From Ceratodon purpureus (Eukaryota; Streptophyta; Bryopsida; Pseudoditrichales; Ditrichaceae), in NCBI GenBank assembly GCA_014871385.1, contig CM026426.1, positions 32,574,636 through 32,638,635 of the forward strand: 64,000 bases of DNA. Direction: 5' to 3'. This document shows, piece by piece, positions 1-64,000 of this stretch. How positions within the stretch are numbered: position 1 is the first letter of the stretch; each line of letters opens with the position of its first letter. Under the pieces are notes generated by a model. It was not told where the DNA came from. It ran no database searches and saw only the letters and a list, made by a program, of their open reading frames with translations. A program made the position numbers and the translations under genes.

Positions 1-498
1 TTGTATATTTACCTTGATTATCTTTTATTATTAACTTTAAAATATGTATATGGATTAGTAGATCATTAAAAATACTATAAATATGACACCGGGACCAAAT
101 AAAATACTAGCTCTACAACATGCCTTACACGGTAAAAATGTCATTTGCAATTATAAAATGCTAGTATATGATCATATTATATAAACTATTGTAACAAAAT
201 AAAAGAACGTATATATACATTTGTAGTACATTTTAATACTCACTCGTTCGATAAGCATGTTTGTATCTTTGAACAAATAAATTACATTTTCTTGTTTAAA
301 AATTGACTAAAAAATAAAAATGCAAAAACATTGGAGATTTACAGCAAAATAAATGCAATCATTAAAAGAGGATGGGATATTTGCGTTTACTTAAAACGTT
401 CAACATACGCACTTAGCTTGTATTCTCTCTCTTTTCCCTACGTCTCCCTCACTCTCTCCCTCTTTCTTTCTCCCCTCTCTCTCCAAGTATATAGATTC

Positions 499-536
<38 letters not shown>

Positions 537-610
537 TTATGTTTATCATATACATGTGTATGATCAATTCTTATCAGGAATATAAAATTTTTAAAAATAC
601 CATTGATATT
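1..610. other. AT-rich non-coding DNA with TA microsatellite
   Basis: No gene is supported here. The stretch is AT-rich and contains a pyrimidine-rich patch (about 421-485) and a (TA)n microsatellite at about 505-532. The short open frame across 331-585 is built from these simple sequences and has no recognisable protein character. Confidence 0.6.
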
Positions 611-790
611 GTAGGGTTTGTCATGAACTGCAGGGTTTCGTTAACACTTTCAGGGTTTCGTTAACACTTACAGGGTTTTGTTGGCACCTACAGGGTTTCG
701 TTGGCACCCATAGGGTTTCGTTGGCACCTACAGGGTTTCGTTGACTCCTATAGGCTTTCCTTGATAGTTTGAAGGTTTTGTACATATATG
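611..790. repeat. 20-bp minisatellite, about nine copies
   Basis: A tandem repeat with an exact 20-bp period. The block CAGGGTTTCG starts at 631, 651, 691 and 731, with one-base variants at 611, 671, 711, 751 and 771. The second half of each unit alternates between TTAACACTT and TTGGCACCTA types, so neighbouring copies form subfamilies. Copies at both edges are the most diverged. It is not in any gene I can support. Confidence 0.9.
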
Positions 791-1624
791 CATATTAGAC
801 CATTAGAATCAATGGATCTAAACTTATCAAATAACTAGGATTACAAACACTTGTGGACTTGCCAAAATATTCTCTAGAACTCTATAATTGGATCGAGTAA
901 TAGAAGAAATAAAGGGTACTGATGAGTTGCTACAAAACATCCTAATTTGGCTCAATGGAATTTAATTTGTTAATAATATCATCTTTGACCCTAAATTTTG
1001 TAGCAGAATCCAAACTAATGAAATAAGCATTTCTTCCTTTTCATGAGTGCCGTAGTTTACTTTTGGTATCTTTAAATACATGTCCCCTTCTACGTTTTAT
1101 TTAGATAATTTGAACTTCGAGAGATGCTTAATTCTATGAACGAGTCATAATATAGTTCCTACGCTGCCATTGTGCCCTACGCTCCTCTTCAAAGAACTCA
1201 GAACAAATTACATTTCTTGCCTGTAAGAAGCTGCGTAGTTCTTGCAGTGGATTCTCCTTCCGCAAATGAAGGTGACCATCTAAATTTAGGTGTTTTATCA
1301 AACGACTGTGCTCCCATATATGCTTACCATTTCCATCTTTTCTTTGAGTTGCGTGGATTAAGTCTAAAATGGATTCGTCAGTGGATTGTTTGTATTGACA
1401 CTTTAGTTTTATATTTTATATTTTATTTTTTTTTGGAGGAAAGGAAGTACGAATTCAGTGTACGACACAAGAGTACACTACTTCATTTTTTAAATTATTA
1501 TTATTATTATTATTATTATTATTTTTTAAATTTTATTTCTGGGAAGAAGGATGTTAACATTCAATTAAAATGCCACTTCAAATTTTAAATCGAGTCGAAT
1601 GAACAATCAAATTGATTACTCTGT

Positions 1625-1677
<53 letters not shown>

Positions 1678-3223
1678 AAACTCTGTAGACTTTTGTGTAT
1701 TCAGAATCTAAAATGATGCACATGTATGGCATTAGTATATATTGTGTAAATTACACAAATTTTAAGTCTTTGGATTCTACTTCTGCAAATTAAGGTGACC
1801 ATCTAAATTTAGATATTATATAAAACGATTGTGATCAAGGGTCTATGCTTATCATTTCCGTATTATATTTTAGGTGAGTGGATGCAGATCGATAATGGAT
1901 TAGTAAGTGGACTATTTGTATTCACATTTTACAATTATTACGATATTTCTTTTTAAGGAATAGTAATCAATATTAGTTCAATTTTTGAGGACAGTAATTG
2001 AAATATAGTTCAATCGCTGCAATTGATGTTTTTAAATCAAATTAGAAAAAGTACTTTTGAAATTATTAGAATCCATGGAGTTCAGAATCATTAATTTCAC
2101 CAGTTACTAAGTGAAAATCTACGTGTCTCCCATACTATACACATTTATGAATGAGAAATGATGGAAATAGTCATCCTAATGCATCGCCAAATCCAAAGTG
2201 CCCAGACTATGAATATCGATCATATCAACCATTGCCCATTAATAACATATAGTGGCCATAATCCATTATAAGAATCATTCGTATAATACACTCACGTCAA
2301 TCGCCTTGTCTTTCACTCCCATGAACTACCATCATAGAGCTGCCAACTTGAGCCTAAGTATAGACATGATGAATTTTAGTTCCTGCCATCTTCAATTCAC
2401 CACTTTCAGACGTGCCATTTTGTTCTCAATGAATTTGTCTGTTATCCACTATCGTTCCTCGAGGTAAATTATGGATTACTTCCTGTGGAACTACGTTCCC
2501 ACTGCTGTTCGAATACTCTCTAGGCTGCATCGACCTTCTCTCCACTCTCTCCACCCTCTTCCATTTCCAGTTATTCTTGTGGGAGTTCTGGACTGTGTTT
2601 CCTTCTTTGCAATGTGTTTGTCTTCTTTCATTTGCGAAACTTGTATTGCAGCCTTCTGCAAATCCAGAGCGAGGCTGTTACATAGGGTTCTATAGAGTTG
2701 TAGAATTGGACGAGTGTTTTCTACATTCCGCGAATTGGTCTTTGTAGATGGTCCACTGTGTTGATAAGCAATTCTTCGGACGCTTTGATGTTGATTTCCA
2801 TACGGTTTTACACTCCGGGGTATTTGTCTTTGGGGTTTCGGCGATCACAATTCTGAACTTCGGCGCGAAGAGAAGCGTTTCGAAGGCGTACGCTTCCGTT
2901 GGAGCGAGCTGAACCGGCACCGCGTATGCAACGTATGATCTCCACACTCCAATTTGTGTGTTGTCCATGATTCAGTGGTTATGTAGAGAGTCTTCAATGT
3001 GAGGGAAATAACAAGGCCGGAAGTTTGTTGAACTACACTACGAATGTGGTGTTTCTCTATGCCTAAGCTTTTGCAACTTTGCAAGCCATTGTGAAGTTCG
3101 TGTTTTGGAGTTTGTTTTCCACTATACATTTAATACGTGTATCTATCTGCACCAGGATGTAGTTCTGATATAGAAATGTGTCAATGTCCTGTTTTGTTTA
3201 GACTGTCCTGCGTATTGGTATAG
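791..3223. other. No supported gene; simple repeats and long poly-T
   Basis: Mostly AT-rich sequence without a convincing gene. It holds an (ATT)n run at about 1495-1523 and a poly-T tract of about 47 bases at 1630-1676. Two diverged copies of a segment containing 'aaggtgaccatctaaattta' lie at about 1269 and 1793. Open frames at 2252-2968 have no recognisable domain. The segment could hold the promoter and first exons of the gene that follows, but I cannot define them. Confidence 0.5.
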
Positions 3224-5303
3224 GTTAACCACCCCTGTTGACGTGCAACACCATTCTGGAGTTTATAACCTCGTGGTTGCTGGAATTCCAAGTTCCTCCA
3301 TCAACTGCTATTCAGGTCAGTGTTCCTTGTTCATCTCGTTTTAAAATTGCTCTTGAAGTTGCAATAGTGATAGAATGTGCAACGTTACAAACGCTTGTAC
3401 CTATCAAGTATTTTTCGCACTCTGATTAGTATAGATGTATATGTACAAAAATACAAATTACAAGGAATACAAGTATACGACCCGTATTTATTCTAGTAAA
3501 CTAGAAAGAGATTCGTAGCAGATTCAGTTTGCTTTGCTACAACCCAGTTCAGATTAAGAACGTCTCCTTAATTTGCAGTCTAAGTTGTATTGTTTCCTCG
3601 CACTATTCTTTTCTTCTTGATTTACATTCTTAAGGGTATTGAATTCTTGCTCATGCTTAAGTATCTTCTACCGATTGAGACCTAAAATAGTTCAAGTTTA
3701 GCAAAGACATTGTTTCCTGTGGACTAATTCCTAATTAGCTGACTTCCTCAAACGTATCCTTTAGAATAACCTTGTCCACGTCATTTCTCTTAGATGCAAT
3801 CCATTTCAGAGTTTTGGTTTTTTAGGGTTGTACAGAATCTGTAGAATTAAGGTGTCTTCCTGAATCACGCTGGTACGTATCCTAAACTCTAAACCCTGTT
3901 GTCTGAAAACATTAGTATAATTGACTATGTTCTATGTATTCTAACCTTCTATTTGTTTTTGAATAAAGCATGTCTACCAGTGATCCGTTTCTTTTAGGAT
4001 CGCTGTTAGACAGGATCTGTGCCCTAGTGACTTTGACACCGACTTCTTTGAAGAGATAGAAGATGTTGAATTCACGATCCGTGGAGATGATATAGATACA
4101 AGCGCTGGATGGTTCTTGACAAGAAAGAGTAACACGTCTTCCAAGCCATGTCTTTGCATCATATTCGCTGGGGCTGAGAGCCACGTTGTAGTGACAGGGC
4201 ATTCAGTAATGTTGTGCAGAGCCACGCATCCCTACGTGTACCTCCTTCTTTAGCGAAACGATTCTATTCGGAAAGCCCTTCTCATCAACACTGTGGTCTT
4301 CTCAATCAACCACGTGGAATTGCGAGAGGCATGGAAAGATTCTACGTTGGCACCTTTCATCCCAGAGGCATTCAACAAGGAGTCCAACAAATCCAGTGTG
4401 ATACAGATGCAGGTGGAGAAGTTGCTGGCGAAGCTGAAGGACTTCGTGGCGAAGAAGAAGAAGAAGGAAAAAAACTCAAAGAAAGATAAGGGAAGTTCTT
4501 CAGGGGTTACAGATGCTCGTCTAGTTTCCAAAGAAGCCGTTGAGGGAGTAAGAGGTGCTCCGAAGAAGGTGCCCAGAGCAAAGACTACATTGAAGAAATC
4601 TGCAGAGGCTGCGTCTGGAGCTACGACTGCAGTACCTGTTGATGCTGACGCCAAAGACGAGCTTCCAGTGGGGCATAACCTACCTTCGACCCGGAATGCT
4701 AATGGAACAGTTGTTGCGGAAGAGTGCATTCGCAGGTTTAAAAACTTTAGGGACGATTTCAGGAAATACTAACTACTCGGGTACGATACCTTCGTTGAAG
4801 TGGATGTCACCAAGGTTGACATTGCTCCATGCAACTATAGTGTCAGAGTACTGGAGAGGGACGGGGTGACTACGGTTTATAACACCTTGCTCACCCAAGT
4901 TATCCCGAACAAGCAGGTACTCTGTCTGTTCCCGCAGGGATTGAAGCAAATTCCGAAAACTTGGGACGAGATTAAGAATCTAAGGTTCTACGCCATCAAC
5001 GGACAGCATACGGTAAGGGCAGCACAGTTGATTCTGAAGAACCCTGACGTCGACGATGCAAGAAAGGAAATGGTTCGAAACTGGAAGGCACAAGTCGTGT
5101 GGTACCTAGAAGCATGGAAGATACAAGCCATCTCTGATTACTACAACTAGTCAAATCAGATAAATCCATTTAAGCAAACGTGGGCGTCAAATTTGGTGCA
5201 TATTAGGCGAATCTGGGTCAAAATGGGGAGACTTGAGAGGGTACGCTACAATGCTTTGGACAAGGCCAGCCCCAAAATGTCGAAGAAGCGGAACGACTGG
5301 AAT
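3224..5303 (+). pseudogene. Decayed multi-exon gene with GQHT (ParB-like?) motif
   Basis: A plant gene of a family I do not recognise. Exons that join in frame are 3826-3872 and 3998-5303 (acceptors TTTTTTAG and CTTTTAG, donor GTAAGT at 5304); a possible earlier exon is 3224-3314. The long exon encodes an acidic N-terminal part, a lysine-rich linker at about 4430-4600, then a domain containing INGQHTVRAAQ (about 5005-5035). That motif resembles the GQHR/GQHT loop of ParB/Srx-type domains, but this is inference from one motif. The reading frame stays open except for three stops: TAG at 4251, TAA at 4770 and TAG at 5148. Each could derive from CAG or CAA by one C-to-T change, so the copy is probably dead. 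The 3' part is not seen; the Copia/11-kb element complex begins about 400 bp downstream and may have inserted into an intron. Confidence 0.55.
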
Positions 5304-5690
5304 GTAAGTATAGTACATCTAACATTCTTGTATTCAGTCGGTAAGTTTTTATTCAATGGAATTCAAATATTGTCATTGTAGGAATAATACGCTGCTAGTA
5401 TTCCAGACTGTGAACACCTAGGACGTTAACTATTGTCTTAATTCTAACTCTACTATGATTCAACTGAATACTGAAACACTAGTACACATTCAATCCGAAG
5501 TAGAGTAACTGTTTTAATAATAATCAACCTTTCACTTAGTTCCACACGCTTGCTGAATGGTTTTTGTTGTCTATAAAACTTTATGGTTTGTGTTCTTGGA
5601 TTTAGTATTGCATTTTTCACTGTGTGGAGTCAAGTACATTTTGTCAAAAGCCGGATTAAGAAGACCACTTTAATCACGTTTTCTAGCTTG
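5304..5690. other. Intron or flank before the Copia element
   Basis: AT-rich DNA following a GTAAGT splice donor. I see no long terminal repeat, no primer-binding site and no coding sequence. The 5' end of the Copia element must lie here or has been lost. Confidence 0.4.
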
Positions 5691-5715
5691 AACTAAAGTA
5701 TCATAATAAATAACA

Positions 5716-6004
5716 TATGGCTTTGTTAGACGAGATAGGGTGATGTTAATGCAGGAGAATCTATGGAGGTTCGTAGTACCTGACCGCACTCCCCCAACAG
5801 CCACGAGCAGCTCGAGCGAAGTCTCCGGCACCGCTACCTCAGCTGACGCATCCAGCCTGCCAACCAATGTTTCTCATGTGCCAGTCCCGGATAATAGTAC
5901 AAGTAAGATTCGAGCTTGTTGTATTATCATAGCCACAGTGAAGGATTCCATTATTTTGCACATTATTCACTTGACTAATCCCTCACAAATTTGGACCAAA
6001 CTTT
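5716..6004 (+). pseudogene. gag: Copia gag, N-terminal part (left of insertion)
   Basis: The translation contains RRDRVMLMQENLWRFV followed by a serine/threonine-rich linker and then ACCIIIATVKDSIILHII and SQIWTKLC, the UBN2-type gag signature of Copia elements (aromatic-rich start, then the A-x2-II-x2-V-x-DS-x2-HI block and the W-x-x-L motif). The frame runs straight into the terminal inverted repeat of the 11-kb element, where it stops. The remainder of gag continues with YDVQSPSRR at about 17063. Upstream coding for the first residues is eroded. Confidence 0.75.
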
Positions 6005-6042
6005 GTCATTAGGGGAAAAATGAGGTCTCCAACGGGCCTTGT
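6005..6042 (+). repeat. Left terminal inverted repeat of the 11-kb element
   Basis: Begins GTCATTAGGGG and contains GGTCTCCAACGGGCC. It pairs with 17021-17058 on the opposite strand, 29 of 38 positions identical, in blocks of 9 (tip) and 9 (GGTCTCCAA). Confidence 0.75.
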
Positions 6043-6043
6043 A

Positions 6044-6070
6044 AGGCAGCCCGGATTAGGTGGGCTGCCT
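6044..6070. repeat. Perfect subterminal hairpin, left end
   Basis: AGGCAGCCC and GGGCTGCCT form 9-bp perfect arms around a 9-base loop. The arm contains GGCAGC, the core of the motif dispersed through the element, in inverted orientation. Confidence 0.8.
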
Positions 6071-6781
6071 GCCCAAAACCCCCTCTGTCGCTGTTAGCAG
6101 GGGTCTGAAACGCTGCCCGAAGCGGACGGACGGGAGTTGCGTGGCCGGGTTTTGCCTCGTTGGCGAGAGGGCGTGGACGGTGGTTGTTGAGCGCCAAGGA
6201 GTGGGATTTATTGCTCGGCGATTAATGAAGTGCCTCGATCCGTTGCCTCGATCCACGGATTGTTCGAGTTGTTGCCACAACGGTCTGGGCGCTATGGCGC
6301 CACCGGCTCTACGCCGTTCAGCACCAAGAAAACGAAGCGCCCTGTTCTGCTTCAAGCAAGTCGTTGTTGGCACTGTGGGACGCACAATCGTATGTGATTT
6401 GCGAGAAAGATTCCGAGTGGCGATGGCGCCCCAGACCGGAGGAGCAAAATTGAGATTGCAATTCATTTCTTGGCAGCGTCCGCTGGCAGCGACGGCGGCG
6501 AGGGGTTGTTCTCAGTCGGCGACCAAGGTTTCAACGAAGAGATGAAAACTGATGTACTTGAAGGGAAGGTAAGTTAACCTAATTCGATAAACCTTTGTGG
6601 GGTGTTCAGGGGCTACTGGGTTTTTGAGCAATTTGAATTTCGATTTCATTAGCCCTTGCTGCCACAACGGCATAAGGCAATGTAGGTTTCGTGGTCGATA
6701 GCGCTTGTAGATGCCACGCAGGTCTATCGAATTAGGTTCGGAGTATTTGAGGTTGTGAATTCAGTTTTTCATTGGGTGTAG
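6071..6781 (+). other. Leader of the transposase-like gene with likely 5' intron
   Basis: GC-richer sequence between the left end and the first start codon I trust. A good donor (GAAGGGAAG then GTAAGT at about 6570) and an acceptor (GGGTGTAG at about 6781) suggest an untranslated first exon and one intron. TGGCAGC occurs at 6471 and 6484, and its complement at 6658. The open frame at 6060-6545 has no recognisable domain and I do not call it coding. Confidence 0.45.
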
Positions 6782-6880
6782 GAGGTGTCCGAAGATCAGA
6801 ACAAGTTCTCTCGAATAACAGCAAATCACCAAGTGTGACCAGGGGAGATTCAATCAAGATTACCGACTATAGGGTCCACG

Positions 6881-9800
6881 ATGGCAGCAAGGGCTGAACG
6901 AAGCAATCAGTACATTCCCCACTTTGCACTGGACACACGCTATGCCCCGGTCATGAAACGAGGTTCTACGCAAGTGGAGCTGTGCATGAGGAGCTCGTTT
7001 CCAACACGGAGGTTGCGTGGAGACACGAACATTGACTTGTGGATCAATGGAGACATTTACCCTGTTGACCCAATGACAGGGAAGCCACCTCCAATCAAGT
7101 TGCTAAAAGAGTTCGTTGAATTCATATGTCATGGAGAGCAGGGTCTTCGCGGATATACACACAGGCTGCTGGATCATTGTGTACATGGTTCTACACTGGA
7201 GGAGACGCGGATCCAGTTGGCACAGTTGAGCGAAGAAGTGCTTCAGCTTAGAGGCGAAGCTCTGGCCAGCAACTCAAGGGCAGCCCAAGATGTCCAATTG
7301 GGGAGAATGCGTTGCCTTGAGTTAGAGAAGAAATGCAGGGATTTGCAAGCTGAATTACAGGCTGTCCGTGATTGCCATGCCCAAAGGGTGGAGCAATTGG
7401 AGCGCCATGTGCGGGGTCTCCAAGAAGACGTTGACCGCTGCCAGCGGAGGGCCAGCTTCGAGAAGGAGACCCCCATGGGCATGCGAAATAGGAGGAGGGC
7501 TCTTAGAGGGATTCACGAGTTAAAACCTGGATCAGGTGGATCAAAAGCAAGAGTGAAGCTTGTGCGGACAGTGCTGCAACCAGATGTGGTGCAGTTTGTT
7601 GTCGAAAGGAACCGAGAGAACCGGAAGTGCTCTCGACTGCGGGGGGATAAAGAGTCCCAAAATAGGACTGCAGTAGCACTAGCTCGAATTTTGTCACGGC
7701 ATGAAGGTGTAGCGCTCGCTTCTCAGCCTGCAATGGCACATGTTCAGTCAGATATTGCGAAAAATGTGCTCAAATCGATTGGTAAGAGTATTGGACCGGA
7801 CAAAATTCTTGCTGCTTGCGACCAGGCAGGGGTTTCCCATCGGGATATGGTGCTCTCTACAAATCTGTGAAGGCTCCTATTGCTGCTCTTAACAAAGGAG
7901 TCTCCGGGAGTATTTTGCCGAGCCCCTATCACGTGAAACTGCTTCGGCAGGAGTTAAATGCAAACCTGCCACAGTATATTGGCGAATACTACCATGCTGA
8001 AGGTCGACTTACGCTGCCAGCAAGTTCTAAGAAGAACAAGAAGTCCGAGGACATGGTAAAGGAAGTCGTTTTGACTGACAAGAATTCCCTATTCACAGAC
8101 CTTGAGGTGGTCCAAAGGAGCATGGTGATCTTCTACGGCATCACGGAAGAAGGTAACGTAATCACCTGAGACTGTTGTTTTCAGAGTTTGCTGCCAGCAG
8201 GGTTATTTATCAATTAACCGTGACTTACACATCCACTTGCCATGTTTCCACAGAGTTAAGAGGGGCACCGCTGGTATTTGTCATGAAATTGGACGAGGCC
8301 GAGATTGTCAATGGCAAGAAGTTTGAACGGGTCAGCATCACATTGATGAATAGGGCGCTCGACCCAGACATTCAGAGAAACCATGCCCTGTTTTTCTCAG
8401 TCCAGTCGGAGCAGGAAATCTGGCCAGTGGCAACCTTTCAGGTGGAAAAAGAGTCCTACGAAGTTCTGTCGTGGATATTTGGGAAATCCAAATTTCCATC
8501 TGTGATTGCAACACAGTCCAGTGGCGAGAAACTCACGGTCCCTGAAGTTGGAGAATTCCATGTGGAGTGGCATCTCGCTGCGGACATGAAGACGATCAAG
8601 TGTATGTACGGGCTTCAGTCGGGGCCGTCGTGTGCGATGAACTGCATATACTGCGAGCAGAAGAGGGCTAAGCCTACCGTAGGGACAGCAAGCCAGGCGA
8701 GTGCTGCCATCAGAAAACGTGGGAAACCGAACTGGATGGGGGGACTGTTTGCCAACTCTGTGGAGCCAGAACCATGTGACATGCGTGCACATACAAGGTG
8801 GAGGCCTATCTTGCCAATTCCGTTGCAAAGAGTGCACATTTGTACACTTCACGCCCTAGTTCGCCTAGCGGAGAAGATTGTGCATCAACACATCATTTAT
8901 GTCTGGAACATACAAGATCAAAGACTGAGGGCTACAGCCATAGAGCAAATGGAGAAGTCCTTGTCAGCTATCGGGGCTCACGGTGGCAATGTGGAGATTA
9001 GAAAGGATCCGAAACTGAGTGGCAGCACAGGGAATGTGCCACAGAAGCCATCTTTCAGTGGGGTTGTTGCTAGCAGACTATTTAAACCAAGCGTATGGTC
9101 TGGAAACGACAAGGCCTGGAAAGACATATGTCAAGCAGAGAGCAATAATAGTGGCGGCGGTGCACATCGTAGGGCAAGGGCTGCTATGTGGCAAGCCTTT
9201 GAAGAGGTTCTACCATATTTCAGCGGCTTGGTGCTGACAGCAGAACAACGACTCCAGTTCAGAGGGAAGATAGAAACGTGGGGGAGAACATTTTTGGAGG
9301 CCTTCGGAGAGGAGCATGTGTCGCACTACATGGTGAGTTATATGAACGAGTTTTGGGATGAATTAGGGGTTGATGGCTGACCTCACTTTTGTCAATTCTC
9401 TATCCATGACTAACCTTGGAGTGGCTGTTGACAGCATGTAATTGTCAGGCATGGCAGTTGGTTTGTGGAGGAATACGGTAGTTTGGCCGTATGGAGTTGC
9501 CAGGGTATGGAGAAATCCCATCATCAAGCAAAGGCAGCGAATCAAGCGCATACAGCTCACGGTGGTGGCAAAGTGCGCATCAGTGTTATTTTGCAACAAT
9601 TCCAGCATTGGTACCGAAATATACAGCATCGGTATAAGAAGAAATTAGAGTCCACCAGAGTTCTCAATACCCCGGATGATGAGGCAAGATTGGAGGCTAC
9701 GCGTAGAAGGCGAGAACAATGGCATCGATCAAATGCTGCCAGGGCTTTGGAGAATTGGCGGTCAAGGCGACGGCGTGTTGGCAAAGCTTGGGTGTGTGAT

Positions 9801-9974
9801 AACACCGTTGGAGGTGATGGAGCCAACAATGATCAAGCAAGAGGATCTGCCAACGAAGATGACCCCGAGGAGGAGGGCAACAATGTGGATCTTGAGGAAG
9901 GACGCAACTCAACTGACGGTGACGACGCTGGCAACAACGTGGACAGCGATGACGCTGGCAACGAGCCTGTATGA
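6881..9974 (+). CDS. Transposase-like protein of the 11-kb element (one frameshift)
   Basis: Coding exons are 6881-8152, 8254-9332 and 9435-9974 with canonical GT..AG introns of 101 and 102 nt. A single lesion, one base apparently missing near 7841-7846 (CATCGGGAT), shifts the frame; with one base restored the exons sum to 2892 nt, about 963 residues. The order is: a basic N-terminal domain; a coiled coil (about residues 105-205); a central domain with ADMKTIKC and the Cys cluster CAMNCIYC (about 8631-8655); a His-rich stretch LQRVHICTLHALVRL; and a C-terminal block HYMHVIVRHGS, YGSLAVWSCQGMEKSHH, TAHGGGK. An acidic, N/D-rich tail follows. The layout of spaced D, Cys cluster, H and QGxEKxH recalls uncharacterised cut-and-paste transposases of animals and protists, so D...D...E chemistry is an inference. 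It may be a recent pseudogene or carry an assembly error. Confidence 0.6.
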
Positions 9975-10400
9975 ATTGAGTACAAATTATGCGTTCTAAA
10001 CTCATTGGATGGACATCTATAATGTAGCAAGTTTTTTATTTTTTTTATATTTTTTTGATCGGAGTAGACAGTGGATCTTCTTTAACATGTATTTTGGTTT
10101 CATTCTAGAATAGCCATTTACGGATAGATTTATCAAAAAATGAGGATTTTTTCGAGTAATTCCCTAAAATGGCTATGCATTGCTATGTTAATCTCCATAA
10201 TTATTCAAGAGGCACCCATTGAGAAGGTAGTAACTCCACTGACGGAGAGGTCGCTGGCAGCAAAGAGGATAGTGACGACGGGAGCAATGGCCGTGTGTGA
10301 TTTGAGAGCTCTGTGTCTTAGTAATTAATTTGTAGCTATGTAGAATGTGGCTGCGAACAATGTTTTTTTTTTTTATTGGGTTAGACCATGGTTCTCCCTT
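9900..10400 (+). repeat. Partial duplication of the gene's 3' end
   Basis: The end of the coding region (about 9910-9975: CTGACGGTGACGACGCTGG and on to TGTATGAATTGAG) has a diverged second copy at about 10238-10310 (CTGACGGAGAGGTCGCTGG on to TGTGTGATTTGAG). Both copies are followed by a T-rich run and a segment with TAGAC..TGG. A 16-base block TCGGAGTAGACAGTGG occurs exactly at 10059-10074 and again at 11672-11687. The second copy has no supported coding role. Confidence 0.4.
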
Positions 10401-10689
10401 AAACTTGTTTTGTGGATAACTCACGATAGTGCCCACTCCATGCAATTAGTAATCTCCTTAATTAATGGGTCTTAGTAATCATATGTACCGGTCCCACTAA
10501 AATTAAGATTTTAATTTCTGAGATGATTTTCTAAGTACCCACAACAAATGGGGATGTGTGGTTTAGGGCCATGGCAATGATTTTATGGAGTGGCAATTAA
10601 GGAGGATATGAGAGCTTCCCACCAACTCCGTAACCTCCCTTCATTAAACAGTACTTGAGACCCTGAACCCCCCTAACCAAGGACGCACA

Positions 10690-11582
10690 GGTGGTTGACT
10701 CCAGCACGGGTTCCCCTCTCAGTTCTTCTCTTCTTCCCACACGCCGCACGTGGTTGACTCCAGCACAAGTCCGCGCCTTCTTGCTGTCGAGGCCGCTCCC
10801 CTTGCTTCCAGCAAGCGCGCGAGCTTTCATTCGTTTTTCAATTGGAGCTGTGGGTGCCGAAGAGAGACCGTGGACACGAAGGAGGGCGTCTTCGTGCCGT
10901 TGCTGATCGGGAGCACGTGACGCCGAGGGCAGCAGCTGAGGAGTCTAAGAAACCGTTCGAGGTTGCACAGTGCAGCTCGAAGGAGCTGCAGCGTGCGGCG
11001 CGGGCCGTGGAGGAGGGGGCAGCTGAGCTCGGGCGCAAGGGACGACCTGCGACTGAGCTGCAAGGAGCTGAAGAGGGAGCTCCATTGCACGCTCGCTCAG
11101 GCGCAAGGAGCTGCGGAGGCGCAAGGGGCGCGAGGAGGCAGAAGGGACTGCGGGGGTGCAAGGGGCTGCGGAGGCGAGCTGCGGAGGGCCGCTGCAGAGG
11201 CGCAAGGGGCTGCGGGGGTGCAAGGGGCTGCGGAGGCGAGCTGCGGAGGGCAGCTGCGGAGGCGCAAGGGGCTGCGGGGGTGGAAGGGGCTGCGGAGGCG
11301 AGCTGCGGAGGGCAGCTGCGGAGGCGCAAGGGAGGAGCGGAGGAGGCGCGCAGCGGCGAGTTGCGGAGGAGCAAAGTCGTAGCACGGGTGCCGCGAGGCG
11401 CAAGGAGCGGAGCTGCAGACGCGCAAGGGGCGAGTCGCGGAGGCTGAAGAAAGGGTGAGCTGCAGAGGCGCGTAGGGGCGAGTTGTGGAGGCGAACATTT
11501 CTGGAGGCGCAAGAGACGAGCTGCGAGGCGCGAGGGGCGAGCTGGGGAGGAGCAACAACAATTCTGCTTCGGACTTCGGTGA
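10690..11582 (+). other. GC-rich leader exon of the RING-CH gene
   Basis: A GC-rich stretch ending at a strong donor (GTGAG then GTAAGC at about 11583). It probably forms the untranslated first exon of the next gene, spliced to an acceptor at about 11850 (CAGCGCCAG), three bases before the ATG. Long open frames occur on both strands here only because of the repetitive, stop-poor composition. The 48.6-50.6 kb paralogue has a similar purine-rich repetitive leader on its coding strand. Confidence 0.5.
11145..11331 (+). repeat. 62-bp tandem repeat, three copies, in the leader
   Basis: Copies start at about 11145, 11208 and 11270 with a 62-63 bp period. Each begins GG(A)CTGCGGGGGTG and ends GGAGGCGCAAGG. 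Shorter relatives of the GGCGCAAGG and AGCTGCGGAGG blocks extend the array to about 11540. All copies contain GGCAGC or GCTGCGG cores related to the element-wide motif. Confidence 0.85.
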
Positions 11583-11852
11583 GGTAAGCTGCTGGTTTTC
11601 AGCTCTCTCCTCCGAGCCTCCTCGCATGGTTTTTTTTAATTAGCTGTTGGAGTGAATCGGCCATGGTGTATTCGGAGTAGACAGTGGTTCAGCCATGGCC
11701 GCCGGAGTCCTTAGTTCTACAGGATTTTTGGAGTGAAAATGTAACTAGTCTAATCCGCAAGAATAATACCCTGTCCGTTTCTCTCCTTTCAGCTGCCATG
11801 CGCGATCCCCCAATCGTAAAACGTGTTTTTTTTTGCACTACCAGCGCCAGGG

Positions 11853-13842
11853 ATGTCGAGCCGTAGGAAGGGAAAGGCCGCGGCTTCTCGGGAGGAGGAT
11901 CGCACTAAGAAGAAGGAGGCCGTCGTGAAGAAGGAGGTCGTCGAGCTTGCTGACAGCAAGGAGGATGCCAACGATGTTGAGACGCCATGGGATGATGCGT
12001 TCGACTTGGAGGGCTTACCCCCTGCACTTCATGCACAGCTCCACCACCTCGCCCCATTTCTGCTGGGTAGGCATGCTGCGGATTACGATGAGGACTTCTT
12101 TGCCCGCACCTTGCAGCTCTCCAACAAGGGGTTGAAGTTCAGTGACCTCAGCAGCGAGAAGCACTGCAGGAAGAAGGACTTCATTGACAGATGGCCAGAG
12201 CGTTCTTCTGGTCGGCACTACGTTGCTGACTGTGAGGATCCGGAGGCCCAGAGGAAGTACTTGGAGATGTACTGGTGGACCTATGGAGGTGACCCCGACA
12301 ATTGGGCATTCGGGACCACCTTCCTTCGGGCTTGCCACCTCTACTTTGAGGAGGGCGTGGATGTCAACTTCGCCCAGAAGGCGGAGGCAATTGTGAAGGG
12401 GCGCGAGAAGCTGCTAGGGCGTAATCCGCAGAAGTTGACACCCCGGGCCTTGAGGGAGCAGATTGAGGCCATCATCGACTTCCTCGCAGGCCACGTCCCC
12501 GGTGCTGTCAGCAAGGGCAAGGGAGGAGGGGCGGCTGCGAGCGGAGGAGCCAAGGCAGTCGGAGCCACCTCCAAGGCCATCACGGCCGCGGAGGCGAAGA
12601 AGGCAAGGGGTCCTAGATCCGTGCCCGCCCCTGTCAAGGCCGTGGTGGAGAAGAAGGCCGTGGCTGAGAAGAGGGCCGTGACGACCCCTGCTGCCGCTGC
12701 CATCCAGGTGCAGCCCTTGGTGGCAACGGATCCGAAGCAGGTCCTGGAGCAGCAACGCCTCAAGAAGCAGTCCTTGGAGGCGGCACTTCTGAAGGTGGAG
12801 GCCAGCCAGCACCGCGTGAAGGTCGACCTTGCAACCCAGCGGGACTACATCAAGGCCAAGGAGGCCGAGGAGTCCAAGCTCTACGACGACATCTTCTCCG
12901 CCCGCGAGGCCGCCAAGAAGGCCGCGGCTGATGGCAACGATCAAGAGAAGAGGCGCTTTGATCAGGCGGCCCGCTTAGGCCAAGACAAGCTGGGGCTTGC
13001 AAGCAAGGCACTCCTTGAGGCCCAGGCCCGCATTGACAGGGTCTACAAGAAGTTGGAGGAGATGGAAGCCGATGAGCAGAGACGGCATGCTGAGGTCTCC
13101 GCGCTGACAGCGGAGATCTCGGCCTTGGAGTTGGCATCAGCTTTCTTGCGGCCGCAGAAGGTGTTGGCTCGTTACCCCCGGGAGTTCCAGGTGTTGCCAA
13201 TAGCCCTCAACGACCCATGCCCCTTCTGCGAGCGTTACTTCGTTGACACCTGCTGCGTGCCTTTGTTCTGCGGCTGCTTGGCACATCCTCATTGTATGTT
13301 TGAGGCAGTCTTCTCTCAAGACGCCCGATGCCGTCGATGCGAGCGGGGGATGACTGGAGGGTGGCTTGGGCAGTGGGGCTTCGACCTTGACTCCAAGGCC
13401 GCGGAGGAACTACGCCTCACGGAGGAGATCCTTCTGGCCGAGCCCGCTTCACCACGTGCTGGCAGCAAGAGGCCCGCTGCCCCCTCAGTGGCCGCGCTTC
13501 CGTGGAAGAAGGCCAAGGGCGACCAAGGTTTGTGGCCCCTCATCCCATCTACCCATTTCTTGTTGCCTGCCTTGTTGTTACATTTACATTTTCTTGTTTT
13601 CTAACTCTTGTTTGTTGCCAGCAACTGCAGAGGATGCTCTCCCCGACTCAGACTCCCTGGCGTTCGATCCCACGCAACGCTCTCCTCAAGAGACCCAGGC
13701 AGCCCTATCTGGAGATGGGAACAAGGACTCATCCGCCACCACGCAAGGACCACCTGAAGCAGAGAAGAACGAGGACGACACCAACATGGAGGGACTGTCG
13801 AGCCTTGTTGAGGCAATTGCCACAAACGCAAACGTGGAGTAG
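11853..13842 (+). CDS. Coiled-coil protein with C-terminal RING-CH-like zinc finger
   Basis: Two coding exons, 11853-13527 and 13622-13842, joined by a 94-nt GT..AG intron, give 631 residues with no stops. Layout: a Lys/Glu-rich start; a conserved domain (about residues 45-190, containing TPWDDAFDL, RWPERSSGRHYVADCED and LTPRALREQIEAIIDFLAGH); an Ala/Lys/Pro-rich linker; a coiled coil (about 300-430); and a zinc finger at 456-496 with spacing CPFC, CGCLAHPHC, CRRC. That is C-x2-C, C-x-C-x2-H-x2-C, C-x2-C, the C4HC3 order of RING-CH/RING-variant fingers. Such fingers usually bind E2 enzymes, so E3 ubiquitin-ligase activity is possible but unproven. It lies inside the 11-kb element, downstream of the transposase-like gene. 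A decayed paralogue is at 48.6-49.6 kb on the minus strand, so the gene also exists outside this element. Confidence 0.75.
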
Positions 13843-14950
13843 ATTCCCACCTTGGATAGTTTTGTAGGCCGGGTTAGGGGTTTGCTGGCAGCGACTTCTG
13901 GTCCGGACTTTTATGGGCCACCTTTCTTAAACTTTTCCGAACTTGAAAACAATTTGCCTCTGGACTGCCATGTCTCTTTGAAAGATATGGCATTCTTGTA
14001 ACCCTTCCTTTTTATTCGCAACTGTATTTCTTCTTTATTGTGGACTGCCGACAGCAAGGGCTGCTCTTTAGCCACCATTTTATCTTTCGAGCTGTTGTTC
14101 TCTTCAAGCCCGCGCTGTCTGAGAGCATTGTGCCCTCATCGAAGTTCTTTCCTTTGTATTTCCCTTCTTCTATGCAATCAGGTTGCATTTTTTATTTCAC
14201 CGCTGGTATTTTTTTTTTTTCTTATTTCATTATTCGCCACCATGGTCCCTTTCAATTTTGGCCATTGTTGTTATTTACCATCTGCGACCTACTTCATCTC
14301 TTATGTACAACTGTTTTTTATTTTTATCTTGTTCTATTAGAATCAAGCGTGGTTCTTTTTTTATTTGCAATCTTCCTTTTTTCCTCTTTGTTGGCACCAA
14401 GGGCTGCATTATGCCCGCCATTGCCAGTTCAGAGCACCAGGTTCACGAAGGAGCCAGCCTCTTCGGAGGAAGTAAGAAACTTTACATTCCTTCCTAATTA
14501 CTTCATATCTGTCAAGTGCCAAACTCCATTTTCTGCCTCTGAAGGGTCATGTGCTCTATTGTATGCAATTTTTTTTCTTTTCTTATTTTGCGCTGGCAGC
14601 AGGCTCCACCGTCAATGGCGCCACCACAAGTTTGAAGCAATTTTGCGATTCAGACCCAGGCCCTCTGAAACCCCGGCCATTCTTCAGACTTCTTGTATTT
14701 TATTCTTTTTTTCATTTTGCACCCTAGGATTCACCACTGGTAATTGTAACTGTTTTTCTTCTCTATTTCCGCTGGCAGCACGAAGATCAAGGGTACTTCA
14801 AATTTGCCTCCATATAACACATTAATAGAGGATGTCCCACAGAAAGTCCTGAATGGTAAGCAGAACCACTACCTGAACTCGCTAACGACTTCGCGAAGAA
14901 CCTAATGACTTCCCACATACTGTGACTACCCATCCCCGAAATCACTTTTC
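13843..14950 (+). other. 3' region of the RING-CH gene with T-rich introns and small exon-like blocks
   Basis: Alternating T-rich stretches and short GC-richer blocks. Blocks at about 14398-14472, 14602-14700 and 14780-14853 are bounded by plausible acceptors (GCGCTGGCAG, CCGCTGGCAG) and donors (GAAGTAAG, ATGGTAAG). They may be alternative 3' exons of the upstream gene or a small further gene. Frames across them are not consistent enough to call a protein. The gene on the opposite strand ends at 14951. Confidence 0.35.
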
Positions 14951-16289
14951 CTACAGCTCCACAATCTTCATCCTTTTGGGAACCGTGACATCCGCAGCTG
15001 TAAGGTGTCTCTCATGGCGCTGGTTGATCTGCATCCAACAAATCCTGTCATATTCGTTTGCTGGCAGCAAGGAGCTCTGAACAGCCAATTCCCAACACAT
15101 CAAAACGACTACATGAATTCGGCTAGACTCGTACCTTTTTCTCACGAACACCGTTGGCCTCTATCAAGACCAGGTTGTACTGCCCAGGTACGTCATCTCC
15201 AAGTGCCATTGCAATTTCGTGCCGCAGGTGGGATAGTGGCCAACCCTTGCCAACTTCGAATGTTGGCAGCAAGTTCCCCCTAAACATACAAGACACTTCC
15301 ACCATCACCTCCTCTGGTAGGTGATCCAACGCTTCCCACTGACTGTTGGCAGCCCCCCTATACCTTGTATACATGAACCTGGTGTATAATGTTTGTCTTC
15401 CCACGTGATAGCGGAAAACAATGCTGGTCCTGTTGGCAACGCACTTGATGACATCTTGGCCAATGTGGAACTTCTCGTTCCACCCTGGGTTCATTAGACT
15501 GCTCAGCAGAGCCTCGGATGGACTACTCAAAACAAACAATGTAGGTGTCCGCCTAATGCTGTCAGCAGCTACCGCAAACAAATCAACCATAACATGGATT
15601 GGCATAAACCATTGCTGGTGGACGAAGCTGCTACCAGTTGTTGCTTTCATAGCATTTGCAAAATCGAGAGTGAGCTTTGTTCTAAACGCCTCAGATGTGT
15701 GCATGTCTGGCAAAGGCCACTCCACATCGTTGAACCCTGGAAGCGGGAGTGCTTCAACCTTCCCGTACAGCGTGTCACCTGTTGGAGGCAAATACAGACC
15801 ACCAAGGAAGAATGTACCTATGTCCAGCAACTCCGCGTGGCTCTGTCGATTCCGTGTTGCCTCCCCAATCTCAACATGGAGCACAAGAATGGGACCAAGG
15901 ATAGATGCAGGATGTACCCAATCCTCCGAAACCGACGCGTACAGGTAGTTTGCCATTCCCAATTTGGTTGCTGCCTCCGCAGGATCCAAGCGCAGATGCC
16001 TTGGTTGATATGCATGTTGCACAAGCACCTTATCGAGGTCGCATGATCCATGCTCCGTGGAGATCCAAGAGAAATCTTTGATCTGCGCTTTGAAGGCCCC
16101 CCGAAAATTTTCTCCACCATGTCGCCTTGCCTCTCTACCCCAAGGCCCATCCGACGCTGGTTGCAGCATAACCCATGAATCACGATCCACCTTCATGGGG
16201 ATCCAGTTGCCCTCCAAGTCTTGAGTATTATGCAGAATGACACTCTGTACGAGGGAGTTTGGCCGTGAAGCCATACCACTAGAATGCAT
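14951..16289 (-). CDS. Element-encoded protein with possible ubiquitin-like C-terminus
   Basis: Read on the minus strand, exon 16289-15135 is joined to exon 15076-14951 by a 58-nt intron (donor AAAAAG/GTACGA, acceptor GGCTGTTCAG/AGC), giving about 426 residues. The real start may lie further upstream: the frame stays open to about 16310 and plausible small exons occur near 16321-16360, but I cannot resolve them. The bulk of the protein matches no family I know. It contains LGPILVLHVEIGEATRNRQ and GGLYLPPTGDTLYGKV. The end, FRGNLLPTFEVGKGWPLSHL followed by RHEIAMALGDDVPGQYNLVL, has the beta-beta-alpha-beta rhythm of ubiquitin-like or PB1-type folds; this is inference only. It is divergent to the other two genes and ends about 1.1 kb from the RING-CH gene. 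Confidence 0.5.
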
Positions 16290-16948
16290 GAAATTTTCGA
16301 CTGTGAACTTAAAAACTTACAAATGGTGTCGTCGCTGTCATCAACCGCCAGAACTACACGCTGTCAACACACCCTCCGCCATCACGAACGGCTGAAACCT
16401 GCGTCCACGGCCTCGCAACCAAGGTACGACCTACCCTAAAACCTCATCCCGAAACCCCAATTCCCAACTCAGGTACTCTCTCCAACCTATGTGGATGGCA
16501 GACCGCTGGCAGCGTTGGAAGACCACTACAGCTAAACCCTAAATCTCTACTGCACAATGCGTGACCACCCACAACCGAAATCGAACAACTTCGCCCAGCC
16601 TTTGGAGGCCTCCACCGCTCCATCCTGCTTGACAACGCAACGACGACAACTCTCTCAGGGGAACGCATGAGGTTCGGAATGACCGTTGGCAGCATTTCGA
16701 CATCAACACCTTGTGCACGTTGCATCTCAAAGGGGGATCGGCAATTCGATTTCGGTAGGTGGCCTGTGGAGTCAGTTTCGCAGGCGTTCATAAAGCCCAC
16801 CACCGCTGACACCCTTCTGCAATGCTCGAATTCCGTGCGCGAAGAGGCTCCGTTCTCGACCTGCGGGACTACACGCGCGGGGGAGGGAAGCCTTCCTGCG
16901 CGACTATTGGCCGGACCCCCCCATTCGCGATTTGGCTCGCTTTTGGCG
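16290..16948 (-). other. Right arm of the 11-kb element; leader of the minus-strand gene
   Basis: GC-rich sequence between the divergent gene and the right end. TGGCAGC occurs at 16507 and 16687. A possible acceptor (GTGTTGACAG) with a 40-nt block at 16321-16360 could be an upstream exon of the minus-strand gene, but the adjoining 20-nt gap is too short for a normal intron. No other coding sequence is supported. Confidence 0.4.
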
Positions 16949-16977
16949 ACCTGCTGGCACAGTTGGTGCCAGCAGGT
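16949..16977. repeat. Perfect subterminal palindrome, right end
   Basis: ACCTGCTGGCAC and GTGCCAGCAGGT are 12-bp perfect inverted arms around a 5-base loop. The arms contain TGCTGGCA, a form of the dispersed motif, in inverted pair, like the hairpin at the left end. Confidence 0.85.
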
Positions 16978-17020
16978 AAAGTGCACGGGCATGCCCAAAA
17001 CTTTGGCACGGAAAGCATGG

Positions 17021-17058
17021 AAAAGGCTCATTGGAGACCCCAAACTGCTCCTAATGAC
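17021..17058 (-). repeat. Right terminal inverted repeat of the 11-kb element
   Basis: On the minus strand it begins GTCATTAGGAGC and contains GGGGTCTCCAA. It matches the left end at 29 of 38 bases. Immediately beyond it the Copia gag frame resumes. Confidence 0.75.
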
Positions 17059-17650
17059 CTTATACGATGTACAAAGTCCATCTAGACGTCCTCCTTTAAA
17101 AGAGAAGGTTTACTCTCTCAGAATGCAGGAAGGAAAGAGTCTTGACTCTCACCTACGGGATATAAACTCAATAAGAACACAGTTAGCTAGCCTAGGAGTA
17201 CAAGTAGATGATGAGGACCTAGTGGACAAGGTCCTCTCTTGCCTCCTCAAGAGCTGGTCGACATTAAAGACAGTTCATTACGGAAAAGAACATACTCCGT
17301 CTTTCTCCGAGCTCTAAGGCTCTCTTCTGCACAAAGAAAGCTCCTGCAATCTTGACACACAGCAGGATTTAGAAGATGTGCTTTATGTCAACGGAGAACA
17401 ATTGGACATGAACTACTCAAACAGGGCACCAAGTCGACCTTACTATACTGGTCGAGCAAGACGCAGCTCACCCAGCTTCCAAGGAGGAAGATTAAGTAGA
17501 GGATGTGGCCATGCACCTCTCAGTCCTCGAACTTGCAAGAAATGTGGCAAGGGAGGTCACACTGATCTCGAATGCAACGTCACCAAGATCAAGAAGCGGA
17601 TACATGACCTGCAGGTCAAACTCTCACACTCAAGACCACAGAAAGCTCAT
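17059..17650 (+). pseudogene. gag: Copia gag, C-terminal part with zinc knuckle (right of insertion)
   Basis: Resumes with YDVQSPSRR and KEKVYSLRMQEGKSLDSHLR, typical of the Copia gag core, followed by VDKVLSCLLKSWSTLKT. The frame stops at 17315. The CCHC knuckle CKKCGKGGHTDLEC (C-x2-C-x4-H-x4-C) lies at about 17535-17575 in a different frame, so at least one frameshift separates them. Confidence 0.8.
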
Positions 17651-17652
17651 AT

Positions 17653-19155
17653 TTGGCGCTAGATAACTCACCTGAAGAAGAAGAGTACAACGAGGACGAG
17701 AACTGGGAGGCCACAATCAACGCATGCATGAGCGCTTTCACCGTGGACAAAGAACCCTGGTTTCTAGACTTAGGTGAGAGTTCACATGTCACTGGTAAAC
17801 CCAGCTTGATCACCGAGAAATCCAAGTCTCACGTCCCTGGCATACGCACAGCAACAGGTCAGATTTTGCCAGTTGCTTACAAAGGACATGTATCTTTTTC
17901 CACCCCTGAAGTAAAAACCCTCTCAGATATTCTCTATGTGCCAGGAGTCAAGACCAATTTATTGTTTGTACAGCGACTTACAAACCTAGGTCACAACATC
18001 TACTTCAATTCTTACACTTGCTTCATATTTGACGTTTTGCACCCAGATATGGTTTTTTTACAGGCTACAAGAGATCCAAAAATGAAATTGTACAAAATTT
18101 AAGCTCAAGCAATAGTTTCGGGAAATCTCACCTTATCGACCCTTCACCAAGCTCCAGTTCCTGTCAAAACTACAGACCTGTGGCATAAGAGACTAGCCCA
18201 CATTAACCGACAGAGTCTTTACCACATGAGCAATCGAAATTTACCACATTCGAAAATTCCCTTCTTGAAACGCACCTGCTTCGACTGCATAATGGGCAAA
18301 CTGCATCATGAGAGCTTCCCGAAGTTGCGCACAACATTCTCCTCAACTCCTCTCGAATTGATCCACAGTGATTTATCTGGTCCTCTCACAACACCTACAA
18401 GAACAAACTGTAAGTATATACTTACCTTCATCGATGATTACTCACGAAAAGCTTGGCTCTATTTTTTGGTGCATAAATCACAGGCCCTCTCCTACTTTCA
18501 ACAGTTCAAACAGCTCGTAGAGACCCCAACTCTCAAAATTCAAGCCCTGCGAACTGACAGAGGGGGAGAATATCTCTCACATGAATTCACTAAGTTTTGT
18601 AACTCACACGGAATTCATAGACAACTAACAACAGGCTACTCACCCCAACAAAACGGATGTGCCAAGCGCAAGAATTGCCAGCTGCTTGAGGGGATCCGCA
18701 GCGTCGCTTCAGGTACACAAATACCACGTTTTCTCTGGGATGAAGTAGCAAAGGAAGTGAACTATGTTCAAAACCGGTTGCCTTGCAGAGCTCTCGAGCG
18801 CATGACCCCAGAGGAGGCCTTCACCGGCATTAAGCAGAACCTCGCCCACCTCAAGGTGATCGGGTGTATAGCCTACTGCCACATACCTCCACATAAGCGG
18901 AACAAGCTCGACGCCAAGGCACTCCCCACTCTCCTCCTAGGATATGATGAGGCTTCCAAAGCCTATTGTTGCTGGGGCCCTCCCAGCCTGCTTGACTTCT
19001 CCCTACCATTATTGTCAGACTCTCCTAATCCCCAGCCCATACAGCCCAATAAGCTACCATCACCCTCACCCTTCCCCACTCCGCTTCCTCTCATACCTGA
19101 TGATAATGAGCTCCCTAATACCGACCAAGATCCAGAACCACCTTTAAAACCCTAG
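17653..19155 (+). pseudogene. pol: Copia protease and integrase region
   Basis: The protease site reads FLDLGESSHVTG where the family has D-S-G-A-S; the Asp is kept but its neighbours are changed. A frame break near 18100 precedes the pre-integrase HHCC part (LWHKRLAHIN ... CFDCIMGK) and the integrase core with HSDLSGPL, FIDDYSRKAW and LRTDRGGEY. In the segment PQQNGCAKRKN the catalytic Glu of the usual A-E-R-K-N motif is Lys, which would abolish the D-D-35-E active site. The C-terminal GKIxxxLLGYD-type block is present as LPTLLLGYDEASKAY. Confidence 0.85.
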
Positions 19156-19349
19156 GAGTCAGTTCAGAAATCACCTCCTGCACCTCGACGCAGTACCCGA
19201 ATCCGCTCTCACAATATTCGCCTTGAGTACTATTTTGTCTATTTAGCTACCGATTCTCCCGATTGCACCCCTATGCCATGCCATTCAAAACTAGAGACTC
19301 AAGACCTAGCTCCACAAGAAAATATCCCTTTCAGCCAAGCACAACTCAA

Positions 19350-20885
19350 CCCAGGGTGGAAATAGGCCATGGACAAAGAAATGACCAGCATCTTTCAAAA
19401 CCACACCTGGATACTGGAAGATCTCCCCTCTGGTGTTCGCCCTATCACCTGCAAGTGGATTTACAAGACAAAACCAGGGCTATCAAGACAAGCCCCTACC
19501 AAGAAAGCTTGCTTGGTCGCACGAGGTTTTGAACAACAAGCAGGACTCGATTTTGATGAAGCTTTTGCACGTGTAATTAAGAGGGCCACGATCACAATAA
19601 TAGTCGCTCTCGCCTCCACTCGCCGCTAGCTGATACATCACATCGACGTATGTACAGCTTTCTTACATGGTATTTTTAAGGAAATTGTCTTCATGCGACA
19701 ACCTCCTGGGTATGGCCAATCTAGACAAGAAAAGAAAGTTTGCCGCCTGCTCCGTTCTCTATACGGCTTGTGCTAGTCACCCCGTGCCTGGTATGAATGC
19801 ATAGATGCGTCTCTCCGAGAGCTCGGCATGCTCCGCAGTAGTTATGATCCAACCCTATATTACCTATACAAGGGAAACAAAATCCTACTCGTCCTATTAT
19901 ATGTCGATGATCTTTTTATTACCGGGAGCTGCCTACACCTCATATCCTGGCTTCAAGGATTCCTCAAAAACACCTACGATATGACAAATTTGAGGTTGAT
20001 ACAAATTTACTTGGGCATTAATTTCGCATATTTTCCATAGGGCATCCTCTTGCACCAACAAGCCTATGCCACATCAATCCTCCGAGAGTTTGCCCCAGCC
20101 AACTTACGCCTTGCCAAGACTTTGCTCCCTACAGGTCTCTCTCTTTCCTCCGACACTAAAACTCCAACTGTTGATCCATCCAACTACTCAGGATTAATTG
20201 AAAAATTGATCTTCGTTACAATTACACGCCCGGACATTGCATTTGCCGTGAACAGAGTTGCCTCTCACACGGCTCGTCCCCAACAGGCTCATCTTGATGC
20301 TGCACAACACATCTTAAGATACCTGCAAGGCACAACAGATTTCGGGCTCTTGTACATCAGCGCTCCACAACTGGAAGTCAAGGGCTTCACGGATGCCGAC
20401 TGGGGCACCTGCCCAGACACACGCTGCAACATCGGCGCATACCTGTTCACCATTGCAGGAGCACCAGTCAGCTGGACTTCAAAGCGGCAACTCACCATCT
20501 CCCGATCATCAACAGAATCGGAGTAGAAATCCTTGTCCAATGGCGTACAGGACAGCGTCTGGTTATCAAGGCTTCTCCACGAACTTCGTGTATTGACTTC
20601 CACCAACATCCCTGTGACACAAACAACTACGAAATTCACAACAATCTGCTACTGCTAGAAATTAGTTGCGACAGCCAAAGCGCACTCAAACTCGCGAGGA
20701 ATCCCGTGTTCCACGCCAAAAGCAAGCACATTGAGATTCACCATCATTATGTCCGTGAGCGGTTGCTGGAGGGGGAAATCACTTTGAAATATATTAACAC
20801 GTCGCAGCAACCTGCGGACTTGCTTACAAAATCTCTTGGGCGACTTAAGTTTGAGCTACATAGGAAAACTCTAAACCTCTACAGC
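19350..20885 (+). pseudogene. pol: Copia reverse transcriptase and RNase H region
   Basis: RT motifs in order are TCKWIYKTKPG, KACLVARGFEQQ, LHGIFKEIVFMRQPPGY, VCRLLRSLYGL, and the catalytic LLYVDDLFITG (about 19890-19920). RNase H follows with FTDADWGTCPD and ISRSSTESE, ending with HHYVRERLLEGEITL and TSQQPADLLTKSL near 20840. In-frame TAG codons lie at 19627, 19774, 20038 and 20524, and a frame change occurs near 19365. Those at 19774 and 20038 replace CAG; the one at 19627 replaces TGG. Confidence 0.85.
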
Positions 20886-21500
20886 TTAGGGTACCTTGCT
20901 TTGACATATCTCATGTATGTTGTCGCCTTCTTCAAGATACAGAATGACTTGAATTGTGAACCTTTGTATCCACAAACTCTCTTCTCGCATTCTCTCCAAT
21001 CTCTCACAATCCCTACTACCCTGTCGCGCCTAACAGCTTAGAAGCGCTTCTGTACAGACTGTAAATTCCTAGGTTCCTCCTTTGAAAGCTCCATCGACTC
21101 GTCCATGTTGCTTCTTCTCCGCGCTTCACCAACAAATGCTTCGCTTCTCCACCTTGCGTCCTCTCCAACACCCTGCTCAGCTCCCTCGGCTCGGCTCCAT
21201 CGTTCGACAATCCGGAGTGCACCCTCTGTACACTTGTACATCAACACCACTGTTGCCTACAACAACATCAACAAAATCTCTTTGAAACTTTCACAAGAAA
21301 CCGCTCTCCACGTCGCTCCGGCACCTGCGCCATGCTGATTCTCAGCGACAACATTTACGAGAAACCTACATAATCTTTCTTCTCCCTGAATTAGATTAAG
21401 AGGGGGTGGTGACATAGTTTAACGTTCGGGTATCATTCGTTACTTTCTCATCTGAAGTGTGCAGCGCCTCAGGCTTAAGTACCCCGCTTCACATCTGTAC
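20886..21500 (+). other. Copia 3' end, possible polypurine tract and LTR start
   Basis: After RNase H there is about 500 bp of non-coding sequence, then AAGAGGGGG followed by TGGTGACATAG at about 21396-21416, a plausible polypurine tract and LTR start. The segment after it has TATA-poor, T-rich sequence; no second LTR copy was found to confirm it. Confidence 0.4.
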
Positions 21501-24300
21501 ATTCCTCTTCTTTTCTTCTGTCAATATAATCACAACACTAGTAGGGTATTGCGACCTTGTTGACATGTTTATATTGACCCAAGTTTTACCAAGCCCTCAT
21601 GCTGGTTCTATGCCATACAAAACCAAGATTACATTTCCTTTGAATTCCAGTTGGTTGCTGGTATTTCTTGTGATTCTATTAGGTACTTTGTGGGCAATTG
21701 CTTGAGGAAAAGAAAGATATACATAATTTCTTAGGTAGCAATTTGTCCGGCAAATATGGTAGTATCAATCTGCCGGTATATGTAGGTTTTTATACTCTAC
21801 CAATTCACTGAATTGAGCCCTTACATACATCCGGATCACATTGTAACATTTGAAAGATGATCATGGTAGTCTAGTCTTCTTTTATCCTTGCTTATATCAT
21901 GCAGACGAACTTGCTTAAATGTGCTCACTTGTCCATGTTGACCTCAATGACATGGAAGATGCTTAGTCTTGCTAGGACGTCTAAAAAACTGCTTGAATTT
22001 TTCTATAAACATCCATATAACGTTACAATACTGGATAGAATATGCTTACTCCTAGGATGTCAAAAAAAGAATCTTCTCTTTCTCTAAAATCTACAACTTG
22101 ATTTATGATCAATAGTTACATGCATGCATAAAAGCATGTACATCCATAACATATACCCCTGCCTAAGACGAGTACGTGGCCAGTTAAAACTCCATTGCCA
22201 ATTACTAGACTCTCATTGGACTGCTTTGTGTCATGATTGAGCTTTATTGTATCTATACACTCTATATAATCATTAATTTTCTTGATTTGTGCATATGTAT
22301 AATCCCTACATATGCAATGTTTTCTATAGTGTGTTCATTCATGCATATAGAATTGGTACTGTTATATAGATTTCAATATTCTAGACAGCAAATGTATTAA
22401 GCTTGAAAGTATATTTTAAAGGTTGATAGAAGTATCTTTTTTCTTTCACCCATCATGCTAGTAAAGGTTCTGTTGTTGCTCTTTGAGTGCGCTCTAACTT
22501 ATGAGCTTATTTTGTAGACTTTAGTGTTTATCACATACACTTGGTATGAGTTTGTACGCTAAAAAATTTGTTTTAACAATTGTAGGGTAAACAGTGACCT
22601 TGCATTGCTAGGTGAGCAATTGCAAGCTGGAAATGAGTTGTGCCAACCAATGGCATACCACATGCTTGACATGACGCAGCACTACCAATTACTATCATAA
22701 TATAGAGCAGCTTTAGCTACTAAAATCATTTCTTTACAACTATTGTGGATTGTGCAATTGAAGATGGATTTGCTGAATTTCAAGTTTACTTTTGACAACA
22801 CAAATAGGCATTACATAATATATGGCTATCATATTTATATATTGAATGTATTTATTGCGGTGTCTACAATCTTATAGTTATCCCCACGTATTTTCGTTGA
22901 TGGAATGTGTGTAGCAGCTCTAGCACTAACCACAAGGCTATAAGACAGTTAATTCTCCAACATCTAGCAACAAGGCTTTTAACCCCTAAAGGCCCCTTGA
23001 GATCCGATTTGGGTTGCAAGACTTCTAGGCAGGCTATTCTAAGGTTTCAGAATTTAATTATTTTTTGAAATTTACATTCCATATAATTTTCAACGGTAAC
23101 TTTCCAATGGCGCAATTCCAAAGCATTTGAAGTTACGATGCAAAAGTTATAAATTTTAGAAGAATCTGCTCAAAATCTGGGCAGCCAATAACCAATCAAA
23201 ATCTTCCATTTTCAGCCCAAGTTGTTTGTCATTCACAAGAGCAAAAAGTGAAAAGACAAAATTTCAAAGGGTGGACACTTGCAAAAAGATGGGCCTAATA
23301 TTTTTCCATCCGTACACATTTATGACGGTTTTCATCCAATATAATTTTTTCATCTAAGTAACCATTTCTATCCAAAGAGGTTGCTTATTTTTTCATCCAA
23401 ATTTCAATTATCATCCAGAGTTTAGTTTTTATCCAAAGATTGTTTTTCATTCACGTAAACTATTTCATCCAATCTTCATTTGTCATCCAAACTTAATAAT
23501 TTTCAACTAGTATCTATGACGTGGCAGGGTCTCCATCCACAAGACCTCCTTTTATCAAAACTGCCCTTTGAAATAAAAGGGAAATATACAATTTTCACTT
23601 CAAAAAATTTCTAGAAATTTAAAATCTACTCTAATTGCATTGACGTTTTTCGTGGTTCTTTTTCTCATTGACCTCAACGGATGCTGCTTAGATGTGAGCC
23701 AAGAGCAGCGAGCCACGATCCGCGAGCAGGAACTTGTGAGCGGGGAGCAAGAACATGTGAACAAGTCATTGTTGACATAGGGATTTGTAAGAAGATTCAG
23801 CTGATTTAGTGTGAAATGAACATCAAAAATTTGGATGTAAGAAAGTGGGCCTATAAGCGTGGAATATTGAAATCAAACAGTGATAGGATAAATATAAAGA
23901 GAAAGTAGGAATTCCAAAATAACAATCACGAGAGATACCAAAGAGAAAAGTTAGAAATAAAAATAGAAAATACAAATGAGACACCAAAAAGAAAAGTTTG
24001 GAATAAAATATTGAGAAAAAAATTTATAAAAAAATTGAAAAATAAAAAATTAAATAAAGCAAAAAATAATAAAGAAAAGGGAAAAAGACAAAGTTTTCAA
24101 GTATTCTAGAAATACTTTTATCTTAATACATAAGAGGAAGTACTCCTTACTTTCTGTAATCATAAACTGTACTGAATAATAACCAAAATTCCTGTCGACA
24201 ATGTAGTGCCAATTTAAGGTCTATGTATAATAGCTTGCACAAGGCGATAGATCATTTTGAACCATTCACTCTTTCTCTACAACTCCCGCAAGCTCTAGAA
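21501..24300. other. AT-rich non-coding stretch
   Basis: About 2.8 kb without a supported gene. It includes a cluster of TTTCATCCAA-like motifs at about 23330-23500 and an A-rich, purine-biased block at about 23820-24110. A GAGC-rich patch lies at about 23700-23765. Confidence 0.6.
23330..23500. repeat. Irregular array of TTTCATCCAA-type motifs
   Basis: About nine matches to TTTCATCCAA and close variants (TTTCATCTAA, TCTATCCAAAG, TTATCATCCAG, TTTTATCCAAAG, TTTGTCATCCAAAC) in 170 bp, with irregular spacing of roughly 15-25 bp. The function is unknown. Confidence 0.6.
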
Positions 24301-24301
24301 T

Positions 24302-27300
24302 CTACATGACCTCGTTGTAGGAATACGTAGGTTGGTGAATTAAATTGTCTGTCTCATAGTTCAGCTTACATAAGTACCAAAAAACATAATATAGGAGCTT
24401 GCACAGCACCCACTTCCTACTCGCTGCATTAGAGCTCAGACCTACAAAATCTTCGCAGATAAATTGTAGAATAGTGCTAACGGAGACAAGGTATGCCTTG
24501 TCTTTGTCATTGATGATGGTGATGACCACACCACACCCCGCATACAAAAACATAGTCACTCTAGTGATGTAGTATCCGTTCATATAGCCCGTACTCATCA
24601 AACTGTTCTTGTGGTAGGCTCTAGGGGCATCTAGACTCCAACGACACTTCCTTCAAAACTTGTTGCTGGGATGAGCATTTGTGTTGTCGGGAACATGGAA
24701 TTGCAAACGCAGTATAGGGATATTCACCTGAGTTTGGAACTTTTGCCGAGGTAATAAAGATTCTTGCTGCGCAGCTGCTCCAAGTAGAACACTGCATCTT
24801 CAAGTTTGAGAATCTCTTCACGTGTCAAATTTGTCCCAACCTTCGCAAGCCAAGTAATAGGGACGGGGGGTTAATCTAAAACAAATGGCCTCTTGCTATC
24901 CATTACCCAACGATGAATGTTGTCCGGGCACAAGAAGAACTCGACTTCTACATTGCGACCCTTCCTAACATCTTTCTTCATGCCTGCGTAAGTTGGTGCT
25001 AGAGTGCCATTTGCCCCTTGTGAAATCTTGGGTCTGCAAGCCTCCCTTGAAATGGCTTGAAGCACTTCACATTGCCTCTCCAAAGACTTGGAAAGTTGAG
25101 CAATGTGCCATTGCTTGAGATCACAATTGGAGTCCATTACCCTCGTCGTGTGAGGGACATGGTGTTGGGGGCTTTTAAGAGTCTCTTTAATGTGTTGCCT
25201 GGTCAACCTAGTGTTTGGATTGGAAATGGAATAGTTTACCTTATCCGGGCGATGTGAATCAAACTCAGATCCCGATGGTAAATTTAACTTCCTCTTAGAA
25301 GAACCAAATATCTCAGCCCCTTTAAGAATAATTGGATGATTAAGGAGATCCCCAACGCTCGGGAATGACCTCATGGCAGTGGCAGTGAGCTTGGAATCAC
25401 CGTTGTTTGCTGCTGCCCTAAGCTTCAAAGCTGCTTTATCGGGGCCCTTCCCTTGTTGTCCACCTTTGAGCCATTCACAATAGTTTGTGATCTGCATAAA
25501 CGCTCAAACCATGTTGTCCATCGTTGCTTCATAGATACACTCCATAGAATTAATAGACTGCATCAGCCACTTGTGATGCACGGACTCTGCTAGATTGTAC
25601 AAAGGCATGTCCGCACGTTGTTCTAGTGTCAAATCCTACAAAACCAATTGCGGTACGGGTGTCATCTTCAGGTGACAATAGGCCGTTATAGCTGGAAGAA
25701 AAAACATGGAAATAATGAAATTCAACTCAATAATATCATTTGGCCGCCCCACTCTCTGTATTGGTGGTGCCAAAATTCCAACCATTCGGATAGAGAAGAC
25801 GAAATTCTTCTCTTGCTGCGTCAGGAGTAGCCCACCATGCACGAGTTGCATGGTATTTCTCGTCAGCCTTCCTTTGGGTCTTTGCATCTCTATAATCACA
25901 ACACAATTTCTTTTTCTGGTATTGCAACTCTGGTTTGATGTACTTTGTTGTATACTTATCTAGGTTTGCGGACCAATGATAAAAGCAAGTACGTTCATGA
26001 TCCTCCATAGGCTCATCGGGGTTCCCAAATCCATACACCTTTCTGACTGCTATCCAATCTGCTTGGGCCCTATCCGCCATGAACCCTTTGAAGTTAACGT
26101 TTGGTACACCATTCTTGGCCCTAACGTTGTTAAGATTCTCCCAGAAGAGAGTCTGGGCAACTGCATCTTCAGATTGCATATCACAGCAGACAATTGTCAT
26201 TACCTTGCTGTATGTAGTATCGTAGACGTGGAGGCCAATGTCGTCCATTCCTTCACTTGTTTGACGTTGTCAAACATAATCCAGGCATCTTGAAGGTCTC
26301 CTCCCACCTACATACGCTTCACAAGGTCCACACCACTCCCCTCTAGGTCTACGGACATCTTGAAAATGAACACCTTGTCATCACGTTGTCCCGCGAATCG
26401 ATTCTCATGCACAAACTTGAAGTAGGGATTCTTCTTGAGGTCGATAATCCCCTCTATGGGGGCACGTGAGGACTTCACAAAGCGTCTTGAAGCAAAGACT
26501 ATATTCCTGCAATTAAGAGAGGCAAGAAGAGCAAAGCAATCCATGACTGACTCCAAACTAGGCTCCTTCTCTCTTGGAGTTGGTGACTTGAATAGAAACT
26601 CCGTGAGGAAGTTCTTACTTGCTTCCATTTAAATAATAGAATTTGTCGCTTCTGGAGTTCCTGACAATTCAGACGCCAAAAACTCATACGCCAGATCTAA
26701 AGAGTCCCGACATACTCCTTCAGCCACTCGATGGGTGTGATGGCCGAGATGAATAAATACTCGGTGCATATCAGGATTGGTAGATGTAACATGGTACAAT
26801 TGGGCATCACATTGTACTAGGTAGGAAGGTGGTGTGAGGCAAACCTTTCACATGAAGGTAGATTTTTGTGGAGGTGGCCCACCGACATAGAATTGAGAAT
26901 GTGTTATATCTGCCCATTGTGTATTATTTGAAAGACCACCATTTTGGAGAAGGTACTCGCAAGAGTCGTTTGCACACTCTAGATGACGAGCGCAAACGGA
27001 GCATCGGAATATGAGGGAGCAATTGTTCTTGATGTTATAGGTCTTTGTCGTGCACCACGGTTTGCCGTCATAAATCTTGTCCATCCCGTCCATGCTGTTG
27101 CGGTATGTTGCAGGCAATCATGTCGGTAAGGGCGGAAGCAAGAAAATAACATCCTCATCGTAAGTGGTGGGGATGTACTTGACTTCTTCAACCTTGATGT
27201 TGTCAAAGTCCATGTCAGATAGCTTGGATTGGGAACGGGGGCAAACAGCAATTGCCTTCAAGGCATATAACATGGACCTGTGTTTTGACGAAAAATGTAG

Positions 27301-27832
27301 GACTACGTGGTTGCCTAGATTCACTACCTGATGGAGTCCTCTGAAGTTTCGGATTAGTGTTGGATCATACAACATTTGACAATGGGGTTCATTTTAAAGG
27401 AAACTCACTTGTGCTGGCCGGATCAACTGCTAGAACTATGTCATCATCCAAGTCACTCAAAAGTGTGATGGGCACCGCATTTGGTTCAATCTTCACTTAC
27501 ACAAGAGGGATGAGAAGCATCGTAGAGCTGATAGAAGCTGGGGTGAGGCAGACTGTAGATCCTTACAATGGTAAGCCTGAGTAGCCAAATACTTTATATG
27601 ACCTACCTAAAAGCATCCAACCTACAGAATTGCCTTACTTAGTCTTCAATTGTAGAACAATCTCCAATACTTCAGCAATATCAAAGATAAGTTCTTGCTC
27701 AACATACATCCTACCCATCTGAAGACCAAACTTCGCCTCTAAGACCGATTCGTCCACATAGACCTTGCCATCTTCATCAAGAGGCAAAGTAAAGGGGATA
27801 CCCAATTTGTTGGTACATATGGAAGCCATCAT
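24302..27832 (-). pseudogene. MULE/FAR1-like transposase relic, copy 1
   Basis: Minus-strand coding fragments in order: an N-terminal exon (27832-27635); a zinc-binding segment with FRCSVCARHLECANDSCEYL (about 27010-26940); IHLGHHTH (about 26740); a block with SVMDCFALLASLNCRNIVF (about 26560-26500); the transposase core with KVMTIVCCDMQSEDA and NFKGFMADRAQADW (about 26210-26060); CFYHWSANLDKY; and a C-terminal part (25497-24302). In copy 2 the equivalent C-terminus has a SWIM finger (C-x-C ... C-x-H), but here the last His is replaced (WVLCKLLYYVF). Spaced Asp residues and the SWIM domain identify the MULE/FAR1 superfamily. Several stops and frame changes show it is inactive. The domestication-versus-transposon question cannot be decided. 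Confidence 0.7.
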
Positions 27833-28289
27833 CTAAGAACAGGAGGTAGTACAATACGTTACGCCTTGTAAGGTACACTACTTGCAGGGAAGTATTCAGA
27901 AATGCCAAACACCTTATGCAACCAAACAGTACTAATGCGCCTTCCACATGAAGTTGTGCAACTGTAATGTGGCAAAGAATGAACAAGTGAATGATCTTTG
28001 TATTCATTCTTCTACATTCATAGATAGAAGGAGACCTGATTACAGTATGGATAAATAAGCAGCCGCCGTCGATAAAAGTCATGATGGTTTTGACAGCCAT
28101 TCAGCCACTTGGAATAGATTCGGTAGGCGTAAATATTAAAGATATACTTCTAAAACCTATTTTATGAATTATTGAATGCAGATCACTCTTTGATGCAGAA
28201 ATAGAGAAGCCGCAGAACCCCAAGTTGTTTACATAACCAGTAGTATAATATATGGAAATGTTTATATATAAACAACTTTAAAACGTAGC

Positions 28290-28570
28290 CTCCCCGACCG
28301 CGGGGTCGAGCACGGCCGTCCCCGCGGTTGGCTGCGGGCGACCACGCGGACGGCCGTCCACGTGGTCAGCCGTCCCGACTGCGGGGCGGCGGTCCACCGA
28401 CGCACCCTTTGGGAAGCGGTCGCGGCCGCACGACCGGTCGCAACCGTCTTCCTGGACGGCCGCGACCGGTCCCGCGACGGACCTGTTACGGCCGTTGGAT
28501 TCTCCATTCCCCGAGATCCAACAACCGTAGGGGGGCCATCGTTTGACCCAACTGGCCGTCTAGGGGTTCG
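28290..28570 (+). promoter_or_regulatory. GC-rich island upstream of a TATA-like box
   Basis: A sharply GC- and CpG-rich block in AT-rich surroundings, with repeated GGACGGCC/GGCCGTCC and CCGCGG cores. It is followed at about 28575-28583 by CATAAAAGG, a reasonable TATA box, and about 350 bp later by the ATG at 28928. A larger island with the same cores stands before the kinase gene at 48.1-48.6 kb. It probably serves as a promoter. Confidence 0.5.
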
Positions 28571-28927
28571 GGCCAGCATAAAAGGTTGGCCTTGCATCCT
28601 TTTTCTCCACTTGGGTGCTCGTGCTACATGTGCTGGATTTACTTCAGCTCAGTTGCGTTCCTCCAAGCTTTTTCTACTTCCCCACGGGTTATCGTGGGAT
28701 TGTCTTCAGGGTTGTCAGCATCGTTTGTTGGTTATTATGAAACCAACAAAATAGTGCTTCATACCTACAGTTTTTCTGCAGGAGTTCTGGGTTTTGCTTC
28801 GGTCCTTATGCACTAGATATATACGAGATTAAAGCAACTTTTATACGGTGGGGAGAAGTTACAGCCATTGTTACAAGGTTGGTTTGATACACAGTATTCA
28901 CAGGTACTCGCTTACCCGACTTTCGCC

Positions 28928-30414
28928 ATGCCTCGTAACGACCGGGGAGGATCCTCCACTCCAAAAAAGAAACACCCTTTGGATCCATACGCTACGAATG
29001 ACCCTGATTGCGTAGCAGAGTTTGGATGGGAGGGGGAACCATCACCATGGAGGATGGTAACTTGCAAGGAATATGTGAAGATTAAGCACCTCATGAAGTT
29101 GATCCCAGTACATCTACGTACCGAGGCTGCGGAGAAACAGGCAACACGGGGAGAGATGAGGATCGAGAATTGTGAAAGTGATCATTTCAAAATTCGATAT
29201 AATGAGGTGTTTCGAGCAGCACAAATCGAGAACTCCCGACTTCATATCATGTTGTATTCGAATATGGCAATGGTGTGGGCGGAGATAGTCTTACACAAGA
29301 GGGTTGACTGGACCACAATCTCGGGCCTGAGGACAGATAGAATGAACAAAGAAAGCATGGATCTTGACACAGACTGGTTTGGACATAGCTATTGTCCCCC
29401 ACTACATATTTCAAACCGTTAGAGTCCACCGGCACAAGATGCTGGAATACAAACTCTAGCCATCGAATATAATGATGAGGAACAGGAGAGACGTCGTTTA
29501 AGCTATGATGATGATGACAACTATCGAGGACGTCGCTTAAACGAAAATCCCAGGAATCGCAGAGGGCATCGTGGCAAAGAGTCATCGCGTACCAACCATG
29601 AGGAGTATGGACAAACCTCTTCCCACGGGGGACACCGTTTGCGAGATCGTCAAGACGTAAGACCCCACGAACAAGACTATGGCTACGGGGAACCGGAAGG
29701 AGCTGATTTACCCTATGACTTTGCGGATGATGCGTATGGACCGTATGGGGGACGACCTTGGCCGGATTATGCAACGGGATCAATGACGACGGCTGGTTGG
29801 AAATACCGAGTCCTCCAAAGAGTGCTAGTCCGCGCCATCGAACACCTGCGAGAGAGGAACCTCACGGTTATTCCCTAGATCGCGAAGAAGTTACGCAGAG
29901 ACTGGGACGTGATGATTACGCAACTCCCCCTCCATACCGCGGATATGGTGGTCATCCTACCCCATTTGCCCCTTTTGCAGAAGATGATTACAGATCATCT
30001 TCGCAGACTCCGCCTGGAATATTTCCTCCACCTCTAGGTTATCACAACGACAATACTGGTCACAATAGCGGGGAAAACCGCAACATACTTCATCCCGATG
30101 ACAGAGGACCACCTCCTCCTTTTGGATACCCTCCCGGTCGAGTTGTAAGAGATAGCTATTTTGAGGAAGAATCAGAGTTGGAGCGGGCAAGGCAAAATTA
30201 TGTACTACAGATGGAGAATCATGCGTTTCACCTTAGACGGGATAATCGAAGATTGATGGAGGAGAGAGAGAGACTTTTGAGAGTTTCGACAAATTCTACA
30301 GAGCACGGGCCACAAGAAACGTACGATCGGGGAGGTCCAAGCAAACTCCCCAATGATGGGAACTATTATCATCTATATGACTACAATGGATTAGGGTGGA
30401 GGGGAGACTATTAG
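28928..30414 (+). pseudogene. Gene of unknown family with RGY/D-rich middle and coiled-coil end
   Basis: Starts MPRNDRGGSSTPKKK and continues with a folded-looking domain (about residues 15-160: FGWEGEPSPWRMVTC, EYVKIKHLMKLIPVHLR, HFKIRYNEVFRAAQ, MVWAEIVLHKRVDW). A TAG at 29420 interrupts the frame, which then stays open to 29878; a shift near 29750-29800 moves coding into another frame ending at 30414. The middle is rich in Asp, Arg, Tyr and Gly; the end has a short coiled coil (ESELERARQNYVLQMENHAF) and stops at GLGWRGDY. I do not recognise the family. It could be a transposon accessory protein or a host gene. The TAG can be explained as a CAG change. Confidence 0.5.
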
Positions 30415-31563
30415 AATGGGGTGCATGGTAGTACTTTCTACAGCATTGGAGCGTATCGAGTCTTCAATGTGGACATCGCATATTACAAATTTACAGCGTA
30501 AAGTAAAAGATGCAAGCATAGTGTGTACGTAGTTTGCAGTTTTGTAGATGGAGGTTTAAAATGTACGGACTCAAGAAAATTGGCACGTGCCACATATTGC
30601 AAATAGAATAGATAGAATTAGTGGAATAGAGTGTAGTTGTGTTGTCTTCTATATTGTAGTTGTCTTGACATTTGAAAGGAATTTGTCTTTTTAATCTTCC
30701 CATGGCGGTATTCTAAGTGCACATTAATATCAATATCACTATTTTTAAATGACAAATTACCATTGACATGGGTTACGACCAGTTGAATATTATGAATCTC
30801 AAGACAAGTATGCAAAATAATTTTCAAATATTTTTTTTGCTAAATTAATAAGAATATCGTGAATGATATTTTTTGAGGGATGCATATTTATATTTAAGCT
30901 ATTTGTTTGTACCGGGGATTATGAGCAATCATGTTATGCGGCCCTTACGCTTTCGTCTTCACGAAAAGAACTTTAGTATACGATTGCCAATATATCTAAG
31001 ACTAAAACGTACAAAGCATATTGGTTACAATTCACATATCACATCATTTTCATAATTAGAATTGAGACTATCGACTTTTAGCTGGATGTGTGGAGCCAAT
31101 CCGTTTTCCAAAGAATACAAGGGGCAGAAGTAGACCAATCTCAGTACAGAGACGAGATTTGAACCAAATGCAAGTAAACTTTATAAACAAAATATTGACC
31201 GATGTACAAAAATTGAGATTCAAACATCTCATCATAATATAGAGTCTAAATATAACTATTCATTACTGAGAGCTATGCCCGCCATCCGGTAACATAAAAA
31301 ACATTATGAAATTATAGAAATTCGGAAAGGTAGATATGTCTCTCCATATCAATACCCACGCGGTAGTGCTCGAAGGGAGTGGGCCAGTTGTGTGTATCTC
31401 TGAAACGGTTAATAAGATGTCCGAGTCAACCAATCGTTCCTCTGTTGTTTTGGCAAACTCTCTCAAGGTAACCTTCGAAAACAGTTGCGAGTTCTCCGAT
31501 ATTCCTGAAATGGCGTGTTTCTACTGGCTCCGCTTCGTGGTATGCCGTGCACATGTTGCCCCT
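30415..31563. other. No supported gene
   Basis: AT-rich DNA between the preceding broken gene and the CACTA end. Short open frames occur on both strands but show no domain, splice pattern or repeat worth naming. Confidence 0.5.
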
Positions 31564-31564
31564 C

Positions 31565-32833
31565 ACTACAAGGAAAATGCACTGTGAATGAAGAGAAATT
31601 CAAGAGAATTTTGTTACTAGGCGGTCTTGCTGCGGACATCTTGATTCCGGACAGTCTAGATAGTTTTCTCTTGCTGGCTAGCAGCCGGATACTGGGTTTT
31701 CCACGTCGGATTATACCGCTGACTGGGACGCCACGTAAGACTCCACATGGCTAATCGAAGGATGACGGGGACAAATAGGTGGCATACACCGTGTACAGAG
31801 GGATCGCTCCTGGATCTACGAATATACTGATTTGAAGACATGGTCGAATGTACGGCACAGTGACATTTTCCAGGGTTCATTTATGAGTGGCAAATCTTTG
31901 AATTTGGTATCCTGAATGCTGCACACGTGTATTTTTTTAATGCCAATTTTACTCTTAATCTGGGTCGAATAGAGACTTCCCACGTGTCTCGTTTGAGATT
32001 GATTTCTGCGTAATTTCTCTAATACATACACAGAACTATAAAAAAATGTGAGTGGTCGATACTCCAAAGATATCTTGAATCCTGACTGTACGCGTGAAAT
32101 ACTTAGAAATGTTTACCCTGTTTTGGCGGAGAATAAGAGCATGACGTCACAGAGGGGGCGTATGCCCTAGACAGCAGTAGCTACATTAATGAAATATTAT
32201 ATTATGGATAAATACACAAGTAACGGTACTGGTCCAAAAACTACAGCTGTAGCAACAAATATGGTCCCTCATTCCGTACTCTCCGGTTAGAATTCTGAAG
32301 GTCAAGACTGACATGTCGATTACAATTCCATTCACGCCAGGGCCTTGAACCACCTCTTCCTTGTTCAATTCTAGACTGCGTCTGTGAACTAGACATCCTC
32401 CCCTGCCGGGTTACTGTGTATATAGGACGAAATGTATATGGGATCACGAACATTGAATCTGTCCAACCTATCTTACCGCTGAGTGTATAACCGGATCTCG
32501 AAAGTGCTTTCTGTGTGACCTGCGAATTTGTCTTCAGTAGAATACCCCTCCCGCAGCTTGGTAATATCCATCACAATCGGTTGTTTTTTATATCCCCATT
32601 AATATTCTGGTGAAGTCCGAATCTCATGTCACATTTCTGTGAAAGAACACGACAGAGGTAATCATGTTTAGCACGTTAAAATGTAATAGTGCTGACCTTA
32701 TTCCTCAAGCAATTGAATTCCAGCTAACCCATGCGTGATGCACAGAAATAAAATTATTAACACCTTCACAAAGTTAAAATGGAAAGGGTACTACATGTTC
32801 CTCATACTCACATGGATAGCGGTTGGTACTTAC
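31565..32833. other. CACTA left arm
   Basis: Non-coding region between the CACTA tip and the last TnpA exon I can place. The 3' end of TnpA must be within about 32.0-32.8 kb, but its final exon is not resolved. No clear subterminal repeat array was recognised by eye. Confidence 0.4.
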
Positions 32834-35650
32834 CCTTGTTTTTTTTTTTGGAGATGCATCCACTCTTCCTCGTCGTCATAACGGGTGCACATTCACTCTG
32901 GATGGGTGAAGATGGTTTCTCTGCTGAATGGTTCTCGACCAAACTATTCTCTTTCAGAACCTGTAAATGTAGAAATCATATTCTAAAATTATGAGCACTT
33001 GTAAATGATATTCACATGCACCTTCATCATGCTAACAGAGTAAACAGAGGTGATTTGAAACACCAGTAGAAAAAAATGTAATTGCAATGTCGGGAGGAAA
33101 GTATTAACTATTAAGATAGCAGGAGCCACTCACCCCGGAATCGTTATGAGGAAACCGTATGTTCTCTTCACGTTCGGTTTGCTTTTGTCTCTTGTCTTGG
33201 GTAGAGACTACAGGCTCACTTTCGAGATCTTCCACTGAAAGTTGCTTCTGAACACCTGTAGCGGACTCTGAACTTTCACGCATAATTCGTAACTGCCGCA
33301 TGAGACCGTCGAGTACCATCTTCACCTCCGGAGTGTCGCACTCCTCAATACTCCTGAGTTCCTGCATTTGCTTCAGTAACACTTTCCCTAGGGGATGCTT
33401 CCTAGCAAACATCACGTCGACGTCAGTGGACAGATGGAACTGATCATTCATGCTTCTCGATTGACTACGGTCACTGAGAACAGTAATTGGCTCTACAGAG
33501 GTATTCCGGTCATAACTCTCGTCGGCTGCAGCGGCACTTCCGCATGGATTCTGCGAACGTCTCTCATGGGAAGCTGTTGACATGCCTTCCTTACCGCCCT
33601 CAGCTACCGTTTCCACTTTCCGTGATCGACACCTCCTGTCCGCCTTTTTGTCTCGGGTGACCTCTTCTTGGACCTCCTCCGGGTCTGGCGTTCTTCCAAG
33701 GCGCTCCCGCAGTTTCTCTGTTACACCTGCAACACCTATTGGACCGGTACGTCCCTTTGTCTTTCTGCAAGCGTTCGCGTAACGCATCTGGTCGGATTTA
33801 GCTTTAAATTTTTCGGTCCCTGACATTATCACGAGTCTGGACCAAATATCCTGACTTACCCACTGAGGACGATCTTCTTCTGCCTCGATTGCCTTGATCA
33901 GTTCGTGCTGGTATGAACTTAGAGATGATCCTATGCGTGCACGCAACCAACTAGAATTCACATTGTCCGAGAAGTCTATGTCATCGTTCAGCCTCTGAAT
34001 CAAAGTCTCCATGAGGTGGAAAGGTTGGTGGCGTATGTCGATGTAGGAAGGATCGAGGCCGCGTACTACTTTTCCGAGTATCTCATTGAAATCACCTATG
34101 CCGTAACCGTATGGTCTTCCTTCTTGATTAACGTGTACGTAATACCTCTTTTTCCCTGCCTCAACTCTCCGATTAGCTGTGTCATCTCGAGTCCTCTGTT
34201 TCTCGCGTCTGATTTTCCTATCAATGCTTTCCTTCTTTATACTAAAAGGGTGGATGGAACATGTACCGTGACCAAAACCTGTCCTTCCATGATCGTTTCG
34301 GAGTTCTTCATTTTTCAGCCTGTTCTTGGGAGACGCCAGTGAGGGGAGTCTTAACTCGAAATTCCTTTCAGGGGGTGTGGACACTTGCCGACCTGGATTC
34401 TAATTACGGCCAGGAGAACTCTGCCTGTCTAATGTATCTTCTTCGTCTGGACTGTAAGACTCAGACGACTGTCGCGAGGGCCCTGATCCGTTGGTGGGCA
34501 CGTGATCTCTACGGGCACGAACTCCTTTTCCATGCTTTCTGTGTCTACGCTCTCGGTCCCATTCTGATGAAGACCTAGAATTCGAACGGGACGACGACCT
34601 ATGACGGCGACGTCTGCTGCTACGGTGAGTTCTTCTCCTTCTTCGACCGCTCTGTAAGACATAAGGAATATTAAAAAATAAGTAGAAAAGTTAGGAGCAG
34701 GAATTTTAATTCAATCGAAGTCCTCTGTTTTATTTCAATTTCTCTTTCAATTAAACTCATACGTATAATAATTAAGATCGCATACTCCTCGGCTTCCGGG
34801 TCATACCCCTACTGGAACAATACAGAATTCTATTCAACTCTGTGTTCGTATTGCTCAGTAGAAATATGAAGGCCGAAGATGGATGGATCAGAACGCAAAA
34901 TTACCTCATCGGACTCTGTCGAAGTGTACCTCCTACGACGTCGAGACCTCTTATGCATAGGGGATCGATCAGTGCCATCGTATTTAGGTCGTCTGTAATC
35001 ATTAGCGTCACAGCCTGTACGCACATGATCTAATGTCTTCGCCGGCATCCTCCACTGATCAACATCTTGAGCTTCGGGTTCCCAATTACCTGGTTGAGAA
35101 AAATTCCGCACTTGCTGTTCTTCGTTACCTCCCTTCTTATCGTTATCATTAGGTGTACCTGGAGGTGTGTTCGTAGTTTCGGTTTCTTCATTTCCTGTTC
35201 CAGCTGAAAATTCCCCGCATAATAAAAACATTACTATCCACTACTACCGAATCAACAGAAGCTACGCATAGATATTACAAATATACAATAAATTATTGGA
35301 AGAACAGGACTGAAACATGATGTCACGTAATGCTGAAGAACTGTTACATGATGTATGAGCACAAACGAATTCTTACCTGGATCGCCTGACACCATTGTCT
35401 GAGATACTGCACCGACGTGTGTCGAAGGCGCACGCGAATTAGAGGCAGCCTTTGCTAGGGGGATGTTGAAGAACTCTTCTACCACTGCATTCGCGGCATC
35501 GGGACCCGGGACAAACTTCGCTCTGGGTCCGAGAGTGATTCGCATTACCCAGTCATCGTCTTCCGAAGCTCCTTCGGGGAATGTTTTTTGTTTAAGCGGA
35601 TTCCACGACTCAGGTCCTCTCTTCACCTTCGTCCTTGCAAGCGGTGGCAT
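32834..35650 (-). CDS. TnpA-like protein of the CACTA element, RS-rich
   Basis: Minus-strand exons join in frame: 35650-35377, 35203-34905, 34651-33134 and 32960-32834, all with GT..AG borders; a last exon is missing. The encoded protein exceeds 735 residues. A basic RS-type segment, with runs such as SGRRRRRTHRSSRRRRHRSS, begins the third exon. Further on is the plant Ptta/En-Spm (Transposase_24) block: WVSQDIWSRLVIMSGTEKFK, MRYANACRKTKGRTGPIGVA and LGRTPDPEEVQEE, which in TnpA-type proteins is linked to binding element ends. The fourth exon ends with SKKKNK, a possible nuclear signal. One in-frame TAG at 34400-34402, where CAG would fit, is the only lesion seen. A short cryptic intron cannot be excluded. 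Confidence 0.7.
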
Positions 35651-36881
35651 TATGCTCCGTTTTTATAATATTCCTGCTAACGGCGGTCACAACAAATCAA
35701 CTCAAGTGAAATTCTATTATAATAATACCCACATTTCTAATTACGGAACTATGTCGATATAAGTACTGTACTAGTATACAGCTTCTCCTTCGAACCTAAT
35801 GCTTAACTAATCAATGACATCACCGAAGAATATTACGTAAGAATACATTAGCTTCATGGAAAAGGAAACCCTCATATTGAAGTCAGAACTCCTTCTCTTC
35901 TTCTGTCGAGGCCCTTACCTTACTGTCGACAAACGCTACGATAATACGCGCTCTAAATCCTGCAGAGATAAATCCAATTAGCCTCGGACCTGTAAGAGGA
36001 CTTACAACAGCAATCCAAATCATGCGCCTCACTCGCTCAAAGATATGGGAACACACATGAATACAAAAACATCAGCTGCTCTTATAAAAGAACATGCGTT
36101 TCATCAAGTAACTCATGTTCATAAATATAACCCTAGCAACCGAAGCAAGCACGGACTTCTACATATGATGCGGTGCCGGGAGAAGTGCTTACACGACGCC
36201 ACAGATACTACACAAACCTATGCAACCAGCACTATTTTTAATTCTGACTAACAAGAGCTCGTACAAACGCCCACCAGCTGAAGAGTGCTCGAGCTCTCGG
36301 CCGAACCAAGCGACGGAGGGGAGGAGTTCGATACGTGACCTACGTCTGTTCCGCTGTCGCGTGAACATCTCTTGGACGGCTGCATAAAGAATAACCATCG
36401 GAGGTACTGCCAGGTCCCAAGAAGTAAAAGCTTAGAGAGGATGAGGACGAACGTCATGACGCGTTTCTGGAGGCGATAATTGTGCCATGCGATGTTGGTA
36501 AACTGCAGTTAAGAACCACTTATTAAATGTTCGACTAGTAGATGATGGATTATCATGAACCCTAGCCAAATTGCATCACATGATCTGTGCGAGAACTTAG
36601 TAAGTGCTGCCTTCGTGTCATGAGGGAGGAGTGATTGACGGATTAAATTAAGATCAACTAACTGCAGCCCTCGCTTTTCGTAAGAATCACGATCTTTTCG
36701 CTACGTAGAGCTCCCGGTTTACCGTTGGGAACAACCGTCATGTGAACACAACAAACATTCCTGGTCTAACACATGTATTACGCCCTAATATTCCTAAGTC
36801 CGCATAAGTCACCTTCTCAGCACCTTTGTGGAGGGGTGGTACGATATCATTTCCCATGTAAGTTAGCGAGAGGGCAGTAGG
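35651..36881. promoter_or_regulatory. Divergent intergenic region between TnpA and the BRCT gene
   Basis: About 1.2 kb separates the TnpA start (minus) from the BRCT gene start (plus). It must hold promoters for both directions. No clear TATA box or binding-site array stands out; small open frames here have no domain character. Confidence 0.4.
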
Positions 36882-37698
36882 ATGAGTCGGGTTCAGGAAT
36901 CCGTCACCGAGTCAGTAGTGTCTCCTAGACCTGAGAGACATAAGAGAAAGCGACGTCAGTTAAGGATTTCTAGTCCGAGCAGATGGGAGCGACTGCACAA
37001 GGGCTGTTTGGAATTGCTACAAGAACTGGATGAACTCGAGAAGGCCGTGGAAGAAGAGCACCTCCGTAGAAATTGGTTTACCGGTGTTCGCATCTTGTTG
37101 AACCGGCCGATTCATTCAATGTGAGTTGGGTTTGTTTCGTTTTCAAGTTACGCATTTTCTCGGGTTAGTACTCAGTACTGTTCAGATTTTTTCTGTTCAC
37201 TTATGTTTCTCCGCGTTCGATATATGACATTAGGGTTATGCGCTTTTCTTCTATGCAGTAATCTCGATTCTCAGGCCATCGCAAGTCTAACTTTGCGTAG
37301 GCTCCTGCTATCGGCGGAGTTATTAGGGGCGACAGAGGCCGAGAACATCTTCGACCGTGTCACCCACATCATTGTATTTCACCGAGAAGGGCAACATATC
37401 CCCTCGAAAAACATTCTCCGCAGGTGAGTATACTTCGTAATTTGTATATCATGACTTCCTGTGAAAGCGTAATCCGATAACATCTTGTTTGCCCTACGTG
37501 TCGGTCAATTGTATTACTAATTTTCACTGTGGACAACCATACAGCTTAGGAGGTCAAGCTGAACAGGATATGGTGACCTTCTCAGAAATGTTGAACCCAG
37601 CGGGAGTGAAAATGAACGTCGTCTACCAGGACTGGCTGGAAGACTGCCTCAAGGAAAATAAGGTTGTACCTGTCTCGGGATACCGAGCCATCCAATGA
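36882..37698 (+). CDS. BRCT-domain protein inside the CACTA element
   Basis: Three exons, 36882-37120, 37259-37423 and 37545-37698, join in frame through GT..AG introns to give 185 residues with no stop or shift. Residues 1-80 are basic, with RHKRKRRQLRI as a likely nuclear signal, followed by a short helix (LELLQELDELEKAVEEEHL) and WFTGVRILLN. Residues 80-185 have the BRCT pattern: LLLSAELLGATEAENIFDRV, THIIVFHREG, then the hallmark W-x3-C in YQDWLEDCLKENKVVP. The C-terminal tandem BRCT repeats of DNA ligase IV and related repair factors end in similar wording, so a captured host repair-gene fragment is plausible; the exact parent is not established. Its integrity beside a defective TnpD suggests selection or recent capture. 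Confidence 0.7.
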
Positions 37699-38428
37699 GG
37701 ATCGTCCGGATTTAGTTACATACGAAATAGGGCGCTGTTGTGAGTGTTTCTCTCCTTACCACAGTCTGTGCCGCATGAGTTGGGGATATTATTTCATAGC
37801 CATGTACCGGCGTTTTAAAGGTTAGGACGGGACTCAACAAAAACATGGAAATATAATATGTTGGAACGTTTGTTGTGTGTGTTAAATAAATACATGAGAA
37901 ATATGCTCCCTGTATTTTACAATATTTACAGGACTGTGTTTTAATGCCATTTGTAAAACGCAATCACGTCTTTCATGAGATTCATATAACAGTGACACTG
38001 GCTGCGCAAACAGCTTTAGAGTAAACCGGGAAGGAGGAATATACTACCGTATGAGGGCAAGGGATTAGGGAGACACTTACTATGGGAATCGGTAAGCTCG
38101 CCTGAACGTGTAACTTGTTCTACAAGGTCACGGGTGACAGTAACGTCCGTCATATAATTCCATGTCTAAAATGCTACTGCGTCTTCGGTTTCCTGATCAT
38201 GAATGAAGAAAGTACGTTCAAGTAGAAGTGTATTTATTTAAATAATGTCGCATGTCTTATACTATTTATAATGGACATGTGCATGGCCGTTGTTGTCTGT
38301 GGTTCTGTGATGTTTTAACTATACTAAATGAATGTCTGTTCACGTTCATGTCTCCTGAGATTTTATATATGCGCAGGCAAATTGAACGGAATGTGAACAG
38401 TTATAGAAGAAGGTGACAGTATTCAGAA
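37699..38428. other. Gap between BRCT gene and TnpD
   Basis: AT-rich intergenic DNA, presumably the 3' end of the BRCT gene and the promoter of TnpD. I see no further feature. Confidence 0.4.
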
Positions 38429-41400
38429 ATGAGGAGACGCCGTATGGTACCCGCTTACCATATTGAGCGATCCATATCCATCCGTTTAAGATTGGTAGAG
38501 TACCCATGTGCATGTGCTAGATGTCGGGGAGGTCGCATCCGGAAGCCGACGACGATTGGGAGGCATCACAGAGTGTATGGCCGAGATCCGTACCTATCTC
38601 ACCCTATTCTCGTACGTACAATTCCCTTACCTTTATTCCATGACTCACTCTGCTCATGGGCAGAGTAGACCATTACTTCATTGAAATTTCTTCTAATCCA
38701 AAACTGCAAGACATTTACACCCCTACAGCATTTTACGGAAGTCCGTCTGTACATTAATTTGACAAGCCCACCCATATGTTCTGCAGACTGTGGACGGGCG
38801 CAACTTGCGGGGACCTGTGCAAGAAACCCGAGACGGTGAAGAATTCTATCACAGGGAGCGTGGAAGAAGTGAATCGCCAGGTTATGCTTGGCCAAATGTC
38901 GAAGGAGTGGATTACCAAAGGATGATGTATAATGCCTTTGGTCGGGCAGACAGTCTACATAGAGACGCGGCTGACAATGCTCAAAACTTCGAAGCCTGGG
39001 ATGAAATGGAGGTTGAAGAGGGAGACAAAGTAGATTATGAGAATCTCATTCGAGAGTCTACAGATCATGTTTTCCCCGGGTGTCATGAAAATAGGATCCA
39101 GTGTGGAATTGTTTTAATGAGTTTAGCATCAGTGTATGGCGTTTCTGATGCTTTTCTATCGGCATTATTGACTTACTTGGCCGGAAGTTTATTACCAAGG
39201 ACTAACATTCTTCCTCGAACAGTCTACGAATTAAAATCTCTGTTGCGCACAGTTTCCAGTGGAGAGAAATCACCCGAATGTATCTTGAGTTTGCAAACTT
39301 ATCAACGCATTTGAGACTTGCATTGGTAGCCGACGGTGTGTGTCCCCACAGCCATCAGAATTCCAGACACTCCACTTGGATCGTCTTAGTGGCAGTATAC
39401 AACTTACCGGGTTGGCTAGCGACCAAGAAATTTTTTCTAAACCTGTCCTTACTAATCCCTGGTCCACGTGCTCCAACTTCAGAAACCTTCGACATCTACC
39501 TCAGGCCTTTAGTGGTAGATCTACTAAAACTGTGGCAGGGGGTTCCGGCAATGAACATGTCAAAGCCCATTGGTGATCGGAATTTCACTTTAAGAGCAAT
39601 GCTCATGTGGACTGTAAGTGACTTTCCTGCATTAGGACTTGTTTCAGGGCAAGTTGTGAAGGGATATATGGCTTGCCCTATATGTGGAGCACACACAGAA
39701 GCTGATCATTCAAGGTACCTTTGTAAGATGGTATACCTGGGCCACAGACGGTTTCTTCCTCCGAATCACAGGTTCCGTCGCTCAAGGGCGTTATTTAATG
39801 GAGAGACGGAGCTAAGACCCCCTCCGCAACGACGAACTGGCGCTCAAATTCTAGCGGAAGGACGGGCAAGATCAGATTGGCTACGCAACGGAGGTAATGA
39901 AGATTCTGCCGGTGACCCAGTGAAGCAACACGGCGTGAAAAGAGCAAGTATACTGTACGCACTCCCCTATTGGAAGGTATGACGTCGACCTTTAAGAACA
40001 TGTTCATTACAGTTTTTCATTCCCGTTTGTCAGTTTAAGTGTTTCTCCAATTGAACTGCTAGTTATTGCTGCTTGAAAATCAGCTTGATATGGGAGTTTG
40101 CTTGAATATAGTTTAAGTTAACTCTGTTAGTCTTGGTGAGAGAACACAACGTAGTTTTTAAATTTTTCACGTGTCAGTTGAGGACTTACATTCTTAGAAT
40201 GGAGAGGACTTCCCCTGTTTCTAAATTCATTCAGAGTACGCAATGTTGACGGATTGTGGTACAGTAGGCTGTAGTATGAGGAATGTCTTTTATTTAATTA
40301 CCATCAACGCTGTTATTTGTTTTTTTTTTTTAAATAGAAGTTAGTGACATTCCATGATAAACCAGTAGGAGGTCAAAGTTGGTGGCATCAGTAAACGGAC
40401 CGTTCTACTTTTTTTGTTTTGTTCTTGTTACAGAAGCCCTGTGGAAATTAAGAGTATGTGGTTAAGGACTTGTAAGATTTCGTGTCTGACATCGGTATCC
40501 ATGGCTTGGTTGTTAATTGGACGCAATAATTTTTTTATTTTGCGGAATAAACTCTGCTGCATATGTCGGGTCATAATCGGACCACTTGACGTTGTAATCT
40601 GTTACCAATAGTGGGGAAGCGGATAGTCTACGCTAAAATCACATAGATTAGGCGACATAGTGAATGAGTGGGTAGTCAGATATCGTAGTCAGCATTGGGG
40701 ATACAGCAGATGCGGTTTCAGGGTTAATCGGTTGTTACAGAATGTGTTTTATTTAAATTTTTGGAGCTGATTTGATAACGTCCAGTCCATTCATGCTTAT
40801 AGAGGGGGCGTGAAATTTTCCTACCTACAGGATAGTATATCATGTAATGTAAAGTAGTCCTTGATCAGTGAATACATGAACGAAATAACGTTTTGCTGCC
40901 ATGTGAATGAATCCTACTCTGTAACTTTACACGGGCATCTGAGGTCATTGAGGCACTTCACGGTGATCTTTGGGAAAGTCTTAATCATCCGGTTTCTTAA
41001 GTAAGTATAATCCAAGTACTAATCACCGTCCTTCCGAAATTACATGTGCAGAATCTCTCAGTTAGACATACGGTGGATGTCATGCACACAGAAAAAAATA
41101 TTGCGGAAAGTCTAATCAGAACTCTGTTCGGAGAGAAAGATACTGCAAAGGTTCGATTAGACCTCCAAGCCAGGAATATTCGTCCCCATTTGTGGCTGAG
41201 GCGTCTGGGGGAAGATGGTACAAGAGCTTACATGCCTAATGCCAAATACGTCCTCTCAAAGGCTGACCAAGAGCAGTTCTTGAAGATTCTGAAGGCCTTA
41301 AAAATGCCTCGCCATTACTGTAGCTCATTGTATTCGAAAATAAGTAAAGGTAAGTTGACAGGCCTAAAATCGCATCACTATCATGTTATGTTACAAGAGA

Positions 41401-43074
41401 TTCTTCCTCTTTGTCTTAGGAATATAGGGGATCCAAAAACAACTGCTGCGATTGTACGTTTGAGTCGGATTTTTCGAAAACTTTGTTCGAAATCTGTCGA
41501 TGTAGATACACGGGAGATCCTCTTCAAAGAGTGTGCTGAAACACTATGTTTGCTGGAAAAAGAGTTCCCCCCGGCTTTCTTTGATGTCATGGTTCACTTA
41601 ACAATACACTTAGTGGAAGAGCTATTCTTATGCGGCCCAGTGCATGTGAGGTGGATGTACCCCTATGAAAGGTACTTCAAAACTCTAAAGGGATTTGTCA
41701 GGAACCAAGCTAAGCCTGAGGGATGTATGGCGAAAGGATATCAGGTAGAAGAAGCGTGCGGTTTTGTTGGAGAGTTTGTTTCTGAAGAGGTGGGCTCGTT
41801 TAGAAGAGTTTGGGACTCTGATGAAGACCCGATTCTCAACGATGTTGTCCTAGAAGGACGACCGAAACGGCGTGTGCTTGACCTCTTGCTACGGCGACAA
41901 ATGCACTCATTTGTACTGGAGAACGCAGATGTGGTTGAGCCGTATCGGCTGTAAGTAACTGGATCCTACCTTACCTTGTCAATTGTACCTCATGTAGTTT
42001 ACTTCGCCTGTTGTACAGAAAACTGTGAAGACTTAGTTTTATATAGAAATTCCCATGTACCTCCATTTGATGCTCTGTTCGGAATCTACGGTTATTGCTC
42101 TTACCAGTATGTAACTATCTCTTGTTCTCGTATTGCTTTGTAAGTGGGCTGATAGGAGTATTGAAATCTATGTTTTTTTTTTTTTTTTTTTCGGTAGTGA
42201 ACATGCCGAAGCTGTAAAAGAGAGAGCAGTAGCAAGACAGCAATGGAGGTCCAGACATTTCGGTCGAGCTGGGTCGAGAGCTCCGAACTTTCCAGCCGAT
42301 CTAACAAAAATTCAGCAATTCCCGGAATGGCTACGTGACAGAGTCCAATCCCAAATTGATTCCGGGACATATGTTGACGACATGGTGGAAGCAACATCTA
42401 AATTTCCTTCTTTGGTGGCAGAAAAATACCGTAGCATGTATTCATACGGTTACCATCTACGTGTGCGAAGTGCAGAGGAGGGCTTGAAGACTTGTGACTC
42501 TGGCATTGCAGGGACATTCATCAGGGCATGTAGGTCTGGGGTTGGAGATAGGAACGTCGTCATGGCTCCTGTGGAATATGTAGGTACACTCGATGAAATC
42601 ATAGAGTTGGACTACGGTATTTTCACTCAGGTTGTCTTGGTTGCCTCATGGGTTAAAGCAAATTACAGGGGTCCAACTGCTACTGTTAAAAAGGACAAAT
42701 GGGGATTTACAATTGCCAACTTCAACAGAATGATTGATTTTGGTGAAGACTCATTTGCTTTACCTTCCCACGTTCAACAAGTGTTCTACTCCGACTGCTC
42801 TGAAGCTCCAGGATGGCGGGTTGTCATTCGCACTGAACCGAGAGGAAGGAGAGTTGAAGCTTCCGTTGCCGACCGGGAAGAGGGGATGTTATTCGAACTA
42901 GGCAGGGACGATGATTTTGAAGGTCTCAGGATTCCAGATAATTTTACCGAAGACGTTCCAACTCAGGCAGAAGGAGGTAGGGAGATACGAGCGGAGAACC
43001 TGTTTGAAAATGTGGAAGCCGAGCCTGATTTGGTCTTTGACAGAGCCGTTGGTGAGTCGTCGGAGTCCGAATGA
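38429..43074 (+). pseudogene. TnpD-type CACTA transposase with internal deletion
   Basis: Exons: 38429-38611, 38787-39976, 41052-41950 and 42198-43074, with good splice borders and matching phases. The first exon carries a Cys-rich start (YPCACARCRGGRIRK ... YGRDPYL) as in plant tnp2 N-terminal domains. The second has LPRTVYELKSLL and then, after a frame change at about 39240-39290, LRLALVADGVCPHSHQN and IPGPRAPTSETFDIYLRPLV, the Transposase_21 (tnp2) core. The third has LSVRHTVDVMHTEKNI and the DUF4218 block with FFDVMVHLTIHLVEEL and HVRWMYPYERYFKTLKG. The last has the DUF4216 block with KWGFTIANF and QVFYSDCSE. The Cys-rich stretch that normally lies between KSLL and RLAL is absent, so about 100 residues and the frame were lost together. 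The 1,075-bp third intron holds nothing recognised. Confidence 0.8.
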
Positions 43075-45006
43075 TGAACAGAGTGAACAGGTGCGTGAAT
43101 TTGCTTTCGGTTGTTCTACTGTTATAGAGGTTTGAACTGTTTTAGGATAAATTAGTCGTTAACTTCATTGGAAAACAGTCAAATGCAGAATTCGAATGTA
43201 GTATCAGTACAACATAATGATAATGATTTATCAATTTTGTCGTATGCAAAGAATTGTCCACGCAGTACTCGTTTTTCTCTACTTCTAAAGGAAATCAAGA
43301 TTAATTTGTACTTGCTCGTGCCCATGCAGATGACAGAGGATTATAGTATTTCCCGGTGATAGAGTATATACCGAGTAGGATGATCGGAGTTGATGAGTTC
43401 ACGACGTATGGTATTTAAAAGATTAAAATGCATGTAACAGTGATTTTTTTTTGGTTCACATTGTATCCTTCTGAAGATCTTATTCATTGCAGTATCCATT
43501 TTGTCCCATAACCTGTGAAGACTCTGACAGAGCTCCTTCGGGAGGGTTGATTTTCCGAATGATCAGAGGAGCAGGCATTTGTAATCTCCTCGTAAATTTA
43601 ATTTATTTTCTGTAAAAGTTCCTCCATGATATTTGAAGTGTCGCAGCAATTCGAATGTGTATATCGTATTGATATTGTAATTCAGCTCAGTACAAGCGGT
43701 GAACATATCGTACTCTAACAATATCAGTGTTTCGAGACACGATACAGGAGGAAATTCATTTCAGAGACTTCACTTGATTTTTTTTTATTTATTTTTTTTA
43801 GTTGTAAAATTTTATAATTCATTGGGACGTTCAAGTGCAGTGACGTAGAAGATCATTTTGCAAGTGCTCTCTGATCTCCATAATATGAAATGAATCTGCA
43901 GAAACGCTGATTACTGTAGAAAATAAAAAATAACAGGGATATGATTGGGATGTCCCAGGAGTACTCTTTTTGTTCGTGCAAATTTGACTAACATTTGATG
44001 TACATTTGCTTCAATACAGAGAGTACAATTGCAATTTACAACATCAAATTATTTGATCCTGCAATGGAGTGGATATGCTCTTGGACTCAGTACAGCAAAG
44101 GTATCAATCATCGAGAGAGGTATCCCACGGACATATATGATTGAATTGATTACTTCTTCTTACGTAGAAAAAATATCCACCCCCCGTCCTAGAGATTTGC
44201 TTCACTGTGGTCCTTAATTGAACAGGCCCCCCCTTTTGGTGCATTTCTATTGTGATTATGTTAATATTATAGATGGTGAATTCTTGATTTTTGTTCTTGT
44301 CAGTTTTTGTTTTTTGGAACAGAAATAAATATCTGATACCGCTCATAAAACATGAGTACTGATCGTAAAATTTCAAACGCTGTGATCATTGAAGCAGTTC
44401 TTCTTCTAGGGGACATGCGATCTCAACGAAAAGTATACCTCTTTCCGGAGAAGGACCTCGAAAAAGTATAGAGAAATTATGCAACATCCTCGACGATAAT
44501 CTGTGTTTTTCCTCTAATTGAATATGTAACGGAAATGAAGGTACTAATTTCCCTCTGTCTCACTGTCCGATTAGGGAGCCTATACTCCGGGTCTCTGAAG
44601 ACTGATCTATCGTATCAGGCATAGGTAAAGGTACGTGGGCAAATTAATTCACTCAATCCAAATGATTAGGAAGTGAGATGTTCCTTCAGTACTTACATTT
44701 TCCCACAGTTTTGTGATCCTTAGATGCGACATCACACATGCAGGTAAGTGACTTCTAAGTGTTGGAAATTAATCATTGAAATAATGTCCTCTATTGCATG
44801 GTACTATAGCTAGGAACTAGGCAAATTTTACGTACGTCTCTCATAATGTCTGGGTGCTCAGGTTCTGTTGAAGACTCCAACATATCTCTCCTGCTAGTTT
44901 TGTTTTCTCTTGTTTCAATTGTTCGCTTGGTCCTTTTAGTGTCTACCGTAGAAGTGTCTGCATCTTTTCCCCTCGTCTTGTTCACCGGTGCTGCTTTTTT
45001 TCTACG
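43075..45006. other. No supported gene; CACTA right arm or flank
   Basis: AT-rich DNA after TnpD. The element's right end should lie here, but I found no TAGTG tip with a matching terminal sequence. A basic minus-strand frame at 45054-44791 overlaps the start of the next gene in the opposite direction; I cannot decide whether it is coding. Confidence 0.45.
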
Positions 45007-45027
45007 TTGACGGAGAATCTGTTCACT

Positions 45028-45527
45028 ATGGATTACGAACTCATCGCAACCCACGGCGTTTTGCAGAGGCTGCTTTCGGAGTTGGCAAACGGCTCAGACC
45101 CATGGGAGGCCGTATTTCCTGTTAACTCGTGGACTCCTCCTACCCTCGTTACACTCGCTGACGTTGATCGTGCTAGGGCGGTGTGCAAGTCCTGGAAGGC
45201 AACTGTGGACGCCAGCCCCGAGTACGCGACAATCCGCCTGGCCCGGTGGGATTACTCGCAGCTTCAGGGAGCGAATTGGGTATCAAAGGATGAATTTGAA
45301 ACCCAGCGTTTTCACTGGAGCTGGAGCATATTCAACACCTCCTGGAACATGGGGATTCCTTTCTCGGACCGGCGATTTCGGGAGGAGCCTTTGTCCGCCT
45401 TCAGTAATGTAGAGTTGAGTCACCTCCGAGACTGACTCTCCGGATCTGGTAACTCTCCAATCCCGACCTTTGAGGGCCAGAAACTCTCTCATCGCTTCGA
45501 CATTTGGGTGGCTCCCTCTGCCCGTGC
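45028..45527 (+). pseudogene. F-box-like protein gene, one nonsense codon
   Basis: The translation starts MDYELIATHGVLQRLLSELA and contains LADVDRARAVCKSWKATVDA followed by SPEYATIRLARWDY. The L-x2-V-D-x-x-R-x-R-x-V-C-K-x-W pattern is the second half of an F-box, which binds SKP1 in SCF ubiquitin ligases. The frame is interrupted by TGA at 45433-45435 (a CGA there would continue it) and then stays open to a strong GTAAGT donor at 45528. A possible next exon begins after an acceptor at about 45641 (TTGTTCACAG). No Kelch or LRR repeats are visible. The gene appears short or truncated. Confidence 0.5.
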
Positions 45528-45854
45528 GTAAGTAAGGTACGTCATTCTAGCATATGGAATTAGCGTAGCACAGTGCCGGAATATCCCTCGTCGTTGTCAC
45601 CGTTCCACTGAGCTTTGACTGTTTGTTTCGTGTTGTTCACAGATGGCCATCTTGCAAGTGCTCGTGTGCAGATCTCCGAAATGAGTGACTCTCCCAGGTT
45701 ACAACGCACGCGTGGACTGTCGGCGGTTGTGACACTCCAGTGTGCTTGCAGAAGACAATGTACATTTTTTAAGTTTTCCAGGATGTTTAGGCTGCTACGT
45801 ACTGCTGATCGGTTCTTCAGTACGCCCTTTCTATGCACCAGTGGTAGTGGTTGA

Positions 45855-46388
45855 TTAGGATGGTGGACTTGTCCCTTTTTTGATGTTGACTACTTCCAGG
45901 GCCGTGATAGATGAGAAATGAACTGTGGAATCTATTTTAGAATATGTTCCAAACTCTCTAGTGTAATGCATATGAATACCGGCTGCACCTTCAATGTACC
46001 AGACTGTTTTTATGTGATGTGCTGAAGTGCTCACGGATATGGTTTTCGAAACTCAGTGTTTGTCTCTGTCCTGATGCTTCCAATCTGTTTGTACAGCACA
46101 GTGTATTCTGTTAGGAGTTTGTGGTGACACTATACTGAATTCGACATGCTGAAACCCTATTCTCAAAAAAAAAGATTACGTAGTCCTGCTGATGCAAATC
46201 TATTTTTCTTAAATTGTACTGGTTGCGATATGTACATACTTCGCATCTCTATTCCCTGAACATGGATGCGGAACATGTTCGAACAGAAATTGTAAATCTC
46301 CGAACCTAAAATCTACTAAGAAGACAGTGCTATGACACAGTCACACCTTATTGCCACGTCGGACACATCAGAGTCCTCGGAAAGGGAA
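45855..46388. other. Intergenic region between convergent F-box and kinase genes
   Basis: AT-rich DNA lying 3' of both neighbours. It contains no supported gene. Confidence 0.5.
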
Positions 46389-47798
46389 CTAGTCTAGCGG
46401 CAACACATTTCTTTTAATAGATTTTCTCGATCTCTTGATGTTCAAACGGGTGACCCCAAATCGCTTCATCCTCTTGATACAAAGAGACTTCACTTGATTT
46501 TCTCTTGCTGTATTGGGGTTTCCCTTGTAGTGCCTGTTGATCTTTGCCGAAAACTTCGCGTCTGCGAAATCCTCCGATGCAACCGTCAAATCTCGAACGA
46601 TTTGAATATCTTGGCTTTCCTTGTGTACGTATACCGCGCGAGGATCCATCCAGTATCGCCTCCTCATAGTCTCCTCCATCTGATGGACACTCTCAAAAAC
46701 CCAAGGCGACCTTCTGTTCTCTAGTGTCTTCGTCATCAAGCCCCAGTCACAAACCCCGATGTAGATCTTGGACTCATCTTCCGGAAAGTGAAGTAGGATG
46801 CTGTCCGATGACAAGTCATTGTGGAGGTAACCGTATTTGTGCACAGCATCTATGATGTTACACAATGCCCAAGCAAGCTCTCTACGCTTACTTCAGAAAA
46901 GTTGGAGACGCTTCCCTAGAATCGGACTGTCCTTTGCATTCCTACTGAAGATGTAGTCGATGGGGAGGTCACCCCGGGCCTTGTTGTCTCTCTGTAGCAT
47001 GGCTCAAAGGGTCCCACCGTTCCACCAGTACATGAATCCCACATGTTCCAACTGATGAATGGCCATGAAGCGGATGACACCAGGATGGGGAATCCTTATC
47101 GCAAGAGATTCGTTGTTGTGGTCCAGACGTGCCCAATCCGGCCTCATAGACCAATTGAGCGGCCGTTTCTCAGCAAACTCTCAGAATGGTGGGATTTCCG
47201 GGTTTCCCTCGATACGAACCCTACGTATGGTAGCATAACCACCTCTCTGAACTTCCTTGTCCAAGTAATAGAAAATTGCAAAGTCTGCCAAGATAGTCAA
47301 ATGCCGTCTACGTAAGTCAGCCGCCGTCTCCATCCCAATCGGAGAATTCCACCAATTAATAGACGCCCGTCGATGCTTTCTTGAGCTTAGGGGCGCCAAT
47401 AGTCTCGTGAAGCAATCTGCCTTTGCAATAGTATCTTTGAAGGCCTCGACTCCCCCGCTTTGCGCCTTTGTATACTTAGAAATAACCTCACGAGCATTCC
47501 ATAACGCATCGTGTGCACGCTGTGACACGAAATGATCGTAACCGGGCTTCTGTGTATCCGAATGCCAGCACGGATCCATCAAACGATCCCTAATCTTTAC
47601 CTCCATCTCTGACTCGAATTTCTTGGGCCCATCTTCCTCATACCGAACGTAACGACCGTTCAATGAAACAAGGGTGTTCTCTTGGTAAAATTCCACGATG
47701 AATGCCGTAATATAATCCTTGCAACGTAAGCTCGGCATGTCATCGTATTTGTTCGCCCATTCCCCCACATTCTTCTGCTTCTTGTTCTTCCGCATCAT
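46389..47798 (-). pseudogene. Protein-kinase-like gene with three in-frame TGA codons
   Basis: One uninterrupted minus-strand frame of 470 codons runs from MMRKNKKQKN (47798) to NVLPLD (46392), broken only by TGA at 47181-47183, 47004-47006 and 46893-46895. Kinase landmarks in order: glycine loop RGGYATIRRVRI; a possible ATP-anchoring Lys in FAEKRP; HPGVIRFMAI; the hinge region MYWWNGGTL; the catalytic loop YLHNDLSSDSILL; and DWGL in place of DFG. The catalytic-loop Asn is Ser, which alone would weaken phosphotransfer. No intron is seen. Residues 1-160 form an N-terminal domain of unknown type (KYDDMPSLRCKDYITAFI, INWWNSPIGMETAADLRRRH). All three TGA codons would be CGA (Arg) after one base change each. 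The gene is preceded by a TATA-bearing palindrome and a GC island. Confidence 0.75.
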
Positions 47799-48053
47799 GG
47801 AAAGCCTTCAAGGCTTCAAAAAATCAAATCCGCAACTCCAAATAAACCCTCAATTCCCACAAAGATTAATAAGAGCAATACAAATCCAAAGGGTTTTGAA
47901 AAGAACCGTTTAAAAATTCGAAAAGTCCACCCTCCCTCCAAATAAAGGACCCCTTTCCTCACGGTGAGAACGACCAACGGAGAAGGAGCAAATCCCCCAC
48001 CAATAGCAATCGATCTCACTCGAAATGGGAGAAAAAGGTAAAAAATGAAGAGG

Positions 48054-48080
48054 CGGCTTCCCCTTATATAGGGGAAGCCG
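48054..48080. promoter_or_regulatory. TATA box in the loop of a perfect 10-bp palindrome
   Basis: CGGCTTCCCC and GGGGAAGCCG are perfect inverted arms around TTATATA. Read on the minus strand the centre gives TATATAAGGGG, a strong plant TATA box, about 260 bp upstream of the kinase start at 47798. The GC island lies directly upstream. I call this the kinase core promoter. Confidence 0.65.
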
Positions 48081-48645
48081 ACCACGCGGCCATCCCCGCG
48101 GCCATCCGATCTACGGCCCCCACGGCCGTCCGATCCGGCGCGACTCCGCCCGACGGCGCCGGCCGTCCAATCGGACGGCCGCATCGGGCGATGGCGCCGC
48201 GTGGCCGTCGCCCGACGCGGCCGTCTCCGCGGTCGGCCGCGTCTCCCCGCGGTCGCCTACGCGGACGGCCACGGGATCGGACGGCCCTCCTAGGCCGACC
48301 ATGGCGGCCGCGGGCCGTCCGATCCCGCGGCCGTCGCCGTGGCCGACCGCGGGGACGGCCACGGGGACGGCCGCGGGATCCGACGGCCCGCGGTCGGCCG
48401 CGGCGATCGGGCGGTCCCCGATGGCCCGCGCCGGGATCGATCCGGGCCGTCGGATCCCGCGGCCGTCCCCGTGGCCGTCCTCGCGGTCGGCCACGGCGAT
48501 GGCCGCGGGATCCGACGACCCAGGAGAGCCGCCCACATCGGACGGCCCGGGATGTGCCAGGACGGCCGCATCTTGGCCGGCGGATCGAGGTGCGGCCGTC
48601 CCCAGCAACCCGCGGTGCGTTGCGTTGCTGGCGGCCCCCGCCTTG
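48081..48645 (-). promoter_or_regulatory. GC/CpG-rich island with GGACGGCC repeats
   Basis: About 565 bp of extreme GC content built from GGACGGCC/GGCCGTCC, CCGCGG and GGGATC(C/G) blocks in both orientations, more than a dozen copies of the first. Long open frames exist on both strands only because stops are rare in this composition. It lies immediately upstream of the kinase TATA box and ends abruptly against the RING-CH paralogue at about 48640. The 28.3-kb island shares the cores CGACCACGCGG and ACGGCCGTCC. Confidence 0.6.
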
Positions 48646-50590
48646 ATGCTTGCAGCACGGTGGACGGCCACATCCTCATAGAACCGGTTCTCGTCATCCT
48701 CCTTCTCCTTCAAGAAAGCCTTCCTCGTTTGCAATCTCCAAGAATCACCTCCCTCTGAGCCTCCTTCTTCGCAAGGTCGGCCTGAGCTCTTGCTTTCTTG
48801 GTCTTGGCCTGGTCCAACTTCGCCTTCGGATCTGAGGTAGGTCGGTCTTCATATATGCTGACAGCAAGGGAAGACTTGGGAAGGGTTTCCTCCTCAGTCT
48901 CCAAGGCCGCCTTTGCCTTGAGCGCGCTTTGAGTGCGACCCCAAGCTCCCTTTACTCCAGGCCCTCCCTTGTTGCTGCTTCCAGTAACAAGGATGCCCTA
49001 GCTAGGTTGAATGCCTACTCTCTTAATGGCCAAGGATGTGTTGCCAGCAGAGGATCTGTCGTCAATGTGGCCAGCGAGCACGTCGATGAGGGCCTCGATC
49101 TGCTCTCTCAAGGCTAGGGGTGTGAGCTTCAAGGGATTGCGGGCAACCCCCTTCTCACGTGCCTTTTGCAAGGACTCTGCCTTCTGTGCCCAGTTGACAT
49201 CTTTGCCCAACTCGAAGGTCAGATGACAAGCTCAAAGAAAAGAGGTACCAAATGTGTTGTTGTTTGGGCCTTCACCTCTATACACCTTTGCATGCTGCTC
49301 TGTGTAAGTGTCGATAGCGAGCTAGTCACTGCAATCAGCAATGTAGTGGCGCCCTTCTAACCGCTCTGGCCATGTCTCTATGAACAAGGATTTCTTGCAT
49401 AGCTTGTCACTGCTGAGCTCGGACATTGGAATCCCACTGTTGCAGAGACCGAGTGTGCGGTTGAAGAACTGGTTGTCGTACTTTGCCCTCTTCCTTTCAA
49501 GAAAAAAAGGAGCTATCACCACGAGCTTGGACGCCACATCCTCCAATAGCGACTTCAGGTCGAATGGGAGGTTCCATGGCGTGTCAACCGGCTCCTCCTT
49601 GCTGCCAGCAACCATGGCTGCGAAACAACATAGAGTTGTTAGTCACACATTGTACCCACACTCAAAGCTCTCTAACTCTTAAGTTAATGAAGTAGAAAAC
49701 AGATGAGGAAAATGCTTAGGCTCTTTGATGACAGCAAGAACTGTAGCTCCCTCCTTAACCTTGGCTTCTTGCATACACTACATGGAATTTTTTTAATAGA
49801 GACACCTACACATTTGGACTCGCACGTGCTACACTATGCTCAGCGCTTACAGACTTCTAGGCTCAGGGCTTCTTGAGCAGCTGCTGCGCACACAAAACCG
49901 AAACATACACGCTGTTGGGAGAAATACCTGAATACTGCCGCGACCCTCTAATCGCCCCTTTGTCCTCCGCTGCTGTCCGTCCCGCCCTCCCTTGCTCAGC
50001 CGCACCTCTCTACCGACAACCAAGTACGAAATCCCCATCAAATATGAAATCCGCGACAACTACGAAATCCCTAGTACCTGTGAAATCCTCTGCAACTACA
50101 AAATTTTCAGCTGCCCTGAAATCCACAGCAACAATGAATCCTAACAACTATGAACGTGCCAATTTACCTAAAATCAGCAGCAATCCTTGAGCGCTTTCCT
50201 TCCTCCTTCAGCTCCCTCCTTCCTCCTTCAGCTCCCCCCTTCCTCCTCCAACTCCCTCCTTTGTCCTTCAAGTCCCTCTTTCCTTGGACAGCTCCCTCCT
50301 CCTCAATCAGCTCTCCTTGTGCGCCTCTTTGACCCGCGCAGAACCTTCACCCTACTACTCCCTCCTGTGCGCCTGTCTTTCCCGCTGCGCAACACCCCTT
50401 TCAGCTTTCTTGCACGCGCTCGCCTCCTGCAGCCTCGTGCAGCAGCTTGCACCCAAACTCGCCTCAACCAACGGCGTCGCGGAGACGTTGTTGACAGCAA
50501 CGGGAGCAAGAGGGGGGATGGAGAGTGCCTCTCCCCCTCTCTACACCGCGCAGAAATGGGCGCCGCAGTCATAGGGTACTGACCTGAGCC
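48640..50590 (-). pseudogene. Truncated paralogue of the RING-CH gene
   Basis: Minus-strand pieces match the gene at 11.9-13.5 kb in order: the start with AGSKEEPVDTPWNLPFDL and ETWPERLEGRHYIADCSD (49615-49322); DVNWAQKAESLQKAREK and LTPLALREQIEALIDVLAGH (49205-49065); and a coiled-coil part with FLKEKEDDENRFYEDVAVH (about 48715-48660). The zinc finger is missing, because the frame runs into the GC island at about 48640. Frameshifts and stops separate the pieces. Upstream (50190-50580) is a purine-rich repetitive leader on the coding strand, comparable to the GC-rich leader of the intact copy, ending with a GTTGACAGCAAC-type motif at about 50490. This copy is not accompanied by the other two element genes. 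Confidence 0.7.
50183..50300 (-). repeat. Degenerate tandem repeat of about 19-20 bp
   Basis: Repeated CTCCCTCCTTCCTCCTTCAG-like units (read on plus) in the leader of the RING-CH paralogue; about five imperfect copies between 50195 and 50300. Confidence 0.65.
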
Positions 50591-53500
50591 CATTTACCTC
50601 TAGCCCCTTCTACAATGTCACATCACATTGTTCCAACTTTAAAAAAAAACACTAATTATAAAAAAATAACAGAAATTGAGGAAAAGAAAAAAAGGGAAAA
50701 ATAAAAACAAAAATAAGATAAATATCCAAAATAGTGTATAAATTATTATTCATATTTGATAAATTGAGGAATATGACTTTTATAAGTTTATCAAATTCTT
50801 ATGATTTATTCTACAATATCTTAATGGAAAAGTGTATTTGATTTTTATTTTAGATATTTAAATTTCATCCTTCGTCTACTTTTCCTATCAGGTATTTTTA
50901 TTTTTATTTTTATTTTATTTTATTTTATTTTATTTTATATACAATTTTCATTCTAAGATGTGTGGTGGTGTGATGGGTCTCGCAACACACGGTCAACCTT
51001 TGTCGAGAGAGAGCTGTCAAGAGAGAGAGCTTGCAGTCGAGCAGAAGTGGAGGAGAAGAGCTGTGTTTTGAGGTCAAGATACAGACTTTTAGTTAAGTGG
51101 TGTGGTTCTTTTGCGAGCGGCTGCTTTTACGAGGAGGTCGATCAAGGTGCAGTCAAAGGGCAGCTGAAGCAACGGCGGTTACTTTTTATTTTTAACTTTT
51201 TAAAGGTGTTCTTGGTGCGCATGGATGAGATTTGTGAGTCTAGATGGTTCAGTTGGCTCAATGAGGTCGTTTAGTTGCTATTCGACGGAGTAAGCGTGCA
51301 AGCGGAGAATTGACGGTCGTTGTGTAAGCTTGTGGCTGTTCGTTTTATTTTCTTTTAGAAGTGTATGTGCAAGCGGCGATTCTAGTTCTATGGCTTTTGG
51401 TTCCTCGGTGCTGTTGCATTCAAGAGCTCTCCTGGTGAAGGGTTGGGGAGATTTTATGGTTGGTTGTCAAAGGAATTGAGCAGCAGTTTCCAGCTGCTAC
51501 CTGGACAAGACAAGTGATCATATTTTGAACTTAGACTTGAAACAATTCAAGGTCAATGACGTAAGGTACAGTATTGAGTTTTAGTTTTTAAAATTGCAAT
51601 AGGCTTCACATCAAAGACCATGACAGAACATTGTTCCTCACATCATGCTTTAGAACAATTGGATAAATTGAAATCCTTTTATCTATATGCATGCATGTGT
51701 TATGAGAGGCACGGTAAAATGGAATACCAAAAATATGACTATACATGCAACCAATTACAAATTTTAGTAAAAGAGTAAACAAAAGTAATTATTTACGTCA
51801 AATGTAGTAATTTTATGCATAAATCTTCCAAATATGGAAACATGATGTAAGTTGGATGATTTCCATGTACACAAAAGTATAAGAATCGGATTTGAAATCA
51901 AAAGACATGGTCACTCTTGATAGGACCACTTAAACTAACCTTGAGGAAATAAACCATGAAAGTAAACCACTTTCACCTTCTAGTTGGCATCGATTCGTAT
52001 TTCCACTATGACGATGGGGTTCAACCACATGTGTTGGAGACGTGTACGTATGTCCTAATTGACAGCAAAACTCACAATATTCTGTCAAGAGGGTGACCAA
52101 ATGAGGGTCTCCTAATTGACAGGGCAGTTAACAAAATTCCGTTAGATTGTAGTCAAACAGGTCACAAAAGTTCTTGTAGTGGTTGGAGCCAGCCATTGAC
52201 ATCCTGTTCCGTTTGCACTTTCAGCGTAATTTTTCAAGCCCTACATAGGATTTTTGCTATAGAAAATTTGTCGATCTCCCTCCTCCATTGCCTTCTATTT
52301 CTAAACTGCTCCATCTAGTGGCTCTGCAAAACTTTACATGGCAAAGCTAAATTCCATTTGGTATACATTCTTGTGAACATCCTCCTTTTTGGATGGTCTT
52401 TTTTGTATTAGAAGGCAACTAGCCTATATTTAGAACTGCAGCATGCTTGGACTCTACTTTAAAGAATATGTCCATTGACACAAAAACAGTGTTGGTATGG
52501 ATTCTATGCCTAACCAATTCAGTTATACCACCCCCTTTGTCCATCATTCCCTTGCCATTGTTGTCTACACGCCCTGTCCCTTCTCTGTTGTCTACTTCCT
52601 CTGTCCAAGCGGTAGTAGGCACTATTTCACTATCTACTGCAGCCTTCAAGTTTGGAGTTGCCCTAACCGTGATTTTCCTTCAAATTACCTCCACACTCTT
52701 CCCCTACTTGGACTTGAAGTCAACGTAAGAGAGAAGCTATGTCTTCTTTCTATCAGGGTAAATAGCCTCATTGCAGTAGTCTATGAAGCGATGCCAATTA
52801 AGCATCATCTTGTTGGAGTAGCCATCCTCTCCATAATGAATGTAAACAATATATCGACATTTTCCATATAGTGTAAGCTTCAACTTACACATGGTAAAAA
52901 AATTCTATTCAGTATATGAACTCGCTGCTAACCAAGGCACAAAATAATGTATGTAGTGCTATAGATTTGCACCCTTAGTGTCATATTTTCAAGAGCCGTC
53001 CTATCTTTTAACACTTCATCTGACCTTGGTCTGCAAACATGGCACCTTCCAAATGTCAATGAAATGAACATGAACTTTTTCTTCAACTCTACTGCTTCGC
53101 CACACTCATGAAAGCAAGAGACCTTGTAATGCTAGTCCTCCTCACGACGCTCGACAACGTCTCTGCCAAAGAAAATAATTAGCCCAAACGCATCAGAAGA
53201 GATGGAACAACAAAAACAAAAGAGAGTAGTAACAAATACAAAACTTTCTTGTGTTGGACATATCTAAGCCCTAAATGTCTAAAATTTTCATGAAGATGAA
53301 GAGATATAGAATTAGTTGCACTGTAGACTGCGACACAATGGGTTAGAACTTTACAAAAATGAGTTTGGAATTGTTTAAAACCTAGGTATCCGCCAAAATC
53401 CAAACTCCCTATTTACATGGATTTTGATGTTATTGCGTTGAATAATTCATGCATTTGTGCCCTCTTGGGAGTTACCATCCAATGCGGAACAACATTTACT

Positions 53501-54657
53501 TGTAGTAATAGAGGAGAGCAAAATAGGGAAAGAAGGAAAAACACATGCATCTTTGAGGTTCGTACTTTGACGCTTAGTGGTAACAATAAAGACAATACTG
53601 CCAAAGAGATTGAAGACTCTCATGTTGATGTCGTAGGAGGTCATCATTGAGCAATTGTGCTACAACTTCAATTCACGCCAAAAGTGACAACTTAGAAGGT
53701 TAGCCATCAACACCCAATGCCCATTACTCTGTGCCAAAAACATCCAAACCAAAACTCAAAATATAATGAATTCCACCCGTAATTAAAGCAACATCTTCCA
53801 ATTTAAAGACTAGAAGTCTATTTTGCAAAACACAAGAATCCTAAATAGTGAACAATACCAAGACATAGAGCTTGGACCAATTTTGTTTTACTAATAACAA
53901 GTTGTTTTTTGAGCATGCTTAGCGTAAAGGTTGTCTAGTGTCACTATTGACGAGTGTTACATCTGGGCTGGACGACGCTAAAGTGCGAGCGGTGAGCGGT
54001 GAGCGGAGAGCAGAGAGCAGTAACTTTTTGGATATTTTGATGAAAATATGAATTAGAGCGGTAAGATTACGGTATTTTATGGACTAACAATTTTTTTGTT
54101 TTTTGAAATTCTAAATATAGTTTGGAATGTGACCTATGGCCGTGGACAATTTCAGTGAAATGACTGGAGGACGTAGATCTATGACCGTGGAAATCTTGGT
54201 GTTGGGGTCAGTGGAGTACAGGCCAACACCTGTGGAATGTTGTCATAAGAACTGTTCGGCTGGTGCTTATTTTGGGTTTTTGCACTGAGGTCACACGGTA
54301 GCGGCCTTCTGTTCTTATTTGCAAATGTTGGTCCCGTACAGAATCTATCACTTTTTTATGACAGTTGGGAATTTGTGTCTTTGTAAACATGCTAAAGTGA
54401 CCTTTTATATGTCAACAACCTTTCAACCGGTCACCTCCTCAAATGCCTCTGACAATTCAAAACATCGAACTTCAATTATTGATCACTTCTTGCCTAGATT
54501 CAACCAAGTGAATGATTGCTTGAATTTGAGTTGAATACATTGTGATCCTTTTTTGAACACAATATATGTCTGCCAGTAATTCCTCTATTACAATTTCCAG
54601 GCAGAATCAAATAATAACATTGTTGCACATAGTAATAGTTCTCCTCCATTCGTAGAT
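50591..54657. other. Long stretch without a supported gene
   Basis: Mostly AT-rich, with an (ATTTT)n run at about 50893-50938 and a GAGCGGT-type short repeat at about 53985-54020. Many small open frames exist but none shows domains or a coherent exon chain. A sequence resembling a CACTA tip (TTCTTGTAGTGG) occurs at about 52163-52174 with no partner and no matching flank. Confidence 0.5.
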
Positions 54658-55610
54658 ATGCGAAACCAGGTCTCTAGGAATCAACTTTGTTCTCTGATTT
54701 TTATAATGTTTTTAGATTTTCATTGCGTACATGCTTCGCGACCAAATACACATAGTCCCCTCCAGATTCAAAATGCATCTCCTCATTCGGTTATAGTGAA
54801 TTGTGCCGAAAAGAAAGCCACCAATGGACTAGTCAGAATGGAATACAGTTTCTCTAAAAATCTTAGTCCGAATTCGGTAGCTCTTCTTGGTTCTCCGCTT
54901 CAACAACGTATGAATTTGGAAATGTTCATAAACAATCTATTCTGCCAATTTACATACAAAACCAGGAGTTGGAATTCCGTGGAATCCTATATTGATGAGC
55001 CTGTCTGCGTTTATGAAAATCCAAAAGTGCTGAGCAAGCGGAACAAGTTGGCAAGATACTCGGACGATGATTGTCCAATCTGTGATGAATGGCCGCATAC
55101 TGAGGAACCTCAATGTCGTTGGAGAATTCAGGCTGATGGAGTATATGTCTCTCAATTCACTCCTCCTTGAGGTTGCAAGCACTTTCTGAAGAAGGGCTAG
55201 TTCGGGATAAATCCATACACCTGGGGATTGATTGATAGACTTGGCGACTACTTTGTTTCAATACTTAATGACCTCGACCACGAATTGATGGTGGTTTACG
55301 GACCAGTAAATGGTGCTACGACAGTCAGAACACTGCCATCCCGTCTTCAGAGAGAATTTGAGAATGAACGTACCACAGGAGTTATCTTAAGAAGAGCTAC
55401 ACATCCACATTTTATTACAAAATGGATATGCAACTTCATTCTAATAGCAACAAGGCAATTCCGCAATGATGTATTTCTATGAATACCACCTGATGACCTC
55501 GATCAGCCTATGATGTGTATTGATGGCGCTTGGAAGCAAATGACAGTGGTATTTTCCTGGATACAAGAAGCTGTAATCAGAACAGCCCTAAGTGGGTAAA
55601 ACAACTTGAT
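54658..55610 (+). pseudogene. Possible secreted protein gene with three nonsense codons
   Basis: One plus-strand frame stays open from 54658 to about 55610 apart from TGA at 55168, TAG at 55198 and TGA at 55480. The start MRNQVSRNQLCSLIFIMFLD followed by FHCVHASRP resembles a signal peptide or anchor. Later segments include CPICDEWPHTEEPQC (two Cys pairs) and WGLIDRLGDYFVSILNDLDH. I do not recognise the family. The three stops fit C-to-T change of CGA or CAG. A chance open frame cannot be excluded, but about 315 codons with only three stops in AT-rich DNA is unusual. Confidence 0.4.
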
Positions 55611-56040
55611 TGGATTGGATGTCGTGAGGTAGTAGTGGATGTGGAGGACCGTCACCCAACAGCCGATGTGGATGATGAAAATCCAAGCAAGTGTCAAAAA
55701 CTGGAACACAATGAATTATGACTACAGTGCGCATCAAGGAAGTGATTAGAACATAGATATGCATCATAACATACACACATACGCACGTACAGCAATCTGC
55801 GACAAAAAGAGCTGTTCTGAGGAAGATATAAATTACTATAGAGGACCTTTTAAAAATATAAATTCAAAACGGTCTACAGTCTCCATGGTCATGCATAAAC
55901 CTCGTGGTGGGGTTAATATGGTCAGAAGCTTCTATCCTATTCATCAAATCCTCACAAAAGTGGGCCACTAGTATACCTCCCTTTGAAATAGAGTTCTCTA
56001 CGTTCTAGAAGTCTGAAAAGGGATTGGGAATGCCCAAAGA

Positions 56041-56180
56041 CTTACGTGACTCCCTCCTAAACCCTTCAAAAGGTTTGTTTGGTCCCGAGCACACTTACGT
56101 GACCCCCTCCTAAACCCTGAAAAAGGTTTGTTTGGATCCAAGCACACTTACGTGACTCCCTTCTAAACCCTTTTATCATA
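56041..56180. repeat. 53-bp tandem repeat, about 2.6 copies
   Basis: CTTACGTGACTCCCTCCTAA-type units start at 56041, 56094 and 56147, an exact 53-bp period. Each contains AAAGGTTTGTTTGG and ends with (C)CGAGCACA. The CGAGCACACTT core recurs at 59.6-60.5 kb. Confidence 0.85.
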
Positions 56181-56387
56181 GCCTCATTAGGAATTACATA
56201 GTTCCTTACATTGCTTACTCAATAGTTCTTTACAGTGTTTATGTATATCCAGAGCGAGATTCACACAAATTTGAGGAAATGAAATCCAGTGCTACTGCAA
56301 ATTTTTGGTAGTGGCCCTTTTAGTCTCACTACTTCACCACTGAAATAAATACAGGCTACACATGTGCAAACAACAAATCAAATATCA

Positions 56388-58450
56388 CTAGTTCTCTAAG
56401 TACTTCAAAAGGCCACTTTCCAGGACTCGCTTGACTTTGTTGAAGCTAAAACTAGCTGCATGAATGAATATATCCGACTTTGATTCAAGACCGCAAACTA
56501 CACTAAACAAGTAGTACAAATGCTTACAATTAGCCCATTGACCCCGCTTCCCAAGTGCCGTAATTGCCATCTCCTTGAAATTCGGGCAAGTGCAGGAAGG
56601 ATGTTGCGAAATGGTCAGGTAATACTGCTGTACCTTTGGAAGCATCCCAGAGTCCAATGTGACGATGCATCCCAGGGCTGGGGCTGGCACCATGCACAAC
56701 TTGCTCACCTTCGCGTTCAACGACAAGGCTGAGGCACATTTATTGCTATGCTTGGTCGACGGGGCCTTCTTGTTCCGTCGAATGTGCTTCCTTCATCGCC
56801 GGGTACGGAACTTGTCCGGATATGCCGGCGTAGAGTAGGCCGAGAAGTCCACTGCCGCTGCCCGGTCTTGAAAGAGTCTTCTCGATGACATCTCCATCTG
56901 CTGCGGGAATCTGAAGCCGGCATTCTCTAGAGACAGGATCTCTCTCTTTGTCAGCTTTGTCCCAAGCTTCACGGGCCAAACCTCAGGTACCTTTGGCACC
57001 AATAGGACCCACTTCCGTCTGCTAGCCTTGACGCACGTGTCAATGTCGTCATTAGAGAAAAAGAACTGATGAGTCTCTATTCTGTCTTTCTTGTAGTTCT
57101 TCATGAGGCCTATGTATGTCGGCGCGGTAGTGCTCTTCCCGTGCTGGAAAATCCATGCTACGCATTTCTTCTTAGTCACGGCATGTTGGGCGAAGCAGGC
57201 CTTGGCGGATGTCTTAGGAAGTCGTGCAATGTGCCACTCGGAAGGGTTGCAGGCGGTCTCCGCAATTGAAGTGACGTGATGGTAGTCAACTGAAGGTGGA
57301 GACTGGTGAGGTTGAAGGTCGGCTTGGTCCTCTTTGCTGCTTGTAGGAGAGTCTGCTATTACCACTGTCGAAGGATAGTCGCTCTCTCGGCGTGCAGCTC
57401 TAGTCTTGATATGAGGTCTTGACTCACTAATCTTGTCCGGCCTATGAGACTTTCGTTCATCTCCGAAGGCAACATCAGGTTTTTGTTTTATAGAGACACA
57501 TACCTCCTCCCCTTCAAGATGCGGGTTCCTAGTGCACTAGTCGTTTGCTTTTGGCATGTTCAAAATCGCTTCATGTAGGACTTTTGGGTTCCATGTCCTC
57601 GCTATAGATCTTTGTGCCCGTCGGAGCTTGAGCTCCTGTTTTAACGAACCTTTCCTAGGACGCTCCCCCTTTAGGAACTAGAAGTAGGCAACGCATTGCA
57701 TGAAGGCCCCTACAAAGTTGCCCACAGCTGCAACATACAAGTCGCTGCCCCAATCTCTAGACTGCTCCTTCCATCTGTTGTGGATTGATTCAGCAAGGTT
57801 GCAAGACGGCATCTCCGCGAGCTCATCTTCACTGTGATTCTGCAAACATTGGAGGTTAGGTTAGATAGCTGATTGTTCGATAACTGATTGTAGGGCAAGT
57901 TGCTTTAGATGCGACAGAGATTGATAGGACGAGAGATTGCTTACCAATTCTATGGAGCCTCCCCATTGGAAGTTCCAAAACGCGAGCCAAGTTTCTAGAT
58001 TTGCAAGTCCTTTTTCCGTCGCAGCCCCGGATGACATTCACCATGCTCGGATTGCCAAGAACTTTGTTTCAGCTTTGGCCAGTGTCGTCGCGTTATTGTA
58101 CTGCTGGCAGAGTTTCATGTGCTGCGCTCGAAGGTTCGGTCGAATGTCAGCCTTTGTATGTTGCTGCAGAGATTGGCTACAATGGAATAGGCATGTCCTC
58201 TCTCTGTCAATCATCATCTCGGAGGCGTTACCGCTCCCATAGATTATGCGAAATGCATTCCAATTCGCTTAGGCACCGTCAGCCATAAACCCCTTGAAGT
58301 TCACTTTCACGACCCCGTGAGTCTCCACGAACTCTAGTAAGATTGTTGCTCAGGAAGATAGGGGTGACGATGATGCGTTTGATTAGACCGAGGTCCAGCC
58401 AGTTAGACTTGACTTTCTTGCTGAAGGCGGTTGTTCAACTTTGAAAGAGA
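56388..58450 (-). pseudogene. MULE/SWIM transposase relic, copy 2 (5'-truncated)
   Basis: A paralogue of the relic at 24.3-27.8 kb. Matching blocks on the minus strand are VNFKGFMADGA and ANWNAFRIIYGSGN (about 58310-58230), RERTCLFHCSQSL, TKFLAIRAWWMSS; then SEWHIARLPKTSAKAC, TTAPTYIGLMKNYKKDRIET (57365-56793) and a SWIM zinc finger HPSCTCPNF ... WANCKHLYYLF (about 56620-56520; C-x-C-x16-C-x-H). Unlike copy 1 the finger is intact. A TAA at 58269-58271 stands where the other copy has the Gln codon of RAQADW. The N-terminal third is missing beyond about 58450. Confidence 0.75.
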
Positions 58451-59606
58451 CTACGATGGTAAGTTACGTAGTTATATGTAGTTCACATTCCAGTCACGTA
58501 ATTGATTTCATACATTATTCACTGATTACTGATTCACGTTAAAAAGGATCTTGTTTAAGCTAGAATGTTCTAAGTTGATCATATTCCGGTCATATCATGC
58601 ATATTTTTTGAGTGATTTCGAGAGTACTAGTTGTATTTTCCAGAGTTTAAGTGCATCATCTTGGGCTAATGGACCGCAAGAAGTTGGTTCACAAAGCTAT
58701 TAGTCCATAGACAATGCCTTTTCAAACCCTCCTACCCTAATGGTTGACCTCGAAGGCACCCTCATGCCTAGGTTGATTTTCCTGACAATGTGTTCCGAGT
58801 ACCTGCTTCCGAAATCTCAATTACAGAATCTATTTCTCACGTAGTGCATTGTCTGTGTAGGAAGGAGATTCGCAGTCCAGGGACTCTTCCACAGGTCAAG
58901 AGAGAGTGAAGCGGCCTTGCAATTCTCGTTCTCCATCCAGTAAGAAGACGCAGCATTCCGCATCTGATTCCCTTCTCCTAAGCACCCTTGAAGGATAGAG
59001 GACGCAGGACCGTCTAGCTTTGGAGGTGAAGCAGAGCAAATGCCAAATAACGAGGTAATTGTGCTTTCGAACCCACCCATTAATTTCCCACATTCTAGTG
59101 TCTAAGTTTAGGTCTACATGCTCTTAGAACCCAACGTTTGTGCGAGAGGACACTGTGACTAAGGGTACTCATTTTATTGGGTTAACTTTTCGAACCTTCA
59201 ACCTAGAACTGACTCAGGAATAAGGTGTGCTCGGAGCCTAGCATACAGTTGGCACAGCTCATGATCCGCCCCATTGTGTTCAAGGATTCTATTTGAGTAT
59301 ATGAACGACCATTGCTAGGGCCTGAATGTGGGGTCTTGATCCCTATGGTCGATGAATTAATGAACACTTTGGTCTTCTTTGAAAGTCAATCTTGGTTTGA
59401 TCCAGCCCAACCAAATCCTAGGAGAAACAGTCGTAGGCGATTGGGATGATAAAATGCTTGCTTTGAGAAAGGATAGTCACCATACCAATTTGAACATAGA
59501 GACGATTTTGGGAGACTAAGAAAGTGTGCCAGACTCCGACCACAGTTGGTATAGCAAGCAAGTCAATAGAAAGTCGTTCCTTCCACGAAAACATTGAAGA
59601 CCGTGG
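58451..59606. other. No supported gene
   Basis: AT-rich intergenic DNA between the MULE relic and the direct repeats. Short minus-strand frames at 58817-59093 have no recognisable features. Confidence 0.5.
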
Positions 59607-60493
59607 TGGACCGACAGTCATTTGGTAGGGGCCGAGCAGTCTCAATATCAGTGGTCAAGGAGATGTCTTGAAGGTCTGCTCGGCTCCGAGCACACTCGCA
59701 AGGGCCCGGGATGAAACTTATGTACTTCCTTTTATGTCGACTCAGTCACTTGGAAGGGGTCGAGCGGTCTCATTACTTTATTCAATTAAGTGAATTAATT
59801 CAGGGATTGATCTGTGGTTGGGGCCGAGCACACTTATGTGGCCCTCTTTTGAGAAGTTAAAAAGGGTCCGACCTTACTTGACCTGGCCTGCCTTTGTTAG
59901 AGTGCTCGGGGCCGACCAAGCTTCGTAGGACCCAGATTCAGCACGAATTCTATATTATGTAGGATAAAATTAGTTCTTGAGCTCATTTTCTTGTATTATA
60001 TTCAATATTTTCCGATATGTAGTCTATATTTGTTGGTTTATGAACTCTGCTCGGACCGGAGCACTGTTTGAAAGAGGTATTTGTATTGTAATTCAAAAAA
60101 AAATGATCGAGACAAGGGACTGTGACAATTCGCAAGGGCCCAAGCAGACTTCAGAGAGCCATAGAAAATTGAATGTGAGCGCATAGAACAAGACTAAGGT
60201 CAGAGGTCAGGGAGATGTCTTAAAGGTGTGCTCAGCGTCGAGCACACTTGTAACAAAGAAGGCTCAAACTTATGTAATCCGTTTTCTGTGGACTCAGTCA
60301 TTTGATATGGGCCGAGCAATCTCAATATCAGAGGTCAGGGAGATGTCTTGAAGGTCTGCTCGGCTCCGAACACACTCGCAAGGGCCCAGGCTGAAACTTA
60401 TGTACTTCCTTTTATGTGGACTCAGTCATTTGGAAGGGGCCGAGCAGTCTCATTACGTTGTTCAATTAAGTGAATTAATTCAGGGATTGATCT
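59607..60493. repeat. Pair of about 205-bp direct repeats plus a partial third copy
   Basis: 59607-59813 and 60287-60493 are near-identical direct copies 680 bp apart (shared blocks include GAGATGTCTTGAAGGTCTGC, AAACTTATGTACTTCCTTTT and AAGTGAATTAATTCAGGGAT). A partial copy lies at about 60199-60320. Each full copy contains GCTCGG-CT-CCGAGC (first copy), a 6-bp palindrome; the second copy has one change. Related GGGCCGAGCACACTTATGTG sequence follows at about 59820-59840. Confidence 0.85.
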
Positions 60494-60975
60494 CACCTCT
60501 TAGGCTAGTCGGGTGTGACACAGAGTACCATTCCTTTTGCTTACTGTAATGGCTGCGAAGTTGGCTTAGGAGTGATGAGCCTTGTTACTCATTTTAAGCC
60601 ATATGTTGAGTTCAAGCTGAATCACCTCGAACTGATAAATTATGGTGATTACTATTTCTATGTGTGCCACCTACTGTGCTAGGTCCTGAACCATCTATCT
60701 CAGCATTTTGATTAAGGAAAATTCCGAGTTTTTACGAGTTTCATCTTCCAGGTACACATTAACAACCTGATTCCATCGTTCGATACCGTCACCTGGTGGA
60801 AAGAATTAACTGCTTCCACAGCTGACACCTCCTGCAACTGGCTTGAAATAGTCTTCTGCCATCTTCAACTACAAATTTCAATAATGTAGGGTGCCCTTAG
60901 AAGGGCCACCAATATAATATAGTGCTGCTTAGCAGAAGTGAAATTGAAATGCACGAGCAAATACTGAATACACTA
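60494..60975. other. No supported gene
   Basis: Sequence where the rest of the Rab6-type gene would be expected on the minus strand. I searched by eye for the NKxD-containing exon and the Cys-tail exon and did not find them. Confidence 0.45.
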
Positions 60976-60977
60976 GA

Positions 60978-61905
<928 letters not shown>

Positions 61906-62280
61906 AGTTTGTGACCCCAATAGAACCCATTCAGCCCAGGCCCACTCAGATCCCTCCACACCTTCTTCACCTCCTTCAAAATCGTTCCAAGCTCCCAATA
62001 CCAGCCCCCTACCTAGGGTTAGCGCCCAAGTTCCAAAAAACTCCACATCCAGGAAAACCCTAACGCTCTCAAACCTCAATCCCTACATCCAAACCAAACC
62101 ACCAAATCAAAAACCCAAGTCACCCAAACTTCAAAAATGCCACCCCACCCACCATAACCCTCCCAAAAAAAACTCCAGAGGAAAAAAAATCCCAATAAAA
62201 CACAATCTGATTGTAAGCAAAACTGACCCCCGGAAATGTGAAGTAAGCTCTAGGGTTGAAAGCTGAAACACCAAACATAA
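61906..62280 (-). other. Upstream region of the RABH1 copy
   Basis: Probably the 5' leader of the Rab6-type copy, carried along with the exons. It is pyrimidine-rich on the coding strand. The open frame extending upstream to 62079 continues the Rab frame but has no Rab sequence and is taken as leader. Confidence 0.4.
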
Positions 62281-63080
62281 AAACTCAAAAGGAAGAAGAG
62301 TAAAGACTGAAGTGTTTGCTCATCCAGCATCTTACACACATAGAGAGTACACAACAAGTGCCATCTCATAAGGAGGAAGAAACTATACTTACGCTAGAAA
62401 CAAAACCAGAAAGGCAGGAGGAACTCACTCACTGATGATGCTGTGCTGGAGGGCGGTGTGACAACCAGGAACTTAGTAGTGTATGATTGCAGGGCTCCCC
62501 GTCAATGATTTCGATGGGCAGCGAGAGGAGTGAGGCGGTCGTGATAAGTCTGCTCGGAGCCGGGCAGACTTAAACGTGTTCAAGTCTGCTTTGCAACAAA
62601 CAGACTTGATCACGTTCAAGTCTACTCAGCACCGAGGAGACTTGAACACAGGGAATGGTCATTGAGAAGTCAGCTCCCATTTTGGATATTCATACCATTT
62701 CTAACTTTTAAAATGGTTTGAGATTGTATGAACACGCAATATTAGACCCTGAAGTTAGAGTTCAGCTGCAATAACATCGAAACATTTTTACTTAAGAGTA
62801 AAAAGCCACATATTAAAGTAATGAAATTTTACCTCACGTAGCCACGCTGGAATTGTATATAGTTGGTTTTGATGAATTGCGCTAGAATTGTCAATGTTGA
62901 TAGGCCATTAATTTATCCACTTTTGTCACTAAACTTTAAAAGAGTTCTTAAAAGCCTCTTGTGATTTTAAAATTTGAACATGGTTTTAATTAGAACAACT
63001 CTCTGTGCACTTACTAAATTGCAACTGGATACCGAGTATGAGATTCTGTTGCTTTGGACTTTGAGTGTAATATTCTCTTT
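62281..63080. other. No supported gene; short CAAGTCTGCTC repeats
   Basis: Contains three or four copies of a CAAGTCTGCT(C/T)GG..AGACTTGA-like unit at about 62547-62650, about 40 bp apart, which resemble the GCTCGG/CCGAGC palindrome of the 59.6-60.5 kb repeats. No gene is visible. Confidence 0.5.
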
Positions 63081-63960
63081 TTCACAATAAAAAATATGAA
63101 ATGAAGTTGATGAATGAAAAAAGGCAGTGAAAGGAAAAAGTGACCTAGGAAATTAAAAAAGGAAATAAGGAAGAAGGTGAGAATTGAAATGAAAGTGAAA
63201 ATTGAGAGCGGAAAATATAGAAAATGATAATGAAAATGAAAGTAAAGATGAATTTCAAATGGAAATGGAAATGGAAATGGAAGCGAAATTGAGACTGGAA
63301 ATGGAAATGGAAGCAAAATTGGGACTGGAAATGGAAGGCAAAACAGAAGTGAATTGACTTAAAATGAAGGGTGACAATGGTAACGTAAGTGGAAGAGAAA
63401 ACTCGACATGAAAGAGAAAAATGAAAATGAAAATGAAAATGTAAAAGGAAACTAAAATCGAAAATGTAAATAATTGAGGGGAGATGAGAATGAAAATGTA
63501 AGGGAAAGAGGAAGACAGACACCAAGATACAATGATGAAAAAGAAAATTAAAATAAAAGGGAAAAATTAGAGTGAATGAGATAAATGAGAATTATAAAGG
63601 GGGAATGGAAATGAAAATGAAAGGGGGAAATTAGAATGGAAAGGCAGAATGGCAATGCGAACAAAATCATAAATGGAATTGAAAATGGAAATGGAAATGG
63701 ATGAATAACTGGGAATGAAAATGGAGGGGTGAAAGAAAGGGAAAAAAATGATCATGAAGGGTTAAAATAGATATGATAATGAAAGGGAAAAAATGAGAAT
63801 CAAAAGGAAAAATGTGAAAAAAACTTAAAACGTACATGAAACCGAGAAAGGAAATGGACAAAATTGGAGAAATGTGAATGAAAATTGAAAGGTACAAAAG
63901 AGGGGAAAATTGAGAGATGGAAATGAAAAAAGAACTGACAAAATTAGAAAAATGAGAAGG
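63080..63960. repeat. Purine-rich simple-sequence tract
   Basis: Nearly 900 bp dominated by GAAAATG, GGAAATG and AAATGG words on the plus strand, with almost no C. Best array is GGAAATGGAAATGGAAATGG at about 63258-63280. Open frames on the minus strand (Phe/His/Ser/Pro-rich) are artefacts of this composition. Confidence 0.8.
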
Positions 63961-64000
63961 AAAATGAAATCACTGCCAAAACCAAAATTCCATGTGGACT

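Follow-up and report, generated by a model that had tools for sequence, protein, structure and literature searches.

A young, abundant DNA transposon of Ceratodon purpureus with a predicted RAG1/Transib-fold transposase and insertion without target duplication, probably Lanisha

What interrupts the Copia gag gene in the 64,000-nucleotide window of Ceratodon purpureus DNA analysed here, and how did it get there? A preliminary description had proposed a DNA transposon of 11 kb that carries three genes with introns, had left its family unassigned and had regarded the missing target duplication as the main weakness of the proposal. The best explanation overall, with a probability of about 0.75, is a DNA transposon of the CMCT clade with a transposase of RAG1/Transib fold and blunt insertion, probably Lanisha. 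The features on which this reading is based are collected in Table 1.

Table 1. Features of the element, its insertion site and a diverged relative in the window (positions are those of the window).
Feature	Positions	Strand	Remarks
Whole element	6007..17056	+	11,050 bp; CATTAGG...CCTAATG; termini common to copies with differing flanks; exact end matches; empty sites
Left terminal inverted repeat	6007..6040	+	34 bp; 26/34 identical to the right one
Right terminal inverted repeat	17023..17056	-	34 bp
Interrupted Copia gag, left of insertion point	5976..6006	+	
Interrupted Copia gag, right of insertion point	17057..17086	+	
Transposase exon 1	6881..8152	+	Coiled coil, DNA-binding and pre-catalytic part; 1-nt frameshift near 7844
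Transposase exon 2	8254..9332	+	D438 (codon at 8292), D535 (8583), C555-x2-C558 (8643-8654); conserved columns among homologs
Transposase exon 3	9435..9974	+	H785-x4-H790, E810 (codon at 9510); alignment with P0002 and P0003
G+C-rich imperfect tandem repeats	11059..11374	+	Between first and second gene; 62-bp spacing
Second gene exon 1	11853..13527	+	Coiled-coil protein with C4HC3 RING-like finger; relative at 48.6-49.6 kb
Second gene exon 2	13622..13842	+	
Third gene exon 1	15135..16289	-	N-terminal BAH-like domain
Third gene exon 2	14951..15028	-	C-terminal tail, similar to tails of several homologs
Scattered palindrome TTGCTGNCAGCAA	6483..16975	.	17 sites in the element when up to 2 mismatches are allowed; e.g. 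8188, 11947, 15058
Diverged relative, decayed fragment	48600..50600	-	RING-gene homolog and four TTGCTGNCAGCAA sites

The limits of the element were examined first from its own ends and from the host sequence. An inverted-repeat search of the window found ends of 36 nt at 6005-6040 and 17023-17058 that are 78% complementary, and their local alignment score of 40 exceeded the maximum of 31 among 2000 random pairs from the window. Comparison with other copies in the assembly gave the termini as 5′-CATTAGG...CCTAATG-3′, and the true ends are placed at 6007 and 17056 because the sequence shared by the copies stops there and the flanks diverge. The inverted repeats previously given as 38 bp (29/38 identical) with limits at 6005 and 17058 are real, but each limit lies 2 bp further inward, and 34 bp with 26 identical positions are left; the outer GT/AC of the ends as first described is Copia sequence that matches by chance. 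That a Copia gag gene is interrupted at the break points was confirmed. The junction has ACTTTGT on its left and ACCTTATA on its right, and 8/8 aligned uninterrupted Copia copies cross it without a gap (8 aligned out of 28 matches, two of the 28 being the window's own flanks). An intact Copia element holding the 11 kb did not turn up, the eight aligned relatives being without it.

Searching the assembly with 26-base end patterns, the left of which has two degenerate positions, yielded 242 exact left and 130 exact right matches and none for the reversed controls, so that there is no lack of second copies. Pairing among the matches listed, with 100 left against 57 right ends on contigs 1-6 up to the window, resulted in 48 end pairs: 28 span 10,768-11,409 bp, four span 3.5-6.2 kb and 16 exactly 451 bp. 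By these spans, the element exists in full length, as deletion derivatives and as a short, non-autonomous family. Five of the 12 fetched 10-kb slices (L010, L012, L015, L017 and L019) align collinearly with the window copy, at about 98% identity, and carry all three genes together, the third being cut by the slice end, and the genes are thus not the unlinked ordinary genes that they might have been. Internal deletions with both ends kept are found in L011, L013 and L014; L020 has diverged further, L018 contains an interruption, and L016 and L009 match only to 7.1 kb and 0.8 kb, respectively.

Two kinds of shortened copy may be described individually. Members of the 451-bp family have both ends (e.g. 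C1:5293717-5294167), and their left end is of the CAGGTCTCC variant where listed. The 3.8-kb deletion copy L013 / L006 (C7:13651176-13654992) has the first 50 bp of its right flank a second time, about 210-260 bp upstream from the left end.

A host gene cluster or a large segmental duplication, bounded by inverted ends by chance, is hardly conceivable as an account of these data. The BAH-like and RING-like domains do resemble host domains and the genes have plant-type introns, but the termini are sharp and common to copies at unrelated sites on many contigs, precise empty sites contradict a host cluster, and the 451-bp deleted copies retain both ends. Shared termini, empty sites and 451-bp copies together require a terminus-recognising enzyme. 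The many full-length copies with both ends and the empty sites uphold the proposed transposon of 11 kb and its three intron-containing genes.

Target duplication was assessed in 33 insertions with both flanks, comprising the window copy, 25 of the 27 copies with a predicted left end and seven others. With the window's own set aside, there were 39 right ends, and for 27 of them a left end was predicted 10.8 kb away; L051 and L065 (both of the 27) as well as L083 each held no end and were left out, and L013/L024, the 3.8-kb copy with rearranged flanks, was retained. Adjacent direct matches of 0, 1, 2 and 3 bp were found in 20, 9, 3 and 1 insertions compared to 22.2, 7.8, 2.2 and 0.7 with shuffled flanks. 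Empty sites are available both as the eight aligned Copia copies and as a second locus in L009, in which the flanks L069 and L042 are directly adjacent. Missing duplication is, rather than a weakness, a consistent property of the full-length copies across the 33 insertions and the empty sites. Judged by these sequence comparisons, full-length copies neither duplicate nor delete target bases when they insert. The target is weakly two-fold symmetric about the junction, with C (12/33) at the fourth and A (17/33) at the third position on the left, and T (19/33) at the third and G (14/33) at the fourth position on the right.

The 451-bp copies show a match of at least 2 bp in 5/16 cases versus 1.5 expected (permutation p 0.011), and for this reason a uniform behaviour of all derivatives is not claimed. 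A fixed 2-bp duplication in these short copies was considered and rejected, since five of the first 10 had it and then none of the next six. The five matches would also be in line with an original 2-bp duplication that was later lost in full-length copies. However, the full-length copies are young, with ends up to 99% identical, and show none beyond chance in 33; no base is gained at the eight Copia empty sites or the one further; and the next six short copies have none, which makes such a loss very improbable.

The window lies on contig C6, which at 110.5 Mb represents 30% of the 362.5-Mb assembly. The youngest copies show no clear excess on C6: of the 40 best left ends 17 lie on this contig, and of the 40 best right ends seven, against its 30% share of the sequence. 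Among the scored transposase copies, C6 holds 20 of the 25 that are most diverged and six of the closest 25, the window copy included. Old copies of the element seem to persist on C6, which is perhaps a non-recombining sex chromosome. The U and V chromosomes of C. purpureus exceed 100 Mb each in a genome of 360 Mb, according to the available part of PMC8000587.

All three gene models are predicted, combining splice-site reading with homologs. The length of 963 codons proposed for the transposase-like gene was borne out; the gene has three exons and, in the window copy, the frameshift given in Table 1. This frameshift is not general in the transposase, since 10 of the 11 fetched copies that cover the position are 1 nt longer or shorter there than the window copy (12 slices fetched); P0027, which is 98% identical to the window transposase, is open across it. 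Exon 2 gave 113 scored matches, 92-100% identical, out of 1079 candidates in the assembly, and 68 of the 113 are without a stop as counted here. In the wider protein database 31 related transposase entries are present. For the 31 members of the transposase family Pfam returned nothing but coiled-coil and other weak matches, the sole match of a PDB sequence-profile search was a designed coiled coil (E 0.18), no transposase relative was confirmed in IMG/VR and prokaryote genome contigs, and no viral fold match was found at E ≤ 0.001.

The predicted model of the transposase homolog P0003 has RAG1, ProtoRAG and Transib as its top structural matches, and the RAG1/Transib transposase fold is present in this model, a fold that is not specific within the CMCT clade. 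KDZ/Zisupton and Kolobok had also been weighed for the transposase, and the fold search gave RAG1/Transib instead. The residue order is D438, D535, C555-x2-C558, H785-x4-H790 and E810, the conservation in exon 3 being that with P0002 and P0003, as no other homolog in that alignment extends so far. Fold and position suggest that D438, D535 and E810 are the catalytic acids, and C555, C558, H785 and H790 are the putative zinc ligands. Both the C(2)C and the H(3-4)H motif that mark the CMCT clade, according to the available part of PMC12730594, occur in the transposase. The element, formerly unassigned, is now placed by the RAG1/Transib fold and the CMCT motifs.

The product of the second gene has 631 aa. 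It contains coiled coil, as described earlier, and a C4HC3 finger whose spacing, C-x2-C-x13-C-x-C-x2-H-x2-C-x11-C-x2-C, is RING-like; the earlier label RING-CH reflects ligand spacing alone because Pfam finds no finger-protein domain at E ≤ 0.5. The palindrome TTGCTGNCAGCAA occurs within the element at nine sites with at most 1 mismatch versus 0.00 in 20 first-order simulations, and at 17 sites with at most 2 mismatches versus 0.60 expected, an enrichment that is partly after the fact because the motif was defined from the same element. An independent test is offered by the rest of the window, in which four sites fall at 48.6-50.6 kb and one in all that remains. A decayed minus-strand gene at this location shares 51% identity with the RING-finger protein across 98 aa (E 6e-31). 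The cluster coincides with this RING-gene homolog, so that the motif accompanies the gene in a diverged relative as well. TTGCTGNCAGCAA is probably a binding site, as yet putative, of one of the element's own proteins.

Other repeats were observed in the window. The copy number of the tandem repeats between the first and the second gene seems to vary between copies of the element, and positions 48150-48525 hold very G+C-rich, dense inverted repeats with arms of up to 79 nt and 95% complementarity.

The third intron-containing gene is likewise present, on the minus strand and with one intron, and encodes 410 aa. The predicted model of the N-terminal part of its product matches the BAH fold. Kelch or other RAG2-like folds are absent from the listed structural matches of this protein, whose C-terminal half may differ, and Pfam gave nothing above the curated cut-off for the window's copy. 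The wider protein database contains 38 related entries, and one homolog, 44% identical, comes from C. purpureus.

The likeness to Transib, RAGL and RAG1 consists in the predicted transposase fold and in the order D, D, C-x2-C, H-x4-H, E, the last of these being E962 in RAG1. The heptamer of RSS and Transib-like ends is of CAC type, unlike the CATTAGG of the element. RAGL and Transib almost always make a 5-bp duplication, RAGL has a second protein, and RAG2 carries a PHD chromatin reader (available part of PMC7204232). The element differs in lacking the 5-bp duplication at 33 insertions and eight Copia sites, and in having BAH-like and RING-like partners as opposed to the kelch-propeller RAG2. 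A genuine plant Transib or RAGL element, in which the BAH gene takes the role of RAG2's chromatin reader, would explain why RAG1, ProtoRAG and Transib head the structural matches, and 39 plant Transib-like proteins have already been reported by Tao et al. (PMC9435367). Such an identity is nevertheless distinctly unlikely in light of the ends, the missing duplication and a third protein whose N-terminal part models as BAH and not as a kelch propeller; moreover, the structural library may simply lack other members of the CMCT clade.

The usual mark of a DDE transposon is a short target duplication, the trace of a staggered cut. For the CMCT-clade element preferred here, we propose that the transposase would join the element ends to two directly opposite target phosphates, i.e. 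with zero stagger, and that repair would consequently leave no duplication. Insertion would occur at the weak palindrome CANN/NNTG, and excision would proceed by cutting, as assumed from the clade. The BAH-like protein would probably read a histone mark, and may either guide the complex or shield the element from silencing. One may speculate, and we consider it possible rather than likely, that this is a land-plant RAG1-fold lineage without a staggered cut (zero-bp insertion, palindromic target) that has its own putative BAH histone-mark reader, and is thereby an independent analogue of RAG1/RAG2; neither property has yet been described for the element. A young and abundant element of the RAG1-fold class without duplication raises the question of how the geometry of RAG-type enzymes sets the stagger. 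A BAH-like protein borne by a transposon, if true, would provide a system for studying how mobile elements exploit or escape plant histone marks. Annotation for which a duplication is mandatory would overlook both this element family and the 451-bp copies derived from it.

Lanisha is a proposal of Maumus, McDaniel & Carey (Repbase Reports 2020, 20:2521; reference in the available part of PMC12730594), two of whom, Maumus and Carey, also wrote on the genome of C. purpureus as authors of its preprint (reference in the available part of PMC8000587). The element is probably Lanisha because host, abundance and the Lanisha authors all point there, C. purpureus being taken as its host from these authors. 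A description of the element's anatomy was not found in the literature searched, and the zero-bp insertion or the BAH gene may already have been published. Zero-bp insertion, BAH gene and RING-finger gene go unmentioned in what is available of PMC12730594 on the clade, as would be expected of an undescribed CMCT-clade lineage separate from Lanisha, but host, abundance and authorship speak for Lanisha and make a separate lineage unlikely. Two further groups invite comparison with the element.

Plant CACTA elements have subterminal repeats of many short motifs, and the element too holds many short internal motifs. Clade motifs and CA..TG ends are further likenesses to EnSpm/CACTA, whereas the CAC..GTG termini and 3-bp duplications of that group are absent from the element (EnSpm/CACTA features per the available part of PMC12730594). 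Pfam CACTA models gave no match at E ≤ 1. Spy belongs to the Harbinger/ISL2EU side and has another transposase. As a DDE transposon group without target duplication, going by the title of Han et al. 2014 in the reference list of the available part of PMC12730594, Spy resembles the element in its mode of insertion, but the transposase of the element is of another kind.
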